From Halorussus ruber (lineage in GTDB: Archaea > Halobacteriota > Halobacteria > Halobacteriales > Haladaptataceae), in the NCBI RefSeq assembly GCF_004765785.1, contig NZ_SBIT01000015.1, positions 1-64,000 on the forward strand: DNA of 64,000 nt, in the 5' to 3' direction. Both the position numbers and the translations under genes were made by a program. Each line of letters starts with the position of its first letter. The stretch's first letter is position 1. Under the pieces are notes generated by a model that saw only the letters and a program-made list of their open reading frames with translations, was not told the origin of the DNA and made no database searches. Of this stretch, positions 1-64,000 are shown one piece after another.

Positions 1-175
1 GGGTGGGCAGTCAGCAAAGCGCCCGCGAGTGGCTTGTACAGTTCACCCATTATTATAACGCACAACGACCGCATCAAGCACTCGATGGACGCACCCCGAT
101 TCAGGAGGTGCGTAACTAGACAGTGCCGTTTAAAAAATAATTTTATTTGTCTGCCCGCAGAGCGAACCCAGAAAC

Positions 176-181
176 CATATA
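176..181 (+). promoter_or_regulatory. TATA-like box of the Yip1-like gene
   Basis: CATATA lies about 28 nt before the ATG at 207, the spacing of a leaderless haloarchaeal promoter. A longer A/T-rich tract at 131-150 could be an alternative, more distal box. The rest of bases 1-206 shows no gene in either direction. Confidence 0.4.
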
Positions 182-206
182 CCGGGCGCGTTAGCACCCC
201 GGTACG

Positions 207-1184
207 ATGCCCTCCCTCGACTTTCTGCGCGTACTGGTCCGCCCGGCCGAGGTCTTCGACGAGTGGTCGCCGTCGTTCGGCGTCGCGCTCGCCGCCGTCG
301 TCGCGGTGGCGCTGGTCTGCGCTGGCGGCGTCGTCCTCTCGGCGGGGTTCGCCGCCGAACACGTCGGCGGGACGATTCGAATCGACAACCCGAACCGCCC
401 GCCCGACTGGGTGTGCGAGCAACGCCAGTCCCACGGCAACGACAGCGTCTTCTACGACGAGAGCTGTGAGCTACCCAAGCAAATCTCCTTCGCGCTCGGG
501 CCGTTCGCCGACCGGGTCGTCTCCGGGCAGGCGTGGGTCGGTCTCCTCGGCGTCCTGCTGTCGTGGCCCGTCACGGCCGGGTTCTTCCACGTCTTCGCCC
601 ACGGACGCGAGGGTAACGGGTTCGCTACGACGATGGCCTACACCGCGTGGGGCTTTCTGCCCGCGGCACTCCGGTACGCCGCGCTCCCGTTCGCGTTCGA
701 CACCGCGCTGGCCGACTGGCCGATTCCGCAGGCCCGCGAACCGCTCCGTGAGGGCCTGCTCGCGCTGCTGGCCGACCCCGCAGTCGGGTGGTTCTCGGTG
801 CTGGTGCTGGTCACGCTCGTCTGGCAGGCCTACGTCTTCACCGAGGCGGTCCGGGCCGCTCGCGGCGTCGAACGCGGCCACGCCGCCACGGTGGTCGCTA
901 TCCCGACGCTCGCGCTCGGCGCGGTTGCGCTCGGCCGCGTGGACCTCAGTTTCGGCACGTCCGAGGCCGCGCCCGCGGCGCTGGTGCTGGTTGCGATGGG
1001 ACTCGTCCAACTCTTCGCGCCCTACGCGCTCGCCATGCTCGACATCCAGACCGACCTCATCGGCACGCGCGGCGGCGAGGACGTCGAACCCGCGCCGTGG
1101 CGCGTCCACCTCACTAGACTCGCGGGCGTCGGGTTCACCGCGGCGGGCGTGGTGACACTCGGCGGTGCTGGCCTCGTGATTTGA
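207..1184 (+). CDS. Yip1-family polytopic membrane protein
   Basis: This 325-residue integral membrane protein opens with LVRPAEVFDEW, typical of Yip1-domain proteins, where a short cytoplasmic start precedes the first membrane helix (about residues 27-48). A polar, extracytoplasmic-looking segment (about 52-95) with two cysteines follows, and then at least five more hydrophobic helices to the C terminus. Haloarchaeal Yip1-like proteins have no proven role; membrane organisation is only inferred from the eukaryotic family. The gene is monocistronic and converges on the UspA gene at 1237. A long frame starting at 34 in another phase is Arg/Pro-rich and is not a gene. The family call is moderately sure and the function unknown. 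Confidence 0.75.
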   Translation: MPSLDFLRVLVRPAEVFDEWSPSFGVALAAVVAVALVCAGGVVLSAGFAAEHVGGTIRIDNPNRPPDWVCEQRQSHGNDSVFYDESCELPKQISFALGPFADRVVSGQAWVGLLGVLLSWPVTAGFFHVFAHGREGNGFATTMAYTAWGFLPAALRYAALPFAFDTALADWPIPQAREPLREGLLALLADPAVGWFSVLVLVTLVWQAYVFTEAVRAARGVERGHAATVVAIPTLALGAVALGRVDLSFGTSEAAPAALVLVAMGLVQLFAPYALAMLDIQTDLIGTRGGEDVEPAPWRVHLTRLAGVGFTAAGVVTLGGAGLVI

Positions 1185-1236
1185 ATCGGTCGGCGCTGCC
1201 GGAACAACCCACGAAAACCGCTCCTCCCGACAGAAC

Positions 1237-2106
1237 TCACTCCGGTTGTGCGACAGTCAGGACGGGGACCGGTGCCGAGCGCACGGTCTTCTCGGCCGCA
1301 CTACCGAGCAGGATACGGTCCGTGCCACGCTTTCCGGTCGTGCCCATCCCGACGACGTGGATGTCGTTCGCTTCGATGTAGTCGAGAATCTCCTCGACGG
1401 GCGTTCCGTGTTCGACGTGGCTGACAGCGTTCGTAACCCCACGTGACTCGGCCTCCGAGACGACGGTCTCGACAGCGTCGGTCGCGGCCCCTTCAGTCTC
1501 TTTTCCGGAGGTGGTGGACCGGACGTCCACTCCGAGTGTCGTGTCGTCCACGACGGACAAGACGTGGACCGTCGCATCGAGCGCCGCCGCGAACTCGACG
1601 AGATGACTGGCGGCGTGCGTCGCGGCAGTACTTCCGTCGGTCGGGATGAGGATGTTCTCGTAGGGGAACACGAGCGTCTCGTCGGGTTGCATGCGGACCG
1701 AGAGTACGGGAACCGACGAGAGCCGGACGACCTTCTCGGAGACGCTTCCGATGAGGTATCGTGAGACCCCTTCGCGGCCGTGGGTCGGCATCACGACCAG
1801 ATCCTGGTCGTACCGCTCGGCGTAGTCGACGATCGTCGGGGCCGGATTGCCCTGAACGACGTCGGTTTCGTACGAGACTCCGAGCGTGTCCAGCGTCTTT
1901 GCGGCCTCGTCGACGATGTCCTCGCCCTGTTGTGCGAGCGCATCGACAGTCTTCCCCTCGACGACGGTGACGCTGTCGCGCGTCGTATCGGCGACGTAGA
2001 GCACGTGGATGGTCGCGTCGGCCCAGTGGGCAATCTCGCTGGCGTGATGGAGTACCTCGGCCGCGCCCTCGCTACCGTCGTACGGGAGGAGAATGTTCTC
2101 GTACAT
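1237..2106 (-). CDS. Universal stress protein with two UspA domains
   Basis: The 289-residue protein consists of two UspA domains in tandem (about 1-142 and 148-289). Each begins with the family pattern YENIL(L/I)P-D-S and ends in an ATP-binding type glycine motif: HGREGVSRYLIGS in the first, TGKRGTDRILLGSAAEKT in the second. Both are followed by the final strand VPVL(S/T)V. Proteins of this kind are cytoplasmic nucleotide-binding stress proteins. Their ligand specificity and partners are usually unknown, and haloarchaea carry many paralogues. The start at 2106 directly precedes the first domain. The gene stands alone between convergent and divergent neighbours. Confidence 0.93.
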   Translation of the reverse strand: MYENILLPYDGSEGAAEVLHHASEIAHWADATIHVLYVADTTRDSVTVVEGKTVDALAQQGEDIVDEAAKTLDTLGVSYETDVVQGNPAPTIVDYAERYDQDLVVMPTHGREGVSRYLIGSVSEKVVRLSSVPVLSVRMQPDETLVFPYENILIPTDGSTAATHAASHLVEFAAALDATVHVLSVVDDTTLGVDVRSTTSGKETEGAATDAVETVVSEAESRGVTNAVSHVEHGTPVEEILDYIEANDIHVVGMGTTGKRGTDRILLGSAAEKTVRSAPVPVLTVAQPE

Positions 2107-2277
2107 GACTCGATACGACAGGCTACGTTTGCCGACCTCCTAATGGTTTTCACCTCCCTCTCGAGGTAGCGGCTCCCGCGGGAACTTCAGACAGCGTCGT
2201 CCGGAAAACTTTCAGCACGGGATTTCCGGAGATGTCGAGTCACCTGACCGAAGTCTCGGCCGCTGAGACGCTCCCGA

Positions 2278-3666
2278 TCAGTCGATTTCGCCTTCGCCGG
2301 CCGGCGACTTCCCTTCGACCGACTCGGCGGTGTCGCGGCCGACGGTCACCCGGACCTTCTGAATACGGGTGTTTTCTACCTGTTCGGCCCGCATCATCAC
2401 GTTCTCGTAGTCGAACTCCTCGCCCTGCTCGACGAGGCGACCCGCGCGGTTGAAGAGGAACCCGGCGATGGTCTCGAACTCCTCGCCCTCGGGGAGGTCG
2501 ATGTCCAGCGCCTCGTTGACCTCGTCGACGTTGACGTCGCCGCGGACCAGCACCTCCGTGTCGTCCACGAACTCGATCGGGTGTTCCTCGTCACCCACCA
2601 GTATCTCTCCGACGATTTCTTCGAGCACGTCCTCCATCGTGATGAGGCCCTCGGTAGCGCCGAACTCGTCGATGACGATGACCATCTGCATCCGGTTCTC
2701 GCGCATCTCCGAGAGGAGGTCGTCCACGTTCTTGGACTCCGGAACGTGGAGCGTCGGCTTGACCACGTCCTCGACCTCGAGGTCGGCGAAGGTGCCGTAG
2801 TCGGAATCCTCCAGTTCACGGATGTCGAAGACGCCGATCACGTTGTCCAGCGAGCCCGCGTAAACCGGCAGGCGGGCGTGCCCCGCCTGCATACACTCTT
2901 GGATGCCCTCCTCGACGGTCGCGTCTTTGGAGATGGCCGCCATGTCGAGGCGAGGGGTCATCACCTCCTTGGCGGTGGCGTCGGTGAACCGCAGAGTGCG
3001 CTGGAGTATCTGGCGTTCCTCCTCTTCGAGGACGCCCTCGCGTTCGCCGGTCTTGATCATGTTCCGAATCTCGTCGCGAGAGACGTACGACGACTCGATG
3101 GACGCGTCGCCGCCTGTGACTTTGTTTACGAGTGTTGTCAAGTAATAGAACAGGGTGATGAGCGGCCACAGCACTTTCTCGACGATATTCAGCCCTCGGG
3201 CGACGCGCCGTGCGTGCAATTCAGTGTGCTCGACAGCGTAGGACTTGGGTGCGCTCTCCCCGAATATCAGAACCATCGACGTAATACCGAGTGACGAGAC
3301 GAGCACGGCCGTGCCAGGGTCGAAGTAGAAGCCGACGAGGGTCGTCGAAATCGAGGACATCGTGATGTTGACCATGTTGTTCCCCACGAGAATAGTCACG
3401 AGCAAGCGGTGGGGATCCTCTTTGAGGGACTTGACTGCCTGCGCTCCACGTAGCCCCTGGTCGACCATCGCGTCGATTTGGTGGTCCGGCAAGGAAAACA
3501 ACGCAATCTCCGACGATGAAAAGAACCCTGACCCCATGAGTAGCATCAGAATCATTCCGATGCCGATCACGGTAACTTCCGTCCGGCCCAGTTCGATCCC
3601 GACGACCGGCACCGTATACAGGGTGATACTGGCCCTAGATGCTGCTGTGAGCACAGATGACATCAT
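2278..3666 (-). CDS. CNNM/CorC-HlyC type membrane protein with CBS pair
   Basis: The protein has 462 residues when started at the double Met at 3666/3663. The order is an N-terminal DUF21/CNNM membrane domain with about four helices (residues 20-150), a CBS pair (about 185-310, with EVMTPRLDM at its start and EFGATEGLITMEDVLEEIVGEI at its end), and a C-terminal CorC_HlyC domain. The family is linked to Mg2+/divalent cation transport or its regulation, with nucleotide sensing by the CBS pair. The frame stays open upstream of 3666, but that part is Arg-rich and overlaps the FEN1 gene, so it was excluded. The older name 'hemolysin' is misleading. Confidence 0.9.
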   Translation of the reverse strand: MMSSVLTAASRASITLYTVPVVGIELGRTEVTVIGIGMILMLLMGSGFFSSSEIALFSLPDHQIDAMVDQGLRGAQAVKSLKEDPHRLLVTILVGNNMVNITMSSISTTLVGFYFDPGTAVLVSSLGITSMVLIFGESAPKSYAVEHTELHARRVARGLNIVEKVLWPLITLFYYLTTLVNKVTGGDASIESSYVSRDEIRNMIKTGEREGVLEEEERQILQRTLRFTDATAKEVMTPRLDMAAISKDATVEEGIQECMQAGHARLPVYAGSLDNVIGVFDIRELEDSDYGTFADLEVEDVVKPTLHVPESKNVDDLLSEMRENRMQMVIVIDEFGATEGLITMEDVLEEIVGEILVGDEEHPIEFVDDTEVLVRGDVNVDEVNEALDIDLPEGEEFETIAGFLFNRAGRLVEQGEEFDYENVMMRAEQVENTRIQKVRVTVGRDTAESVEGKSPAGEGEID

Positions 3667-3800
3667 CAGTCCCGATATTTCTAGAGTAGAAAAGTAAGCC
3701 TTGTGTAACCGATTTTGGAATCGCCGCAGAAGTCCAAGGGTTTCGACAACGGTCGAAGTCGTAGAGGTTCGGCGAAGCCAACCGGGTCGAAACGGAACGC

Positions 3801-4784
3801 TCAGGTCCAGTTGTCGAGGCCGGTCTGGGCCACCGACTCCTCGATGCGCTCGAATCCGCGCTCGACCTCCTCGGCGTGGACCTTCCACTCGCCGACGACG
3901 TACTCCCGCGCAGCGTCGAGGTCGGGGTCCATCTCGGCGTCGAACTCGCAGTCGTCGCTGACGGTGGGGTTCAGGAACAACTCCCGAATCACGTCCACGT
4001 CCTTGTCGATGCTCGCGCCGCGCTCCTCCAGCACGCCCCAGATGTCGCCGTGTTCCTTGACGCCCTTGAGTGCGGTCTTCGGACCGACGCCGGGGACGCC
4101 TTCGTTGAAGTCCGTCCCGCAGAGGATGCCGATGTCCACCAACTGCTCCCACGTCACGTCGTGTTCTTCGAGGGTGGCCTCGAAGTCCATCAACTCGGGA
4201 TTGCCCTTGCTGGTCAACTGGCGGAGGGTCAGCGGTGCCCCGAGGAGAAGCGCGTCGTAGTCCTCGGTCCCGCAGTAATCGACCGCGCCGGTCCGGTTCA
4301 TGTGGGCGGCCTGTGCCTCGCCCTCGGCGGGGGCCTCGATGTAGGGCACGTCGAGGCGGTCGAACAACTCGCGGGTGGTCTCCTGAATCGTGTCCGTCAA
4401 TCGCTGAGTGTGGGCCTCCAGTCGCGCGATTTCGACGGCGTCACCCTCCTCGCGGGCCTCTTCCAGTTTCTCCTCGCGCTTCGCTCGCTCCTCGCGGCGC
4501 TGTTCGATTTCCGCCTCCTTGTGGTCGGTGACCGCCCCGTCGAAGACGAACACGGGCGTCAGGTCGTTCTCGAAGAACTTCGGCAGGCCCTGGACGATGC
4601 CGATGAGGTTGGCGACCTCGGTGCCCTCCTCGGTGGTGTAGGCGGCGTCCTTGGTCCACTTGACCGTGGTGGTGAGGTACTTGTAGAGCCAGTTGTGCGC
4701 GTCCACGGCGACGGTCTCGCCGTCGAGGTCCTCGAATGGAACTTCTTCGAGGACCGCGAGTTGGCGCATATCGGTGTTTCCCAT
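3801..4784 (-). CDS. fen: Flap endonuclease 1
   Basis: FEN1 removes 5' flaps during Okazaki-fragment maturation and repair. The 327-residue protein has the N domain ([13 protein letters not shown], Asp28; VFVFDG, Asp82), the I domain with [11 protein letters not shown] (Glu154/Glu156) and the Asp175/Asp177 pair, and the helix-hairpin-helix region [18 protein letters not shown] with Asp225. Most metal ligands of the family are therefore present. The last eight residues, QTGLDNWT, look like a PCNA-interacting (PIP) box. Archaeal FEN1 is usually 325-345 residues, so the length fits. A copy of the recurrent structured element lies 141 nt upstream on the same strand. Confidence 0.95.
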
Positions 4785-4925
4785 TGGTCGGTGGTAGGGG
4801 GCGTGTGGGTTTGAAAGCTACTACTACTTCGTCTCGACGTGACTGTCACCGAGAAGCGTGGAATTGGCGTGGCTACGAATTATCCTTGGAACTCGAATCA
4901 AGGTCAGAATTAGAGGTGTGTTGTC
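4785..4925. other. fen upstream region between start codon and structured element A
   Basis: About 140 bases without a convincing gene. If structured element A and fen share a transcript, this would be the rest of a long fen leader. No strong TATA box is obvious close to the fen ATG. Confidence 0.4.
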
Positions 4926-5080
4926 TTCTGAAGCCCCCGCCCGGTCGCGGTCGTCTCAGCGACATATCGGCGCTCTCCGCACCGCCCGCGCCGATAGGGG
5001 TCGCTGAGACGACCGCAGTAAACGCGACCGGGCGGCCCCTTCATCCACCCATGATGGTTCGTGTCGCCGAGCGTTCGCTC
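4926..5080 (-). repeat. Recurrent structured element, copy A (upstream of fen)
   Basis: Read on the minus strand, a unit with GCGAACGCTCGGC (about 5054-5080) precedes GGTGGATGAAGGGGCC and three stacked stems. The basal stem CCGCCCGGTCGCG / CGCGACCGGGCGG has 13 pairs. The middle stem CGGTCGTCTCAGCGAC / GTCGCTGAGACGACCG has 16. The inner stem TATCGGCGC / GCGCCGATA has 9 and closes the loop GGGCGGTGCGGAGA. The 3' end is GGGGGCTTCAGAAG. A TATA-like GGATATAAATAGG on the same strand at 5222-5234 could start a transcript through it. The element is 141 nt from the fen ATG. Its function is unknown. Confidence 0.75.
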
Positions 5081-5221
5081 GTGGAAAGCGCCCCCGAGCG
5101 CGTGCCTCACACCTCCCCAGCCTCCTGCGCTTCTCGGCCTCCGCTACGCTCCGGCCTGCGATGCTCGTCCCTCGCGCGCATGGGCGCGCTCACGGGAGAG
5201 CGCGCCAGCACGCGCCTATCA

Positions 5222-5234
5222 CCTATTTATATCC
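5222..5234 (-). promoter_or_regulatory. TATA-like box upstream of structured element A
   Basis: On the minus strand the sequence reads GGATATAAATAGG, a good haloarchaeal TATA element. It lies just upstream of the oxidoreductase stop codon at 5269 in gene order, so it would drive transcription through copy A towards fen, with a start near 5202. Confidence 0.5.
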
Positions 5235-5268
5235 TCGAAACTCTGTGGTCGGCGGGGTTGTCGAGTCC

Positions 5269-6804
5269 TCACTCCCCGCGTTTCGGCAGGTCCTCGACGG
5301 CAGGCCCCTCCAAGACCTCGCCGTCGAGCGAGAACCGCGAGCCGTGGCAGGGACAATCCCACGACTGCTCGCCGTCGTTCCAGCGGACGATGCAGTCCAG
5401 ATGCGGGCAGACCGCGGACTGGACGTGCAGGTCGCCCTCGTCGTCGCGGGCCGCGGCGAGGGGCTTGCCGTCCCGGCGCACGACTTTGCCTTCCCCCGGC
5501 GCGACGTCAGCGTCCTTGCCGCCGAACAGGGTCCCGGCCCAGTCCTTCGTGAACTCCTTGCCGACGTTGAGATTCTCCGAGACGAGTTCCTTGCCCGCGG
5601 CCTCGGGGTCGATGCGGTTCGGGTCGAAGGCGTCGGCCCACCGGGGGTCCTCGCCCTGCGCGAATTTGGCGAGCATCCGGCCCGCGGCGGTCCCGTTGGT
5701 CATGCCCCACCCGCCGAATCCCGTGGCGAGGTAGACGCCCTCTGTCGTCGGGCCGAGTTCGCCCACGTAGGGAATCTGGTCCACCGAGACGTAGTCCTGC
5801 GTGGACCACCGGTACTCGACCGACTCGACGTCGAAGTGTTCGCGGGCCTGCTGTTCCAGTTTGCGGTACCGCTCGGCGGTCGAACCGCCCTGCCCGGTCT
5901 TGTGGTTCTGCCCGCCGACGAGCAGCATCGGCCCCTCGGCGCTCGGGTGGGGCCGGGCCGAGAAGTACGGCGACTTGTCGCGGTAGAACATCCCCTCCGG
6001 CGACTCCTCGGCGAGTTCGACCGCCAGCACGTAGGAGCGCTTGGGGCACTGGCGCGCGAAGTACAAGCCGGGGTCCTCGATGGGGAAGTGGGTGGTCAGC
6101 AGGACCGATTCGGCGGTGACGACCCCGCGCTCGGTCTCGACGCGGCAGTGGTCGCCGCCGTCGCGGTCGTCCACCGCGGTCACTTTCGTCTGCTCGAAGA
6201 TGTCGGCCTCGCCGCTCGCTTCCGGAATCTGGTCGGCGAGCGCGAGGAGGTACTTCCGAGGGTGGAACTGCGCCTGCTCGCCGAACTTGACCGCGCCGGG
6301 GGTCTCGTCGGGGAAGGGCGGGTCCGCGACGAACTCGGCGGGGAGGTCGAGTCCCTCCGCCACGGTGGCCTCGCGGCTTATCGCGCCGCGCTGGTCCTCG
6401 TCCGCGGCGTAGGTGTACGCCGGGAGGCGCTCGAAGTTGCAGTCGATGTCGTGGGCCTCGACTCTGTCGGCTATCTCCTCGATTGCGGCCGCGTTGGCTT
6501 TGGCGTACTGGCGGGCGGCGTCCCGGCCGTGCTTGTCGAGGAGGTCGTCGTAAATCAGGCCGTGCTGGGCGGTGACCTTCGCGGTCGTCTTGCCCGTGAC
6601 GCCCTCGACGATGCGGTCGGATTCGAGGAGCGCGACCGACTGGCCCTCCTCCGCGGCGTGAAGCGCGGCGGTCACGCCCGCGATGCCCCCGCCGACGACC
6701 GCGGTATCGACCGCCCGGTCGCCGTCGAGCGGCGCGTAGTCGGTCCGCTCGGTCGTCTCCAGCCACAGCGATGCGTCCCGTCCCGGTAAATCTCTGTCAC
6801 TCAT
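5269..6804 (-). CDS. FAD-dependent oxidoreductase with C-terminal Rieske domain
   Basis: The 511-residue protein starts with a DAO-type FAD fold: VGGGIAGVTAA at about 37-47 is the dinucleotide-binding glycine motif, and GKTTAKVTAQHGLIY follows. It ends with a Rieske [2Fe-2S] domain whose ligands are visible as C466-P-H468 and C484-P-C-H487 (CX1H...CX2H). The fusion suggests electron flow between the flavin and a Rieske centre in one polypeptide. The substrate is not identifiable from sequence; annotated relatives are usually just called 'FAD-dependent oxidoreductase'. No signal peptide is seen, so the protein is likely cytoplasmic. It is a single gene flanked by structured elements A and B. 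Confidence 0.9.
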   Translation of the reverse strand: MSDRDLPGRDASLWLETTERTDYAPLDGDRAVDTAVVGGGIAGVTAALHAAEEGQSVALLESDRIVEGVTGKTTAKVTAQHGLIYDDLLDKHGRDAARQYAKANAAAIEEIADRVEAHDIDCNFERLPAYTYAADEDQRGAISREATVAEGLDLPAEFVADPPFPDETPGAVKFGEQAQFHPRKYLLALADQIPEASGEADIFEQTKVTAVDDRDGGDHCRVETERGVVTAESVLLTTHFPIEDPGLYFARQCPKRSYVLAVELAEESPEGMFYRDKSPYFSARPHPSAEGPMLLVGGQNHKTGQGGSTAERYRKLEQQAREHFDVESVEYRWSTQDYVSVDQIPYVGELGPTTEGVYLATGFGGWGMTNGTAAGRMLAKFAQGEDPRWADAFDPNRIDPEAAGKELVSENLNVGKEFTKDWAGTLFGGKDADVAPGEGKVVRRDGKPLAAARDDEGDLHVQSAVCPHLDCIVRWNDGEQSWDCPCHGSRFSLDGEVLEGPAVEDLPKRGE

Positions 6805-6903
6805 ACCCCAGAAACCCCAACTACAGGTTGTCCGGCCGCACCGCGCTTAACCTCGGTGGCCGCGGGGTCGGTAGATGGCGGCGGCTGAACCAGCCCGCGG
6901 CGT

Positions 6904-7166
6904 GCGCTCGGTGAATCAGCAGACAGCGAACGCTCGGCGGACCAACCGACAGCGAACGCTCGGCAAGTCAACCGAATCCCTGGCGGAATGAAAGGGCGAG
7001 CGGGGTTCGCGTTTATCTTAGTCGCCTCAGCGACCCCTATCGGCGCGCGGGCGGTGCTGAGAGGCGCGAAATATCCCGCTGAGCGACCGCCGGAAGACAA
7101 CCCGCGTCTTCCGAGATCACACTCACTTCGTTCGCGTGACCGCGAACCGCGCGAGGGCTTTCGAGG
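6904..7166 (+). repeat. Recurrent structured element, copy B (upstream of csp)
   Basis: Three units containing GCGAACGCTCGGC or its variant (6904-6976) precede TGGCGGAATGAAAGGGCG. The middle stem CTCAGCG / CGCTGAG and the basal stem GGTTCGCG / CGCGAACC are kept and the loop is GGGCGGTGCTGAGA, one base different from the others. The inner stem is mostly lost. An extra hairpin CGGAAGAC...GTCTTCCG (about 7091-7113) is inserted on the 3' side. The end is GAGGGCTTTCGAGG. This is the most degraded copy. It lies 160 nt before the csp start, in the same direction. Confidence 0.65.
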
Positions 7167-7262
7167 ACTCTACTGTCCCGTCTGCTCTTGCGGTTTCGGA
7201 TACGAGAACTACCGAAACAATCGCTGTTCCCGAAATGTATCCGGCCACATCCCATCCAGATA

Positions 7263-7271
7263 CCTTTTATA
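7263..7271 (+). promoter_or_regulatory. TATA box of the cold shock gene
   Basis: CTTTTATAG lies about 60 nt before the ATG at 7327, implying a leader of about 30 nt. If the ATG at 7312 were used the leader would be shorter. The box lies downstream of structured element B, so csp need not be cotranscribed with that element. Confidence 0.5.
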
Positions 7272-7326
7272 GAGACCCTCGAATATTTGGCACACGAGAA
7301 CGAACACCACGATGGAGATTCGGAGT

Positions 7327-7527
7327 ATGGTCAAAGGCACAGTCGTGTTCTTCCACGACCAGAAGGGCTACGGCTTCATCGAACCCGAGGAGGGCGGCGA
7401 GGACGACGACGTGTTCTTCCACATGGAGGACGTGGAGGGGCCGGACTTAGAAGAGGGCCAAGAGGTCGAGTTCGAAGTCGAGGAGTCCGAGAAGGGGCCG
7501 CGCGCGACCAACATCACGCGAGGCTGA
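7327..7527 (+). CDS. Cold shock domain protein (CspA-like)
   Basis: The protein is a 66-residue single OB-fold RNA/DNA-binding protein. Both RNA-binding patches are present in haloarchaeal form: GYGFIEP (RNP1-like) and DVFFHMED (RNP2-like). The C terminus GPRATNITRG is characteristic of the haloarchaeal group. The start at 7327 (MVKGTV) matches the family start; an in-frame ATG at 7312 would add MEIRS. The protein probably acts as a nucleic-acid chaperone in the cytoplasm. Confidence 0.93.
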   Translation: MVKGTVVFFHDQKGYGFIEPEEGGEDDDVFFHMEDVEGPDLEEGQEVEFEVEESEKGPRATNITRG

Positions 7528-7555
7528 CGTTCGCTCGGACTCGACTACCGGACAC

Positions 7556-7643
7556 CGGCACTACTCGGAGGCCGACAGTACTCGGAGGCCGACACTACTC
7601 GGAGGCCGACACTACTCGGGGACCGGCGCTATTCGGGCACCGG
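7556..7643. repeat. 17-bp tandem repeat, about five units
   Basis: Units of the form CGRCACTACTCGGAGGC follow each other with period 17. The first four differ by one to three bases and the last is more diverged. The array fills the space between the convergent csp and GNAT genes and continues into the last codons of the GNAT gene, so that protein's C-terminal residues (VPVPE) are repeat-derived. Confidence 0.85.
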
Positions 7644-8291
7644 AACCACGTCGGGCGGGTCCGAACCGGCCTTCGCCGACAGGAACGACTGCTCCTCGGA
7701 CGCGAGACCGTCGCGCGCTCGGTAGGCGTCGAGTCCCGACTGATAGCGGTCCGGGGACCGGTCGCCGGGCCGGGCGAGTACTAACTCAGCGAGGCCGGTC
7801 TCCTCGCCCGTGTAGCCGAACCCGGCCTTGTAGAGGGCGTGGTACGCGAAGGGGTTGTTGACCGCGATTTTGACCGTCTCGTAGCCCCGCTCGCGGAGTC
7901 GGGCGGCGGCGAACCGCGAGAGGCGCGCGCCCAGCCCCGCCCCGCGGCGGTCTCGGCGGACGGTGACGTAGCGAAGCCACGCCGTCTCGGGGTCGGTCCG
8001 GTCCTCGTTGAACGCGACGGCGGCGACGATTCGGTCGTCTTCGAGCCAGTCGCGGTCGGGGGCGGTAGTTTCGCTTTCTTCGGACTGGTCGTTACGTCCG
8101 CCGCCTCGGCTCTGTCTGCTGCCTTCGCTCTGTCCGCCGCCTCCGCGCTGTCCGTCGCCTCCGGCGTCCGAGTCGCGGGCCACGGCCTTGCCCGTGTTCG
8201 ACATCACGAACTTCCCGGCGTAACTGAACTCCCGGTAGTCGAGTCGGAGCCTCGGGTCCCCCTCGGGCCACCCAGCCACCGCGTACTCCAT
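7629..8291 (-). CDS. GNAT-family N-acetyltransferase
   Basis: The 220-residue protein has the GNAT acetyl-CoA signature RRDRRGAGLGARL in its C-terminal half, followed by the motif-B region with NPFAYHALYKAGFGY. The N-terminal part includes a low-complexity Gly/Arg/Ser-rich insertion (about residues 45-75) that is probably disordered and whose homologues likely vary in length. The acyl acceptor is unknown. The gene converges on csp, and its 3' end runs into the 17-bp tandem repeat. Confidence 0.85.
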   Translation of the reverse strand: MEYAVAGWPEGDPRLRLDYREFSYAGKFVMSNTGKAVARDSDAGGDGQRGGGGQSEGSRQSRGGGRNDQSEESETTAPDRDWLEDDRIVAAVAFNEDRTDPETAWLRYVTVRRDRRGAGLGARLSRFAAARLRERGYETVKIAVNNPFAYHALYKAGFGYTGEETGLAELVLARPGDRSPDRYQSGLDAYRARDGLASEEQSFLSAKAGSDPPDVVPVPE

Positions 8292-8500
8292 GACCGGATT
8301 TGGGCGTGCGGTCGTAACTGTGCTTCGCTCGTCGCTAGTCGGGAGAGAAATAACTCTGCATTTACTAGGGAATTATATCTATATGCTAAAGACAACCGTA
8401 CAATTGTCTAGGCAGAGATTCGACTCCGAAGCAGGTACCAAAGTCTGACGAAAAGTCCGACGAAAAGGCCGCGAGAGCCGCGAGAGCCGCGGAGAACCGT

Positions 8501-8728
8501 TCAGTCAGCAGGCTCGAAGGAGTTCGAGGAGTCGACAGCCTCCGTCGTGGACTGGGTATCGTCGACGGGGCTGTTGACGAAGAGTGCGTGTCCGATGAGT
8601 GCCACGGGAATGCTCGCGGCCAGCGGCACGGCGGAGGTTACCGAAAAGCCGACGAGGCTCAACACACCGGTTACGCCAATCAACGAAAGCGGAATCAGCC
8701 CAAGGATGAGGTCGTAGTACCCAGTCAT
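8501..8728 (-). CDS. Small two-helix membrane protein
   Basis: The 75-residue protein has two hydrophobic segments (about 5-27 and 31-52) and a short acidic, Ser/Thr-rich tail. I do not recognise a named family; small proteins of this shape are common in haloarchaea. The start at 8728 is preceded by an A/T-rich stretch that may hold the promoter. The gene stands alone. Confidence 0.65.
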   Translation of the reverse strand: MTGYYDLILGLIPLSLIGVTGVLSLVGFSVTSAVPLAASIPVALIGHALFVNSPVDDTQSTTEAVDSSNSFEPAD

Positions 8729-9146
8729 AATCTATTACAAAATATGCGGTATGGGTATATAACTCTTTCCCGTAGTTGAGACAGGAGTTTTTAGTTGGTG
8801 AATCGTAGGCGCTGGATTGGATAGTCATAACTTATGGATACACTACGAATCTGTTTTCTCTCTGAGCCCCGCCAAAAGTAACCAGAGAGCGGTGCTGAGA
8901 GGACCGGGGGGAAATTTCTGTCAGTAATTCCTGGTCGGCGCGAGGAGAACCGGACTCGGACTCGTCACTCGGTAACGTCAGCCGGTGGGTCGACGGTCCG
9001 CGGCGCTGGAAGGTCGCCACCCGACCGTGACGAGTCGGACCGGCAGAAACGACGCGGCGAAGAAATCGAATCGAGCGCCGAGAAGGGTGGAGCAGCCGAA
9101 TCGAGCGTCGAGAAGGGCAGAGAAACCGAGAAAATCGGTGCGGCCG
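8729..9146. other. Intergenic region with a 30-bp direct repeat
   Basis: No convincing gene is seen. Two adjacent 30-bp units at 9067-9096 and 9097-9126 share CGAATCGAGCG, a C/T difference, then CGAGAAGGG. The reading frames covering this stretch are antisense or off-phase extensions with non-haloarchaeal composition. Confidence 0.5.
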
Positions 9147-10448
9147 TCAGTCCTCGGGTTCCCGAAGCAGTAACGCGCCGAGTCCAGACACGAGCGCCAG
9201 CACGCCGCCGACCGCGAACGCGGTGGGCCAACTGGTCTGGGTCACAAGCCAGCCCGCGACGCCGCCGCCGAAGATGCCGCCCCACATCTTGCCCGAGTAC
9301 AGCAGTGCGTAGTTGGCCGAGGAGTGCTTCTGACCGTAGTAGTCGCCCACGACGCTCGGGAACAGGGTGTACTGGGGACTCCAGAAGAACGTCGCAATCA
9401 CGACCGCCGCGAGGAATCCGAGCGAGGTCTGGGTCACGCCGAACCAGACCACCGCGAACAGGCCCAGTCCGCAGAGCGTGAACGAAATCGCCATCGCGCG
9501 CTCGCGGTCCACTCGGTCGGAGATGTCCCCGACCACGAGACGCCCGACGCCGCCCGCGAGGGGGAGCAGGGTCGCGCCAGCGGTCGCGGTCACGGCGTTC
9601 AACTCGACGTTCTGGGCGAACGAGACCACCTTCGCGGTCAGCATCAACCCGGCACCGCTGGCGAAGACGAACATGACGTACATCAGCCAGAACTGCCACG
9701 TCCGAATCATCTCGCGCCACGTGTACTGCTTGCCCCTCGCGTGAGCCGGAGTCGTGCCGCCGTCAGTCTCCTCTTCGGGGGCCTCGGCGGGGTTCTCTTC
9801 GGCGTCGGCGCTCGCGCCGGTCGCTCCGGCCCACCCGGTCGGCGGGTCTCGAAGCACGACCGCGCCGACGAGAATCCCGGCACCGATGAGAATCCCCATG
9901 TTGCGAAGCACGTCGGGGTAGCCCGCGACGGTCGCGTTCGCCCGGACGTAGGGCACGAACAGCGCGCTCCCTCCGGCGAAGGCCATCGTGCCGACCCCGG
10001 TGGTCAGCCCCCGGCGGTCGGGAAACCACTTCAGCGCGGTGTTGACCGCCACGGTGTAGACGATGCCGACCCCGATGGCTCCCAGCGAGTAGAGCAGGTA
10101 GAGTTGCCACACCTGGTCGGCGTACGCCAACCCGACGTAGCCGCCACCGGCCAGCACGCCCGCCAGCAGGGTCAGTCTCCTCGGTCCGTGGCGGTCCCGG
10201 TACCACCCGACCGGGAACTGCGACCCGGCCTGAAAGATGACGAACAGGGTGAACACGAACCCGAGCGCGGTCGGGTCGAGTTCGAGCGACCGCGCGATTG
10301 GCGACTCGATGGACGACCAGACGTACTGGTAGGGGCTGATGAGGCCCATCATCACCGCCGCGGCGGCGACCTGCCACCACCGCGAGAAGCCCAGCACGTC
10401 CCGCGCCCGAGCGGCGTAGTCGATGTCGGACTGCGACGACGCTGTCAT
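9147..10448 (-). CDS. MFS transporter, OFA (oxalate/formate antiporter-like) type
   Basis: The 433-residue protein has twelve predicted helices with a larger acidic loop between helices 6 and 7 (about residues 205-235). The loop after helix 2 carries GWYRDRHGPRR, the MFS motif A equivalent, and the second half repeats it as GDISDRVDRERA. The pattern near helix 4-5 (NTALKWFPDRRGLTTG) is characteristic of the OFA subgroup, which exchanges carboxylates; the actual substrate is unknown. It is divergent from the SdpI-like gene, with 101 bp between the two start codons. Confidence 0.88.
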   Translation of the reverse strand: MTASSQSDIDYAARARDVLGFSRWWQVAAAAVMMGLISPYQYVWSSIESPIARSLELDPTALGFVFTLFVIFQAGSQFPVGWYRDRHGPRRLTLLAGVLAGGGYVGLAYADQVWQLYLLYSLGAIGVGIVYTVAVNTALKWFPDRRGLTTGVGTMAFAGGSALFVPYVRANATVAGYPDVLRNMGILIGAGILVGAVVLRDPPTGWAGATGASADAEENPAEAPEEETDGGTTPAHARGKQYTWREMIRTWQFWLMYVMFVFASGAGLMLTAKVVSFAQNVELNAVTATAGATLLPLAGGVGRLVVGDISDRVDRERAMAISFTLCGLGLFAVVWFGVTQTSLGFLAAVVIATFFWSPQYTLFPSVVGDYYGQKHSSANYALLYSGKMWGGIFGGGVAGWLVTQTSWPTAFAVGGVLALVSGLGALLLREPED

Positions 10449-10519
10449 TACCCGAAACTATCTGGGACCTCCAATGAGGGTTGCGCTTTCGGCAGTTCGT
10501 CGGGCGTCTCGGCCCCAGA

Positions 10520-10527
10520 TTTATATA
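10520..10527 (+). promoter_or_regulatory. TATA box of the SdpI-like gene
   Basis: TTTATATA is centred about 26 nt before the ATG at 10550, so this gene is probably leaderless. This spacing is the reason for choosing that start over an in-frame codon at 10481. Confidence 0.7.
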
Positions 10528-10549
10528 CAGAAGGAGACAAGTTCGCGTC

Positions 10550-11191
10550 ATGAACCTCCGACGACACTATCTCGCGGGTATCGGCCTCGTGGCGCTCTCG
10601 GCGGTCCTGAGCCTGCTGGCGTATCCCGAGATGCCCGCCGAGATGGCGACCCACTGGAACGCCGCTGGCGAAATCGACGGCCAGACGCCCAAACTCGCCG
10701 CGCTCGCGCTGTTCCCCGGTCTGTCGGCGTTCATGCTCGTCCTGTTCGCGGCGCTCCCCCGAATCGACCCCCTCGGCGAGAACGTCGCCCAGTTCCGCGA
10801 GCAGTACGACACCTTCGTCGTCCTCCTGCTCGCGTTTCTGGTCTACCTCCACCTCCTCGTCGTCGCGGCCAACGCGGGCTACGAGTTCGAGATGGTCCAA
10901 GCGCTCGCGCCCGCCGTCGGCGCGCTCTACTACTACGTCGGCGTCCTCTCGGCTCACGCCGAGCGCAACTGGTTCGTCGGCATTCGGACCCCGTGGACCA
11001 TCTCCAGCGACGAGGTCTGGGACCGGACTCACGAGCGAGTCGCCCCGCTGTTCAAACTCGCTGGCGTCGTGGCCGCGCTGGCCGCGCTGGTTCCGGCCTA
11101 CGCCGAGGCGCTTCTGGCCGCCCCGGTCGCCGCGGTCGCGCTCTACGCCACGGTCTACTCCTACGTGGAGTACCGCCGGGTCGCGGCGTAG
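10550..11191 (+). CDS. SdpI-like DUF1648 membrane protein
   Basis: The 213-residue protein begins with a DUF1648 segment whose signature MATHWNAAGEIDG is clear at about residues 27-39. A second conserved block NWFVGIRTPWTISSDEVWDRTH follows at about 140-161, as in the SdpI family (bacterial SdpI is an immunity and signalling protein). About five or six membrane helices are predicted. In archaea the role is unknown. It is a single gene with its own promoter. Confidence 0.85.
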   Translation: MNLRRHYLAGIGLVALSAVLSLLAYPEMPAEMATHWNAAGEIDGQTPKLAALALFPGLSAFMLVLFAALPRIDPLGENVAQFREQYDTFVVLLLAFLVYLHLLVVAANAGYEFEMVQALAPAVGALYYYVGVLSAHAERNWFVGIRTPWTISSDEVWDRTHERVAPLFKLAGVVAALAALVPAYAEALLAAPVAAVALYATVYSYVEYRRVAA

Positions 11192-11211
11192 AATCCGATT
11201 TTACTTCCGGC

Positions 11212-11628
11212 TTATCGCAGCGCGGCCACGAGGCCGCGCCACGTCGAGAAGAAGACGATGCCGACGCTCGTCACGACGAGCGCGAACGAAAGCGGCGAGT
11301 TGCCGTGGAACAGCGCGGTCGCGCGGAGCGCCAGTCCGACGGCGGCCGCGAGGACCCACGCGCTCGCCGCCCGGAGGATGGCCGTCTTGACCGTCCGGGT
11401 CGCGTCAGTGGCGTAGACGCCCACCGCGAGCGACGCGACGACCCAGCCGAGGAGGAACGGAGCGATGGTATCGGCGACGACCAGTGGCGATTCGACGGGG
11501 TTCACGTTGTGCTGGAGTTCGCCCAGCACGAGGAAACTGATCAGGACCAGCAGGTCTCCCACCGCGAGGAGCGCGGTACTCGGCGAGCGGGACACCCGCG
11601 ACCCGAGGAGTTCTTCGGCGTTGCTCAT
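11212..11628 (-). CDS. DUF3054-type membrane protein
   Basis: The 138-residue protein has four predicted helices. The start at 11628 gives MSNAEELLG and matches the beginning of the hydrophobic part. The conserved feel of LLVLISFLVLGELQHN fits DUF3054, a family of unknown function found in haloarchaea and actinobacteria. It lies 26 bp downstream of the HTH-10 regulator on the same strand and may be cotranscribed with it. Confidence 0.75.
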   Translation of the reverse strand: MSNAEELLGSRVSRSPSTALLAVGDLLVLISFLVLGELQHNVNPVESPLVVADTIAPFLLGWVVASLAVGVYATDATRTVKTAILRAASAWVLAAAVGLALRATALFHGNSPLSFALVVTSVGIVFFSTWRGLVAALR

Positions 11629-11654
11629 ACCCGCGAGTTGGGGCCGGTGCGTTA

Positions 11655-12299
11655 TCACTCCCGCGGTGCGACCTCGGCGAGGAACCAGTCGACGACTGCG
11701 CCCTCGGCGCGCTGAAGTATGTCGCTGGCGGTGGCCTTCGAGACGTCGAGGGACTCGGCGACTTCGGTGAGGGTCGCGGTCCGGGGCGTCTCGTAGTAGC
11801 CCTGTTGTGCCGCGGCCCGGAGGACCTCCAGTTGGCGGTCGGTCAGCAAGTCGTCGGCCGGGCCGGACTCGACTCCGCGGACGTACTCGACTTCGAACTC
11901 GACGCCGAACTCCGCCAGCGCCTCGCCGAAGGCCGCGAGTCGGTCGTCGGTGGTCGTCGTCTCCCACGTCGTCCGGCCGTCGCGTATCTCGAAGGGGGTG
12001 CGAAGCGGGACGCCCGCCTTCCAGACCGGGAGGAGCGGCAAGGGGTCTCGGGTCTCGACTTGGAGGAGCGCCTCGTCGTCGCGCTTCCAGAGGAGCGCGA
12101 GGTCGGTCACGTCCTCGCGGCGCTCGATGGCCGAGACGACCGGCACCGGGTCGTCCGAGACTAACTCGACCAGCGCGACCCCGGTCCCGTTCCCGCCGAG
12201 CGTGGCGACGACTCGAAAGGTGGTCTCGGGGTACTCGGTCGAGAGCGAGTGAATCCACGTCCCCTCGGGGAGCGTGATTGCGAGTCTGGCCTGTGGCAT
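11655..12299 (-). CDS. HTH-10 (bacterio-opsin activator type) transcription regulator
   Basis: The 214-residue protein has an N-terminal ligand or sensor-like region (about 1-150) and a C-terminal HTH-10 domain opening with LTDRQLEVLRAA and continuing TLTEVAESLDVSKATASDILQRAE. Haloarchaeal members of the Bat family regulate redox, light and metabolic genes. The start MPQARL at 12299 is favoured over an upstream Met because a TATA-like GGTTAAAAATAG lies about 35 nt further upstream. It is divergent from the histidine-containing membrane protein at 12418, which is a plausible target. Confidence 0.88.
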   Translation of the reverse strand: MPQARLAITLPEGTWIHSLSTEYPETTFRVVATLGGNGTGVALVELVSDDPVPVVSAIERREDVTDLALLWKRDDEALLQVETRDPLPLLPVWKAGVPLRTPFEIRDGRTTWETTTTDDRLAAFGEALAEFGVEFEVEYVRGVESGPADDLLTDRQLEVLRAAAQQGYYETPRTATLTEVAESLDVSKATASDILQRAEGAVVDWFLAEVAPRE

Positions 12300-12417
12300 G
12301 TCGCGTTCTCGTTTCGAGGGAAGGTCCACAATCGGTTAAAAATAGATACTAACATGTTCGAAGGAGACTCGCAGGTTCGGGCGAAGGGCTACCCTCGGCC
12401 CGCGCGAAGTCAGCAAC
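12300..12417. promoter_or_regulatory. Divergent promoter between HTH-10 gene and membrane oxidase-like gene
   Basis: The A/T-rich stretch around 12335-12355 (TTAAAAATAGATACTAACATG) is the only TATA-like sequence in the gap and could serve either direction. The arrangement suggests that the regulator may control both its own gene and the divergent one. This is inference from layout. Confidence 0.4.
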
Positions 12418-13845
12418 GTGACGACTAACACGACCGAGACGACCGAAACGACCGCGACTGCTCGGACTCCCGAGATGGGCGCGCGGACGAACCCGTTCTT
12501 CCTGATGGCGGGCCTCTACCTGACGGTGGGCCTGCTGGCGGTGGGCGGAAAGCTCGCTGGCGGGACGGGGCTGATAGACGCGCTCCCTCGACTCCGGTGG
12601 CTGACCATCCACTTCGTCACCATCGGCGCGATGACCCAAGCCCTGTTCGGCGCGCTCCCGAGCCTCGCGGCGTCGGTGCGGAAGGGTGAGTCGAGAGTGA
12701 ACGGAGAGTCAGCGGGGAAGGATGAGACGCCGCCCGCGCGAGGCCGGTGGCTCCAGTGGCTGGCGCTGAACGCGAGCTATCCCCTCGTCCTCCTCGGGAT
12801 GGCGACCGGCGCGCTGACGACGGCCGCGGTCGGCGCGACCGGCGTGCTGTTCGCGCTGGCGCTCCTCGTGGCGTCGGTCTACCGGACGAATCTGGGCGGT
12901 CGAGGAGCTGACGGCTCCGAGAGCGACGCCGCGGGCGGGGGACTGCTCCGGTACTACGCGATTGCGCCGTGGTTCCTCGGCGTCGGCCTCCTCGCGGCGT
13001 TCGGGATGCTCCTGAACTACCACGGCCCGGGCGGCTACTTCGGGAGTCTGGAGGCCCACGTCCACGCGAACGTCTGGGGCTTCCTCGCGCTCGTGGCCGC
13101 CGGGACGTTGCTGGCCGTGATTCCGGCGCTGGCCGACGCGGAACTGCGCTACCCGCGACTGGTGCCCGTGACGTTCTGGGGCGTGACCCTCGGCGCGGTG
13201 GGCCTCGTGGCCGGGCCGTGGCTGGCGATAAACCCCCTGACGATGGCCGGACTCGCCGTCTACGTCGTCGGGACGCTCGCCCTGCTGGCGAACCTCGTCG
13301 GGACGTGGCGGGCCGGTGGAGAGTGGACGGACTCGCGGTTCGCCCACGTCCTCGGCGCGTACGTCTGGCTGGTCTTCCCCGTCCCGTGGGCACCGCTGGT
13401 GTTGCTGTTCCCCGAGACGGTCCCTGCGGCGGGCATCGAAGCCGCGGCCATCGAGGGACTGGTCTTCGGGTGGATGCTCCAGTTGGCGATGGCCCTCCTG
13501 CCGAGCGTCGTGGTGGCCCTGCGCGAGACGCCCGGCGACGTTCGGAAATCTATCGGCGAGGCCGCCCACCGACCGCCGTGGCTCGGCGTCCTCGCCGTCA
13601 ACGCGGGGATGCTCGCGCTCTGGACGACCGCCTTCCCGGCGTTCGGCGCGGTCGAGGAGTTGCTGACGCTCGGCGGGTACGCGCTCGTCGGCCTCGCGTG
13701 GCTCGGGTTCCTGCCCGGCCTCTGGCGGGCGTTGCTCGGCGAGGAGGAACTGAATCGCGGGGCAGACCGCGGCCCGGACCGCGGTCCCGCTCGCGGCCGT
13801 GACGCGGAGCAGGTCGGCGAGGGCGCGGAGAGCCTGTCGGACTGA
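12418..13845 (+). CDS. Polytopic membrane protein with conserved histidines, NnrS or heme-copper oxidase I-like
   Basis: The 475-residue protein starts at GTG and has about twelve predicted helices. Histidines sit inside or at the edges of helices in patterns such as LTIHFVTIGAMTQALFG and EAHVHANVWGFLALV. This resembles the heme-binding fold of NnrS and subunit-I-like proteins, but I cannot assign a subfamily. A low-complexity hydrophilic loop is present near residues 88-112, and the C terminus is charged and disordered. If it binds heme it could take part in NO or oxygen handling. The neighbouring HTH-10 regulator fits a redox-controlled gene. Confidence 0.6.
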   Translation: MTTNTTETTETTATARTPEMGARTNPFFLMAGLYLTVGLLAVGGKLAGGTGLIDALPRLRWLTIHFVTIGAMTQALFGALPSLAASVRKGESRVNGESAGKDETPPARGRWLQWLALNASYPLVLLGMATGALTTAAVGATGVLFALALLVASVYRTNLGGRGADGSESDAAGGGLLRYYAIAPWFLGVGLLAAFGMLLNYHGPGGYFGSLEAHVHANVWGFLALVAAGTLLAVIPALADAELRYPRLVPVTFWGVTLGAVGLVAGPWLAINPLTMAGLAVYVVGTLALLANLVGTWRAGGEWTDSRFAHVLGAYVWLVFPVPWAPLVLLFPETVPAAGIEAAAIEGLVFGWMLQLAMALLPSVVVALRETPGDVRKSIGEAAHRPPWLGVLAVNAGMLALWTTAFPAFGAVEELLTLGGYALVGLAWLGFLPGLWRALLGEEELNRGADRGPDRGPARGRDAEQVGEGAESLSD

Positions 13846-13854
13846 CTCGGAAAA

Positions 13855-14445
13855 TCAGTCGTTTCCGGGTGCGCGACCGACGACGGTGTACTCGAAGCCC
13901 CGCGACCGGAACTTGGCGTCGAGGCCCGCCTCGGCGACTTTGCGCCCGAGGTCCTCGGGCGCGAAGAACGTCGAGTCGAAGCCGTAGAGGTGTTCGCCAG
14001 CCTCGACGAGTCGGCCGACCGGCGCGGTCGGGTCGATTTCCCAAATCACGAGGACGCCGCCGGGTCGGAGCGCGCGGGCCGCCTCGGCGATGGTCTCCTC
14101 CGGGTCGCCGACGTGGTGGAGCGCGTCCACAATTGTGACGGCATCGACGCTCTCGTCGGCGAACGGCAGGCTCGCGGCGTCTGCCCGAACGGCCTCGAAC
14201 CCCTTCCGGCAGGCTTGGCGGGTCATCCCCTCGGCGGCGTCGACGACGATGCGCTCGCTGGCGTCGAAGGCCGCCGCGCCGCGCCCGGTGCCTCCGCCCA
14301 CGTCGAGGACGCGCTCGATGTCCCGGTCGGCGAACTCGAGCGCCGCGCGCAACTCGTCCTCGTCGGCGGTCGGCACGACCCAATCGTAGAACCGCGCGAA
14401 GCGGTCGAACGTCGCCGTGTCGCCGATGGAGTGACTTCCGGACAT
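13855..14445 (-). CDS. Class I SAM-dependent methyltransferase
   Basis: The 196-residue protein carries motif I as VLDVGGGTGRGA near residues 40-51, then motif II/III elements (ADAASLPFADESVDAVTIVDALHHV) as in the UbiE/Methyltransf_11 group. It is short for a quinone methyltransferase and the substrate is unknown. Its start codon overlaps the stop region of the upstream 68-residue membrane protein gene, which suggests translational coupling. Confidence 0.88.
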   Translation of the reverse strand: MSGSHSIGDTATFDRFARFYDWVVPTADEDELRAALEFADRDIERVLDVGGGTGRGAAAFDASERIVVDAAEGMTRQACRKGFEAVRADAASLPFADESVDAVTIVDALHHVGDPEETIAEAARALRPGGVLVIWEIDPTAPVGRLVEAGEHLYGFDSTFFAPEDLGRKVAEAGLDAKFRSRGFEYTVVGRAPGND

Positions 14446-14651
14446 TACTCCTCGCTACGACCGCGGCCGCGCCGGGCCAACACCCAGAGGACGATGACGA
14501 TTCCTTCCACGCGGGCGACGGTGTAGACCCACTCTTTGAGCGCCACCTCCTCGCCGCCCTTCGCGGCGCGCCGCATCCAGAAATCGACCATTCGGCGCGG
14601 GAAGAGGACCTCCAGCACGCCGATTGCGAGAAGTGCTAGTCGGGTGACCAT
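14445..14651 (-). CDS. Small membrane protein upstream of methyltransferase
   Basis: The 68-residue protein has one N-terminal hydrophobic segment (about 3-17), an amphipathic middle part and a second hydrophobic segment (about 46-59) with a basic end. I do not recognise the family. Its last bases overlap the methyltransferase start, so the two genes form an operon. Confidence 0.65.
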   Translation of the reverse strand: MVTRLALLAIGVLEVLFPRRMVDFWMRRAAKGGEEVALKEWVYTVARVEGIVIVLWVLARRGRGRSEE

Positions 14652-14738
14652 GTCCCGGCGTACACCGAGAAATCACAAGAGTGTGTCGCCGGTCGAGTCG
14701 GCGTGAAGGGGTATCGAGAAATGTATAAACATCCTTAG

Positions 14739-14762
14739 TAAATATAATTATTGTTTAAATAT
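14739..14762 (+). promoter_or_regulatory. TATA-like tract upstream of structured element C
   Basis: Two A/T tracts, TAAATATAATT and TTTAAATAT, are suitable TATA boxes for a plus-strand transcript starting near 14785. That transcript would run through a small hairpin (GACGCGGCC/GGCCGCGTC, 14780-14799) and then structured element C. A reading frame starting ATG at 14771 is open but continues through element C and looks non-coding there. Confidence 0.5.
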
Positions 14763-14862
14763 AGACAAAGATGTCTGACGACGCGGCCACGGCCGCGTCT
14801 CCGGACGTTCAAAATCTCCCGCGACCCCAAGAGTTCTGCGCAGAGAAGCGCCGCCACCCACG

Positions 14863-15031
14863 GCTTCGCTCGGCCAATCAACCGATTCCTGGCGGACTGA
14901 AAGGGCGAGCGGGGTTCGCGGGCCGTCAGGCCCGTGGTCGTCTCCGGCGGCCCTATTCGCGGACCGGGCGGTGCGGAGAGGTCCGCGAATATCTGCCGGA
15001 GCGACCGCGAACCGCGCGAGGGCTTTCGAGG
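14863..15031 (+). repeat. Recurrent structured element, copy C (upstream of the cyclodeaminase gene)
   Basis: One upstream unit (CTTCGCTCGGCCAATCAACC) leads into TGGCGGACTGAAAGGGCG. The basal stem is GGTTCGCG / CGCGAACC and the middle stem is CTCCGGC / GCCGGAG. The inner stem is the longest of all copies, TATTCGCGGACC / GGTCCGCGAATA, closing the loop GGGCGGTGCGGAGA. An extra hairpin GGGCC-GTCA-GGCCC (14920-14933) sits after the 5' basal strand. The end is GAGGGCTTTCGAGG. It lies 140 nt before the ATG at 15172, in the same direction. Confidence 0.75.
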
Positions 15032-15171
15032 ATACTGCTGTCCTATCAATTCCTGCGGTTCAGAACGCGAGGCTTTCGAGACCACGACTCTAGTGGTATA
15101 TCTGAACGCGACACGACTTCATCCTAGCCGGTGCCTCAACGACTTTGAGGCTGGACTGTGTTGTCCCGGCC

Positions 15172-16170
15172 ATGACCGAGGCAGTCTTTCTGACTAGCGA
15201 GGAGGTCGCCGGACTCGCGTCGCCCGCCGAATACGTCGAGGCAGTGCGCGAGGGCTACCGCCAGCGAGGCGAGGGCGCACCGGCCCGACCGCGAGCGAAG
15301 TTGACCAACGCCGACCCGCCGGGGATGCTGACCGACTACTCGGCCATCCTCCCCGAGACCGGCGCGATGGGCGGGTACATGTACGCCGCCGGGTTCGGCG
15401 AGGAGGACGCGTGGTTCATGACGCCGCTGTTCGACGCCGAGTCGGGCGAACCGCTCGCGCTGCTGGACGGCGCGAGCATGAATCCCTTCAAGACCGGCGC
15501 GGCTGGCGCGGTCGGCACCGACGCGCTGGCCCGCGAGGACGCCGAGACGCTGGCGGTCATCGGCGCGGGCTCGCAAGCCCGCGGCCAGCTCCGCGCCATC
15601 GACACCGTTCGGGACCTCGAAAGCGTCTGGGTCTACTCGCCGACCAAGGAGTCCCGCGAGGAGTTCGCGGCCGAGATGAACGAGCAAATCGACCCCTCGG
15701 TCGCCGCCGTCGCCTCCAGCGCGGCCGCCGTCGAGGAGGCCGACATCGTCGTCACCGCCACCACCGCGGGCGACCCCGTCTTCGACGGCGACTTGCTAGC
15801 GGCGGGGACCCACGTCACCGCGATGGGCCAGTACCACCCCAACAAGCGCGAACTCGACGCCAGAACCATCGAGCGCGCCAAGTACGTGCCGGACCTCCGC
15901 GACCGCGTCGAGCAGGACGCCGGGTCGTTCATCGCGGCGCTCGACGAAGGAGCCATCTCGGAGGACCACGTCCACGCGGAACTCGGCGAAGTAGTCGCGG
16001 GCGAAGCGCCGGGCAGGGAGTCCGACGAGGAAATCACGGTCTTCGACAGCGGCGGCACCGGCATCGAGACGGTCGCGTCGGCCCACATGCTCTACGAGAA
16101 GGCCAAAGACGAGGGTCTCGGCTCGGAAATCTCGTTCGCTCCGGCGAGCGAGGCGCTCACGGGTCGATAA
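15172..16170 (+). CDS. Ornithine cyclodeaminase / mu-crystallin / alanine dehydrogenase family protein
   Basis: The 332-residue protein has the NAD(P)-binding motif VIGAGSQARGQL near residues 126-137 and the typical N-terminal block MLTDYSAILPETGAMGGYMYAAG. Members include archaeal alanine dehydrogenase, ornithine cyclodeaminase and ketimine reductases. I cannot separate these by eye, though the neutral name 'ornithine cyclodeaminase family' is safe. The ATG at 15172 is preferred to a TTG at 15145. Structured element C lies upstream. Confidence 0.9.
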   Translation: MTEAVFLTSEEVAGLASPAEYVEAVREGYRQRGEGAPARPRAKLTNADPPGMLTDYSAILPETGAMGGYMYAAGFGEEDAWFMTPLFDAESGEPLALLDGASMNPFKTGAAGAVGTDALAREDAETLAVIGAGSQARGQLRAIDTVRDLESVWVYSPTKESREEFAAEMNEQIDPSVAAVASSAAAVEEADIVVTATTAGDPVFDGDLLAAGTHVTAMGQYHPNKRELDARTIERAKYVPDLRDRVEQDAGSFIAALDEGAISEDHVHAELGEVVAGEAPGRESDEEITVFDSGGTGIETVASAHMLYEKAKDEGLGSEISFAPASEALTGR

Positions 16171-16445
16171 TTCGGAGAAGTGAGACAGCGAAGGCGAGTC
16201 ACGCCTGTTCAGGCCGCCAGCATCATCGCCGCGATGAACGACGAGTTGGTCCCGGCCTTGGTTTCGTTTTTCTTGCGCTCTACGTCCGTCAGATTACGAG
16301 GGTGTTGCCATCGCATACCTCTACAAAATATTTACTCACACTTGAGTATGTTGCTCTGGTTATGGGTTGCCAGAGGCTCGCAAATCACTTGTGATGGCAT
16401 GGCACAAATGACGTAAGATTTTTAAATTTCTGATACAACATCTCG
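16171..16445. other. AT-rich island, left part
   Basis: Base composition shifts to A/T-rich here compared with the genes on both sides. The region holds a possible 35-residue gene on the minus strand and the TATA box of a candidate RNA gene. No transposase or integrase remnant is recognisable. Confidence 0.5.
16209..16316 (-). CDS. Possible small protein of 35 residues
   Basis: The frame starts at an ATG (16316) and ends at TGA (16209-16211). The peptide reads MRWQHPRNLTDVERKKNETK followed by AGTNSSFIAAMMLAA, and its second half uses GC-rich haloarchaeal codons although the surroundings are A/T-rich. It could be a real small gene or the surviving 3' end of a larger, lost gene. A TATA-like AAATATTTT lies about 20 nt upstream. 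No family recognised. Confidence 0.35.
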   Translation of the reverse strand: MRWQHPRNLTDVERKKNETKAGTNSSFIAAMMLAA

Positions 16446-16685
16446 GTAGGTGAGCCCTACCTGAAACACCTATAGCCGGGACACATCCACGCCAAGGGTC
16501 CTTCCGAACCCAATGACAAGAAAAAACGAATCACCTGGCTATAGTATAGTGAAAATAAAAGTAGAGCGAGTTAGCCTCTCAGTTCGGTTGAAATCTAGGC
16601 ACATCTGCCTTAGTGCCTTGTTAGTTGGTCTAACCGGAAGGTTAGTACTCTAATCAGCGTCTCGGGCTCACCATCGGACTTTTAA
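16446..16685 (+). ncRNA. Candidate structured RNA gene
   Basis: A TATA box TTTTTAAATTT at 16419-16429 predicts a start near 16449. The expected start is also the start of GGTGAGCCC (16449-16457), which pairs perfectly with GGGCTCACC (16664-16672). Inside are CTATAGCC (16470-16477) with GGCTATAG (16537-16544), GGGT...ACCC (16496-16511) and CTAGGCA...TGCCTTAG (16595-16613). A T-rich end, ACTTTTAATTT, follows the closing stem. Promoter, closing stem and terminator together suggest a folded RNA of about 235 nt. No known family is recognised, and it is much shorter than archaeal RNase P RNA. Confidence 0.5.
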
Positions 16686-16728
16686 TTTAGAAAACAACTA
16701 TATGAAATAATAGTGTGACGATGAGTTC

Positions 16729-17748
16729 TTAGAACCCCAACGCCTGCACCAACGTCATCCCACTCGCCAAAGCTCCGACCAGATACCCGCCGATTGCCCC
16801 GCCGTTCAGCAGGGGGAGTCCGGCGTGCGCCCGGCCCTTCATGACCATCCACAGAAGCACGAGGAGGCCCGCAATCGTGCCGACCATCGAGGTCAGGGCG
16901 GGCAGGTTGAGCGCGAGGCCCGAAATCAGCGGCTCGGCGGGCGCGAAAAAGGCCGCGCTGGCGACCATCACCGTGGGCATCACCGCGTCGCCCAGTCCGA
17001 TGAAGAACACGTCTCGCTCTCCCATTCCCGGGCGCTCGGCCTCGGCGTCGGTCTCGGAGGGTTCGCCGCCGTCAGCCGCGCTTGCAGTTCCTTCCTCCGG
17101 CGATTCTTCGTCCTCGGCGGCCATCCCCTCGTCGTCGAGGAAGGAGTAGGAGAGAGACAGCGGAATCACGAGGATGACGGGAATCTTCAGGTCCATCACG
17201 CCCGAGGCCAGCGTCAGCATGTGTTCGGTGCCGTAGACGCTGATGGCGTCGTAGATGGCAAGCACCGAGAGCAGGAGGATGGCCGGGAGCAGGCCGAAAC
17301 TAATGCCGAACAGTCCGGCCGCGCCAGCCCCCATCAGGACGCCCGCGGCGTCGATGACGTACCACTCGGGGTGGACCGCCAGCGCCAGCGAGACCAACCC
17401 GGCCGCGGCCAGCGCGACGACGTTGAGGGGAGCGCCCCCGAACGAGACGACCAGCCACCCCGGAATCACGACCGAGAAGACGTACCACGACAGCAGTCCG
17501 CTGGTGAAGATAATCGCCCCGCGGAGCAGCCACTGGACGTCGAGTTTGATGATGAGCAGCATCACGCCGGTCAGGACCAGCACCGCCCCGACGTAGACCA
17601 GACTGTTGGTCGGGTCCGAGGGGTTCTCGACCTGCTGGTAGCCCGCCTGCTGGAACGGCTCGACCAGCGCCAGCGCGCCGAGTTGGACGAGCAGAAACAT
17701 GAGGACCGTCAACCCGACGGCCGCGAACGCACGCGTTCGGTTCTCCAT
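16729..17748 (-). CDS. Presenilin/signal-peptide-peptidase-like (A22) intramembrane aspartyl protease
   Basis: The 339-residue protein has nine predicted helices. The two catalytic aspartates sit in the family motifs YD (AIYDAISVYGTEHM, about 187) and GLGD (FFIGLGDAVMP, about 256). The PAL motif position is occupied by GLPLLNGG near the C terminus. The loop between the two Asp helices is long, acidic and probably disordered. Archaeal PSH cleaves peptides within the membrane; natural substrates are unknown. The start at 17748 (MENRTRAF) is directly before helix 1; a longer frame upstream is rejected. Confidence 0.9.
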   Translation of the reverse strand: MENRTRAFAAVGLTVLMFLLVQLGALALVEPFQQAGYQQVENPSDPTNSLVYVGAVLVLTGVMLLIIKLDVQWLLRGAIIFTSGLLSWYVFSVVIPGWLVVSFGGAPLNVVALAAAGLVSLALAVHPEWYVIDAAGVLMGAGAAGLFGISFGLLPAILLLSVLAIYDAISVYGTEHMLTLASGVMDLKIPVILVIPLSLSYSFLDDEGMAAEDEESPEEGTASAADGGEPSETDAEAERPGMGERDVFFIGLGDAVMPTVMVASAAFFAPAEPLISGLALNLPALTSMVGTIAGLLVLLWMVMKGRAHAGLPLLNGGAIGGYLVGALASGMTLVQALGF

Positions 17749-17855
17749 GTCGGGTGCCTCGCACCCCTCCGCCTTTGGGGTTGTGGTCTCCCCTCGCGTG
17801 TCGGGAACCGAAGGCAAACGGCAGGTTTTTGTCGGTGGCCCGCCCGTGTGACGGT

Positions 17856-18173
17856 ATGTCAACGCACGGGACGCGAGGGGCGTCGCCAGAGTCCGCCCGC
17901 CTCCCCGACGCGGTTCCGTTCGGCCTGCCTGCGCTCTCTCGGCTAAGTTGGGAACTCGGGTCGCGGGTCGTCGCGGACGCGCCGCTCCTCACCGAATGGG
18001 AACACGTCACGTCCGGGCGGACGCTCGAAGTCCACGACGTGACCGACAACACCGTGGTCCTCGGCGTCCGGACGCCGGTCGGCCGCGAGCGCTTCTTCGG
18101 CGCGGCCAAGGAGGACTTCGAGGAGAAACGCCCGCTACTTTCGGACGCGGACGACTGGCGTCGGCCCGAATAG
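17856..18173 (+). CDS. Hypothetical protein, 105 residues
   Basis: The protein is soluble, moderately acidic and of no family I recognise. The middle part (SRVVADAPLLTEWEHVTSGRTLEVHDV) looks like alternating strands of a small beta domain. The start at 17856 follows a T-rich stretch (GGTTTTTGTC) that may act as TATA element. It is divergent from the presenilin-like gene and convergent with gar1. Confidence 0.65.
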   Translation: MSTHGTRGASPESARLPDAVPFGLPALSRLSWELGSRVVADAPLLTEWEHVTSGRTLEVHDVTDNTVVLGVRTPVGRERFFGAAKEDFEEKRPLLSDADDWRRPE

Positions 18174-18187
18174 GGAAACCTCGGATT

Positions 18188-18415
18188 CTACCGCGCGTAC
18201 AACTTCTGCCCGAGGAGCGTCGCCAGCGTGACGCCCTCGTCTGGCGTGACCGCGACGTAGGGCCGGGAGACGGGGCCGAACACGTCCACGACTCGGCCGA
18301 CGCTGTTGAGTTGCTCGTCCACGGCCTCGGTGCCCACGTCCGGGTGGTCGTCGTCGGCACACCGCACGACGGCGAGGCCCTGTGCGGTCCGGACGACTTC
18401 GCCGACTCGTTGCAT
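18188..18415 (-). CDS. gar1: H/ACA ribonucleoprotein component Gar1
   Basis: The 75-residue protein is a small beta-barrel with VGRVVDVFGPVSRPYVAV at its core, the typical Gar1 pattern (G-V-x-D-V-x-GP-x-x-P-Y). Gar1 binds Cbf5 in H/ACA particles that make pseudouridine in rRNA. It lies just downstream of the SRP19 gene with a 12-bp gap, the conserved archaeal srp19-gar1 arrangement, so the two are probably one operon. Confidence 0.93.
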   Translation of the reverse strand: MQRVGEVVRTAQGLAVVRCADDDHPDVGTEAVDEQLNSVGRVVDVFGPVSRPYVAVTPDEGVTLATLLGQKLYAR

Positions 18416-18427
18416 CAGGCTCTCACC

Positions 18428-18709
18428 TCACTTGCGGAGCGCCGCGACGTAGGCCGCGACAGCCTGAATCAAGTCGTTCTTCGTCGAGTCGTCGGCGTTC
18501 TGGACCAACACGCGGCCGTTCTCCTGCCAGTTCTCGCGGGAGTAAGCCTTGTCGCGCTCGATTATCGCGTCGTAGCCGACCTGCTGGACGGCCTGTGCGA
18601 TTTCGTCCACCGTCGGCTCTTCGACGGCCATCTCCTCGGCGACCCGGCGTCCCTCGTTGCGGGTCTTCTCCGCGTCGAAGTACGCGGGCCACAGCACTTT
18701 CTCGACCAT
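18428..18709 (-). CDS. srp19: Signal recognition particle protein SRP19
   Basis: The 93-residue protein begins [19 protein letters not shown], the RNA-binding signature of SRP19 (WPxYxD...TRxEGRRV). SRP19 binds the tips of helices 6 and 8 of SRP RNA and helps SRP54 bind. The RNA itself is encoded in this window at about 59.4-59.7 kb. The gene heads an operon with gar1. Confidence 0.96.
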
Positions 18710-18787
18710 ACGTCAACGTCTTCTTCCGGCCCCTAAACAACTTAGGAATCGGGTCGGAGAATAGCCGGAAACGGGCTGGCGAAGCGA

Positions 18788-19924
18788 TCAGCGACGACGC
18801 GCGAGGAGGGCCGCACCGGCGAGCGCCGCGACTGCCGCGGTGACGCCGAAGCCGGGGGTGCTTCCGGAGGACCCGTCGGCGGTCGCAGTAGTAGTCTCCT
18901 CCTGTTCCTGCATCGCGCCCTCGTCGGTGGTCGTCTCGGGCGATTCAGTCGTGGTCGGTTCGACCGTCGTCTCGGTCGCCTCGGTCGTGGTCGCGTTCGC
19001 CTCGGCGTAGGCGTCGGGGTGGAAGGCCTTCGCCATCTTCGTGATGGCGTAGACGACGCGCGGTGCGGGCTGGCTGATGTTCTCGTTGCTGACCGTGATG
19101 ACGTTGCCCTGCTTCACCGCGTCGGTGCCGTTGTAGGCCTCGGTCTCGGGGTACGCGCCGAACGCGCCGAGTTGGACGATCCACTCGGGGTTCTGCTCGA
19201 CGATGACCTCCTCGCTAATCTTCCCGTAGCCCGAGATGTTGGCCTCGGCGGCGACGTTGGTCCCGCCAGCGAGTTCGACCACGTTGTCGATGAACGTGCC
19301 CCCTCCGGCGGTCCAACCGGCGCCCTGCGAGATGAAGACCGTCGAGCGCTCGGAGTTCTCGACCGCTTCTCGGACCGTGCCGACGCGGTCTTTCATCCAC
19401 GAGACCGTCTCGGTCGCGCCCTCGCAGTTGCCCGTGAGCTGACCCATCAGTTCGGTCTTCGCGTAGATGTCTTCGACGGAGGTGGCGAAGTCGAACTTGT
19501 AGACGGTCAGTCCGGCCTCTCGGAGCTTCTGGACCGTCTCGTTCGGGATGACGTTGGGCGCGAGGACCAAGTCCGGCTCGGTCGAGACCACTTTCTCGAC
19601 GTTGACGAACTGCTGGCCGCTCCCCGAGACGTTGGTCAGCGAGTCGGTGCCGTCGAGGTAGGCGGCGTACTGAGAGACGCCGACGACCTGCGACTTACCG
19701 CCGATTTCCCACATCGTCTGGGCCGCGCTCGGCGACAGCGTGACGACTCGCTCGGGCTTCTGCTCGACCGTGACCTCGGTTCCCGTCGCGTCGGTGCTGG
19801 TGACGGGGAACGAACAACTCGACTGTGCGGCGTCTGCCGTGCCGCCGGTGACTGCTCCGACCGGCGCGACACCGGCCGCGAGCAACAGCAGGACCGCAAA
19901 AACGCTCGTAACCTTCTGTCTCAT
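18788..19924 (-). CDS. btuF: Corrinoid ABC transporter substrate-binding protein BtuF with PGF-CTERM tail
   Basis: The 378-residue protein has a secretory signal at the N terminus (about 1-24), then a helical-backbone (type III) binding fold with [19 protein letters not shown] and [10 protein letters not shown] Thr/Glu-rich spacer (about 305-350) follows, and the end is a PGF-CTERM sorting signal: STPGFG, hydrophobic helix, LARRR. It should therefore be processed by archaeosortase A, encoded at 32.5 kb, and lipid-anchored to the outer membrane face. The permease and ATPase genes follow divergently, supporting corrinoid import. Specificity for B12 is inferred from the arrangement. Confidence 0.9.
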
Positions 19925-19985
19925 GCGTCCGCATCTCCGGCCGTATGCAATAAGTATTTACCTAAAGCAATCAGGCTTTCACACG
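19925..19985. promoter_or_regulatory. Divergent btuF/btuC promoter region
   Basis: Only 61 bases separate the two start codons. AATAAG (19949-19954), read on the minus strand, lies about 27 nt before btuF. AAGTATTTACC, read on the plus strand, lies about 30 nt before btuC. The boxes overlap, so one regulator could control both genes. No corrinoid riboswitch fits in this space. Confidence 0.55.
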
Positions 19986-21086
19986 ATGGCTGATTCGGCG
20001 CGCGTCGTGGGCTGGTCAATCGGACTCCTCGCCGCGCTGGCGGCCGTGGTGGTCGTCAGCGCCGCGATTGGCCCGGTGTCGCTGGAGTATCTCGTGGTCG
20101 GGAAAGTGCTATTGAACGCGCTCGCGGTCCCGGCGGGCGTCGGACTCGCCGAGCGGACGCTCCGAATCGCGGGGCTGGCGGTCACGGTTCCGGGGCCGAC
20201 CGTCGAGTTCGCGCCGGTGTTCCACTTCGCGGTGCCCGAGACGGCCCGGACCATCGTCGTGACCCTGCGCCTGCCCCGCATCGCGCTCGGGGCGGTCGTG
20301 GGCTTCGCCCTCTCGACGGCGGGGGTCGTGATGCAGGGGTTCTTCCGGAATCCGATGGCCGACCCCTCCATCATCGGCGTCTCGTCGGGCGCGGCGGTGG
20401 GCGCGGTGGCGACCATCGCAATCCCCTTCGCAGTCCCGCTCGCGCTCCCGACCGCGGCGTTCGTCGGCGCGGTGCTGGCCGCCTTCGGCGTCTACCTGCT
20501 CGCCACCGAGGAGGGCCGGACTCCGGTCGCCACCCTCCTGCTCGCGGGGGTCGCGGTCCAGACCTTCCTCGGCGCGGTGGTCTCCTTTCTGCTCCTCCAG
20601 AGCGGCGAGAGCCTGCGCCGGGCGGTCTACTGGCTGATGGGCCACCTGCATCTGGCCTCGTGGGAGGACGTGACCTTCGTCCTCCCGGTCGCAATCCTCG
20701 GCTTCGCGGTGCTGCTGGCCTACGCGCGGGACCTGAACGTCCTCTTGCTCGGCGAGGAGGACGCCCACGCGCTCGGCGTCGAGGTCGAGCGCACCAAGCG
20801 ACTCCTGCTGGCGGTCGCCAGCGTGATGACCGGCGCGGCGGTGGCGGTCTCGGGCGTCATCGGCTTCGTCGGCCTCGTCGTGCCCCACGTCATGCGCCTG
20901 CTGGTCGGGCCGGACCACCGGATTCTCCTGCCCACCTCGGCGCTGGCGGGTGCGACCTTCCTCGTCGCCACCGACACGGTGGCGCGCTCTGGTACCGCGG
21001 AGCTACCGGTCGGCATCGTGACCGCCTTCCTCGGCGCGCCGTTTTTCCTCTATCTCCTCCGGACTCGGGAGGTGCATGCGCTGTGA
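19986..21086 (+). CDS. btuC: Corrinoid ABC transporter permease BtuC
   Basis: The 366-residue protein has about ten helices of the FecCD/BtuC family. Landmarks are [20 protein letters not shown], the ATPase-contacting stretch [20 protein letters not shown], and [20 protein letters not shown] near the C terminus. The start at 19986 follows the divergent promoter; an open frame further upstream overlaps btuF and is rejected. It is followed after 547 bp, which contain structured element D, by the ATPase gene. Confidence 0.95.
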
Positions 21087-21323
21087 ACCGATTTTTCGGA
21101 CGACGACGTTTCGACCTCCTCCCGGCGCGCGCTGGAGCGGCGTCTCGTCGCCGCGCCATCGTCGCGCGAGGGATGAGGACCACAGGGAGGAGCGAAGCGA
21201 CGACCGAGGACCGCAATCGGTTGGGGAGGACGTGGCCCACGCGCTCGGCCGATGGTCCACCACTCGCGCTCGGCCAAACCAACCACCGAGGACGCGCTCG
21301 ACCGACCGAACCACAGCGGGTGG
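21087..21323. other. btuC-btuD gap, left part
   Basis: No gene is seen. The right part holds two of the 26-bp-type units (CGCTCGGCCAAACCAACC around 21268-21285 and CGCTCGACCGACCGAACC around 21295-21312) that precede structured element D. The frames here overlap several phases and have non-coding composition. Confidence 0.5.
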
Positions 21324-21450
21324 ATGAAGGGGCCGCCCGCTCGCGGGGCGGAGGCCCGTGGTCGTCTGGCCGACCCCTATCCGGACCGGGCGGTGCGGAG
21401 AGGTCCGGATATGTCGGCCAGCGACCGCGAGCGGGCGGGGGCTTCAGAGG
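21324..21450 (+). repeat. Recurrent structured element, copy D (between btuC and btuD)
   Basis: This is the cleanest copy: GGATGAAGGGG, basal stem CCGCCCGCTCGCG / CGCGAGCGGGCGG (13 pairs), an extra GGGC...GCCC hairpin, GGTCG/CGACC, middle stem CTGGCCGAC / GTCGGCCAG (9 pairs), and inner stem TATCCGGACC / GGTCCGGATA (10 pairs) around the loop GGGCGGTGCGGAGA. The end is GGGGGCTTCAGAGG. A partial second copy of its 3' tail is at 21499-21522. It lies 183 nt before the btuD ATG in the same direction. Compared with copy A nearly every pair in the stems differs, yet pairing is kept. Confidence 0.8.
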
Positions 21451-21498
21451 AAGAAACCTCGAAAGTTCTCATCCCAACTCCAAACCGAACCCATCGAA

Positions 21499-21522
21499 GC
21501 GAGCGGGCGGGGATTTCAGAGG
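21499..21522 (+). repeat. Partial copy of the 3' tail of structured element D
   Basis: GCGAGCGGGCGGGGATTTCAGAGG repeats the 3' basal strand and tail of copy D (about 21428-21450) with two mismatches. No matching stem partner is nearby, so this is a fragment. Confidence 0.7.
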
Positions 21523-21633
21523 CGTTCACGTCCTCAGTTCTGGCCTCGAAACGGGCTCTACCGACTCCGCTCTCAGCATCTCTTCGACTGATTCCTTCAA
21601 CACAAAATCCGCCAGAGGAGGTCCCAAGAACCG

Positions 21634-22905
21634 ATGATACGAATCCAAGACCTAGAAGTCGAACTCGGCGGGACCGAAATCCTCGACGGCGTAACCACGG
21701 AAATCGAAGACGGCCAGTTCGTCGGTCTCGTCGGTCCCAACGGCGCAGGCAAAACTACATTGCTTAGAGCAATCAATGGTGTTCTAAAACCTGATTCTGG
21801 AAGTGTCTACGTCGATAGCGACCCCGTCGCCGACCTCTCCTCGAAGGAGGCCAGTCGTCGCATCGCGGTCGTCCCGCAGGACACCAGCCTCTCGTTCGAC
21901 TTCCCGGTCGAGGAGGTCGTGGCGATGGGTCGCCACCCCTATCGGTCGCGGTTCTCCGGGCCGAAACCCTCTACCGACGGCGACTCAGACCAGCAAATCG
22001 TCGAGGAGGCGATGGCGCGCACCGAGGTCCAACACCTCGCCGAGCGTTCCATTACCGCCGTCTCGGGTGGCGAGCGCCAGCGCGTCCTGCTGGCTCGCGC
22101 GCTGGCCCAAGACACCCCCGCGCTCCTGCTGGACGAACCCACCGCCAGCCTCGACATCAACCATCAGGTCCGGACGCTCGAACTCGTCCGCGAACTCGCC
22201 GACGAGGGCAAGACCGTCGTGGCGGCCATCCACGACCTGAATCTGGCGGCCCACTACTGCGACGAACTCCGCCTGCTGGCGGGCGGCGAGATTCGCGCCA
22301 GCGGCGACCCCGCGGACGTGCTGGCCGAGGACCACCTCGAAGCGGCCTTCGACACGCGCGCCGTGGTCTCCAGCCACCCCGTCACGGGTTCGACGTACGT
22401 CACGGCCCTGCCAGAGCGCCCCGACGACGCGGCGGGCCGAGTCCACGTCGTCGGCGGCGGTGGAACCGTCTCCCGACTGCTCTATCTCCTCTCGGCGGCG
22501 GGCTACGACGTGTCGGTCGGCGTCCTCAACGAGGGCGACTCGGACCTCGAAACCGCTCGGTCGCTCGGCCTCGACGCCGTGACAGAAGAGCCGTTCGCGC
22601 CGGTCGGCGAGGCGGCCCGCCGCGAGGCCGAGGAGAGAATCCGCGAGGCCGACGCCACGATTCTCGCGGACGTGGAAGTCGGCGCGGGCAACGTCGCCAA
22701 CCTCCGGGCCGCCCGGGAGGCCGACTCGGTGGTCGTGGTCGAGGAGCGCCCCTTCGCCGAGCGCAACTTCGCCGGGAGCGACGCCGCGGCGCTCTACCGG
22801 GAACTCTGCGAGCGCGGGCAGGTCGTCGGGCCGGACGAACTCCTCTCGGCGGTCGAGCGCGCGGTCGGAGAAAAGCGGGCGTCGGCGCGGTGCGACGCTA
22901 CCTGA
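21634..22905 (+). CDS. btuD: Corrinoid ABC transporter ATP-binding protein BtuD with C-terminal extension
   Basis: The 423-residue protein has the ATPase domain in residues 1-250: Walker A GPNGAGKTT (34-42), signature SGGERQRV, Walker B ALLLDEPTASLD and a switch His in VAAIHDLNLAAHYC. Residues from about 265 to 415 form a second domain opening with VHVVGGGGTVSRLLYLLSAAG, which resembles a Rossmann-like nucleotide fold. The extension is known from haloarchaeal BtuD-type proteins, but I know of no assigned role. The first bases use fewer GC codons than the rest. The start at 21634 follows structured element D by 183 nt. Confidence 0.93.
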   Translation: MIRIQDLEVELGGTEILDGVTTEIEDGQFVGLVGPNGAGKTTLLRAINGVLKPDSGSVYVDSDPVADLSSKEASRRIAVVPQDTSLSFDFPVEEVVAMGRHPYRSRFSGPKPSTDGDSDQQIVEEAMARTEVQHLAERSITAVSGGERQRVLLARALAQDTPALLLDEPTASLDINHQVRTLELVRELADEGKTVVAAIHDLNLAAHYCDELRLLAGGEIRASGDPADVLAEDHLEAAFDTRAVVSSHPVTGSTYVTALPERPDDAAGRVHVVGGGGTVSRLLYLLSAAGYDVSVGVLNEGDSDLETARSLGLDAVTEEPFAPVGEAARREAEERIREADATILADVEVGAGNVANLRAAREADSVVVVEERPFAERNFAGSDAAALYRELCERGQVVGPDELLSAVERAVGEKRASARCDAT

Positions 22906-22912
22906 CCGGCGC

Positions 22913-23221
22913 TTACGACGCGACTCGCTGGCGCTGCTGGAGCAACTCGAACAGCATCAGCGCCGCGAACGTGCTGGCCGCCAGTAGCACCATCCCGGCG
23001 ATACCCACGTCCACCGAGGGCGCGGCCATGCTCGCCGTCCCGAGGACGCCGCCCGAGAGGAGCGCAATCGCCATCCGCGCGGGCCGCGAGAAGCTCGCAC
23101 ATCGCTGGGCGAGCGTGGGGTCCAGACCCACGATTCGAGTCCAGACGACGTACAGCGACACCACGAACAGAAACGAGAGCAGACCGACGCCCAGCAGGAG
23201 GGCGAACTTCGCCGGATTCAT
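22913..23221 (-). CDS. Small membrane protein, 102 residues
   Basis: The protein has three predicted helices (about 5-27, 47-65 and 69-92). No family recognised. It converges on btuD with only 7 bp between the stop codons. The start at 23221 is preceded by an A-rich stretch (GAAAACAGG), which includes a weak ribosome-binding-like AGGAA. Confidence 0.65.
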   Translation of the reverse strand: MNPAKFALLLGVGLLSFLFVVSLYVVWTRIVGLDPTLAQRCASFSRPARMAIALLSGGVLGTASMAAPSVDVGIAGMVLLAASTFAALMLFELLQQRQRVAS

Positions 23222-23365
23222 TTCCTGTTTTCAACAGCATCAGGGTTCGGATATAAGCCTATCGGAGATACGTCTCAATCGTTACACGACGGCGAGTGAA
23301 TCCGGTCCTCCTCGGGGGTGAAACCGGTCCGCCAATTTATGTGACTCGCGCCCTCAGAATCCGAC

Positions 23366-24898
23366 ATGCAACTCTCGGACCGGTCGGTCGCGGTCGTCGG
23401 AAGCGGTTTCGGCGGGCTCTCGACCGCCTGTTACCTCGCCGACGCGGGCGCCGACGTGACTGTCGTGGAGAAAAACGAGCAGCTGGGCGGCCGGGCCAGC
23501 GTCCTCGAACGCGACGGGTTCCGGTTCGACATGGGGCCGTCGTGGTATCTGATGCCCGACGTGTTCGAGCGCTTCTTCGGCCACTTCGGCCGGAGTCCGA
23601 GCGAGTACTACGAACTCGAACACCTCCACCCCCACTACAAGATTTTCTTCAAGGACGGCGACCGCGTCACCGTCACGGCCGACCGCGAGGAGACCAAGGC
23701 CACCTTCGAGGAGTACGAGCGCGGGGCCGGGCCGGCCCTCGACGCCTACCTCGAGGAGGCCGAAGAGACCTACCAAATCGGGATGGAACACTTCGTCTAC
23801 ACCGACCGGCCCCGGTTCCGCGACTACGTGGACTGGGACGTGGTCCGCCACGCCCGCGGCCTGACCTTCCTCGGGTCGATGCAGGACCACGTCGCCGACT
23901 ACTTCGACCACCCCAAACTCCGCCAAATCATGCAGTACACGCTGGTGTTCCTCGGCGGGTCCCCGAAGAACACCCCGGCGCTCTACAACCTGATGAGCCA
24001 CGTCGATTTCAACCTCGGCGTCCACTACCCGAGAGCCAAGGACGGGACCGCGACCGACGGCGGGGACGCCGACGGAACCACTCCCGGCGGGATGGGCGTC
24101 GTCGTGGACGCCATCGCCGAGATGGGCGAAGAACTGGGCGTCGAGTACCGGACCGGCAGCGAGGTCGAGTCGATTCTGGGGTCGGCGGGGAACTTCCGAG
24201 TGGAGACGGAAGACGGGTTTCTCAGAGCCGACCTCGTGGTCAGCGACGCAGACTACGCCCACACCGAACAGGAACTCCTCCCGCCACAGAGTCGCCAGTA
24301 CGACGCCGACTACTGGGAGTCTCGGACCTACGCGCCCTCGGCCTTCCTGCTGTACCTCGGCGTCGAGGGCGACGTGGACGGCCTCGAACACCACACCCTC
24401 GTCCTGCCGACCGAGTGGAACGACCACTTCGACGAGATTTTCGAGGAGCCAGCGTGGCCCGAGGACCCGGCGTACTACCTCTGCGTGCCCAGCGAGACCG
24501 ACGACACGGTCGCGCCCGAGGGCCACAGCAACCTGTTCGCGCTGGTCCCCATCGCGCCCGGCCTCGACGACGGCCCCGAGACCAGACGGCGCTACCGCGA
24601 CTTCGTGCTGGACGACATCGCCGAGAACACCGGGGTAGACCTCCGAGACCGAATTGTCCTCGAGGAGTCCTTCTGCGTCTCGGACTTCGCGGAGCGATAC
24701 AACTCGATTCAGGGCACCGCGCTCGGCCTCGCTCACACCCTGCGCCAGACCGGCCCGCTCCGGCCCGGCCATCGCTCCTCGGAGGTCCCGGGACTGTACT
24801 TCACGGGGTCGTTCACCACGCCCGGAATCGGCGTCCCGATGTGTCTCATCAGCGGCCAGCACACCGCCGACGCCCTGCTGGAGGACTACGGCGAGTAG
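23366..24898 (+). CDS. crtI: Phytoene desaturase family protein (CrtI)
   Basis: The 510-residue protein starts with the FAD motif VAVVGSGFGGLSTACYLADA (about 8-27) and the following NEQLGGRASV. The C terminus has the desaturase signature PGLYFTGSFTTPGIGVPMCL. CrtI converts phytoene to lycopene in C50 carotenoid (bacterioruberin) synthesis; some haloarchaea have several paralogues with different desaturation roles. It is the first gene of a tight cluster: the prenyltransferase ATG follows the stop by 4 bp. The ATG at 23366 is directly before the FAD motif. Confidence 0.95.
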   Translation: MQLSDRSVAVVGSGFGGLSTACYLADAGADVTVVEKNEQLGGRASVLERDGFRFDMGPSWYLMPDVFERFFGHFGRSPSEYYELEHLHPHYKIFFKDGDRVTVTADREETKATFEEYERGAGPALDAYLEEAEETYQIGMEHFVYTDRPRFRDYVDWDVVRHARGLTFLGSMQDHVADYFDHPKLRQIMQYTLVFLGGSPKNTPALYNLMSHVDFNLGVHYPRAKDGTATDGGDADGTTPGGMGVVVDAIAEMGEELGVEYRTGSEVESILGSAGNFRVETEDGFLRADLVVSDADYAHTEQELLPPQSRQYDADYWESRTYAPSAFLLYLGVEGDVDGLEHHTLVLPTEWNDHFDEIFEEPAWPEDPAYYLCVPSETDDTVAPEGHSNLFALVPIAPGLDDGPETRRRYRDFVLDDIAENTGVDLRDRIVLEESFCVSDFAERYNSIQGTALGLAHTLRQTGPLRPGHRSSEVPGLYFTGSFTTPGIGVPMCLISGQHTADALLEDYGE

Positions 24899-24902
24899 CG
24901 CC

Positions 24903-25784
24903 ATGCTGAGGTACCTCCTCAAACTCTCTCGGCCCCGGTTCTGGCTCTATCTGGCCGGACCGGTCCTCGTGGGGGTCGCCTACGGCGCGTCCGCCCCGAG
25001 CGACCTGTTCGCCCCGGCCGGGGTCGCGCTGTTCGCGTACTTCCTCCTGCCCGCGAACGTCTACCTCTACGGCATCAACGACGTGTTCGACGCGGATATC
25101 GACGAGGAGAACCCGAAGAAGACGGGCGAGGAGGCACCCGAGGCCCGGTTCCGGGGCGGGACCGCCGTCACCCTCCTCGTCGCGCTCTGCGGCCTCGCCG
25201 GTTTCGCGCTGGCGGGTGCCTTCGCCGTCGGGGCGCTCGCACTCGGGTCGAATCCGCCGATGGGTGCGACCGTGGGCGTGGCTGTCTGGGTCGTCGCCTT
25301 CCTGCTCTTGGGGTACGCCTACAGCGCGCCCCCGTTCCGACTGAAGACCGTGCCGCCTCTCGATTCGGTCTCGAACGGTCTCTACGTCCTGCCGGGCGCG
25401 GCGGCCTACGTCGCGCTGGCGGGTCGCCAACCTCCCGCGCTCGCGGTCGTCTCGGGGTGGCTCTGGGCGATGGCGATGCACACCTTCTCGGCGATTCCCG
25501 ACATCGAACCCGACCGCCGGGCCGGGATTCGGACCACCGCGACCGTGCTGGGCGAGCGCCGGACCTTGGCCTACTGCGGGGTCTGCTGGTTGCTCGCGGC
25601 GGGAGCCTTCGGCCTGCTGGATATTCGGGCCGGGGCGCTCCTCTTGCTCTATCCTCTCTTCGCACTCGGGGTCGCCGAGACCGACGTTTCGGTCTCGCGG
25701 GCCTACTGGTGGTTCCCGGCCATCAACACGCTGGTCGGGATGGTGCTGACGCTCGGCGGTCTCTGGGGGGTCGTGCGTGGGTAA
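24903..25784 (+). CDS. UbiA-family prenyltransferase (lycopene elongase type)
   Basis: The 293-residue protein is an integral UbiA-type prenyltransferase with the two Asp-rich motifs NDVFDADIDEENPKK (about 60-74) and DIEPDRRAGIRTT (about 200-212). In haloarchaea the enzyme between crtI and cruF (LbtA/Lye) adds C5 units to lycopene and hydrates the ends on the way to bacterioruberin. That role is inferred from the neighbours. The start 24903 lies 4 bp after the crtI stop, and the 3' end overlaps cruF by 8 bp. Confidence 0.9.
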   Translation: MLRYLLKLSRPRFWLYLAGPVLVGVAYGASAPSDLFAPAGVALFAYFLLPANVYLYGINDVFDADIDEENPKKTGEEAPEARFRGGTAVTLLVALCGLAGFALAGAFAVGALALGSNPPMGATVGVAVWVVAFLLLGYAYSAPPFRLKTVPPLDSVSNGLYVLPGAAAYVALAGRQPPALAVVSGWLWAMAMHTFSAIPDIEPDRRAGIRTTATVLGERRTLAYCGVCWLLAAGAFGLLDIRAGALLLLYPLFALGVAETDVSVSRAYWWFPAINTLVGMVLTLGGLWGVVRG

Positions 25785-26607
25785 CCTGAGTAGAACCCAG
25801 GTCGAGCGCCGACTCTCGGACCTCGTCCGCGAGAACCGGTTTACCATCGCGGTCGTCTTTCCGCTGGTCGGGGCCGGGATGTTCGTCGCCAGTCACGAGG
25901 GGTGGCTCCCGCCGTGGCTGGCGATGAATCCTCTGCTGGTCCTGTTCGGCACGCTCGTGATGCGCCTGCCGCTCGTGGCGGGTCTCGCGCCGCTGGTGGA
26001 CCGCCGGGCCGGAGTCGGCCTGCTTCTGGTCACGGCCTACAGCTACGTCATCGAGTACATCGGAGTCCACTACGGCGTCCCCTACGGCGAGTTCAGCTAC
26101 CAAATCGAGTTGGGACCGATGGTCGGCGGAGTTCCGGTCGGCCTGCCCGTCTTCTTCCTCCCGTTGGTGGTCAACAGCTACCTCCTCGTCCTACTTCTGC
26201 TCCCGAAGGCAGGCCGGATAGCTCGGACCCTCGCGGCGCTCGCGGTCGTGCTGGTCGTGGACTTCGTGCTGGACCCCGCGGCGGTCGGACTCGGCTTCTG
26301 GGACTACGGCGGCGGGTTCTACTACGGCGTCCCCTTCTCGAACTTTCAGGGCTGGATTCTGAGCGGCCTGATTGCGGTCTCGCTCGTTGAGTGGGGATTC
26401 GACCGCGCGGCGCTCGGCGACCGACTCCGGAACTGCGAGTTCGCGCTCGACGACTTCGTGAGCTTCGTCCTCCTCTGGGGCGCGATGAACGTCTACTTCG
26501 GGAACTGGATTGCGGTGGCGCTGGCCGCGGGACTCTCGGCCGGGTTGGTTCGAACCGACCGCTTCGACTTCGTCGGAATCGGCCGGGAACGCCCCGAACA
26601 GGGTTGA
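25777..26607 (+). CDS. cruF: Carotenoid biosynthesis protein CruF (bisanhydrobacterioruberin hydratase)
   Basis: The 276-residue protein starts at GTG and has about seven to eight helices. Family landmarks are SYVIEYIGVHYGVPYGEFSY and the later GLGFWDYGGGFYYGVPFSNFQGW (DUF422 family). In haloarchaea CruF hydrates bisanhydrobacterioruberin to bacterioruberin. The 8-bp overlap with the prenyltransferase gene implies coupled translation. It converges on crtB. Confidence 0.92.
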   Translation: MGNLSRTQVERRLSDLVRENRFTIAVVFPLVGAGMFVASHEGWLPPWLAMNPLLVLFGTLVMRLPLVAGLAPLVDRRAGVGLLLVTAYSYVIEYIGVHYGVPYGEFSYQIELGPMVGGVPVGLPVFFLPLVVNSYLLVLLLLPKAGRIARTLAALAVVLVVDFVLDPAAVGLGFWDYGGGFYYGVPFSNFQGWILSGLIAVSLVEWGFDRAALGDRLRNCEFALDDFVSFVLLWGAMNVYFGNWIAVALAAGLSAGLVRTDRFDFVGIGRERPEQG

Positions 26608-26650
26608 AAAACTCCAAAATCGCCGGGAAGAGACCACCGAGGAGCCGGGT

Positions 26651-27604
26651 TCAATCGGCCTGCGGTGCCCCTTCCGGGCGATGGCTGGCGTGGACTTTCT
26701 CGGCCTCGGGGACGGCGCTCACGGCCCGGAACACCGTCACCGGGTCGCGGGACTTCTGCCAGTACCACCGGGTCTTCGCCCAGAGCCACGCGGCGCGGAA
26801 GGCTCCGACCTCCGGCTCCGAGGAGAACACGTCGTAATCTCGCGCTCGGATGAGGCGGTGGTGTTCGGCGTAGAGGACCGCGGCGTACAGCACCGCGAAC
26901 TGGCAGTCCTCGGGCAGGTACTCGATGCCCGCCACGCCCTCGCGGTACTTGCGCTCGGCCCGCCGGAGTTCGTCGGCCATCGCCGCGCGGAAGCCGTCTG
27001 TCGGGTTGCAACGCCGAATGTCGGCCTCCGTGACGCCGTGGCGCTCGCGGGTGGTTCCGGGGAGGTAGATGCGGTCGTGGTCCAGAATGTCCTCGCGCAC
27101 GTCGCGGAGGAAGTTCGTCAACTGGAAGGCCTCGCCGAGTGCGACCGCGTGAGGTTTGGCGCGCTCGGGTTTCTCGACGCCCATCACCGACTGCATCATC
27201 ACGCCGACCGCGGAGGCCGACCCGCGCATGTACTCCTCGAGTTCGGCGTAGGTCTCCCAGCGGGACTTCTCGATGTCCGAAATCATCGCGTCGATGAAGA
27301 TTTCTATCTCCTCGTCGGGAATCCCGCGCTCGTCGCTGACCTCCTGAAACGCCGCGAGCACCTCGTCGTCCGTCTCCACTTCGCCGAGCGCCTCCGCCCG
27401 GAGTTGTTCGAGTCGCGCCCGTTGCTCGTCGGGCGGTAAGTCGTCGGCACCGTCTACGACCTCGTCGGCGACGCGGAAGAACGCGTAGAGGACGTACGTG
27501 GGATTGCGTATCCGCCGGGGGAGCAACCGCGTAGCGAAGTGGAAGGTTCTGCCGGTTCGCTGCTGAATCGTCTTACTTCGTCGGAGTTGTCGGTCGGTGA
27601 CCAT
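26651..27604 (-). CDS. crtB: Phytoene synthase (CrtB)
   Basis: The 317-residue protein is a head-to-head prenyl synthase. Aspartate-rich motifs are DEVVDGADD (about 48-56) and DVREDILDHDRIYLP (about 155-169), both metal/diphosphate-binding sites. It condenses two geranylgeranyl diphosphates to phytoene, the first committed step for the crtI cluster that it converges with. An SD-like GGAGAG lies 5 to 10 nt before the ATG at 27604. Confidence 0.95.
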   Translation of the reverse strand: MVTDRQLRRSKTIQQRTGRTFHFATRLLPRRIRNPTYVLYAFFRVADEVVDGADDLPPDEQRARLEQLRAEALGEVETDDEVLAAFQEVSDERGIPDEEIEIFIDAMISDIEKSRWETYAELEEYMRGSASAVGVMMQSVMGVEKPERAKPHAVALGEAFQLTNFLRDVREDILDHDRIYLPGTTRERHGVTEADIRRCNPTDGFRAAMADELRRAERKYREGVAGIEYLPEDCQFAVLYAAVLYAEHHRLIRARDYDVFSSEPEVGAFRAAWLWAKTRWYWQKSRDPVTVFRAVSAVPEAEKVHASHRPEGAPQAD

Positions 27605-27835
27605 TCGATCTCTCCTGTGTTGTGCAGAGTCCGGTCGAACAGCAGCGGCCCCAGCATTTCACCTAGGGAGTCGTCCGTGTTAATTGTTGGCGTCGGTGAA
27701 CTCCCGGCGGGCAGACAGTCCGCGCGGTAGGATGTCCTTACTGAGCGTAATCTGGGTTACGAGGTCCGGAGTTCGCCGCGAGCGCTTCCGGACTGCCATC
27801 ACGCCTTTCTACGTCGGTGCCCTCGATTCGGACGT

Positions 27836-28492
27836 ATGAGTTCTTCCGACGCCGTCACCGAGACGTTAGACGAGGGTGGAAACGGAATCGCGGGTCGAGT
27901 CGGGTCGCTGGCGAAGCCGCTCGGACCGGCGCTCGCCAAGCACGCCGAGTCGGGCACCCTCGCGGCCGCGTCGGGGGTCGTCTCGCTGGTCCGGGCCGGG
28001 CGGACCTTCTTGAAGGGCAACCGCAAGCGCGGCGTCTTGCAGGCGCTCGGAGGCCTGTTCTGGGTCGGCGTCGCGCTCGCCCAGCGCCGGACGGGACGCG
28101 GTTCGACCGCCGGAGCGACCCGAGGAGGACCCTCTACCTCCGACCTCGCCGACGTGGCCGACTCCTCGCCGGACATCGAGGATGTCGAAACCGAAGGCAC
28201 GGACGCCGACCACGCCACGGGCGAGGAGGTCGTGGATACGACCGACGCCGACATCGAGGAGTCCGACACCGCGCCGGAAGTCGAGTCGCACGCCGAGGGC
28301 GACGTGGACCAGCGCGACGTGGTGGAGTCGGGTGACCTCGAAGACGCGGACGCCGATGAAGAGAGCGAAGCAGGGTCCGAGGACGCGACGGAGGCAGGAG
28401 ACGTCTCCGAGGAGTCGCCCATCGACGCGGTCAGCGACGAGAACGCGCAGGCCGAACCCGACGGCGGCACCGAGAGCGACGACGAGGAGTGA
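27836..28492 (+). CDS. Acidic hypothetical protein with hydrophobic N-terminal half
   Basis: Residues 1-95 of the 218 have weak hydrophobic stretches (SLAKPLGPALAKH, LQALGGLFWVGVALAQ) ending in basic RRTGRG. From about 105 the protein is almost all Asp, Glu, Ser, Thr and Ala and is probably disordered. The shape suggests a membrane-associated N terminus with a highly acidic tail, but the family is not known to me. It is divergent from crtB. Confidence 0.6.
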   Translation: MSSSDAVTETLDEGGNGIAGRVGSLAKPLGPALAKHAESGTLAAASGVVSLVRAGRTFLKGNRKRGVLQALGGLFWVGVALAQRRTGRGSTAGATRGGPSTSDLADVADSSPDIEDVETEGTDADHATGEEVVDTTDADIEESDTAPEVESHAEGDVDQRDVVESGDLEDADADEESEAGSEDATEAGDVSEESPIDAVSDENAQAEPDGGTESDDEE

Positions 28493-28542
28493 CTCAGGAC
28501 TCGGCGGAGCCCGATCAAAGCCTTGTATTTGTTTCTCTGGGC

Positions 28543-28574
28543 AATTATAATATTTCCTAACCAATTATATATGA
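28543..28574 (+). promoter_or_regulatory. A/T-rich promoter-like tract upstream of structured element E
   Basis: The tract includes ATTATAATATTT and ATTATATATGAT. A start near 28595 would carry the 26-bp-type units and then structured element E. No other gene starts before 29031, so the tract probably serves either the element or the 29031 gene. Confidence 0.5.
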
Positions 28575-28630
28575 TCCTTTGTCCAGAAATCCGCGAGTGC
28601 GGCCCGGCGGCCAGCGGCCGCCGGGCCGCC

Positions 28631-28733
28631 GAACGCCCGGCCGACCAAACAGCCAGCAAACGCTCGTCCAGCCATCCACCGGCGAACGCCCGGCCAACCA
28701 ACCGCCGGGAACGCGCTCGGTGAAACAATCACC
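28631..28733 (+). repeat. Tandem 26-bp-type units preceding structured element E
   Basis: Four successive units start with CGAACGCCCGGCC, CAAACGCTCGTCC, CGAACGCCCGGCC and GAACGCGCTCGGT. Each is followed by an A/C-rich stretch such as AACCAACCG. Copies A-D have the same unit once to three times. The number varies while the following hairpin stays the same. Confidence 0.65.
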
Positions 28734-28742
28734 ACGGGAGGA

Positions 28743-28913
28743 TGAAGGGGCCGGTCGCTCGCGTTCACTTTAGTCGTCTCCGCGGGCACTACTCGCGCCG
28801 GGCGGTGTCTGCGGGAGCGAAGCGACCAAAGGCTCGTCGGAGCTCGTCTCCGACGGTGCGGAGAGGCGCGAGTATCCCGCGGAGCGACCGCGAGCGACCG
28901 GGGGCTTCAGAAG
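28743..28913 (+). repeat. Recurrent structured element, copy E (upstream of the saccharopine-dehydrogenase-like gene)
   Basis: The basal stem is CCGGTCGCTCGCG / CGCGAGCGACCGG (13 pairs), the middle CTCCGCGGG / CCCGCGGAG (9) and the inner TACTCGCGCC / GGCGCGAGTA (10). The apical loop carries an insertion of about 46 nt with its own hairpin (GTCGGAG/CTCCGAC) between GGGCGGTG and GGTGCGGAGA. The end is GGGGGCTTCAGAAG. It lies 117 nt before the GTG at 29031, in the same direction. The inserted hairpin makes this the longest apical part. Confidence 0.75.
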
Positions 28914-29030
28914 ACATCATCACAGTAGTTCTGCTGTTCGCACTCTCGTTCGCAATCGTCGTCATAGCAAGAACTCCCTCACCTAGAATCGGCCCCGCGA
29001 GTTTTACCCGTCACCGTCTAATCCGACATC

Positions 29031-30122
29031 GTGACCGACGAACTGCTCATCTACGGAGCCTACGGCTACACCGGCGCGCTCGTCGCGGAGACGGCAGTCG
29101 AGCGAGGTCTCTCGCCCGTCCTCGCGGGGCGCACCGCCGAGAAGGTAGAGCGGCAGGCGACCGACCTCGGCCTCGACCACCGGGTGTTCAGCCTCGAACA
29201 CCCTGAAATAGTCGAGGACCACGTCGAGGAGTTCTCGGCGGTGCTGAACTGCGCGGGGCCGTTCTCCGAGACGGCCCGGCCGATGTACTCGGCGTGCCTG
29301 CGCACCGGCACCGACTATCTGGACATCACCGGGGAAATCGACGTGCTGGAGGCCATCGCCGAGCGCGACCGGGACGCCGAGGAGGCCGACGTGACCCTCC
29401 TCCCGGCGGTGGGCTTCGACGTGGTGCCGACCGACTGTCTGGCGGCCTACCTCCAGACCCAGCTGGACTCGGCGACGAGGCTCACGCTCGCCATCGACGG
29501 ACTGGGCACCTTCTCGCCGGGCACCGCCAAGTCCATCGTGGAGGGCCTCTCGCGCTCCGGCGCGGTCCGAGAGAACGGCGAGCTTCGGACCGTCCCCGCG
29601 GCGTGGAAGACCCGCCACCTCGACTTCGGGCGCGGCCCCAAGCCCGCCGTGACGATTCCCTGGGGCGACATCTCGACGGCCTACTTCACCACCGGGATTC
29701 CGAACGTCGAGACCTACGCCACCGTGCCCGACTACGTCCCGAACGTGATGGAGAAGACCCGCCCGTTGGTGCCGCTCCTCGGGACCGAACCGGTCCAGTC
29801 CGCGATGAAGGCCGCCATCGACGCCGTGGTCTCGGGACCGACCGCCGAGGAGCGCGCCCAGAGTCTGGCCCGCATCTGGGGCGAAGTCGAGGACGACGCG
29901 GGCAACCGCTTCGCCGCCCGGATGCGGACGCCCGACACCTACGACCTCACCGCCCAGACTGCGGTCGAGTCCGCGCGCCGGGTGGTCGAGGGCGAGGTCA
30001 ATTCTGGCTTCCAGACGCCCTCCTCGGCGTTCGGGCCGGACTACGTGCTGGAGTTCGACGGGGTGGAGCGCGAGGACGTGCAGGAGGTTTCGGAGGTAGG
30101 TGCGAGTGTGCTTGAGGAGTAA
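29031..30122 (+). CDS. Saccharopine dehydrogenase NADP-binding domain protein (trans-acting enoyl reductase-like)
   Basis: The 363-residue protein starts at GTG with a Rossmann motif YGAYGYTGALVAE at about residues 7-19. Conserved blocks PVLAGRT and NCAGPFSETARPMYSACL follow, typical of the saccharopine-dehydrogenase-like reductases that include mycobacterial trans-acting enoyl reductases. A reductase acting on lipid or quinone-type substrates is possible, but the substrate is unknown. Structured element E lies directly upstream. Confidence 0.88.
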   Translation: MTDELLIYGAYGYTGALVAETAVERGLSPVLAGRTAEKVERQATDLGLDHRVFSLEHPEIVEDHVEEFSAVLNCAGPFSETARPMYSACLRTGTDYLDITGEIDVLEAIAERDRDAEEADVTLLPAVGFDVVPTDCLAAYLQTQLDSATRLTLAIDGLGTFSPGTAKSIVEGLSRSGAVRENGELRTVPAAWKTRHLDFGRGPKPAVTIPWGDISTAYFTTGIPNVETYATVPDYVPNVMEKTRPLVPLLGTEPVQSAMKAAIDAVVSGPTAEERAQSLARIWGEVEDDAGNRFAARMRTPDTYDLTAQTAVESARRVVEGEVNSGFQTPSSAFGPDYVLEFDGVEREDVQEVSEVGASVLEE

Positions 30123-30192
30123 CAGCTTTCACCGATAGCCGATTCGCTGTCGAGGAATACTCGACACTCACCGTATAATTCGTGGAAAAGTA

Positions 30193-30208
30193 AGCCGGTG
30201 GAGGGATT
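30193..30208 (-). repeat. 16-bp copy of the tRNA-Thr 3' end (att-like)
   Basis: AGCCGGTGGAGGGATT occurs here and again at 30312-30327, where it is the 3' end (acceptor and part of the T arm) of tRNA-Thr. Such a repeat of a tRNA 3' end is what integrases leave behind. The 119 bp between the two copies hold no gene, so this would be a scar or a partial tRNA duplication. Confidence 0.55.
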
Positions 30209-30311
30209 ATGAACCACCTGAAAACGCTTCCTCGCCTTCGGCGAGACTGCCTTTTCCGTAGTTCAAATCCTCTACAGAAGGCTCTTCAGCCTCACTACGT
30301 TCGGCAGAAAG

Positions 30312-30386
30312 AGCCGGTGGAGGGATTTGAACCCTCGGCCTATTCCTTACGAAGGAATCGCTCTAGCCAGTCTGAGCTACACCGGC
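30312..30386 (-). tRNA. tRNA-Thr (CGT)
   Basis: Read on the minus strand the gene gives acceptor GCCGGTG / CACCGGC with discriminator T. The D arm is GCTC...GAGC, the anticodon arm ATTCC-TTCGTAA-GGAAT (anticodon CGT, codon ACG), and the T arm GAGGG-TTCAAAT-CCCTC. All stems pair. It has 75 nt, no intron, and no encoded CCA. Confidence 0.95.
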
Positions 30387-30511
30387 ACACTCACTTCGTT
30401 CGTGTCCCGAGCCTCGCCTCGCGTTGCTCGGCGAGACACCGGCGCGCGTACTTCCTCTTCACTCTTTACTACTCCCCACAGGCAAAATAAGGCTTCCGGA
30501 ATCGCCCGCCG

Positions 30512-31540
30512 TTAGCGAGATAGTCGCACGTCGAGACAGACGTTCAACTCGTGAGGAGCGTACGACCGGACCACGTGGCGCGTCTCGACTTCGACTTCGT
30601 ACTCGGGTTCCGCGGCCTCTCGAATCGCGGCCTCGCCCGGCCCGAAGGGGTCGTCCTCGTGCTGGATGTCGTAGTAATGAATCACGCAGTCGTCGCCAGC
30701 GAGTTCGACCGCCGAGTCGAGGAACTCGTCGGCGCTGTGGGGCAGGTTCATCACCACGCGGTCGGCCCAGTCCGAATACTCGGGCGCGACCTCTCTCACG
30801 TCGCCGTGAATCGCAGTTACCCTGTCTTCCACGTCGTTGCGCCGGGCGTTCTCCCGGAGGTACTCGACGGCCTTCTCGTTCAGGTCCACGCCGACGACCT
30901 CCGCGCCGCGCTTGGCGAAGGGGACGACGAACGGCCCGACGCCCGCGAACATGTCGAAGGCGCGCTCGTCGGTCGCTCGCGGGGTATCCCCGCTCGCATC
31001 TTTCGAGGGCCGTGGCCCCTCGCCAACCTGCTCGGCGACCCGGTGGCGCTCGGTGGCGAGCCGAGGAGAGAAGTAGACCTCGGACACGTCGAGGAGGAAC
31101 TCGCAGCCGTACTCGCGGTGGACCGTCTCGGTTCCGTCTCCCGCAAGCACCTCCCAGTCGCGGACCCGGAGTTCGCCCTTGACCTTCGAGGCCCGATTCA
31201 CGACCGTCTTCACGGGGATGTCCGAGGCCATCACGGCGTCGGCGATTTCCCGGGCGCGCTCCGGGTCGTCCTCGTCTAAGATGGCGATGTCGCCGAGGCG
31301 CTCGTAAGTCGGTTCGTAGCCCAGCAGGTCGGTGGGCGTGTCCGGCGTGTCGCGCTCGCCGACGGCGCGCGAGACTACGGTCAAATCCTCGGGCACTCGG
31401 TCGGCGTCGGTCACCGGGAGGTAGAGGCTCCCCTCCGCGACTTCGATTTCGAACTCGGCCGCGAGGAGGTTCTCGTCGGCCAACCGCTGGCGAGTCTCCT
31501 CGCCTCGCTCGCGCTCGACTCGCACGCACGGGACTTCCAT
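30512..31540 (-). CDS. trm5: tRNA (guanine(37)-N1)-methyltransferase Trm5
   Basis: The 342-residue protein has the N-terminal D1/D2 region, then the SAM domain with AFDMFAGVGPFVVPFAKRGA (motif I) and the catalytic loop VVMNLPHSADEFLD (NLPxxxxxFL), diagnostic for Trm5. It makes m1G37 in tRNA, which prevents frameshifting. The start MEVPCVRV at 31540 is the usual archaeal Trm5 beginning; the frame upstream is Arg/Thr-rich and rejected. It is divergent from dphB. Confidence 0.93.
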   Translation of the reverse strand: MEVPCVRVERERGEETRQRLADENLLAAEFEIEVAEGSLYLPVTDADRVPEDLTVVSRAVGERDTPDTPTDLLGYEPTYERLGDIAILDEDDPERAREIADAVMASDIPVKTVVNRASKVKGELRVRDWEVLAGDGTETVHREYGCEFLLDVSEVYFSPRLATERHRVAEQVGEGPRPSKDASGDTPRATDERAFDMFAGVGPFVVPFAKRGAEVVGVDLNEKAVEYLRENARRNDVEDRVTAIHGDVREVAPEYSDWADRVVMNLPHSADEFLDSAVELAGDDCVIHYYDIQHEDDPFGPGEAAIREAAEPEYEVEVETRHVVRSYAPHELNVCLDVRLSR

Positions 31541-31688
31541 ACTCTCGCTTTTCGGGGTGTGGCGGTAAGCGTGACGCTTCGCGGTCGTCGTGGGTGTCCG
31601 TGGGTGGTCGTCGGTCGTCGTGGTTCGCCGGTGGGTCCAGCCCCGACGCACTCGTCGTCGGGCCAGCGAGCGCGTCCGACTCGAAACG

Positions 31689-31718
31689 CTATAACCCGCT
31701 GGCGTCCCTACCGGAGGT
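31689..31718 (+). promoter_or_regulatory. TATA box and ribosome-binding-like site of dphB
   Basis: GCTATAACC lies about 27 nt before the ATG at 31719, as in leaderless genes. CCGGAGGT is directly before the ATG, too close to be used if the transcript starts at the ATG. Both features coexist, so the start site of the transcript decides which is functional. Confidence 0.5.
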
Positions 31719-32492
31719 ATGCTCACATTCGTCGGCCTCGGTCTCTACGACGAGCGTTCGATTACCGTCGAGGGCAAAGAAGTCCTCCGAGAGGCGGACC
31801 GCGCCTTCGCCGAGTTCTACACCAGCAAACTCCTCGGCGCGAGCGTCGAGGACTTGGAAGCCTACCACGACACCGACATCGAGGTCCGCGACCGGGCGGG
31901 CGTCGAGCAGGACCCCGAGGAAATTCTCCGGGCCGCCGAATCTGGCGACGCGGTCTTTCTCACCGCGGGCGATACGATGATTTCGACCACTCACGTCGAC
32001 CTCCGGCTCCGGGCCGAGGAGCGCGGCATCGACACGCGCGTCGTCCACGCGCCCACCGCCGAGTCGGCGGCCAGCGGCCTGACCGGCCTCCAGAACTACC
32101 GCTTCGGCAAGGCCACGACGCTCCCCTTCGAGTACGCCCACGGTGCCGACGGCGTCCCCGCCAGCGTCACCGACGCCATCGACGAGAACCGCGAGCGCGG
32201 CCTGCACACGCTGGTCTACCTCGACATCAAGGTGCGCAACGACGAGTACATGTCCGCCGACTACGCCGCCGACCTGCTGGCCGAGGAGTACGGCGACCTG
32301 CTGGGCGTCGTGGTCGCCCGCGCCGGGAGTCCCGACCCGCTCGTGGCCGCCGACCGCATCTCGGCGCTGGCCGACCGCGATTTCGGCGACCCGCTCCACC
32401 TGCTGGTCGTGCCGGGCGACCTCCACCACATCGAGGCCGACGCGCTCGGCGCGCTGGCGGGTGCGCCGGAGGAACTCCTCGACGTCGAATAA
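31719..32492 (+). CDS. dphB: Diphthine synthase (DphB/Dph5)
   Basis: The 257-residue protein belongs to the tetrapyrrole methylase fold. MLTFVGLGLYDERSITVEG opens it, and AGDTMISTTHVDLRLRA and FPFEYAHG-like GKATTLPFEY follow. The enzyme methylates the histidine side chain of elongation factor 2 in diphthamide formation. The length matches archaeal DphB (about 255-265). The gene is divergent from trm5 and convergent with artA. Confidence 0.95.
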   Translation: MLTFVGLGLYDERSITVEGKEVLREADRAFAEFYTSKLLGASVEDLEAYHDTDIEVRDRAGVEQDPEEILRAAESGDAVFLTAGDTMISTTHVDLRLRAEERGIDTRVVHAPTAESAASGLTGLQNYRFGKATTLPFEYAHGADGVPASVTDAIDENRERGLHTLVYLDIKVRNDEYMSADYAADLLAEEYGDLLGVVVARAGSPDPLVAADRISALADRDFGDPLHLLVVPGDLHHIEADALGALAGAPEELLDVE

Positions 32493-32516
32493 TTCTAAAC
32501 ACTGAGCCGCGCTCGA

Positions 32517-33440
32517 TTACTCGCCTTTTCCGTCGGTCGCAACGGGTCGGTCGGTGCCGACCGCCTCGTGGAGGTCGTACTCGTCGCCGGTTGCGATGTA
32601 GAGGACGTCCTCGCCGACCGTCAGCAGTTCGGGGACCTCGCGGGCCACCGCCCACGCGATACCGACCAGCGCGACCACCGAGAGGACCTGAGCCAGCACG
32701 CGGTCGGAGATGAAGTACGACACCATGTGGGGGTCCTGATAGCCCAGCAGGCTCATCGTCGGGTCCACGAAGAACTGCAACCACTGGTGGCTGAACGCCA
32801 GCGTGATGAAGACCACGCGGACGAGGTTCAGCGCCCAGATAATCGGGATGGCGATGGCGACGCCCCGGAGCTTGCGGCCGAGCGGCGCGCGGACCGCGGC
32901 GATGAGGCCGCCGAAGATGGCCATGCTCCCGAGGCCGGTACACGCCAGCAGGACGTTGACCTTGAACTTGCCCTCATTCGTGTGGAAGAAGTACGTCCCG
33001 CGAATTCCACCGTCGCGCTCGACCACCTCGAACTCGTAGCCCAGCGTCTCCATGACGAACTCGCCCTGCCACGCCACCGTCTCGATGAGCCACTCCTTGC
33101 CAGCGGGAATCATCGTGAACGGCAGGTAGATGAGGCCCATGAACGCGATGGCCCGCGAGAGCAGAAAGAGGGTCTCGCGGCCCTGCACCAGCAGGTACGC
33201 GGCGTACAGGCAGGCCGGAAGCGCGGCCAGACTCAACGCACCCTCCACGAAGCTCTTCTGCTCGAACGCGAAGTGGGGGAACAGCGCGAGCCAGAACACG
33301 CCGAAGACGACCCACGCGAACGCGGCGAGGTAGCGAGCGCGCCCCCGGCCGTGGTCGTCGTCGTACCAGTCGAGGGCGGCGGCCGCGGCGAACAGTCCGA
33401 CGACGAGCCACGCGAGTCCGTCTGTCAACGCGGTAGTCAC
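32517..33440 (-). CDS. artA: Archaeosortase A
   Basis: The 307-residue membrane protein has the active-site residues in order: Cys167 in LLACTGLGS, Arg208 in NLVRVVFITLA and Arg247 in YFISDRVLAQ. The spacing (41 and 39) equals that of Haloferax volcanii ArtA Cys173, Arg214 and Arg253, which are established as essential. ArtA cuts PGF-CTERM proteins and attaches them to a lipid. It lies directly upstream of, and in the same direction as, an S-layer gene with that tail, so enzyme and substrate are encoded side by side. Confidence 0.95.
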   Translation of the reverse strand: MTTALTDGLAWLVVGLFAAAAALDWYDDDHGRGRARYLAAFAWVVFGVFWLALFPHFAFEQKSFVEGALSLAALPACLYAAYLLVQGRETLFLLSRAIAFMGLIYLPFTMIPAGKEWLIETVAWQGEFVMETLGYEFEVVERDGGIRGTYFFHTNEGKFKVNVLLACTGLGSMAIFGGLIAAVRAPLGRKLRGVAIAIPIIWALNLVRVVFITLAFSHQWLQFFVDPTMSLLGYQDPHMVSYFISDRVLAQVLSVVALVGIAWAVAREVPELLTVGEDVLYIATGDEYDLHEAVGTDRPVATDGKGE

Positions 33441-33625
33441 GGTTAGAAGGACGAAAGCGCGCCCCGGATAAAGAGTTGACGGCTCGTCTCAAATCGAGTA
33501 ACGTCTGCCTAGTCGGGTCGAAACGCGGCGTTTCCCACGTGCGACGACGCTGTCGCTACGGGAGTTGGCACGCCGAAAAAATGAAACCGCGAAAGACCGG
33601 CGAAAGCCGGTGGTTAGTTAGCTAT

Positions 33626-35761
33626 CTAGTTGCTGCGGCGGAGAGCCAGCAGCGCGGCAGCGACGAGGGCGACGAGCGCGACACTCACGCCGAAGCCGGG
33701 GATGCCACCGTCACTCGCGGTCGTGGTGGTGGTCTCCGTGGGCTCCTCGGTCGTGGTGGTCGTCGTCTCGGTCGGCTCCTCGGTCGTCGTGGTTTCCGTC
33801 GTAGTCGTGGTGGTCGTCGTAGTCGTCGTGGTCGTCGTCGTCCCGTTGTCCGACGGGCTGTCGGCCTCGAGGCTGGAGTCCACGACGGCGTCGACGCTGT
33901 CCTCGGTCTCCTTGTTGGTGAACTCGAACTCGGTGCCGTTCTCGACCTCGCTGAAGTCGAAGTCAGCGGTCCACGCACCGTCAGAGTCGACCGTCACGGT
34001 CTGGCTCTGAAGCAGGTTCGCGGCGGTCGAACGGGCCGACACCGTGAACTCGCTACCGGGCGCGAGCGAGGACGTGCCGGTCACGTTGACCTCGCCGTTC
34101 GGGACAGCGTACACGTCGTCACGGTTGGTGTCGAAGCTAACCGAGCTCTCGGCGAGCGAGAACGTCGTGTTGACGGACTCGCTCTCGTCCTCGGCGACGA
34201 GCTTGTTGTAGTTGTCGTCGTCCTCGCTCTCGGGCCCTTCGATGGTGAAGGTGGCCTCGTACTCCTGGCCGTCCGCGAAGGCGTCCTGGTCGGACGTGTC
34301 AAGGACGATGAAGAACGTGTTGTTCTGGGCGTCCGTCACCACGTCGTAGCTTTCCTGGTCGACCGCGACACCGTCCTGGTTGGCACCAGGGTTGGTGTGG
34401 TCGAAGCTCACCGACAGACCGTTCTGGCTGTCGAAGTGGTCGCCGGTGTCGAGGTAATCGTACAGACCGGAGGCCTGAACTTGGACGATTGCGTAGTCGT
34501 CGACGGCGATGGTGTCGCCCTCGGAGACGGCGTCGTAGACGTCACTGGAGTCGTCGAGGGAGGCTCCGGCAGGGGCGACCCAGCTCTGGGCCGCGTCGGT
34601 CGAGCGCTCGTTCAGCACGAACGTCCCGAACGCCTCTTCCTCGGCATTGTCGCCAGTCGGATTGTCGTCGTAGACGGTGATGTCGTAGTCACCGGCCTCG
34701 ATGACGCTGTCGGTGTTCAGGACTTCATCGTCGTCGTTCTGGCGGAAGCCCTGTTCTGTGACTGTGTCGTCACCGCCAGTGTCCGTGAGGACGGCGTCAG
34801 CGTCTTGGGTACCGGTCTCGTAGGTGTGGACTTCGACGGTGACTTCGCCGTCGCCGTCCTCGTCGGTCACCTTACCGTAAACGGCGTAGTTGACTTCTTC
34901 GGTGCCGAACTGGACCCAAGCACTCTGGGTGTTTTCGAGTTCGACGGTGAACTCGCCGACGTCACCGCGCTCGTCGCTCGGGTAGGAGTTCGCGAGCGAG
35001 TAGACCGCGTCGCCCTCCTCGTCGACGTTGACGTCGACGGAGGCCTCAGCGTCGGTGTCGGTCACGCTCAGGTCGAGCGTGTAGTTACCGGCTTCGGCGA
35101 AGTTGAGCGGTTCGACGGTCTTGTCAGCGCCGCCGTCGATGATGACCGCGTCCTCGTCGTCGTTGAGCGTGGCGACCCCGTCGGCGAAGACATCGACGAG
35201 ATCTTCGGCGTCGATGTCGTCGGACGAGACCGCAACGTCGTAGCCGCCCCGGTTGGAGTCGAGGCTGAGCGCGACGTCGTCAGCGGTCGTGACGTTCGTC
35301 TCGTTCACCGACGCACTGAAGTCCTGCGTAGCGACTTCCCACTTGGAAGTGGAGACAGGGTTACTGTCGGGGGTGCCCTGAGAAGCACCATTCTCGAACT
35401 CGATGGCGTCACCGTTGTTGTCAACGATGACGTATTCACCGCTCAAGTCGCTGGTCGAGATGACTGCCTGACCAGATCCGTTGAGGGTGAATTCCGTCGT
35501 AAGACCGCCAATCTCTCCGTCATCATTTACTTCTCGAATCTGCCAAGTTTCGTCGTCAGCATCGTTCCCAGCGTTAACCCACACGGATTGGCCGGCCCAG
35601 TATGTCGCACCGGAGTCGGCAGCAGTATCCGCGCCAGCTGCGTCTGCACTGTTCGCGACGGCGGCCGCCGAGCCTGCGAAGGCGGCGGTACCGGCGAACA
35701 CCGACAGGACGAGCATGGCAGCGAGGGTTACGCTGCGAATTTTGTCGTTTGTCGTTGTCAT
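33626..35761 (-). CDS. S-layer glycoprotein paralogue 1 (PGF-CTERM)
   Basis: The 711-residue protein has a signal peptide (about 1-34, ending near AAAVANS). TYWAGQSVWVNAGND opens the mature haloarchaeal S-layer protein. Ig-like, Asp-rich repeats follow, then a Thr-rich stalk (about 635-680, mostly TTT with ETTTTTEEPTE units) that is likely O-glycosylated. The last 30 residues are GIPGFGVSVALVALVAAALL-type PGF-CTERM with basic RRSN end. Several Asn-X-Ser/Thr sequons are present. It probably builds the cell envelope and is processed by the adjacent ArtA. The gene shares promoter and leader with paralogue 2. Confidence 0.93.
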   Translation of the reverse strand: MTTTNDKIRSVTLAAMLVLSVFAGTAAFAGSAAAVANSADAAGADTAADSGATYWAGQSVWVNAGNDADDETWQIREVNDDGEIGGLTTEFTLNGSGQAVISTSDLSGEYVIVDNNGDAIEFENGASQGTPDSNPVSTSKWEVATQDFSASVNETNVTTADDVALSLDSNRGGYDVAVSSDDIDAEDLVDVFADGVATLNDDEDAVIIDGGADKTVEPLNFAEAGNYTLDLSVTDTDAEASVDVNVDEEGDAVYSLANSYPSDERGDVGEFTVELENTQSAWVQFGTEEVNYAVYGKVTDEDGDGEVTVEVHTYETGTQDADAVLTDTGGDDTVTEQGFRQNDDDEVLNTDSVIEAGDYDITVYDDNPTGDNAEEEAFGTFVLNERSTDAAQSWVAPAGASLDDSSDVYDAVSEGDTIAVDDYAIVQVQASGLYDYLDTGDHFDSQNGLSVSFDHTNPGANQDGVAVDQESYDVVTDAQNNTFFIVLDTSDQDAFADGQEYEATFTIEGPESEDDDNYNKLVAEDESESVNTTFSLAESSVSFDTNRDDVYAVPNGEVNVTGTSSLAPGSEFTVSARSTAANLLQSQTVTVDSDGAWTADFDFSEVENGTEFEFTNKETEDSVDAVVDSSLEADSPSDNGTTTTTTTTTTTTTTTETTTTEEPTETTTTTTEEPTETTTTTASDGGIPGFGVSVALVALVAAALLALRRSN

Positions 35762-35865
35762 GGTTTGGATTGGTTATTCAGTCGGCGACAGCACCTTTCC
35801 CGTGGCCCTCGGGGGAACCCGGAACCGCACCGGATGTGGGCCACCTGTACTCGCTACTGCCACCA

Positions 35866-35916
35866 TGGGTAGGGGTACAGACGAAAGGTTACGCCGTGGT
35901 TATAAGTGCTTTGTGG
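35866..35916 (-). promoter_or_regulatory. Promoter and leader start of S-layer gene 1
   Basis: TTATAAGTGCTTTGTGG (35900-35916 on the plus strand) carries the TATA box for the minus strand. It is identical to 38395-38411 before paralogue 2. TGGGTAGGGGTAC (35866-35878) begins about 25 nt downstream and likely marks the transcript start, giving a leader of about 115 nt. This leader begins with GTACCCCTACCCA on the transcript. Confidence 0.75.
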
Positions 35917-36205
35917 TCTGAGAATCCTCTCGTTACTGGTTGTCACGACGAGTTATTGCCGCGTTACGAAGCAGTAGAGAGGCCGATGGTGGCGTATACC
36001 GTAGAACCTGTTTTCTCACGAGTACGGTGATACGTCTCGGAGCCGATTCTATCGTATACGCCAGTTTCGACCGGTATCGGTCGGTTTCTCGGAGAGAGGA
36101 CCTCGCCGAAACCTCGGTAAGCCTACTGGTACTGCCGCTTAAAAAGAAAACCAGGTATTTCGAAGCGCGACTGCCGGGCCGAACGAGTGCGGCGTCGAAG
36201 CCGAG
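35917..36205. other. Region between S-layer genes
   Basis: No gene is seen. It holds the 3' untranslated region of paralogue 2. On the minus strand a T-rich stretch (TTTTCTTTTTAAG, near 36141-36160) could terminate its transcript. Confidence 0.5.
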
Positions 36206-38266
36206 TTACTGGCTCCGACTGCGACGAATCGCCAGCAGCGCGGCGGCGACGAGTGCGACGAGTGCGACACCGAGACCGAAGCCGGGGATGCCTCCGTCGG
36301 TCGCTTCGGTCGTGGTAGTAGTCTCCTCAGTTGTCGTCGTCTCCGTCGTGGTGGTGGTGGTCTCTTCGGTGGTCGTAGTCGTCATGGTGGTCGTCGTCGT
36401 GGTGGTCGTCGTCGTAGTGGTCGTCGTCGTCGTTTCGCCAGCGCCTTGGAAGTCAGCGTCGACGAGCGCACTCACGCTGTCGTCTGTTCGACCGTTAGTG
36501 AACGTGAACTCGGTGCCGTTCTCGACTTCGCTGAAGTCGAAGCTGGCGTTCCACGTACCGTCAGCATCGACCGTCACCTGCTGGCTCTGGAGGAGGTTCG
36601 CGGCGGTCGAGCGGGCAGTGACTTGGAAGGTCGTGCCGGGCGCGAACGTCGACGTGCCGCTCACGTTGACCTCGCCGTTCGGGACGACGTACACGTCCTC
36701 GCGGGTAGTGTCGAACGTGACCTCGCTCTCGACCACGGAGAACGTCGTGTTCACCGACTGTGACTCTCCTTCGGGAAGGAGCTTGTTTCCGTCACCGGTT
36801 TCGTTGCTGACGGTGAAGGTCGCTCGGTACTGCTGACCGGGTTGTGCCGCGGACGTGTCGATGGCCACGAAGAACGTGTTGTTCTCCGGGTCCGGAATGA
36901 CCGCGTAGTTTTCGGCCGAAATCTCGTTCGGCTCCTGATTCGCACCGGGGTTCATCTGTACGACTTCCATCGACAGCCCCTCCGTGCCGAGTTCGAAGTA
37001 GTCGTAGAGACCGGAGGCCTGAACCTGCACGACTGCGGCGTCACCTTCTGCGACAGTATCGCTTTCGGCGACGGCGTCGTAGACCTCACCGGCGTCGGCG
37101 AGGTTAGCGGTTGGCGCGACCCACGTCCGAGCGCTATCGGTCGAGCGCTCGTTCAGCACGAAGGTCCCGAACTCAGCCTCTTCGCCAGCGCTATCGTAGA
37201 TCGTGAGGTCGTAGTCGCCGGCCTCGATTGGCGTGTTCAGATTCGATCCGGCGGTGAACGACTCGTTGCTGATTTCGTCGTTCGAGCCTTCTGCGAGCGT
37301 AATGACGCTCGATGCGGTACCTGTGTCGGTCTCATACGTGTGAAGCGCAAGCGTGACCTCACCGTCATCGTCGGCGTCGGTCACGTCGGCCCACACCGCG
37401 TAGTTGACGTCGGCGCTACCGAACTTGACGGTAGCGGTATCGGTGTTGTCGAGTTCGACGGTGAAGGTGCCGACGTCACCGCGCTCCTCGCTCGGGAAGG
37501 GGTTCGCGAGCGAGTAGGAGGCCGCGCCCTGTTGGTCGACGTTGACGCTGACCGACCCAGAGGCGTCGGTGTCGACGACTTCCATGTCGAGCGTGTAGCT
37601 TCCCGCCTCGGTAAAGTTAAGCGGGAGCGTCGAATCGGCCTGTCCGGGGACGATTACGCCTTCCGAAGTGTTCTCGGTCACGGCATCTCCACCGAAGACC
37701 TCCACAAGCTCGCTCTGGCTGAGGTCGTCGGACGTGATGGAGACGTTGTAGCTACCGCGGTTCGAGTCGAAGTTGAGACCGACATCCTGCGCGGTCGTGA
37801 CGTTCGTCCGGTTCACCGACGCGTTGAACGTCTGCGTGGCGACCTCCCACGCATCGCTCCCGACATTGCCGGCGTCTTGGGCCGTCACGTCTCCATTCTC
37901 GAGCGTGACCGAGTTGCCCTGACTATCGACGATGACGTAGTCCCCACTCAGGCCGCTGGTGGAGATGACCGCCTCACCCGTATCGTTGAGGGTGAACTCG
38001 GTCGTGAGATCGCCGACGTTGTTGTTATCTGTTACAGAACGAATCTGCCACGTCTCGCCACCTTGGTCTTCTTCCGCGTTCACCCAGAGTTCCTGTCCCG
38101 CCCAGAAGGTCGAACCGGAATCGGCTCCTGCATCTGCGCCTGCGGCTTGCGCGTTGTTGGCTGCGGTCGCCGCACCTACGAAGGCAACGGAACCTGCGCA
38201 TACTGACAGGACGAGTAGGGAACTGAGGAACGCACTACGGATTTTGTCGTTAGTTGTACTTGTCAT
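36206..38266 (-). CDS. S-layer glycoprotein paralogue 2 (PGF-CTERM)
   Basis: The 686-residue protein has the same layout as paralogue 1: signal peptide (about 1-35, MTSTTNDKIRSAFLS...), TFWAGQELWVNAEED start of the mature protein, homologous Ig-like domains (FVLNERSTDSARTWVAP is nearly identical), Thr-rich stalk and GIPGFGLGVALVALV tail. The start at 38266 was chosen because it matches paralogue 1; the frame upstream has non-signal composition. The two proteins may be alternative or mixed S-layer subunits. They share promoter and leader sequences. Confidence 0.93.
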   Translation of the reverse strand: MTSTTNDKIRSAFLSSLLVLSVCAGSVAFVGAATAANNAQAAGADAGADSGSTFWAGQELWVNAEEDQGGETWQIRSVTDNNNVGDLTTEFTLNDTGEAVISTSGLSGDYVIVDSQGNSVTLENGDVTAQDAGNVGSDAWEVATQTFNASVNRTNVTTAQDVGLNFDSNRGSYNVSITSDDLSQSELVEVFGGDAVTENTSEGVIVPGQADSTLPLNFTEAGSYTLDMEVVDTDASGSVSVNVDQQGAASYSLANPFPSEERGDVGTFTVELDNTDTATVKFGSADVNYAVWADVTDADDDGEVTLALHTYETDTGTASSVITLAEGSNDEISNESFTAGSNLNTPIEAGDYDLTIYDSAGEEAEFGTFVLNERSTDSARTWVAPTANLADAGEVYDAVAESDTVAEGDAAVVQVQASGLYDYFELGTEGLSMEVVQMNPGANQEPNEISAENYAVIPDPENNTFFVAIDTSAAQPGQQYRATFTVSNETGDGNKLLPEGESQSVNTTFSVVESEVTFDTTREDVYVVPNGEVNVSGTSTFAPGTTFQVTARSTAANLLQSQQVTVDADGTWNASFDFSEVENGTEFTFTNGRTDDSVSALVDADFQGAGETTTTTTTTTTTTTTTTMTTTTTEETTTTTTETTTTEETTTTTEATDGGIPGFGLGVALVALVAAALLAIRRSRSQ

Positions 38267-38360
38267 GGTTCGTGAAATTGGTAATTCGGTCGATGGTCGT
38301 ACCTTTCCTCGTGACCTAGGTTTCCCCGCCTTAGGACACTCGTACTCACTCCCACCACCG

Positions 38361-38411
38361 TGGGTAGGGGTACGATTCAAATATTAGCACTAGATTATAA
38401 GTGCTTTGTGG
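38361..38411 (-). promoter_or_regulatory. Promoter and leader start of S-layer gene 2
   Basis: TTATAAGTGCTTTGTGG at 38395-38411 (plus strand) is identical to that of paralogue 1, and TGGGTAGGGGTAC at 38361-38373 begins at the same distance. The predicted leader is about 105 nt and contains CACGAGGAAAGGTAC, where paralogue 1 has CACGGGAAAGGTGC. Confidence 0.75.
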
Positions 38412-38597
38412 CGAGCCAGCTTCGCTAGTTAGCCGTTTTCACGCCTGTAATCGCCGATTACCGTCGATGAAGAGGAGCTGAATAGCGGAACGTCTTATAA
38501 AAATTCGTCGGGAACGTCGCGTTTCTTCCGTACTCACGGTGGAGGTATCCCACGCCGAGACGCCGCTCGGACGGAGCGACGAGAGACGAAGGCGGAC
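38412..38597. other. Gap between S-layer gene 2 and glyoxalase-like gene
   Basis: About 185 bases with no gene visible. A T-rich TATA-like TCTTATAAAAATTC lies at 38493-38506, but no start codon is suitably placed on the same strand. Confidence 0.4.
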
Positions 38598-39359
38598 TCA
38601 CTCCTCGCGCTCGATGACCTCGATTTCGTGCCCGTCCATATCCTTCGTGAACGCGTACCGATTATCACACGATTCTGGGTCACGGTAGTCCTCGGCGTCG
38701 CGTTCCATCAGCGCCGCCCAGTCGTCGTGCAGGTCCTCGGCGCGGACCGCGAGGTGGCCCCACGCGTCGCCCAACTCGTAGGTCCGGCCGTCGTAGTTGT
38801 ACGTGAGTTCCACGGCCATCGCCTCGTCGGCCGCGCCCTCGGGCTTCATGAAGTAGTTGGCGAAGGTGTCGGACTCCCAGCGCCCGGTGTGTTCGTACTC
38901 CAACTTTCGGGTGTACCAGCCGAGCGCCTCGTCGGCGTCCTCGACGCGAATCATGGTGTGGTCGAGGCTCCAGCGCGCGCCGTAATCGCGCTCGACGATT
39001 TCGACTTCGTGACCGTCGGGGTCCGTGACGAAGGCGTAGGACCCGCCGCAGGAGTCGGGGTCCCGATAGTCCTCGACGCCCTCGTCCATCAGTTGCTCGT
39101 AGGCGTCGTAGACGTCGTCCACGCGCACGGCGATGTGGCCCCACGCGTCGCCCATCTCGTAGGTCCGGTCGTCGTGGTTGTAGGTGAGTTCGAGGACCGC
39201 GCCCTCCTCGTGGACGCCCTCTGGACCGAGGTAGACGTTCGTGAAGGTGTCGGCTTCCCAGCGACCCTTCTCCTCGTAGTCGAGGTGGTTCTGGTACCAG
39301 TCGAGCGTCTCCTCTAAGTCCTCTACGCGCATCATCACGTGGTCGAGCGTGGCGTTCAT
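38598..39359 (-). CDS. Tandem glyoxalase/VOC-superfamily protein (lactoylglutathione-lyase-like)
   Basis: The 253-residue protein has two homologous VOC units. Each shows HxMxRVEDxxExLxWYxxxLxY at its start (HVMMRVEDLEETLDWYQNHL and HTMIRVEDADEALGWYTRKL) and YAFxxDxDGHExExxER at its end. Glutathione-dependent lyase annotation is common in haloarchaea even though their main thiol is gamma-glutamylcysteine; the real substrate is unknown. It is probably a cytoplasmic metal enzyme. Confidence 0.9.
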   Translation of the reverse strand: MNATLDHVMMRVEDLEETLDWYQNHLDYEEKGRWEADTFTNVYLGPEGVHEEGAVLELTYNHDDRTYEMGDAWGHIAVRVDDVYDAYEQLMDEGVEDYRDPDSCGGSYAFVTDPDGHEVEIVERDYGARWSLDHTMIRVEDADEALGWYTRKLEYEHTGRWESDTFANYFMKPEGAADEAMAVELTYNYDGRTYELGDAWGHLAVRAEDLHDDWAALMERDAEDYRDPESCDNRYAFTKDMDGHEIEVIEREE

Positions 39360-39662
39360 GCGTTCGAAAGTGGGCGTTCCGGGCCGAAAAGGCTACCGCT
39401 CGCGGAAACGAGACCGGGCGAATCGAGGCGGGAAAAAACAAGGCCGGGCGAATCGAGGCCAGGGAAAATTGAGGCCGGGAAAAGACTCGTTCGCTCACGC
39501 GCGACCGGATGCGGGTCGCGCGTGAGCACGCGAAGAATAAATAACTGAGCCTCCGCCAGACGGCCCCGGAAACGCAACTATAGGTTTCTTAAAGCCAACT
39601 AGTTATTTCTTTAGAACACGTATATATCTCCTCACTCGTCGTTGGAACGACGTTCTCCGCCG
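39360..39662. other. Intergenic region with A-rich repeats and a strong hairpin
   Basis: Three imperfect copies of GGCCGGGCGAATCGAGGC or its variants separated by A-rich spacers fill 39409-39485. A 13-pair perfect hairpin follows (see next entry). No gene is seen. Confidence 0.6.
39494..39526. terminator. Strong hairpin upstream of glyoxalase-like gene
   Basis: CTCACGCGCGACC (39494-39506) pairs perfectly with GGTCGCGCGTGAG (39514-39526) around a 7-base loop. There is no clear T run on either side, so a terminator role is only a possibility; it may be another structure. Confidence 0.45.
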
Positions 39663-40118
39663 CTATCGCCACACCGCGCGCCGGAGGTCCGGCCAGTAGA
39701 ACCACCACGCCGCGGTCCAGAGTAGCACGACGCCGACCGGGACCGCGAGGAGACCGCTCCGGGTCATCCCGAGCGCGAACTGGAGGCCGCTCACGCCCGA
39801 GAAGACCAGCAATCCGCCCGTGACGCGGCCGTCCTCTCGACCGACGAGGCCGAGGAGCGCGCTCCCGACTGCCAACAGATAGAGCAGGACCGCGACGGGC
39901 CACGCGAGGAGTCGCCGGGGAAGCCCGCGGGTGTAGACGAACAGGTAGTCCGGAAGCGTCGTGACGTGGAGCGGGTCGAGACTCAGCAGTCCCCACGCGA
40001 ACACCAAATCCCCCGTCGTTAGGACGGTCCAAGGGACGAGAAACATCGCCGCCAGCGCGAGCAGTCGTCTGTTCACTTCCCGGTCGCTCGACTCGCGTCC
40101 CTCCACCGCTTGCTTCAC
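39663..40118 (-). CDS. Four- or five-helix membrane protein, 151 residues
   Basis: The protein has hydrophobic segments at about 17-42, 48-66 (weaker), 72-93, 100-115 and 122-143, and ends with YWPDLRRAVWR. No family name is recognised. The start overlaps the end of the DRG GTPase gene by 4 bp, so both are probably cotranscribed. Confidence 0.65.
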   Translation of the reverse strand: MKQAVEGRESSDREVNRRLLALAAMFLVPWTVLTTGDLVFAWGLLSLDPLHVTTLPDYLFVYTRGLPRRLLAWPVAVLLYLLAVGSALLGLVGREDGRVTGGLLVFSGVSGLQFALGMTRSGLLAVPVGVVLLWTAAWWFYWPDLRRAVWR

Positions 40119-41224
40119 TTCCGGACGACGAGGCGAAGCACGTCCTCGTCGGCGAGTTCGTGTTCCTTGCCGACCTGTTGCTCGTCGTGCTTTGCGCTCG
40201 GTCCCGAGACGCGGGCGAACCGGAAGCGGTCTTCGAGGTCGCCGCCGAGTCTTCGGGCGGCGTCACCGACGGTCGAACCCTTTTCGAGGACCAGCGGCTC
40301 GTCTTTGTCCACGCCGCGACCGGGCTTGTCCATGTAGATTCGCATCAGGCCCAGTTCCTCCCAAATCGTCTCCTTGAGCGAGTCGAGGCCCTTCTCCTCC
40401 TCGGCGGAGATGAAGACGGCCTCGTCGGGGTCGATGCCGTACTCGCGGAGTTCGGCGTTGACCGTCTCGATGTAGTCGGGTTCGATGAGGTCCACCTTGT
40501 TGACCGAGACGATGGAGGGGATGTACTCGCGGTTGTCCATCACGCCGTCCACGAGGCGGTCGATGTCCACCTGCTCGCGGATGGTCACGTCGGCGTTGAC
40601 GTAGCCGTGTTCGCGGATGACCTCCTTGACCACGTCCTCCGAGAGGTCCAAATCGACGCTCGACGTCACGCGAATCCCGCCCTTGCCCTTCTTGGCGATT
40701 TTGACGCTCGGGCGCGACTGGTCGAGGCGAATCTTGTTTTCGTAGAGTTCCTTCTTGAGACGCTCGTACTGGTCGATTTCGAAGACCGAGAGGACGAAGA
40801 CGACCAAATCCGCCGCGCGGACGACCGACAGGACCTCTTGGCCGCCGCCCCTGCCCTGCGCCGCGCCCTCGATGAGGCCCGGCACGTCGAGCAGTTGGAT
40901 GTTCGCGCCGTTGTACTGGAGCATGCCGGGGTTCACGTCGAGCGTGGTGAACTCGTAGGACCCCGTCTCGCTCTCGGCGGCGGTCAGCGAGTTCAGGAGC
41001 GTGGACTTCCCGACGCTCGGGAAGCCGACGAACGCGACGGTCGCGTCGCCGTGTTTCTCGACGTGGTAGCCCTCGCCGCCGCCGGCGGAGGACTGGTTTT
41101 CGAGTTTCTCCTTCTTCTCCGCGAGCTTGGCCTTGAGCCGTCCGATGTGCTCCTCCGTGGACTTGTTGTACGGAGTCTCGGCTATCTCCTCGCGGAGGTC
41201 CTCGATTTCTTCCTCCAGTCCCAT
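40115..41224 (-). CDS. DRG-family GTP-binding protein
   Basis: The 369-residue protein has an N-terminal helical region rich in Lys/Glu, then the G domain: G1 GFPSVGKST (67-75), G3 DVPGLIEGAAQGRGGG and G4 NKVD. It ends with a TGS domain (from about 290, MRIYMDKPGRGVDKDEPLVL). DRG proteins are ribosome-associated GTPases conserved from archaea to humans. The gene is preceded by a promoter before 41224 and followed by the overlapping membrane-protein gene. Confidence 0.95.
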   Translation of the reverse strand: MGLEEEIEDLREEIAETPYNKSTEEHIGRLKAKLAEKKEKLENQSSAGGGEGYHVEKHGDATVAFVGFPSVGKSTLLNSLTAAESETGSYEFTTLDVNPGMLQYNGANIQLLDVPGLIEGAAQGRGGGQEVLSVVRAADLVVFVLSVFEIDQYERLKKELYENKIRLDQSRPSVKIAKKGKGGIRVTSSVDLDLSEDVVKEVIREHGYVNADVTIREQVDIDRLVDGVMDNREYIPSIVSVNKVDLIEPDYIETVNAELREYGIDPDEAVFISAEEEKGLDSLKETIWEELGLMRIYMDKPGRGVDKDEPLVLEKGSTVGDAARRLGGDLEDRFRFARVSGPSAKHDEQQVGKEHELADEDVLRLVVRK

Positions 41225-41340
41225 TATCTGCTAATCGGCCGTGCGGGCCGAAAAACCCTTTCTTTCTGTGGAGTCGCTCTCAGGCGCGCCCCGACTTCGA
41301 CACGTTAATATCAGTGGTAGAGAACAACTCACGTACGACG

Positions 41341-41556
41341 ATGTCCGAACCGGTCGCCCTCCGCGAGACAACGCAACTCGTCCTGCCGTTGGACCTGTTC
41401 GAGGAGTTTCGGGACGAGTTGAACGGGCGATTCACGCTGACCTTCTTCGAAGTCGGCGACGACGCCGACGGCGAGTTCGTCCGCGTCATCGGGAGTCCCG
41501 TCGAAATTCGGGACGCCAGCGAGTTTCTGAGCAGTCGCGGCGTTCGCCTGGGGTGA
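41341..41556 (+). CDS. VNG_1110C-type small protein upstream of uL11
   Basis: The 71-residue acidic, soluble protein (MSEPVALRETTQLVLPLDL...) is like the conserved small gene that precedes ribosomal protein L11 in Halobacterium (VNG_1110C). That recognition rests on position and length from memory. An in-frame ATG at 41314 is possible but adds a non-conserved MVENNSRTT. A TATA-like TTAATATC lies about 34 nt before 41341. Function unknown. Confidence 0.7.
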   Translation: MSEPVALRETTQLVLPLDLFEEFRDELNGRFTLTFFEVGDDADGEFVRVIGSPVEIRDASEFLSSRGVRLG

Positions 41557-41574
41557 ACGACTGACTTAGCAAGC

Positions 41575-41581
41575 CTTAAAA
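41575..41581 (+). promoter_or_regulatory. TATA box of the uL11 gene
   Basis: CTTAAAA is centred 27 nt before the ATG at 41605, so the uL11 transcript is probably leaderless and separate from the gene before it. Confidence 0.6.
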
Positions 41582-41604
41582 CCGCCGCGCGGGTTCGTTT
41601 AGGT

Positions 41605-42087
41605 ATGGCTGAGACGATAGAAGTACTCGTCGCTGGCGGGCAGGCGGACCCCGGTCCGCCGCTCGGTCCGGAACTCGGACCGACCCCGGTTAACGTACAG
41701 GAGGTCGTCAACGAGATCAACGACCAGACCGAAGCGTTCGACGGCACCGAAGTCCCCGTGACCATCACGGTCGAGGACGACGGTAGCTTCGAGATAGAGG
41801 TTGGTGTCCCGCCGACGGCGGCGCTCATCAAGGACGAGGCCGGTTTCGAGACCGGAAGCGGCGAACCCCAAGAGGACTTCGTCGCGGACCTCTCCATCGA
41901 ACAGGTCAAGACCATCGCCGAGCAGAAGTCCCCGGACCTGCTCGCCTACGACACGAAGAACGCCGCGAAAGAAATCGTCGGCACCTGCGCCTCGCTCGGC
42001 GTCACCATCGAGGGCGACGACGCCCGCGAGTTCAAGGAGAAGGTGGACGCTGGCGAGTACGACGACACGCTCCTCGCAGAAGCGTAA
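41605..42087 (+). CDS. rpl11: 50S ribosomal protein L11 (uL11)
   Basis: The 160-residue protein has the L11 signature GPPLGPELGPTPVNVQEVVNEIN (proline-rich switch at residues 16-38) and the C-terminal RNA-binding domain with CASLGVTIEG. L11 binds the GTPase-associated 23S rRNA and contacts translation factors. In other haloarchaea the L1-L10-L12 genes are close by; here they are not in the window. Confidence 0.97.
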   Translation: MAETIEVLVAGGQADPGPPLGPELGPTPVNVQEVVNEINDQTEAFDGTEVPVTITVEDDGSFEIEVGVPPTAALIKDEAGFETGSGEPQEDFVADLSIEQVKTIAEQKSPDLLAYDTKNAAKEIVGTCASLGVTIEGDDAREFKEKVDAGEYDDTLLAEA

Positions 42088-42221
42088 TCTTTCTCTTCAC
42101 TTTCGATTCGCCGAATAGACTCCACAGTCGATAGCGCTGGCGCTGTCGAGCGAGCGCGTCGAAGAAACGAGTCGTCGGAGCGTATCGCCGGTTCCGAGCG
42201 GAGCGAGGGCGCGGGTCGCGT

Positions 42222-42599
42222 CTACACGTTCGAGGTCTGGAGACCGCTCACGGCGGCGAATCCGGCCTCGCGCTCCCGGGTGCATTCCAGAAGCGGGTCG
42301 AGGTCGCTGGCGGCGTCGGCGAGTTCGACGGCTTGCTCGTCGCGGTCGTACTCGACCACGTCGGAGGCGTCGAGTTTCGGCAGGTGCGAGTGGACGAGCG
42401 ACGTCTCGACGTTTCCGGCGTCGGGCGCGCGTTCGCTCTCCTCGGACTGCCACGCGGCGATTCGACTCGCCAGCGTACCGACGCTCATTCGCTCGTTGCG
42501 TTCGAGCGTGTAGAGGACGCCCCGCCGTCGGGCGTTCCGGAGGAGATCGAAAGCCTCGCTTACGTCCTCGACCGTCTCGTTTCCGAATGGCTCTGTCAT
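42222..42599 (-). CDS. Winged-helix DNA-binding protein (DUF7344-like)
   Basis: The 125-residue protein contains a winged-helix domain typical of short haloarchaeal regulators: DLLRNARRRGVLYTLERNERMSVGTLASRIAAWQ, then HSHLPKLDASDVVEYDR. The residues after about 95 are variable. It may regulate an operon nearby. It has its own promoter on the minus strand. Confidence 0.8.
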   Translation of the reverse strand: MTEPFGNETVEDVSEAFDLLRNARRRGVLYTLERNERMSVGTLASRIAAWQSEESERAPDAGNVETSLVHSHLPKLDASDVVEYDRDEQAVELADAASDLDPLLECTREREAGFAAVSGLQTSNV

Positions 42600-42801
42600 A
42601 CGTAATCCACCTTGTACCGGCGGTACATTAACGGGTGATTCGTTCCCGGGCGTTTCGACCGGAACGTTGCAACCGTTCGATCGTTCGATGTAAGCTTAAC
42701 AGTTTAAATCATCCTCCGGGCGGTTCCGGGAATACGGGTCGGCGACCGAGTCCGACCGCAACCCGTACCTCTTTACCCTCTCAGGAACCGAACGTCGGGT
42801 A

Positions 42802-43956
42802 ATGCTCGCGGGAGTCAACGTCGCGCTGGGTGTGACAGGTAGCATCGCGGCGGTGAAGGTAGTCGAGTTGGCACACGAACTCCGCCGTCGCGGCGCGTCG
42901 GTCCGCGCGGTCATGACCGATAGCTCGCAGGGAATCATCCACCCCTGGGCGGTCGAGTTCGCAACCGACAACCCCGTCGTCACGGAAATCACCGGGCGGG
43001 TCGAACACGTGGAACTCTGCGGCCGGGACGGCTGGGCCGACGTGTTCCTCGTCGCCCCGGCGACCGCCAACACGGTCGGCAAGGTTGCGAGCGCAATCGA
43101 CGACTCGCCGGTGACCACCTGCGCGACAACCGCGCTCGGGGCTGGCGTGCCGACGGTCGTCGCCCCCGCCATGCACGAACCGATGTACGACCACCCCGGC
43201 GTGCTGGACGCCATCGACAGGGTGGAGTCGTGGGGCGTCGAGTTCGTCGCGCCCCGAATCGAGGAGGGCAAGGCCAAAATCGCCACCGAGGAGGCCATCG
43301 CCACCGAAGTCGCCCGCGCCGCCTCGCCAGACCTGTTCGAGGGCGCGAACGTCGTCGTCACCAGCGGTGCGACCAGCGAACCCATCGACCCGGTGCGCGT
43401 CCTGACGAATCGCTCCTCGGGCAAGACCGGCCGGGCGGTCGCTCGGGCCTGCTACGTCCTCGGCGCGGACGTGACCTTGGTCCACGACGGCGAGGAGGTC
43501 CCCTACGCCGAGACCGTCGAAGTCGAGACCGCCGCGGAGATGACCGAGGAGGTTGTAGACCGCGCCGCCGCGGGAGCCGCCGAGGCCGTCGTCTCGGCGG
43601 CGGCCATCTCGGACTACACCGTCGAGGCCGCCGACGAAAAGATTCGCTCGGGACGGGACCTCAGCCTCGACTTGACGCCGACGCCGAAACTCATCGACAG
43701 CGTGCGCGAGGAGAGCGACATCCCCGTCGTCGGCTTCAAGGCCGAGACCTCGGGCGACGACGAGGAGATGATTTCGGCGGCCCGCGAGACGCTCCGGCGG
43801 GCGGACCTCTCGTTCGTAGTCGCCAACGACGCCAGCGTGATGGGCGACGACGAGACCCGGACCCTGTTCGTCCGCGAGAACAGCACTCGGGAGTACGAAG
43901 GGACGAAAGACGAGTTGGGTCGGAAGGTAGCCGAGGAGTTGGCCGCCGAGTTGTAG
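42802..43956 (+). CDS. coaBC: Bifunctional CoaBC: phosphopantothenoylcysteine decarboxylase / phosphopantothenate-cysteine ligase
   Basis: The 384-residue protein has the flavin CoaC part first (LGVTGSIAAVKVVELAHELRR, PAMHEPMYDHP as the PxMNxxMW-like motif; the catalytic His lies in the neighbouring stretch). CoaB follows from about residue 185, with TNRSSGKTGRAVARACYVLGA and a conserved Lys-rich loop DEKIRS. The enzyme makes 4'-phosphopantetheine for coenzyme A. In archaea the ligase uses CTP or ATP depending on species. Confidence 0.95.
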   Translation: MLAGVNVALGVTGSIAAVKVVELAHELRRRGASVRAVMTDSSQGIIHPWAVEFATDNPVVTEITGRVEHVELCGRDGWADVFLVAPATANTVGKVASAIDDSPVTTCATTALGAGVPTVVAPAMHEPMYDHPGVLDAIDRVESWGVEFVAPRIEEGKAKIATEEAIATEVARAASPDLFEGANVVVTSGATSEPIDPVRVLTNRSSGKTGRAVARACYVLGADVTLVHDGEEVPYAETVEVETAAEMTEEVVDRAAAGAAEAVVSAAAISDYTVEAADEKIRSGRDLSLDLTPTPKLIDSVREESDIPVVGFKAETSGDDEEMISAARETLRRADLSFVVANDASVMGDDETRTLFVRENSTREYEGTKDELGRKVAEELAAEL

Positions 43957-44042
43957 CTCTCTGGGAGTCCGATTCGCTCTGAGAACAATAAAGACGTTCT
44001 CTTCGGAGAGGAAAATAACCGTTTAACTTTGTTCTGGAATTG

Positions 44043-44375
44043 TCAGTCCGACTCCTCGCGGGGCCACTCGGCCGCCTTCCCGAAGAAGGGCACGCCCATC
44101 TTCTGGGCCGACCGCGAGATGAGGTGCGCGCCGGTCGGCGCGGTCAGGAACAGGAAGACGATGCCGACCAGCGAAGTCAGGCCCGCGCCCTGCGGGCCGT
44201 AGTAGACGAACCCCGCGAGGAGTATCGAAGAGGCTCCGAGCGTGGCCGCCTTACTGCTCGCGTGCATCCGGTTGTACACGTCGGGGAACCGAAGCAGGCC
44301 GACCGTCCCGACCAGCAGGAAGAAACTCCCGACGACGACGAGCGCCGCGACGACGAGTTGTTGGATTTCGTTCAT
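44043..44375 (-). CDS. mnhG: Mrp antiporter subunit G
   Basis: The 110-residue MrpG protein has three helices and the family block LRFPDVYNRMHASSKAATLG. It is the last gene of the operon mnhABCDEFG (minus strand) and starts 2 bp after mnhF. MrpG with E and F sits in the membrane arm of the Na+/H+ antiporter. Confidence 0.94.
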   Translation of the reverse strand: MNEIQQLVVAALVVVGSFFLLVGTVGLLRFPDVYNRMHASSKAATLGASSILLAGFVYYGPQGAGLTSLVGIVFLFLTAPTGAHLISRSAQKMGVPFFGKAAEWPREESD

Positions 44376-44377
44376 GG

Positions 44378-44665
44378 TTATTCGATGATGTCACCTTCGG
44401 TTACGAACTGACTGACTGCGATAGTGCTGATGAACCCGATGATGGCGAGGACGAGGCTCACCGTGACGAACAGCCCTTCGCCGGTGGACAGCGCGAACAG
44501 CGCCGCGATGGCGACGACGTTGGTTGCGATGGTGTCGAGCGCGACCACCCGGTCGGGCACCGTCGGTCCCTTGATGACCCGGTAGCCCGCCAGCAGGGTG
44601 AGCGCGCTGGCCAGAATCAGGCCAGCGTTCACGACCGGCGCGAGCAAGGTTGGGTCACTCGCCAT
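44378..44665 (-). CDS. mnhF: Mrp antiporter subunit F
   Basis: The 95-residue MrpF protein has three helices and the family motif YRVIKGPTVPDRVVALDTIA. An in-frame GTG at 44674 would add three residues; the ATG at 44665 is preferred. The start overlaps mnhE by about 11 bp, typical of translationally coupled operon genes. Confidence 0.93.
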   Translation of the reverse strand: MASDPTLLAPVVNAGLILASALTLLAGYRVIKGPTVPDRVVALDTIATNVVAIAALFALSTGEGLFVTVSLVLAIIGFISTIAVSQFVTEGDIIE

Positions 44666-45290
44666 CGGTCTCACCTCCCTCCTCGGGGCGGTCGGCGTCG
44701 CCAGCGTTCGGCCCGCCGTCCGCTCGCCCCTCGGCCCTCGGCGCTTCGGGCACCGGGGGCACGGGGTCGCCGGGCTTTCGCTCCTCGTCGAAGATGACCA
44801 GCGCGTAGTCCTCCCACGTCCGGATGGGTTCGACCACCGCCTCGCGGTTCCGACCGGTGATTCCGTGTACGTACAGTACGTTCGCTTCTTCGTCGTAATC
44901 CATGGTGAGTGTTCCCGGCGTCAGCGTGATGGAGTTGGCAATCGTCGTGACGGCGGCGTCGGTCTGGACCCGAAGCGGGACGACAACCACGTCGGGTTCG
45001 ATGGGCATGCTGGGCGCGAGGACTCGGTAGGCCACGTCGATGTTCGCCGTCAGCAGTTCCTTGAGGAACACGCCGACGTAGAGCGTGGCGTAGGGAATCG
45101 CCCGGACGTTGCGCGCCAGCGCGGTCCGCTCGGTGTAGAACCGCCGGAAGATAAACGCAATCGACAGGCCGATACCGAGGCCGATGACGAATTCGCCGAG
45201 GATTGCCATCGGGTCGAGCGCGACCCCGCGGACGAACAGCCAGAGGAGCGCCAGCAGGACGCCGACGATTGGCCACTTTCGAGTGTTCAT
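44655..45290 (-). CDS. mnhE: Mrp antiporter subunit E
   Basis: The 211-residue MrpE protein has two to three helices near the N terminus and conserved blocks VLALLWLFVRGVALDP and YATLYVGVFLKELLTANIDVA. The C terminus is long, Pro/Glu-rich and disordered, longer than in bacterial MrpE (about 160). The start overlaps mnhD by 4 bp. Confidence 0.92.
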   Translation of the reverse strand: MNTRKWPIVGVLLALLWLFVRGVALDPMAILGEFVIGLGIGLSIAFIFRRFYTERTALARNVRAIPYATLYVGVFLKELLTANIDVAYRVLAPSMPIEPDVVVVPLRVQTDAAVTTIANSITLTPGTLTMDYDEEANVLYVHGITGRNREAVVEPIRTWEDYALVIFDEERKPGDPVPPVPEAPRAEGRADGGPNAGDADRPEEGGETDGE

Positions 45291-46921
45291 GCGTGACCAC
45301 CTCCGCTCCCGCCCTCAGCGGCCCCGAGGACGGCGTCGATGTAGCCCTGCCTGTCGAGCGCGGCTTCAGCGCCAGCGTTCGCGGCCTGCATCACGACGTC
45401 GAAGCCGACGCCGAGGAGTGCGATGGCCAGCGCGAGCGCCACGACGACCGCGACCAGCGAGACCTTCGCGTCGGCGTTCCGGACCAGCAGGGGCGGTTCA
45501 CCCCAGAAGCCGCGGTTCCACGCGCGAGAGAAGTACGCGATGGTCAGGATTGCGCCGACCAGCGCGATGCCGAGCGCGGCGTTCGACCCCGCGACGCCCG
45601 CCGCGCTCGCGCTCCCCGCCGCGTCGAAGACGAGCATCTTGCCGAAGAAGCCCGACAGCGGCGGGATGCCGATGAGCGCGAGTGCGCCGACGAAGAACCC
45701 GGCCGAGAGCCACGGCGCGCTCTCGGTCAGGCCGCCGAGGTCGGGGAACCGCTCGGTCCCCACGGCGTCGTAGACCGCGCCGCTGGCGAGGAACAGCAGT
45801 CCCTTGGCGAAGCCGTGGTTCAGCGCGTAGACCAGCGCGGCGGCCACCCCGAGAACGCGAATCTCCTCGGTCGGCGCGGTGGCGGCGATGGCCAGCGGCA
45901 GGACGATGAACCCGACCTGTCCGATCGAGGAGTACGCCAGCAGGCCGTCGATGTCGTCTCGACTGACCGCGCCGAGACCGCCGACGACGATGCTCGCGGC
46001 GGCCATCACGAACATGACGGGTCCGTAGAACGCGAGCAGGGCGCTCCCGTCGTCGGGAACCGACAGGCCCGGAAGCGAGAGTTCGGAGATGGCGGCCGCG
46101 CCGAACACCGTGAAGTAGACTCGGACGATGGCGTAGATGCCGACCTTCTTGACGACGCCCGCGAGCATCGCCGAGACCGGGGCGGGCGCGGCGCGGTAGG
46201 CCGAGGGCACCCAGAACTGGAAGGGCGCGAGACCCGCCTTGAGCGCGAACACCGCGAACAGCAGGGCCGACAGGCCGAGGACGGGGGCGATGGCGAAGTC
46301 GCCGAAGGCCGCGGGGTCGGCGACTCGCCGGGCGAGGTCTGCCATGTTGAGCGTCCCGGTGGTCGAGTAGAGACCACCGATGGCCAGTAGCATGACCGCG
46401 CTCCCGACCAGATTCAACACGACGTACTGGAGCGCCGCCTGGGTGTGTTCCGGACCGCTGTAGAACACCACGAGGACGTAACTCGACATCAGCATGACCT
46501 CGAACCAGACGAACAGGTTGAAGATGTCGCCCGTGAGGAACGACCCCGTCACGCCGACCATCATGAAGTGGAACAGAGGGTGGTAGGAGACTCGCTGGCC
46601 GAAACTGTCCACGTAACTCGCCGAGAAGACGAGCGCGGCGGTAGCGATGACCGCCGAGAACGCGAGCATGAACGCCGACAGCGAGTCGGCGACTATCGTG
46701 ATGCCGAACGGTGCCTGCCAACCCGAGAGCTGGTAGCTGAAGACGTTGCTCGCGCCGAGGGGGTCAACCTTCGAGACCAGCAACGCGACAGCCCCGAGGT
46801 AACCGAGACTGCCCAGCAGGCTCAGGGTCACCTGCGCCCGGCCGAACCGCCGGGTCAGCAGGGTGGCGATGGCAGTAACCAGGGCGACGAGCAGGGGTGC
46901 GACGACGAACTGCTGACTCAC
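45287..46921 (-). CDS. mnhD: Mrp antiporter subunit D
   Basis: The 544-residue protein is a proton-translocating NuoN/ND-like subunit with about 14 helices. The helix TM7 Lys stretch KAGLAPFQFWVPSAYRAAPAPVSAMLAG is intact, as is TM5 Glu in FVWFEVMLMSSYVLVV. It probably forms one of the two proton channels of the complex. Both ends overlap their neighbours by 4 bp (E and C). Confidence 0.95.
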   Translation of the reverse strand: MSQQFVVAPLLVALVTAIATLLTRRFGRAQVTLSLLGSLGYLGAVALLVSKVDPLGASNVFSYQLSGWQAPFGITIVADSLSAFMLAFSAVIATAALVFSASYVDSFGQRVSYHPLFHFMMVGVTGSFLTGDIFNLFVWFEVMLMSSYVLVVFYSGPEHTQAALQYVVLNLVGSAVMLLAIGGLYSTTGTLNMADLARRVADPAAFGDFAIAPVLGLSALLFAVFALKAGLAPFQFWVPSAYRAAPAPVSAMLAGVVKKVGIYAIVRVYFTVFGAAAISELSLPGLSVPDDGSALLAFYGPVMFVMAAASIVVGGLGAVSRDDIDGLLAYSSIGQVGFIVLPLAIAATAPTEEIRVLGVAAALVYALNHGFAKGLLFLASGAVYDAVGTERFPDLGGLTESAPWLSAGFFVGALALIGIPPLSGFFGKMLVFDAAGSASAAGVAGSNAALGIALVGAILTIAYFSRAWNRGFWGEPPLLVRNADAKVSLVAVVVALALAIALLGVGFDVVMQAANAGAEAALDRQGYIDAVLGAAEGGSGGGHA

Positions 46922-47262
46922 GCTTTCTCACCCAATTCGAGGAGGTCGATGGTTCCGTGTTCTTGATACACCCGATACGTCAGGACCAGCGCGAACGCGG
47001 TCGTCCCGAATCCGATGACGATGGCGGTCAGCACGAGCGCCTGCACCAGCGGGTCGCTGACGGCGTGACCGCCGCCGTGACCGCCGTGGGACAGAATCGG
47101 GACGCCGCCCGACAGGCCCCCCATCGTCACCAGATAGACGTTGGCCGACTGGCTGATGATGGTGACGCCCCAGACCACGCGGACGATGTCGCGGCGCAGG
47201 ACGAGGAAGGTCCCGAGTGCGAACAGCACGCCCAGCACGCCAGCGAGGACGAACTGAGTCAT
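46918..47262 (-). CDS. mnhC: Mrp antiporter subunit C
   Basis: The 114-residue MrpC/NuoK-type protein has three helices and the block IVRVVWGVTIISQSANVYLVTMG, then DPLVQALVLTAIVIGFGTTAFAL. A loop between helices 2 and 3 is His/Gly-rich (SHGGHGGGHAVSD). Overlaps with mnhB and mnhD are 4 bp each. Confidence 0.94.
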   Translation of the reverse strand: MTQFVLAGVLGVLFALGTFLVLRRDIVRVVWGVTIISQSANVYLVTMGGLSGGVPILSHGGHGGGHAVSDPLVQALVLTAIVIGFGTTAFALVLTYRVYQEHGTIDLLELGEKA

Positions 47263-47723
47263 TCCGTTCCCACCACCGCGAGAATCGTCAGGAGCGCGCC
47301 GACCACGACGAAGTAGACCCCGAGGTCGAACGCGAGGGCGCTCGCCACGTGGAGCTTGCCGTAAATCGGCAGGGGCTTGATGTACCAGTGGGACTGATAG
47401 AGGAAGTTCTCCCCGAACACGAGCGGGACGAGTCCGGCGACGACGGCGACTGCCAGCCCCACGCCGAACGCGACTTGGTAGTTCTCCACGATGCCGTGGC
47501 GAATCGAGTCCAGCAAGGGTGCGCGTATCTGGTGGAGCAGTTCCTCCTCTAAGTAGTCCAGCCCGTAGATGACGTAAATCAGGGCGAACGCCGTCACCGT
47601 CAGCACGCCGCCGATGAATCCGCCGCCGGGCAGGTTGTGCCCCTGCAACAGCAGGGCGATTGCGGTTACGAGGATAATCGGTACGACTGTCCGCGTGACG
47701 GTTCGTGCGATGACTGTACTCAT
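47259..47723 (-). CDS. mnhB: Mrp antiporter subunit B
   Basis: The 154-residue MrpB protein has about four helices and the block HNLPGGGFIGGVLTVTAFALIYV. It follows mnhA with a 4-bp overlap. In this system the long mnhA also has an MrpB-like C-terminal part, so this is the separate B subunit. Confidence 0.93.
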   Translation of the reverse strand: MSTVIARTVTRTVVPIILVTAIALLLQGHNLPGGGFIGGVLTVTAFALIYVIYGLDYLEEELLHQIRAPLLDSIRHGIVENYQVAFGVGLAVAVVAGLVPLVFGENFLYQSHWYIKPLPIYGKLHVASALAFDLGVYFVVVGALLTILAVVGTE

Positions 47724-50122
47724 TGGGTCTCACCTCGTTCGCGCATGGCGACGAGCGTCAGCACCGAGAGGGCGGCCATCGCCACGACCGAGATCTCGCC
47801 GAGCGTGTCGAACGCTCGGAAGTCCACGAGGATGACGTTGACGATGTTGCCACCGCCGCCCACCGGGACCGCCTGCTCGACGAAGAAGCTGGCGATGCCG
47901 TCGGTCGGAGTCGCCGCGGTCGAGACCAGCACGGTCACGAACACGGTCGCGCCGACTGCCGCCGAGAGGACGCCGTCGCGGGCCATCTTCGCCCGGTCGG
48001 TGTTGCCGTAGAACGCCGGAAGCTTGTCCAGCACCAGCAGGAAGATGACCAACAGCAGGGTCTCGACCACCAGCTGGGTCAGCGCGAGGTCCGGCGCGTC
48101 CGCGAGGACGTAGAACACCGCGACCATGAAGCCCAGAATCGAGAGCGTGAGGACCCCCGAGATGTGCGAGGGCGCGATGGACACCGCGACTGCGCCGACG
48201 ATGGCGACCAGCAGGACCAGCAGGATGGGCACGGTCACGGCGACCTTCGAGAGCTCGAAGGCGGGGAGCGTGACGCTCGTGGCGGCGTAGCCAGCGAGCG
48301 TGAGTCCGGCGACCGAGGCCAGCGCCCACGTCGCGTAGGTCCGGAGCAGGCCGTTCTGGACTCGCTCGGCGGTGGTGTCGCTGACCCCGTTCAGTCCGAA
48401 CACTGCCGAGTTGTAGTACCAGTTGGCCCGCAGGACGTTCACGTCGGTCACGCGGTTGACGCCCTCGTGAAGCCGACCGTAGAAGGGATAGGACGCCGCG
48501 CCGAGGACGAGCGTCACCGCGCTCATCGTCACGGCGGGCGTGATGTGGTCGGGGAAGTAGTAGCTGAAGCCGCCGTGGAGGTCGGACCCCGGCGGGAGCG
48601 TGCTGGCCCAGACCTCGCCGACGAAGTGGTCGAAGGGCGCGAAGTGGATGCCGAAGGTGCCGAGGATTCCGCCGAGGCTGACGAGGCCCGCGATGACGCC
48701 CAGCAGGAGCGGCGGCGCGAGCATCGCCTTCGGCGGGGAGTGGACCTTGTGGAGGCCCGTGGGCTTCTCGCCGAAGAACAGCATCAGGAACCGAATCGAG
48801 TAGAGGAAGGTGAAGACGCTCCCGAAGACGGCGACGGCGGGGTAGAGGTACGCCAGTCCGCCGCCAGCGTGGACCGCGGCCTCCCACGCGGCCTCGAACA
48901 GCAGTTCCTTGGAGTAGAAACCGTTGAACGGCGGGACTCCGGCCATGCCGAGCGCCGCGACCGCCGTGATGGCCGCGGTGATGGGCAGGTCCTCCTTGAG
49001 GCCGCCCAGATTCTCGATTTTCCGAGTCCCGGCCTCGTGAGCGACGATGCCAGCGACGAGGAACAGCGCGGCCTTGAACGTCGCGTGGTTGATGATGTGG
49101 AAGGCCCCGGTCTCGCCGCCGAGTTCCGAGGCGAAGCCGAACCCGGCCACGATGAGTCCGAGGTGGCTGGCCGTCGAGTACGCCAGCAGTTCCTTGATGT
49201 CGGTCGCGCCGACCGCCAGCACCGCGGCGACCGTCATCGTCGTCAGGCCGAGGATAGCGAACAGGAGTTCCCACTCGTGGCTGACCAGCACCGGGCGGAA
49301 CCGCCCCAGCAGGTAGACGCCAGCCTTGACCATCGTCGCCGAGTGGAGGAAGGCCGAGACGGGCGTCGGGGCCTCCATCGCGTTCGGGAGCCAGATGTGG
49401 AGCGGGACCTGCGCGGACTTGGCGGCCGCGCCGACCCCGATGAGGCCGAGGACGGGCAGGAACAGGCCCGCCGAGCGAAGCTCCTCTTGGACGAGTTCGG
49501 GGTTCTCCAGCATGTAGACGATGCTGAACGCGTTCGACCCCGAGGTTACGTCCAACAGGACGGAGTGGAGCAGGAGGAACCCGATCAGCATGAACAGGCC
49601 GCCCGCGACCGTGATGAGCATCGACTTGCGGGCGGCGTACTGGGAACTCTCCTGTCGCTGGTAGTGGCCGATGAGCATGAACGACGACAGGCTGGTCAGT
49701 TCCCAGAAGACGAACAGCGCGATGAGGTCGGCGGCGAACGCGACGCCGAGCATCGACCCCATGAACGCCAGAAGCGAGGCGTAGTACTTCGGCTGGGACG
49801 GTTCACCGTGCATGTAGCCGCCGGAGTACGTGAGGATGAGGACCCCGACGCCGCTGGCGAGGAAGCCAACGAGCAGCGAGAGGCCATCGACGTAGAAACT
49901 CAGCGATACCCCGAGCGAGCGAATCCACGGGAACGAGACCGCGCCGTGCGTGCCGTACTGGCTGGCCACCAGACCGAAGCAGGCCAGCGCAATCGCGGCC
50001 GCGTAGTAGGCGGTCCGCTCGCCCACCAACCGGTAGACGAGTGGAACCAACCCTGCGGCCACGAACGGCAGGAACACGACGGCGAGGACTGCCGACGCTG
50101 CCGGGTCCGTTGTCGGTTGCAC
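47720..50122 (-). CDS. mnhA: Mrp antiporter subunit A
   Basis: The 800-residue protein has an NuoL/ND5-like part with about 16 helices (SSLSSFMLIGHYQR, KSAQVPLHIWLPNAMEAPTPVSAFLHSATMV) followed by an MrpA-specific C-terminal part with an MbhD-type segment (VFYVLADAPDLALTQLVVETLLLVIFLLVLDKLP). It is the long MrpA form and the first gene of the operon mnhABCDEFG, all on the minus strand. The complex exports Na+ in exchange for protons, important for haloarchaeal ion balance. Confidence 0.95.
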   Translation of the reverse strand: MQPTTDPAASAVLAVVFLPFVAAGLVPLVYRLVGERTAYYAAAIALACFGLVASQYGTHGAVSFPWIRSLGVSLSFYVDGLSLLVGFLASGVGVLILTYSGGYMHGEPSQPKYYASLLAFMGSMLGVAFAADLIALFVFWELTSLSSFMLIGHYQRQESSQYAARKSMLITVAGGLFMLIGFLLLHSVLLDVTSGSNAFSIVYMLENPELVQEELRSAGLFLPVLGLIGVGAAAKSAQVPLHIWLPNAMEAPTPVSAFLHSATMVKAGVYLLGRFRPVLVSHEWELLFAILGLTTMTVAAVLAVGATDIKELLAYSTASHLGLIVAGFGFASELGGETGAFHIINHATFKAALFLVAGIVAHEAGTRKIENLGGLKEDLPITAAITAVAALGMAGVPPFNGFYSKELLFEAAWEAAVHAGGGLAYLYPAVAVFGSVFTFLYSIRFLMLFFGEKPTGLHKVHSPPKAMLAPPLLLGVIAGLVSLGGILGTFGIHFAPFDHFVGEVWASTLPPGSDLHGGFSYYFPDHITPAVTMSAVTLVLGAASYPFYGRLHEGVNRVTDVNVLRANWYYNSAVFGLNGVSDTTAERVQNGLLRTYATWALASVAGLTLAGYAATSVTLPAFELSKVAVTVPILLVLLVAIVGAVAVSIAPSHISGVLTLSILGFMVAVFYVLADAPDLALTQLVVETLLLVIFLLVLDKLPAFYGNTDRAKMARDGVLSAAVGATVFVTVLVSTAATPTDGIASFFVEQAVPVGGGGNIVNVILVDFRAFDTLGEISVVAMAALSVLTLVAMRERGETQ

Positions 50123-50463
50123 GTGCGAGACTCACCTCGGACCGGACTTAACAGTTCTCAAATTCGGGGACGTTCGCCGGTCGTGCAGGGGGTCCCTCGG
50201 CGGTGGCGCAGAGGAGTCCCTCGGACCGGCCTCGACGCTACTCCGACCGAGGAGACAAATACAAACAAGTCTTTAGAACCAATATTCAATTGCTTGAGGC
50301 ATAGATATATTTCTCTTACGCGCGAGCGAGATTATGTTTACTACGAGCAACCGACCGACGCGCGGACCTCGTCGGTCCCCGCCGTCGGGCGATTCGCCCT
50401 GTAGGGCCTCGCATGCCCGGATTGATTCCGTCACCTTTTATTGGCGCGTCGAGTACCCCCAAC
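50123..50463. other. Region between mnhA and the phosphoribosyltransferase gene
   Basis: About 340 bases with no gene. A/T-rich stretches at 50260-50315 (AAATATATC on the minus strand near 50304-50312) may include the mnhA promoter with a long leader, and the phosphoribosyltransferase TATA box is at 50435-50442. Confidence 0.5.
50435..50442 (+). promoter_or_regulatory. TATA box of the phosphoribosyltransferase gene
   Basis: CTTTTATT is centred 26 nt before the ATG at 50464. The spacing supports that start rather than an in-frame codon at 50413, and a leaderless transcript. Confidence 0.65.
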
Positions 50464-51030
50464 ATGGATAAGCTCAAGCAGTCCCTGCTCGACGCGCCGA
50501 TTATCGAGAAAGACGGCTATCACTACTTCGTCCACCCCATCAGCGACGGGATTCCGGTCCTCGAACCCGGCCTCCTCCGCGAAATCGTCATCCAGATCAT
50601 CCGAAAAGCCGAGCTGGAGGACGTAGACAAAATCGTCACCCCCGCGGCGATGGGCATCCACATCTCGACCGCCGTCTCCCTGATGACCGACATCCCCCTC
50701 GTCGTCATCCGCAAGCGCGAGTACGGCCTCGACGGCGAAGTCTCGCTCTCCCAGCAGACCGGCTACTCCGAGAACGAGATGTACGTCAACAACGTCAACG
50801 AGGGCGACCGCGTTCTGCTTCTGGACGACGTTCTCAGCACGGGCGGCACGATGAAGGCCATCACCGAGGCGCTCGAACACATCGGCGCTGACGTGGCCGA
50901 CGTAGTCGCGGTCATCAAGAAGGAGGGTGCCAACGAACTCGACGACACCGACTACGACGTGAAGACGCTCATCAACGTGGACGTGGTGGACGGCGAAGTC
51001 GTCATTACGGACGAACACGGCGACGGGTAG
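50464..51030 (+). CDS. hpt: Hypoxanthine/guanine (or adenine-like) phosphoribosyltransferase
   Basis: The 188-residue protein has the PRPP-binding motif [18 protein letters not shown] (about 118-135) and the N-terminal hood typical of archaeal HGPRTase-like proteins ([17 protein letters not shown]). Haloarchaeal members of this family are annotated as purine phosphoribosyltransferases, with adenine or hypoxanthine/guanine specificity uncertain. The enzyme salvages purines. The last 35 bases of the gene are repeated 104 bp downstream. Confidence 0.92.
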
Positions 51031-51039
51031 TCCTCTTTT

Positions 51040-51092
51040 CATCAACGTTTTGCAAGCGAGCGGGCGGAGACCGCTCGCGCAGGAAAAGGTTG
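51040..51092. terminator. Terminator-like hairpin of repeat family R2, downstream of hpt
   Basis: AACGTTTTGCAAGCGAGCGGGC and the complementary GCTCGCGCAGGAAAAGGTT form a long imperfect stem with T- and A-runs at the base. The same sequence type occurs at 51845-51896 and 59287-59358. It lies 16 nt after the hpt stop. Confidence 0.6.
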
Positions 51093-51130
51093 GATGGCGA
51101 AGTCGTCATTACGGACGAACACGGCGACGG
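51092..51130 (+). repeat. Duplicate of the hpt 3' end
   Basis: A 35-base stretch from GGCGAAGTCG to GGCGACGG (51096-51130) is identical to 50992-51026, the last codons of hpt. The two copies are 104 bp apart and enclose the terminator-like hairpin. It is a non-coding fragment, possibly formed by unequal recombination or a repeat-mediated duplication. Confidence 0.9.
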
Positions 51131-51194
51131 AGAAGCCGGACGACTCGATACTGTGGAGCTTTTTCGCGCACGCAGAATCAGCAGCCGAGAGCCG

Positions 51195-51485
51195 TCAGTC
51201 CGAGGAGAACAGCGCCATAATCGACCCGATTTCGGGCGAAAGCGTCGAGAGCGAGGGCGACCGAAGCGCCGCAATCCCTCCCCAGAGCAGTCCCGTCACG
51301 AGCGACCCCGATGCCGAGAACGCCATGCCCATGCTGTAGAAACTCGCGCCGTAGACGATACCGATGAGCGCGGAGGGGAGGCTGGTCCCGAGCGGGACGT
51401 TGGCGGTGCGGTCCTTCAGCGTCGGCACGAGAAACACTATCGAGAAGACGCTTCCGACGAGGAAGACGAGGTCTTGCCACATCAT
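51195..51485 (-). CDS. Small three-helix membrane protein
   Basis: The 96-residue protein has helices at about 5-22, 35-58 and 61-80 with a short loop TLKDRTANVPLGTSLP, and is followed by an Asp-rich end. The shape, with a PQ-loop-like spacing, resembles small SemiSWEET-like transporters, but no PQ dipeptide is present, so the family stays open. It is convergent with hpt. Confidence 0.6.
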   Translation of the reverse strand: MMWQDLVFLVGSVFSIVFLVPTLKDRTANVPLGTSLPSALIGIVYGASFYSMGMAFSASGSLVTGLLWGGIAALRSPSLSTLSPEIGSIMALFSSD

Positions 51486-51599
51486 CGTTGCACCTCTGCG
51501 AGGAGCGAGCTTGCAATCATCACCTCCTCGTAGGGGAGACGGGGGTGTAACGCTGGCCCGTATCAGTATTCGACGCGCGCTCTCCTCGGGTTCGATATC

Positions 51600-51750
51600 T
51601 AGCGTTGCGAGATGTTGTCGAGGGCGGGGCGACTGTTTTCGAGCGGTGGCGGTGCTATTGCGGGGCGGTCGCGGTAGCTGTCGCGGTTGCAGTGCTGTCG
51701 CGGTGCTGGGCAGTTTCGGTGTTGTTGCTGTCGCGGTTGCGTGGCGGTCG
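51600..51750. repeat. Low-complexity GCGGT-rich stretch
   Basis: Short units of the type GTCGCGGTNGC and GCGGTGCT repeat irregularly over about 150 bp. No reading frame with haloarchaeal codon use is seen, so it is a simple-sequence tract. Confidence 0.6.
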
Positions 51751-51763
51751 AACTAGCGATTCC

Positions 51764-51896
51764 ACCGCGAGCGAAGCGAGCGGACCAAGGAATCGTCGAA
51801 GAAGCGCCTCTGGCGCTTCTGAGGCGGTGACGCAGTGTTTTTCATGAACGTTTTGCCAGCGAGCGCCTCTCGGGGCGCGAGCGCAGCAAAAGGTTC
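51764..51896. repeat. Repeat family R2, complete copy 1
   Basis: CCGCGAGCGAAGCGAGCGGA-CCAAGGA starts the unit. Then come a variable hairpin (AAGCGCC/GGCGCTT), GGTGACGCAGTGTTTTT-CATGAACG and the terminator-like stem TTTTGCCAGCGAG...GCAGCAAAAGG. The second complete copy is at 59202-59358. The stem part lies on the 3' side of the tRNA-Arg gene and fragments (minus strand), so it could end their transcript. Confidence 0.7.
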
Positions 51897-51898
51897 AC

Positions 51899-51922
51899 GG
51901 GCGTGACTGGATTCGAACCAGA
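51899..51922 (-). pseudogene. Fragment of a tRNA-Arg-like 3' end
   Basis: On the minus strand CTGGTTCGAATCCAGTCACG-CCCG is the T arm and acceptor end of a tRNA. It matches tRNA-Arg at 52027-52048 except for compensatory or single changes in the T stem. No D or anticodon arm is found, so it is a 3' fragment, possibly an integration scar. Confidence 0.65.
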
Positions 51923-51928
51923 GCAAGA

Positions 51929-51969
51929 CGGTCCGGGCGTGCGGCGCTTCGCGCCGGTCCAGGCGTGCG
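51929..51969. repeat. Direct repeat of 15 bp between tRNA fragments
   Basis: CGGTCCGGGCGTGCG at 51929-51943 and CGGTCCAGGCGTGCG at 51955-51969 differ by one base and have a period of 26 bp. They lie between the two tRNA-like fragments. Confidence 0.8.
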
Positions 51970-51973
51970 ACTT

Positions 51974-51998
51974 GCAGGGTTCGAATCCCTGTGCCGCT
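51974..51998 (+). pseudogene. Second tRNA 3' fragment, plus strand
   Basis: GCAGGGTTCGAATCCCTGTGCCGCT has a T arm CAGGG-TTCGAAT-CCCTG followed by acceptor-like TGCCGCT. No matching 5' acceptor strand or anticodon arm is found nearby, so it is an isolated 3' fragment on the opposite strand to tRNA-Arg. Confidence 0.5.
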
Positions 51999-52026
51999 TT
52001 CACGACTCGCTTCGCTCGTCGGAAAG

Positions 52027-52100
52027 CGGGCGTGACGGGATTCGAACCCGCGGTCAGGAGGTTAGGAACCTCCTGCCCTAATCCACTAGGCCACACGCCC
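52027..52100 (-). tRNA. tRNA-Arg (CCT)
   Basis: Read on the minus strand, acceptor GGGCGTG pairs with CACGCCC (discriminator G). The anticodon arm is GGAGG-TTCCTAA-CCTCC (anticodon CCT, codon AGG), and the T arm CGGG-TTCGAAT-CCCG. The gene has 74 nt, no intron and no encoded CCA. tRNA-like fragments lie just 3' of it. Confidence 0.95.
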
Positions 52101-52115
52101 CGCGAAAAAAGCGAT

Positions 52116-52385
52116 TTAGCTGTTGTTTGTCTCGGTTTCCGTGTCGGTCTCGGTGACCGTGTCGGTGGACTCCGCGCTGACGGACTCGGAACCGCCGTCC
52201 TGCATCTCGCGGAGTTCTTCCTCGACTTCCTGACGCCCTTTCTTGAACTCGCCCATGGCCTCGCCGGTCGAGCGGGCGAGCTTCGGGATTTTGTTCGCGC
52301 CGAACAGCAGGACGGCGATGAGGAGGATGACCATCATCTCCATCCCGCCCGGCACGGGTCCGAACAGTGGGATCATTGCTTCCAT
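52116..52385 (-). CDS. tatA: Twin-arginine translocase subunit TatA
   Basis: The 89-residue protein has one N-terminal helix (about 15-32, MMVILLIAVLLFGANKIPKL) with the TatA signature FGxxKxPxL, an amphipathic helix ARSTGEAMGEFKKGRQEVEE and a Ser/Thr/Glu-rich tail. Haloarchaea use Tat for most of their secreted proteins. It is convergent with no partner tat gene in the window. Confidence 0.95.
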   Translation of the reverse strand: MEAMIPLFGPVPGGMEMMVILLIAVLLFGANKIPKLARSTGEAMGEFKKGRQEVEEELREMQDGGSESVSAESTDTVTETDTETETNNS

Positions 52386-52563
52386 CTCTACCTCAGGATA
52401 GCTGATTCTGGATTATAGGCTTTTTGCTCCCCCGACACGTTCGGCGATTCGCACGTTTCGCCGGAGAAGTCGAGTCCTTCGCCGCCGACGGGCGACGCTG
52501 GCGGGTGTTCCTCGGCCACATTCGGAACTGTCTTTTCCCCGAGTCGTCTACGTCTGGACGCAT

Positions 52564-53043
52564 ATGGTCGAAGTCGGAGACGCCGCACCTGATTTCACGG
52601 CACCGCTCGCAAACGGCGACGTAGAGGAGTTCACCCTCTCGGAGAATCTGGACGACGGTCCCGTCGTCCTCGCGTTCTTCCCCGGCGCGTTCACCGGGGT
52701 CTGCACGACCGAGATGTGTACCTTCCAGTCGGACCTCGGTCAGTTCGAGGAGGTCGGCGCGACCGTCTACGGCGTCAGCGTGGACGCCCCGTTCTCGCTC
52801 AACGAGTTCCGCGACCAGGAGGACCTGGACTTCGGTCTCATCAGCGACTCGAACAAGGAACTCATCGACGACTACGACGTCGAGATGGACTTCGCCGACA
52901 TGGGCTACTACGGCGTCGCCAAGCGCGCGGTCTTCGTCGTGGACGCCGACGGTGAGGTCTCCTACAAGTGGGTCAGCGACGACCCCGGCGTCGAACCCGA
53001 CTACGACGAGGTTGCGGACGCCGCGGCCGAAGCCGCCGAGTAA
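52564..53043 (+). CDS. Peroxiredoxin (AhpC/TSA, BCP-like)
   Basis: The 159-residue protein has the peroxidatic motif PGAFTGVCTTEMC with Pro40, Thr44 and Cys47, and a second Cys52 five residues on that may be the resolving one. VGDAAPDFTAPL at the N terminus is typical of the family. It reduces H2O2 and organic peroxides. The start at 52564 follows a T-rich TATA-like CTTTTCCCC by 26 to 30 nt. Confidence 0.94.
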   Translation: MVEVGDAAPDFTAPLANGDVEEFTLSENLDDGPVVLAFFPGAFTGVCTTEMCTFQSDLGQFEEVGATVYGVSVDAPFSLNEFRDQEDLDFGLISDSNKELIDDYDVEMDFADMGYYGVAKRAVFVVDADGEVSYKWVSDDPGVEPDYDEVADAAAEAAE

Positions 53044-53167
53044 GAACTCGACTGTCGCCGGTATTTTTTCGCGGATTGGCCCGGACTTGTCGTTGACGAG
53101 CGACAGGAGTGGAAAAACGCGCCAGACTGGCCGAGGACTTTTTCTTCTCGGGCACGACGTATCCGGT

Positions 53168-53998
53168 ATGAGAGAGAGCGAGGAAACCGAGCAGTCCGAC
53201 GACGAGGGTCGGGAATACGACCCCGAGGCCGAACACGCCTTCCCCGACGAGCGCCTCAACGAGGTGCTGGAGTTCATCGACAACGACACCGAGATTCAGA
53301 CCTATCTCGACGCCCAGAACGTCAATCCGGTAGTCCGGAAGGGGTACAACGATCACGGGAGCAAGCACATCAGCATCGTCCGAAATCGGGCGCTCGCGCT
53401 CTACGACCTGCTCAAGAAGGGCAACATCGACTTCAACGGGGCCTCCGAGCAGGGACTGGACGAGGCCGACGAGAGCGTCATCATCGCGCTCGCCGCGACC
53501 ATCCACGACATCGGTCACGTCGTCCACCGCGACGAACACGCCTACTGGTCGATTCCGCTCGCGTCGGACATCCTCGACCGCATCCTCCCCCAGTTCGACT
53601 TCTACGACACCGAGGAGGTCATCCGGGTCAAGGGCGAGGTCCTCCACGCGATTCTCTGCCACCACACCGAAGAAGACCCCCTCACGACCGAGGCGGGGGT
53701 CGTCCGGGTCGCCGACGCCCTCGACATGGAGAAGGGTCGCTCGCGGATGCCCTACGAGAAGGGCGGTCGGGGCATCGACACCGTCTCCAGTCAGGCCATC
53801 CAGCGCGTCTCGCTGATGTCCGGCGACACCGTGCCCGTCCTCGTGGAAATCGAGATGCTCAACGCCGCGGGCGTCTATCAGGTGGACAACCTGCTGAAGG
53901 CGAAACTTCGGGACTCGGGACTGGAAAACGACATCCGAATCGTCGCGGTCAACATCCGCGAGGGCGACAACAATCTGGTCGAGCGCGTCGAACTCTAG
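53168..53998 (+). CDS. HD-domain phosphohydrolase
   Basis: The 276-residue protein has the HD metal-binding pattern HGSKHISIVRNRAL...IIALAATIHDIGHVVHRDEH (His-HisAsp) and a later Asp in VRVADALDMEKGRSR. HD proteins hydrolyse nucleotides or phosphomonoesters; the substrate is unknown. The N terminus is very acidic. The ATG at 53168 is preferred over a longer frame that starts inside the peroxiredoxin gene. Confidence 0.88.
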   Translation: MRESEETEQSDDEGREYDPEAEHAFPDERLNEVLEFIDNDTEIQTYLDAQNVNPVVRKGYNDHGSKHISIVRNRALALYDLLKKGNIDFNGASEQGLDEADESVIIALAATIHDIGHVVHRDEHAYWSIPLASDILDRILPQFDFYDTEEVIRVKGEVLHAILCHHTEEDPLTTEAGVVRVADALDMEKGRSRMPYEKGGRGIDTVSSQAIQRVSLMSGDTVPVLVEIEMLNAAGVYQVDNLLKAKLRDSGLENDIRIVAVNIREGDNNLVERVEL

Positions 53999-54068
53999 AA
54001 GGTTACCTCGAAGCTCGCGCCCCGGTTCGCGGACTCGGTTTCCGGACCGCCGTCTGATTCTATCGGTT

Positions 54069-55172
54069 TCAGCGGATGCTGTCGTAGATGTCCCGTAACT
54101 TCTCGACCGCGTGGTCGACGCTGACCGCGTCCCGGCGGGCCAGACACGTCTCGCGCAACTGTTCGCGCTCGGCCAGCGTCCGGCGAATCGCGGCCTTGAA
54201 GTCGTCGATGTTCCCGCTCTCGTAGTGGTAGCCGGTCTCGCCGTCGTCGATGGTATTGGCCAGCGCACCGGCGTCCGCGCCGACCACCGGCGTTCCGCAG
54301 GCGTTGGCCTCCAGCGCGACCAGCCCTTGGGTCTCGACCGGACTCGGGAAGGCGAAGACGTCGAGCGCAGAGTAGAACGCGGGCATCTCCTCGCGGTCGA
54401 GGAAGCCCAAGAAGCGCGCGTCAGCGCCGATGTTCTCGGCTTGGGCCTCCAACTCCTCGCGGGCCGGGCCGTCGCCGCCGAAGACGACGGTCACGTCCAT
54501 GTCGGCGGCCGCCGCGACCAGTTCCGAGAGGCGCTTCTCGTAGCCGTGTCGCCCGGTGTAGCCGATTAGCGGGCGCTCGCCCCGGAGACCGTGGCGGTCC
54601 AGAAAGTCGTCGGTCTCGACGGGTTGGAACCGCTCGGTGTCGATGCCGTTGGGGACGACTTCGACGGTCGTGTCCACGCCGACCTCGTTTTTGAGGTGGT
54701 CGCGGGTCGCCGTCGAGGGCGCGAGGACGGCGTCCGCGCGACCGAAGAACCAGCGCTCGTAGGCCTCGGAAATCCGGCCGACCAGCGAGGCGACGGAGTC
54801 GGTCGGCGAGACGTACTCGGCGTACTCGCTGGTCGGCGTGTGGTAGGAGGCCACCAGCGGGACGTTCTGGTCGCGCGCGAGTCGCAGGCCGCCGAGACCG
54901 ATGCTGAAGGGCGTGTGGGCGTGGACGACCTCGGCGTCTCTGACCGCCTTCGGAATCGTCGGTGTGCCGAGACGGAACCCGTCGTAGAACGGGAAGGGGA
55001 GGCTTCCGACGGGGTGTTCGCCGTCGCTCGGCCGGTGGCCGTCGGCGTTGGGGTAGACCACGTCCATCCGACCGCCCGCACGCTCCCATCGCTCGCGCCA
55101 CGACGCGATGGTGTAGGTCACGCCGTTGACGGTCGGCAGGTAGGTGTCGGTGAACGCGGCGACCTGTTCCAT
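54069..55172 (-). CDS. GT4-family glycosyltransferase
   Basis: The 367-residue protein has the GT-B layout: N domain with FTDTYLPTVNGVTYTIA and HAHTPFSIG, C domain with PNGIDTERFQPV and the donor-site EX7E motif ETQGLVALEA. It resembles archaeal and bacterial glycolipid or mannosyltransferases; sugar and acceptor are unknown. The frame beyond the ATG at 55172 is rejected because a structured hairpin and A/T-rich sequence follow. Confidence 0.9.
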   Translation of the reverse strand: MEQVAAFTDTYLPTVNGVTYTIASWRERWERAGGRMDVVYPNADGHRPSDGEHPVGSLPFPFYDGFRLGTPTIPKAVRDAEVVHAHTPFSIGLGGLRLARDQNVPLVASYHTPTSEYAEYVSPTDSVASLVGRISEAYERWFFGRADAVLAPSTATRDHLKNEVGVDTTVEVVPNGIDTERFQPVETDDFLDRHGLRGERPLIGYTGRHGYEKRLSELVAAAADMDVTVVFGGDGPAREELEAQAENIGADARFLGFLDREEMPAFYSALDVFAFPSPVETQGLVALEANACGTPVVGADAGALANTIDDGETGYHYESGNIDDFKAAIRRTLAEREQLRETCLARRDAVSVDHAVEKLRDIYDSIR

Positions 55173-55387
55173 TATTTGCCCCTTTGGGAACCGATACTTA
55201 AGGCCTTGTGAAGTTCGTTCGACGCGACTGCCGGAGGTAAATCCGTCGGCAGGCGTGCTGTGCGGTGCGAGAGCGAACGCCGAGGAGCGAGTCGGGCGTC
55301 GGCGACGACTGTTCCGTCGGGCGAAATTTCCGATTCGGTTGAGTTGCCCGGCCGATTCGATTGGCGGTCGGCGGACCGATTCAATCG

Positions 55388-55433
55388 CCGGTCGCCGAGC
55401 GTTGAACCCGAGAGTTCGACGCTCGGCGACCGG
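55388..55433. terminator. Long perfect hairpin between the glycosyltransferase genes
   Basis: CCGGTCGCCGAGCGT (55388-55402) pairs with ACGCTCGGCGACCGG (55419-55433). The stem continues with four more pairs, one a wobble, to a loop of 8 bases. It lies 66 to 110 nt after the stop of the 55499 gene on the minus strand. A terminator or processing site is possible, but no T run follows directly. Confidence 0.5.
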
Positions 55434-55498
55434 CCGTCGCGGTTCCCCCAAGAATCAATATCCTACGTCAAAGAAACAAGAAGTATTATAAAAGACAA

Positions 55499-56506
55499 CT
55501 AAACGGTTCTCTGATATAACTCTACGAGGTCTTCGCCCACCGCGTCCAGTTCGAACTCCCGGCTCTTCGCGGCGGCGTTCGCGCCCAGCTCCTCGCGCAG
55601 GGCCGGGTCGCGCAGGCGGTCGAGTTGCGACGTGAAGTCCGAGACCGCGCCGCTGGCTTTCAGGCAGTGGGTCTCGTCGTCCAGCCAGTCGTAGGTCGGG
55701 ATGTCCCGAATCACGAGCGGTTTGCCGCAGGACATCGCTTCCAGCAGGGCGATGCCCTCGTTCTCGTTTTTGCTCGGCCAGAAGAACACGTCCCCGGCCG
55801 CGAATGCGCCCTCGATGTCCTCGACGTAGCCCGTGAACTGGCAGTTGTCGGGCGCGCTCTCGACCAGTCGCTTGGTGTCCCGGCTCTTCAAAAAGCGGTC
55901 CAACTCGCCGCCCGCCGGGTTGAGGTAGCCGAACCAGACGAAGTCGAGGTCGGGCATCGCGCGGGCCGTCTCGACGAACGACTCCAACCCTTTGCGCTTG
56001 ATGACGTGGCCGACGTTGAAGACGACGGGCGGGTCGAGGTCGTAGCGGTCCAGATACTCCTCGCGCAACTCCTCGTCGTCGTAGCCCTCGACCTTCTCGG
56101 GGTCGAACCCGTTGCTGATGACGGTTTTGGGCGCGTCGGCGTACTCCGCTACGACTCGCCGGTTGTGTTCGGAGGGACAGACGAGGTGGTCCGCCAGCGA
56201 GTAGGCGTATTCGAGGTAGGGCTTCATCGGCTTGGCGAGGAGATTCGAGAGCGCGAAGCTCTCGCGGAAGTCCTCGGCGGTCTGGTGGGTGTGGACGAGG
56301 ACGGGCACGTCGGCGCGCTGGGCCTTCTTGGCCCAGTAGAGCGACTTCGGCCCCATGTTGTTGAGGTGGAGCAGGTCGGCGTCGAGGGTCGGCTCTGGGG
56401 TGTAGTCGATGCCCCGCCGGTCCATAATCTTGCGCTGGTTGTCCACCGACTGGGCGTGCCCGCCCGTGATGTACTCCTCCCACTCGAAGTAGTGGCTCAC
56501 CTTCAT
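55499..56506 (-). CDS. Second GT4-family glycosyltransferase
   Basis: The 335-residue protein has HTHQTAEDFRESFAL and CPSEHNRR in the N domain, VISNGFDPEKVEG in the linker and NENEGIALLEAMSCGKPLV (EX7E) in the C domain. The start at 56506 (MKVSHYFEWEEY) matches the family; the longer frame begins in Arg-rich sequence. Two adjacent GT4 genes suggest a common glycolipid, N-glycan or exopolysaccharide pathway; the link to S-layer glycosylation is only a possibility. Confidence 0.9.
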   Translation of the reverse strand: MKVSHYFEWEEYITGGHAQSVDNQRKIMDRRGIDYTPEPTLDADLLHLNNMGPKSLYWAKKAQRADVPVLVHTHQTAEDFRESFALSNLLAKPMKPYLEYAYSLADHLVCPSEHNRRVVAEYADAPKTVISNGFDPEKVEGYDDEELREEYLDRYDLDPPVVFNVGHVIKRKGLESFVETARAMPDLDFVWFGYLNPAGGELDRFLKSRDTKRLVESAPDNCQFTGYVEDIEGAFAAGDVFFWPSKNENEGIALLEAMSCGKPLVIRDIPTYDWLDDETHCLKASGAVSDFTSQLDRLRDPALREELGANAAAKSREFELDAVGEDLVELYQRTV

Positions 56507-56775
56507 CGTTGGAATCGTCCGAAAACCGCGTATTCGGCGTCGTCGCGCGTGCTCACTACCCGAGCGAAAACGCGCCCGCGACAAAACCCTACCGGAACCG
56601 GGTGGAACCTCGACCGGAATCCTGTGGAAAACGGTCGGACGATGGTCGAATTCGCCCGATAGAAACCAAAAACTATATTATCCACTTAGATAATTACCCC
56701 GATGGGGCAACACAGGCACTTTCTATCCTTGTCCTGTCTCGCCCCGGAAACCCCCACCCCCCATTCCCATACTTC

Positions 56776-57054
56776 ATGACAATAGCCGAAGAGCGCATCG
56801 AGCGTCTCGCCTCGCTCGCCCGCGACGCCGCCGCGGAGTGTCACGACGAGCGCGCTCGGGACTACGTTCGACTCGCGCGCCGACTCGCCGAGCGCAATCG
56901 CGTCGCGCTCCCCAAGCAACTCAAGCGATTCACCTGCGACGCCTGCGATAGCTATCTCCGACCCGGCAAGAACGCCCGCGTCCGGACTCAAGACGGCCAC
57001 GTGGTGATTACCTGCGACTGCGGCGAGCAGTCTCGATACCCCTACGACTCCTGA
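56776..57054 (+). CDS. rnp4: RNase P protein component 4 (Rpp21)
   Basis: The 92-residue protein has a basic helical N part (LARRLAERNRVALPKQLKRF) and the zinc ribbon CDAC...CDC in FTCDACDSYLRPGKN and VVITCDCGEQSRYP. It partners with Rpp29 in archaeal RNase P. It starts at an ATG 87 nt after an A/T-rich promoter-like tract and leads a cluster with yhbY and mscS. Confidence 0.93.
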   Translation: MTIAEERIERLASLARDAAAECHDERARDYVRLARRLAERNRVALPKQLKRFTCDACDSYLRPGKNARVRTQDGHVVITCDCGEQSRYPYDS

Positions 57055-57132
57055 GTCACCGACGCTCCGCTTCACGCTCGAGCGCCGCCTCGGTTCCCGC
57101 CTTTTAAGGTCGTTCCACCCGGAGGAGGAACC

Positions 57133-57378
57133 ATGACTGACGAACGCCTCCGAAAGCAGGCTCACGACCTCGACGTGACCGTCTGGGTCGGTAAGTCCGG
57201 TATCGACTCCGTCACCGACGAACTCGCCGACCAGTTGGCCGACCGCGAACTCGTGAAGGTCAAGTTCCTCCGGGCGGCCCGCGGCGGCACCACGACCGAC
57301 GAACTCGCCGAGGAGCTGGCCGACCGCGTGAACGCGGACCTCGTCGAGACCCGAGGTAACACCGCGGTCCTCCACTGA
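57133..57378 (+). CDS. YhbY/CRM-domain RNA-binding protein
   Basis: The 81-residue protein is a single CRM domain with the GxxG loop VGKSGID in VTVWVGKSGIDSVTDELA and the typical beginning RKQAHDLDV. YhbY-type proteins bind ribosomal or precursor RNA. An SD-like GGAGGAGG precedes the ATG by 5 nt, and the stop codon overlaps the mscS start by one base, which links the two in one transcript. Confidence 0.92.
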   Translation: MTDERLRKQAHDLDVTVWVGKSGIDSVTDELADQLADRELVKVKFLRAARGGTTTDELAEELADRVNADLVETRGNTAVLH

Positions 57379-58262
57379 TGGTCGAACCGCTCCCGATTCT
57401 AGAGCGGTTACTCGACAACTCCGGCTACGCCTTAGCGGTCACGCAGGCGCTGTACTTCGTCGTCTCGCTCGTCGTCATCTACCTCGTCGGCAGACTGACC
57501 GTGATTCCGCTGGTCAGTCGGTTCTTGGACCGACGGGACGTGGACCGCCACGCCAAGACGCCCCTGCTCAAACTCGTCCGGTTCGGCGTCGTCTTCGTCG
57601 CCGTCTCGGTCGCGTTCGGGTTCGCCGACTACGGCAACTTCCTGACCTCGCTGGCGACCATCGCGGCCGCGGCCACACTCGCCATCGGGCTGGCGACCCA
57701 AGACGTCATCAAGAACTTCGTCTCGGGCGTGTTCATCTACACCGACCAGCCGTTCAAAATCGGCGACTGGATAGAGTGGGACGGCGGAAGCTACTCGGGC
57801 GTCGTGGAGGACATCGGCCTGCGCGTGACCCGCGTCCGGACCTTCGACAACGAACTGCTGACGGTGCCCAACTCCCAACTCACCGACGGCGTCATCAAGA
57901 ACCCGGTCGCCTACGACCGACTGCGCCTCAAGTTCCTGTTCGGCATCGGCTACGACGACGACATCGACCGCGCCACCGAAATCATCGTCGAGGAGGCCGA
58001 GGACCACCCGGAGATTCTGGACGACCCCGCGCCCTCGGTGCGGCTCACCGAACTCGGGGACTCCTCGGTCGGTCTCCAGTCCAGAATCTGGATTGCGAAC
58101 CCGAGCCGGAGCGACTACGTCAAAATCAAGGGCGACTACGTGACCAGCGTGAAGGAGCGATTCGACGCCGAGGACATCGACATCCCCTACCCCAACCGGA
58201 CCATCGGCGGCGGGCTGGAACTCACCAACGTCGAGGGGATGGTCGAGGCCGCAGACGACTGA
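57378..58262 (+). CDS. MscS-family mechanosensitive channel
   Basis: The 294-residue protein has three helices (about 15-37, 62-85 and 89-115) with the pore helix TIAAAATLAIGLATQDVIKNFVSG, and a cytoplasmic beta domain (WIEWDGGSYSGVVEDIGLRVTRVRTFDNELLTVPNSQL). It releases osmolytes on hypo-osmotic shock. The start directly overlaps yhbY. Confidence 0.94.
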   Translation: MVEPLPILERLLDNSGYALAVTQALYFVVSLVVIYLVGRLTVIPLVSRFLDRRDVDRHAKTPLLKLVRFGVVFVAVSVAFGFADYGNFLTSLATIAAAATLAIGLATQDVIKNFVSGVFIYTDQPFKIGDWIEWDGGSYSGVVEDIGLRVTRVRTFDNELLTVPNSQLTDGVIKNPVAYDRLRLKFLFGIGYDDDIDRATEIIVEEAEDHPEILDDPAPSVRLTELGDSSVGLQSRIWIANPSRSDYVKIKGDYVTSVKERFDAEDIDIPYPNRTIGGGLELTNVEGMVEAADD

Positions 58263-58325
58263 TTTCCCGCGAGCCTCTTTTCCGGCGAGCCTTTTTGTAC
58301 GAAGACGTGACGAATCCGGGCCACG

Positions 58326-58982
58326 ATGGGCGACGAGCAATCGGATGGCGGAGAGTCGGTGTACGACGTGGCGTCGCTTCGCGTCACGAGGGACGAAGCG
58401 CGAGCAGTTCTCGACCAACAGACCGAGGCGATTGGTGAAATCCACGACAAGGGGATTCAGGTCCTTCGTCTCAACGTCCTCCTGCTCGGCCTCGTGTTGA
58501 CGTTGGCGTCGATACTGGCGAGCAGTACGACGACACCGGACATCGAACGGATGGCGAACGGCTTTCTCGCCGCTGGTGTCGTCACCTCGATTACGTCGAT
58601 GGTTGCCGCGGTTCGAACCTACTCGAATACTTCTTTTCGAGTCGGAGCGGGCGCGGCCGACGTTCGAAAGGTTCTACGGCAAACTCCCGCAGAAGACGAG
58701 TGGCTGGCGGCGTTGCTCTACAACTACACGACGTGGATGAAACAGAATACGCTTGCGAACCGACGAAACGCGCTCATGCTCTTCGTCAGCCACGTGTTTC
58801 TCTTCCTGTCGATGGGATACTACGTCGGAGGAGTCGTGTACGGTCTCTACTTCGGCCAGACGAGTTGGCTCCTCTCGTCGCTCTCGGCCGTTCTTTTCGG
58901 TGTCGTGGTCGGTGGGTTACTCGTCGCATCGTCTCACCTCGTCGGTCGAAACCGCTTCGGACGATTACGAGGTCGGACGTAG
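58326..58982 (+). CDS. Uncharacterised four-helix membrane protein
   Basis: The 218-residue protein has an N-terminal polar part with a short helix (ARAVLDQQTEAIGEIHDKG), two helices (about 47-66 and 78-95), a cytoplasmic stretch (about 96-145) and two more helices (about 150-172 and 182-203). The two-helix/two-helix shape recalls SLATT or Pycsar-effector-like proteins, but no diagnostic motif is seen, and no nucleotide cyclase or defence gene lies nearby. Codon use is less GC-rich than the neighbours, so the gene may be recently acquired. Confidence 0.6.
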   Translation: MGDEQSDGGESVYDVASLRVTRDEARAVLDQQTEAIGEIHDKGIQVLRLNVLLLGLVLTLASILASSTTTPDIERMANGFLAAGVVTSITSMVAAVRTYSNTSFRVGAGAADVRKVLRQTPAEDEWLAALLYNYTTWMKQNTLANRRNALMLFVSHVFLFLSMGYYVGGVVYGLYFGQTSWLLSSLSAVLFGVVVGGLLVASSHLVGRNRFGRLRGRT

Positions 58983-58983
58983 A

Positions 58984-58990
58984 TTTATAT
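58984..58990 (+). promoter_or_regulatory. TATA box of a small gene
   Basis: TTTATAT is centred 27 nt before the ATG at 59014, so the small gene is probably leaderless. The box overlaps the last bases of the upstream membrane-protein gene region. Confidence 0.65.
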
Positions 58991-59013
58991 CGCTGAAAGA
59001 ACGATATGTAGGT

Positions 59014-59160
59014 ATGAACGACGAAAAAGACGAAAGCGCTAAAAGGGTCGAAAAGCCCGCACTCGTGGAGGAGATGGGTCTCCTCGACGGGCAGGAAATC
59101 GTCAAAAGCCCCAGTCTCCGCTCGCTGGTCGAAGGCGTAAGACGGATAGGAGACGACTAA
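59014..59160 (+). CDS. Small acidic protein, 48 residues
   Basis: The protein is soluble and charged (MNDEKDESAKRVEKPALVEE...). A leaderless TATA box at the right distance supports a real gene despite its small size. It lies 32 bp after the membrane protein on the same strand, so the two could be functionally linked. No family recognised. Confidence 0.55.
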   Translation: MNDEKDESAKRVEKPALVEEMGLLDGQEIVKSPSLRSLVEGVRRIGDD

Positions 59161-59201
59161 CGACGGCCCTTTCTGCGGTGCTGTCGAGTCTCAGAAATCG
59201 T

Positions 59202-59358
59202 ACCGCGAGCGAAGCGAGCGGACCAAGGAGTCCCTCGAGTCCGGGCGTCGTAGACGCCCGGACGAGGGGGTGACGCCGTGGTTTTGATCAACCTTTTGCA
59301 AGCGAAAGAGTCCGGAAGCCCGTGGCTTCCGGGCGACTGAGTGCAGGAAAAGGTTGTT
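59202..59358. repeat. Repeat family R2, complete copy 2
   Basis: The same order as at 51764 is present: CCGCGAGCGAAGCGAGCGGA-CCAAGGA, a variable hairpin (CCGGGCGTC/GACGCCCGG), GGTGACGCCGTGGTTTT-GATCAACC and the stem CTTTTGCAAGCG...GCAGGAAAAGG with an inner hairpin GGAAGCCCGTGGCTTCC. It lies directly 3' of the SRP RNA gene (minus strand) and after the small gene (plus strand), so it can end transcripts from both sides. Confidence 0.7.
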
Positions 59359-59368
59359 GGGTATGAAT

Positions 59369-59677
59369 GGTGGACAGCCGGATTTGCCCGGCGTTCCGTA
59401 CCGGGGAATCCCGGTCGCGTCCTCCACCCCGCGGCCCTACGAGCGACAGGTGTCCAGTGGTCCGCTGCTCGCTTCCGCGCCTGACGGATTGCCACCGGTA
59501 AACCCCGACAGCGGCACTCCTGCGAGTGCCCGCCGAGGACCGCTGTCCCCGCAGGACGAGGCTTCGAAGTCGGCTTCCGGGGCCCGGTACGGTCTGACCG
59601 GACGCCTCCGGAATTCGGCCCCCGCTAAAGACCATAGTGCGGGTGACGAGGAGGGCCTAACTCCCCGACCTAGTCCA
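59369..59677 (-). ncRNA. 7S RNA (signal recognition particle RNA)
   Basis: On the minus strand the RNA begins near GGACTAGGTCGGGGAGTTAGG and contains the SRP helix 8 signature GTCAGGCGCGGAAGCGAGCA-GC (about 59464-59485), as in SRP RNAs of all domains. Its length of about 309 nt fits archaeal 7S RNA. A TATA-like CCCTTAAG at 59700-59707 lies 26 nt before the 5' end. Ends are approximate by a few bases. SRP19 is encoded at 18.4 kb of the same window. No protein-coding frame here has haloarchaeal composition. Confidence 0.9.
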
Positions 59678-59718
59678 TTTCGTAGTAAGTGGCCGGTGAC
59701 TTAAGGGCCTTTCGCAAA

Positions 59719-60189
59719 TCACGCGACGGCGAGGATAGCCCACACGTTCGCGGCGACGACCGCGAGGCCGACGAAGAGGTAGACCGCGCCTCCGGCGCGG
59801 AAGGTCTGGCGGGAGTTGCCGGTCAGCCCCGACAACCCGACTAGAAACACCGCGGCCATCGCTTTCACGAGGACGAGTCCGCCGAGTCCCGCCTCCCGGA
59901 TGACGACCGCCGCGATGGGGTTGGCCTCGTCGAGTCCCATCGCCATGCCGACGCCGGTCGTGACGACGTCGCCGAGCATGACCGCGACGACAGCGCCGAA
60001 CAGGACCGGCGAGACGTAGTCGGTCCACGACCGGCCTTCGTCCCGGAGGACGTACTCGCGGTCCTCCTCCAAGAGGAACTCGTCGTCTCGGAGCATCCAC
60101 TTCTCCCGGGCTTGCTCGGACTCGGCGAGGTCGCCGAGTCCCCCGTCGGTTCGGGCCTCCTCGCGTCCCGGTGCGTCGCGTTCGGACAC
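59719..60189 (-). CDS. DUF5658-like membrane protein
   Basis: The 156-residue protein has a polar, acidic first part (about 1-58), then three helices (about 60-82, 100-120 and 131-154). The block DVVTTGVGMAMGLDEANPIAAVV is typical of a family with D..T.....G..E.NP, which I relate to DUF5658. Function unknown. Confidence 0.7.
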   Translation of the reverse strand: MSERDAPGREEARTDGGLGDLAESEQAREKWMLRDDEFLLEEDREYVLRDEGRSWTDYVSPVLFGAVVAVMLGDVVTTGVGMAMGLDEANPIAAVVIREAGLGGLVLVKAMAAVFLVGLSGLTGNSRQTFRAGGAVYLFVGLAVVAANVWAILAVA

Positions 60190-60296
60190 GAACCGTATTG
60201 GGACGCTCCGGACCTTTGTTATGGAACTGCTGAAAGGGGAGTAGGCGGTGGTTACGGTGGTGAGTCGGGCGTCGGCGGCGGGCGGTGACGACTAAA

Positions 60297-60716
60297 CTAC
60301 AGTACTTCGCGCGCGAACCACCCGGCGCTCCCGGCGAGCGCCAGCGCGGCGGCCAGCAGAATCCAGCGGTGGTAGCCGAAGGCCGCGACTTCGGTGAGGC
60401 TGCCGACCAGTCCGCCGACCGCGATGGCCCACCAGAGGACGAGGACGGCGACGAATCCGCCGAGGACGACCGCCGCGCCCGCCGCGGTCGGCGGGTCGGT
60501 CCGACCGTTGCGTCCCGCGGCGAAGACGATGACCGCGACCGAGGCGAACAGGCCGACGACGAGGTGGACCGGGACGAGCGTCGGCGCGCTGTAGTAGACC
60601 CCGGCCTCTGTGGCCGCGATGAGGAAGTACGGTGCGACGACGGCGGCGAGAACCGCGAGCGCGGCGACGATGCCGACCGTCGGCGCGGGCGTCTCGGGCA
60701 ACTGTTCCTGCGACAT
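60297..60716 (-). CDS. Four-helix membrane protein, 139 residues
   Basis: The protein starts at MSQEQLPETP (60716) and has helices at about 14-35, 45-65, 78-100 and 115-135. No conserved family name recognised. It lies 107 bp downstream of the DUF5658-like gene start and is divergent from the small coiled-coil gene. Confidence 0.65.
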   Translation of the reverse strand: MSQEQLPETPAPTVGIVAALAVLAAVVAPYFLIAATEAGVYYSAPTLVPVHLVVGLFASVAVIVFAAGRNGRTDPPTAAGAAVVLGGFVAVLVLWWAIAVGGLVGSLTEVAAFGYHRWILLAAALALAGSAGWFAREVL

Positions 60717-60797
60717 ACGCGATGGTTTTCGCCGGGACAGAAAAAGGCCAGCGGTCGAGTCGGAAAAGTCACGTATCGGGCGAGAGAACGATTGGGT

Positions 60798-61064
60798 ATG
60801 GGATTCGGAAGCACGGCCAAGAAGGTCCAGAAACTGGCCGACACCGCCGAGAAGCTGTACAGCAAACTCAACGAACTCCGCGAACAGGTCGCCGAGATGC
60901 GAGAGAAGTTGGACTCGACCAGCGAGCGCGTCGAGCGACTGGAACGGGAGAACGCCCGACAGCGCGCCCTCCTCGAAGCCATCGCCGAGGAGCAGGGCAT
61001 CGACCCCGACGACATCGAAGCGGAGCAGGCCGTCGCGGACGGCGCTGGCGAGGACGACTCGTAG
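60798..61064 (+). CDS. Small coiled-coil protein (DUF5798-like)
   Basis: The 88-residue protein is a charged coiled coil (KKVQKLADTAEKLYSKLNEL...SERVERLERENARQRALLEAI) with an acidic tail. It resembles a short family found in nearly all haloarchaea (DUF5798 by memory). The ATG at 60798 is chosen because the residues before it are of non-coding composition. Function unknown. Confidence 0.75.
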   Translation: MGFGSTAKKVQKLADTAEKLYSKLNELREQVAEMREKLDSTSERVERLERENARQRALLEAIAEEQGIDPDDIEAEQAVADGAGEDDS

Positions 61065-61143
61065 ACGCCCCGTCGCGGCGATTTCCCACCCGTGGGACTC
61101 CACACAAAAAAGGTTAACCGCCCTCCCAACTTTTGCCTACCCG

Positions 61144-62124
61144 ATGACGGACCACCGGAAGCCGCTGGATTCCGTGCTCGGCACCGTCGGGGAGACGCCG
61201 CTCGTCCGCGTGCAGGCGTCGCCCGACGAGGTGCCGGTGTACGCCAAGGTCGAGTCGTTCAACCCGGGCGCGAGCGTCAAGGACCGCATCGGCAAGTACA
61301 TGATAGAGCAGATGCTCGAACGCGGCGAGTTGGAACCCGGCGGGACGGTCATCGAACCGACCGCCGGGAACACCGGCATCGGGTTCGCCATCGCCGCGGG
61401 GCAACTCGACGTGGACGCGGTGTTCGTCGTCCCCGAGCGCTTCAGCGTCGAGAAACAGCAACTCATGGACGCGCTCGGCGCGGAGGTCATCAACACCCCC
61501 ACCGAGGACGGAATGGGCGGGGCCATCGACCGCGCCCACGAACTCGCCGAGGAGATGGACGGCGCAGTCGTCCCCCAGCAGTTCGCCAATCCCCTGAACG
61601 TCGAAGCGCACTACGAGACCACCGCCCCGGAAATCTTCGAGGCGCTTGACGGCGAGGTCGGCGCGGTCGTCGCGGGGTGCGGCACCGCGGGCACGCTGAT
61701 GGGCATCGCCGAGTACGCGCTGGAGCAGAACCCCGACATCCACGTCGCGGCGGTCGAACCCGAGGGGTCGCTCTACTCGGAGACCAAGGGCGAGGACCCC
61801 GAGGAGGCCGACTACAAAATCGAGGGTATCGGCACCCACGACCCCGCGACCAACGAACTCTTCGAACCGGACCTCGTGGACGAGGTGCTACAGGTCCCGG
61901 ACCGGCGCGCCCACGACGAACTCAAGCGCCTCGCCCGCGAGGAGAGCCAACTGGTCGCCTCCAGCGCGGGCGCGGCCAGCGCGGCGGCCCGCCACGTCGC
62001 CGAGCGCATCCGCGACGGCGAACTCGACGCGCCCCACGACTCGGTGGTGACGGTGTTCGCCGACTCCAGCGAGCGATACCTCTCGAAGGGCATCTACGGC
62101 TCCTTCGAGGAGTGGGAAGGGTAG
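61144..62124 (+). CDS. PLP-dependent cysteine synthase family protein
   Basis: The 326-residue protein is a fold-type II PLP enzyme. The lysine motif PGASVKDRI (about 41-49) and TAGNTGIGFAIAA are present, as is the loop GCGTAGTLMGIAEY that binds the phosphate. It could be O-acetylserine sulfhydrylase or cystathionine beta-synthase type; the lack of a C-terminal CBS domain favours the former. Start ATG at 61144 matches the family. Confidence 0.92.
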   Translation: MTDHRKPLDSVLGTVGETPLVRVQASPDEVPVYAKVESFNPGASVKDRIGKYMIEQMLERGELEPGGTVIEPTAGNTGIGFAIAAGQLDVDAVFVVPERFSVEKQQLMDALGAEVINTPTEDGMGGAIDRAHELAEEMDGAVVPQQFANPLNVEAHYETTAPEIFEALDGEVGAVVAGCGTAGTLMGIAEYALEQNPDIHVAAVEPEGSLYSETKGEDPEEADYKIEGIGTHDPATNELFEPDLVDEVLQVPDRRAHDELKRLAREESQLVASSAGAASAAARHVAERIRDGELDAPHDSVVTVFADSSERYLSKGIYGSFEEWEG

Positions 62125-62130
62125 TCGAAG

Positions 62131-62370
62131 TTACTCGATTTCTCTGAGGCGGTCTTCGAGCGTCTGGTCGAACGCTTCGAGTTCGTCGTCCGATAGTTCG
62201 GTGAACGGCGTTGAGGACGGTCCGCGGTCGTCGAGCCACCGGGCATTGGCCTCGTCGGTGAGATCCACGATTGGAGCGTCGTCCGGAACCTCCGACGGCG
62301 GCAGTAGACAGCCGGGCCACTCTCGGTCCGTCTGAGAGCGGTCACGGTCCCCGAGGTCGGAGTCGGTCAT
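62131..62370 (-). CDS. Acidic hypothetical protein, 79 residues
   Basis: The protein is soluble and very acidic (MTDSDLGDRDRSQTDREWPG...). No family recognised. A TATA-like TATTTTTAAAGAC is centred about 27 nt before the ATG at 62370, supporting a leaderless gene. It is convergent with the cysteine synthase gene, with six bases between the stop codons. Confidence 0.65.
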   Translation of the reverse strand: MTDSDLGDRDRSQTDREWPGCLLPPSEVPDDAPIVDLTDEANARWLDDRGPSSTPFTELSDDELEAFDQTLEDRLREIE

Positions 62371-62534
62371 CGTGTGTTCTTTCGTAACCTGTCTTTAAAA
62401 ATACTTCTCCCGGCCGTGTGGCGACGGTCCTTCGGTCCATCGTCGGGAGGCCGATGCCGAATCCGTGTCTGGCGTTGCCAGCACCGAAGTAAAGAAATAT
62501 TTATATTGCTTAAAAATAGGAAAAAATTGTTTTT

Positions 62535-62552
62535 GGAAACACGTCTGTTTCC
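62535..62552 (-). terminator. Hairpin and T-run after the 321-residue gene
   Basis: GGAAACA and TGTTTCC pair over 7 bases around a 4-base loop. On the minus strand a T-rich AAAAACAATTTTTT follows, so this looks like the terminator of the gene ending at 62559. The surrounding 62371-62558 is A/T-rich and holds no other gene. Confidence 0.55.
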
Positions 62553-62558
62553 ATATCG

Positions 62559-63524
62559 CTATGCCCAGTACGCATCGGGATTTGTCGAACTCACGTACGA
62601 GACCATCTTCCGAACGCGGTCCTCGTCGGCCGCATCGAACGCACCTGCCTCCTCGGCGGTGTCCCACCACGTCTGCAACCGTCGGGAACCGGCCTCCGTC
62701 GCCACGCGGGTTCCGTGTTCGACCATGTGTTTGAGCAAGTTGGCAACCTCGCGGTGGTCCACAAGTTCCATCTGCGATGGCGACCCCATTCTGTCGGTCA
62801 TTCTCGTGAGGGGGACCTCGAATCGACTCTCCGTTCCCGCGTGGCGCACCGCTGATGCGTCGAGTTTTCTCGTCCCGCCGAGGAGGTGGACTTCCGCCTC
62901 GCTCGGAACGTTACCCGGTCGCAGGAAATCGACTGCGGCCGCGACTTCATCGAGTGTGGCCTCCCAGCGGAGGACCACGCCGTCGGAGTACTCCGCGCCG
63001 ATTTGTTTGACCGTGCTGTGATTCGAGACTACCGTCGTCCTGAAGAAGAACTCTTTGCGGTCAGGGTCGTCAAGTGCCTGCGCGAAAAGTTCGGCGACTG
63101 CCTTCTTTCGGACGGCACGGTGGACGCGGACCGTCGTCTTGTCCTGCTCGCCGAAGAACTCCCGGCTCAACTCGTGGTACTTTCCGTACAGGGCCTTCAT
63201 CGGAGTGGACGGCGAATCACTCCGGTCCTGTTGCCCGTCGAGAGTTCGGATTTCGACCGGATGGGCGAGCGTTTCTCTCACTAACCGTTCGTAGTCTTGA
63301 GTCTCCTTCCGCGGTTTGCTCGTCTCCTTCCAGCATTCCAGCAGGTCCAGCAGTCGTTGGACCTGCTCGATGCCGTGTTTCTCGACTAGTTCGGCGTGGA
63401 GTTCGAGTCGGTCGGGGAGACTGAGACGACTGTAGGAGTGCTCGCTACGGATTTCCCCCGAGTGGCCCGGAACGTAGGGTGCCGGAGAAATCCGGAGTGG
63501 GGCTAGCGTAATCTCGTCAGACAT
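62559..63524 (-). CDS. Uncharacterised protein, 321 residues
   Basis: The protein is soluble, less acidic than typical haloarchaeal proteins and its codon use is less GC-rich than the neighbours. Blocks such as HGIEQVQRLLDLLECWKETS and HREVANLLKHMVEHGTRVATEA are helical. No recognised domain. It could be recently acquired. It ends in A/T-rich sequence with a hairpin. Confidence 0.65.
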   Translation of the reverse strand: MSDEITLAPLRISPAPYVPGHSGEIRSEHSYSRLSLPDRLELHAELVEKHGIEQVQRLLDLLECWKETSKPRKETQDYERLVRETLAHPVEIRTLDGQQDRSDSPSTPMKALYGKYHELSREFFGEQDKTTVRVHRAVRKKAVAELFAQALDDPDRKEFFFRTTVVSNHSTVKQIGAEYSDGVVLRWEATLDEVAAAVDFLRPGNVPSEAEVHLLGGTRKLDASAVRHAGTESRFEVPLTRMTDRMGSPSQMELVDHREVANLLKHMVEHGTRVATEAGSRRLQTWWDTAEEAGAFDAADEDRVRKMVSYVSSTNPDAYWA

Positions 63525-63582
63525 CCCTCTACCGCTTCCGTCACCTTCAAGACTATAATACCTATCGAGACTACTCAGGGGA

Positions 63583-64000
63583 TCAACCCATCCACGGCGG
63601 TTCGTGCAGGTCCCACATCGAGTCGATGGTGTGGTCGGGCGTCACGTCCACGTTCTCGTCGCTCCGCGCCAGCCAGACCGCCGAAACCCCGGCGGCCTTC
63701 GCGCCAGCCACGTCGGCCCGGAGCGAGTTCCCGACGTGGACCGCCTCGTCCGCCGCCACGCCCATCGCCGAGAGCGTCCGGTGGAAGTGGTCGGGGTCGG
63801 GCTTGACGGGGCCGCCGGGTTCGGTGAACGTCGCCGCCGCGAAGTGGTCGGCGATGTCGAGCGCCGCCAACTTGGCCGACTGGGTCTCGCGGTCGCCGTT
63901 GGTCACCAGCGCGAGGTCGTGGCGCGCGCCAAGCTCCTCCAGCGCCGACTCCGCGCCGGGCAGGAACTCGACCGCGGTCGGGTCCGGGTCCTCGTAGGCG
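63583..64000 (-). CDS. HAD-superfamily hydrolase (partial, cut by the window end)
   Basis: Only the C-terminal 138 residues are in the window. They show motif II ALVTNGDRET (Thr-Asn), motif III Lys in GGPVKPDPDHF and motif IV VHVGNSLRADVAGAKAAG. The N terminus with motif I lies beyond 64000. Such proteins are phosphoglycolate or sugar-phosphate phosphatases; the substrate is not identifiable here. Confidence 0.9.
   Translation of the reverse strand, partial: AYEDPDPTAVEFLPGAESALEELGARHDLALVTNGDRETQSAKLAALDIADHFAAATFTEPGGPVKPDPDHFHRTLSAMGVAADEAVHVGNSLRADVAGAKAAGVSAVWLARSDENVDVTPDHTIDSMWDLHEPPWMG

Follow-up and report, generated by a model that had tools for sequence, protein, structure and literature searches.

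A candidate structured RNA gene in a lineage-specific AT-rich island of a Halorussus genome

Genomic setting of the island

An AT-rich stretch between two convergent haloarchaeal genes had been proposed, in a sequence-only reading, to be a new RNA gene, and the question is whether it encodes a structured RNA or is inert DNA. The window, i.e. the whole stretch of 64,000 nucleotides that was analysed, is, judging by its genes, haloarchaeal chromosomal DNA of the genus Halorussus, since it contains an archaeal SRP RNA (59368-59680, Rfam search) and a presenilin-like protease whose identity with named Halorussus proteins is 71-88% (best segment). The candidate sits in an intergenic region of 558 bp between the ornithine cyclodeaminase and the presenilin-like genes (Table 1), which are adjacent in most of the 18 Halorussus genomes compared, the own genome included.

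The island, which is single-copy in its own genome, is flanked by the protease stop codon on one side and, on the other, by the promoter block of a conserved gene for a small protein. It had been described as A/T-rich and unlike the rest of the genome. The first part of this description agrees with the measured G+C content, but the composition is weak evidence, as 174 stretches of 240 nt with a G+C content of 50% or less were counted in the 864 kb (800 kb of the own genome plus the window) which served for the chance controls.

Table 1. Position, strand and basis of the features discussed, counted from the first nucleotide of the window.
Feature	Position	Strand	Basis
Ornithine cyclodeaminase/mu-crystallin family gene	15145-16170	+	Pfam
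Unannotated 35-aa protein gene, MRWQHPRNLTDVERKKNETKAGTNSSFIAAMMLAA	16209-16316	-	conservation, profile search
AT-rich island, 323 bp, 42% G+C	16406-16728		no counterpart in relatives
Haloarchaeal BRE/TATA-like promoter, TGACGTAAGATTTTTAAATTTC	16409-16430	+	matrix score; -40 to -19 of 16449
Candidate structured RNA, about 225-235 nt	16449-16680	+	inferred from fold and joint rarity
5' arm of closing helix, GGTGAGCCC; predicted transcript start	16449-16457	+	repeat search, promoter matrix, fold
Internal arm CTATAGCC (16470-16477) with GGCTATAG (16537-16544)	16470-16544	+	repeat search, fold
Hairpin AGGCAC (16597-16602)/GTGCCT (16613-16618)	16597-16618	+	fold
Hairpin CTAACC/GGTTAG, 6-bp stem	16630-16645	+	fold
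3' arm of closing helix, GGGCTCACC	16664-16672	+	repeat search
TTTT, possible weak termination site	16680-16683	+	direct reading
Presenilin/signal-peptide-peptidase family gene	stop end at 16729, extends upward	-	Pfam

The same site in related genomes

In the relatives the similarity of the intergenic region ends at about 16405 and is followed by unrelated sequence and then by the stop codon of the protease gene. One of the closest genomes (G002) has a G+C-rich spacer of about 64 bp at the site of the island, and G004, G005, G010, G014, G015 and G016 have a small membrane-protein gene there, on the plus strand. Since the relatives differ in what occupies this place, be it the membrane-protein gene or other DNA, and some have nothing there, we regard it as a turnover site and the island as a replacement specific to its lineage. 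The richness of the island in A/T suggests that it was acquired; no donor was found in the genomes, plasmids and phages searched.

The membrane-protein gene (...FDEAALYGVVREAVEDAILGVIGTLLL...), which lies between the 35-aa and the presenilin-like genes (loci L049, L050, L051, L052, L054 and L059), is conserved; a search of the own genome did not find it, and it has no match among the NCBIfam models. In the case of G012 (L057) a different AT-rich insert with another small ORF (MKGAVYRIRDPDGDGDVV...) occupies the site, which suggests a hotspot for acquired DNA.

Promoter, closing helix and T-run

Promoter strength was measured with a position-fixed matrix derived from 98 leaderless-type gene starts of the own genome; an earlier matrix, which had drifted into codon periodicity, was discarded. 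The matrix recovers the BRE (CCAAAA, about -38) and the TATA element (T-rich, about -30), as expected for haloarchaea. Position 16449 scores 15.5 bits with zero offset, which exceeds all 98 training promoters, and the 12-nt A/T run ATTTTTAAATTT (16418-16429 by direct reading) corresponds to the TATA box that had been reported at 16419-16429, 25 nt before the 5' arm of the helix. Since the training starts were preselected for A/T at -31 to -24, AT-rich islands are the fair control, and 0.3% of their positions reach this score (P 0.003). A high promoter score is, however, no mark of RNA genes, since the SRP RNA and the RNase P RNA of the own genome score only 3.2 and 6.3.

The perfect pairing claimed over a distance of about 210 nt was found both by reading and by repeat search: GGTGAGCCC and GGGCTCACC pair over exactly 9 bp, with 206 nt between the arms. 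One such repeat alone means nothing, since 5340 perfect 9-mer inverted repeats 80-320 nt apart were counted in 864 kb (strands counted separately), and two further 9-bp ones lie within the same intergenic region. A repeat as rich in G+C as this one (7/9) arises in 0.2% of the island shuffles, by a criterion chosen post hoc. As for the internal pairs, CTATAGCC/GGCTATAG is present, with 11-nt arms which are 91% complementary, whereas CTAGGCA can pair with TGCCTTAG (16595-16601/16606-16613) only if a bulge is allowed, and the fold prefers AGGCAC/GTGCCT. The T-rich sequence said to follow the helix immediately is there only as a TTTT, which starts 7 nt past it.

The combination of these elements is rarer than any one of them. 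An A/T run at -35 to -18 together with T4 within 20 nt downstream occurs in only one of the 5340 repeats, the candidate. Approached from the promoter, 116 of 1.73 million positions reach the score of the candidate; three of these have a 9-mer repeat, for which the background rate of starts at such places is 0.6%, and only the candidate also has T4, for which a rate of about 8% was used. Promoter, helix and T4 were thus seen together once in 864 kb, against about 0.06 cases expected as estimated from the rates, with criteria taken from the finding itself. The earlier statement that promoter, closing helix and terminator agree on the same ends holds up as such a joint coincidence. It is unlikely that the configuration in this window is pure chance, but a scan that covers many windows is expected to meet with some cases of this kind.

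The main alternative to an RNA gene is an inert acquired remnant or, more broadly, AT-rich DNA without function (left over from an acquired element, or a fast-evolving spacer of convergent genes), in which a promoter-like run, a repeat and a T-run coincide by chance. The abundance of AT-rich stretches and of 9-bp inverted repeats in the own genome, the turnover hotspot seen among the relatives and the lack of conservation of any kind agree with it, but it would have to produce a coincidence well below one expected case in 864 kb and a promoter match better than all those of the training genes, and we consider it doubtful.

Folding and choice of strand

The plus strand (16446-16686) folds with -70.5 kcal/mol (z -2.5 to -2.7 against shuffles) and the minus strand with -81.5 kcal/mol (z -3.5 to -3.7), a value equalled by none of the shuffles. 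Among 140 control strands from 70 other AT-rich islands of the own genome, a z of -2.69 is reached by 2% and a z of -3.7 by 1.4%. The predicted fold of the plus-strand RNA is moderately unusual by this comparison. The minus strand folds better since some mismatches of the plus strand become G.U pairs on it. In the case of DNA with inverted repeats both strands fold, and therefore the promoter was weighed above folding in the choice of the strand. Promoter and T-run favour the plus strand, folding the minus strand.

A structured RNA of the minus strand, or a structured 3' UTR on the mRNA of the presenilin-like protease, would be built from the same helices, stabilised by G.U pairs. Besides the lower folding energy, the position of the protease gene, which on the minus strand ends directly upstream of the island, speaks for this explanation; the minus-strand promoter match is, however, ordinary (8.5 bits, P 0.10), no T-run follows the 3' arm on that strand, and we hold it to be very unlikely. 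The better folding of the minus strand and the weakness of TTTT as a terminator nevertheless count against the plus-strand RNA which we prefer.

Two AT-rich stretches elsewhere in the own genome (contig C1, locus L213, about 5291-5530 and 19206-19445) have fold z values of -4.8 and -5.0, stronger than that of the candidate island, and no Rfam match.

Searches for homologues and coding sequence

The search of Rfam 15 gave no match to the island above the gathering score, only a chance match to SNORD42 (E 7), in agreement with the earlier remark that it belongs to no known RNA family. No homologue of the island was found by sequence in the 17 other Halorussus genomes or in the 392-genome sample of the order, nor in further genomes of two families, in plasmids or in phages. 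A covariance model made of the island sequence and its fold recovers nothing but the island itself from the 392 order genomes, in a search whose filters lose weak matches. For the comparison of relatives for compensatory changes, which had been suggested as a check, neither blastn nor nhmmer nor the covariance model gave a homologue to compare. The lack of homologues, and with it of covariation, in the genomes searched counts against an RNA gene.

Several weak matches were rejected. Those which blastn gave for 16500-16525, seen in many genomes, lie inside a conserved coding sequence, FEPKDKKNQDE, and are a coincidence; this sequence presumably belongs to a PrkA-type kinase. Of two more, in L076 and L078, only the former is recovered by nhmmer (E 0.46), and in L078 no partner of the CTATAGCC is visible; both were taken as chance. 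Four sequence patterns gave 0 matches in viral contigs, and the 21 viral contigs which have the two arms of the closing helix, spaced 190-220 apart, are about the number estimated for chance and show no similarity to the island.

The same searches bear on a non-autonomous, MITE-like mobile element, of which the 9-bp arms would be the terminal inverted repeats. The arms do bound a 224-bp AT-rich segment at a place where the relatives are without it. Against this, the segment is single-copy in the own genome and has no copy in the 392 order genomes, the further family genomes, plasmids and phages; there is no target-site duplication, the flanks (...TCTCGGTA and ATCGGACT...) sharing no direct repeat by the arms, and the island reaches 43 bp and 56 bp past them. 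We therefore take such an element to be highly improbable.

For a 46-aa ORF with rare codons (16513-16653, plus strand), neither Pfam nor NCBIfam gave a match, and the genus held no convincing relative; a weak match there has an internal stop. It was rejected as a gene, being neither conserved nor member of a family. The six-frame pieces of the island match no Pfam family and, among the matches listed for the loci compared, only themselves, and thus a decayed transposase was rejected as well.

The proposed RNA

Since promoter, helix and T-run coincide and Rfam holds no match, an RNA gene is the most probable of the readings, and we assign a probability of about 0.55 to a plus-strand RNA of about 225-235 nt from a lineage-specific, probably acquired AT-rich insert. 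The 323-bp insert, specific to this Halorussus species and probably acquired horizontally, would have displaced the spacer (or the small membrane-protein gene) between the 35-aa and the presenilin-like protease genes. It would carry its own plus-strand promoter and encode a structured, probably non-coding RNA, whose 5' and 3' ends would be protected by pairing in the 9-bp helix and whose transcription would end at the T-run behind it. To our knowledge, the pairing of the two ends in a closing helix is no defining feature of the intergenic sRNA class of Haloferax volcanii. The role of the RNA would most likely be that of a lineage-specific regulatory RNA or of a selfish-element RNA. That it represents a new structural class, a multi-branched archaeal RNA of about 230 nt with paired ends, present in one Halorussus lineage and derived from an as yet unsequenced mobile element or virus, seems quite unlikely.

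Comparison with known RNAs

RNase P RNA is usually encoded in one copy per genome. In the own genome this copy lies on another contig (G000:C3:82344-82754, RF00373), and the island, which RF00373 does not match, was rejected as an RNase P RNA gene. The candidate would resemble the archaeal SRP RNA (RF01857) and RNase P RNA in being a stable structured RNA of a few hundred nt, as predicted from its fold; unlike them, it is matched by neither model, and both RNAs are clearly present elsewhere in its own genome.

Novel intergenic transcripts are numerous in Haloferax volcanii, where their class was raised from 145 to 540 (PMC4983044). With hundreds of intergenic sRNAs in that species (PMC4983044), the candidate RNA would be ordinary for haloarchaea. 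It shares with them the intergenic position, a BRE/TATA-type basal promoter of its own, here at the right distance, and the absence of a recognisable protein or an ORF of known family (PMC4983044, PMC3956466). The Haloferax volcanii sRNAs were, however, observed as transcripts, whereas the candidate is predicted from the DNA sequence. The archaeal IS200/IS605-associated omega RNAs (PMC12558985) are similar in being structured RNAs with a possible mobile-element source in haloarchaea; in contrast to them, no TnpA or TnpB relic was found among the six-frame pieces of the island.

If transcribed, the candidate would be one more lineage-specific small RNA of haloarchaea, with unusually clear ends, and would test whether a promoter together with a closing helix predicts archaeal RNA genes. 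Any broader meaning of the island would require that a relative or a transcript be found.

The neighbouring 35-aa protein gene

The strongly conserved part of the intergenic region is 16207-16405, which includes an unannotated gene of a 35-aa protein. The protein, with the pattern M.W.HPRN...KK.E...GT.S.FIAAM..AA, is covered by neither a Pfam nor an NCBIfam model. A profile search found it in 82 of the 392 haloarchaeal genomes, and these 82 represent at least five families. With its upstream palindromes the gene is a better target for follow-up than the island. The conserved palindromes ACTCAAGTGTGAGT and ATCACAAGTGAT, upstream of the gene (to 16405), look like putative operators. In Halorussus ACTCAAGTGTGAGT adjoins TAAATATTT, and a similar ACTCA-TGAGTAAATA lies upstream of the 35-aa gene in a genome of another family.
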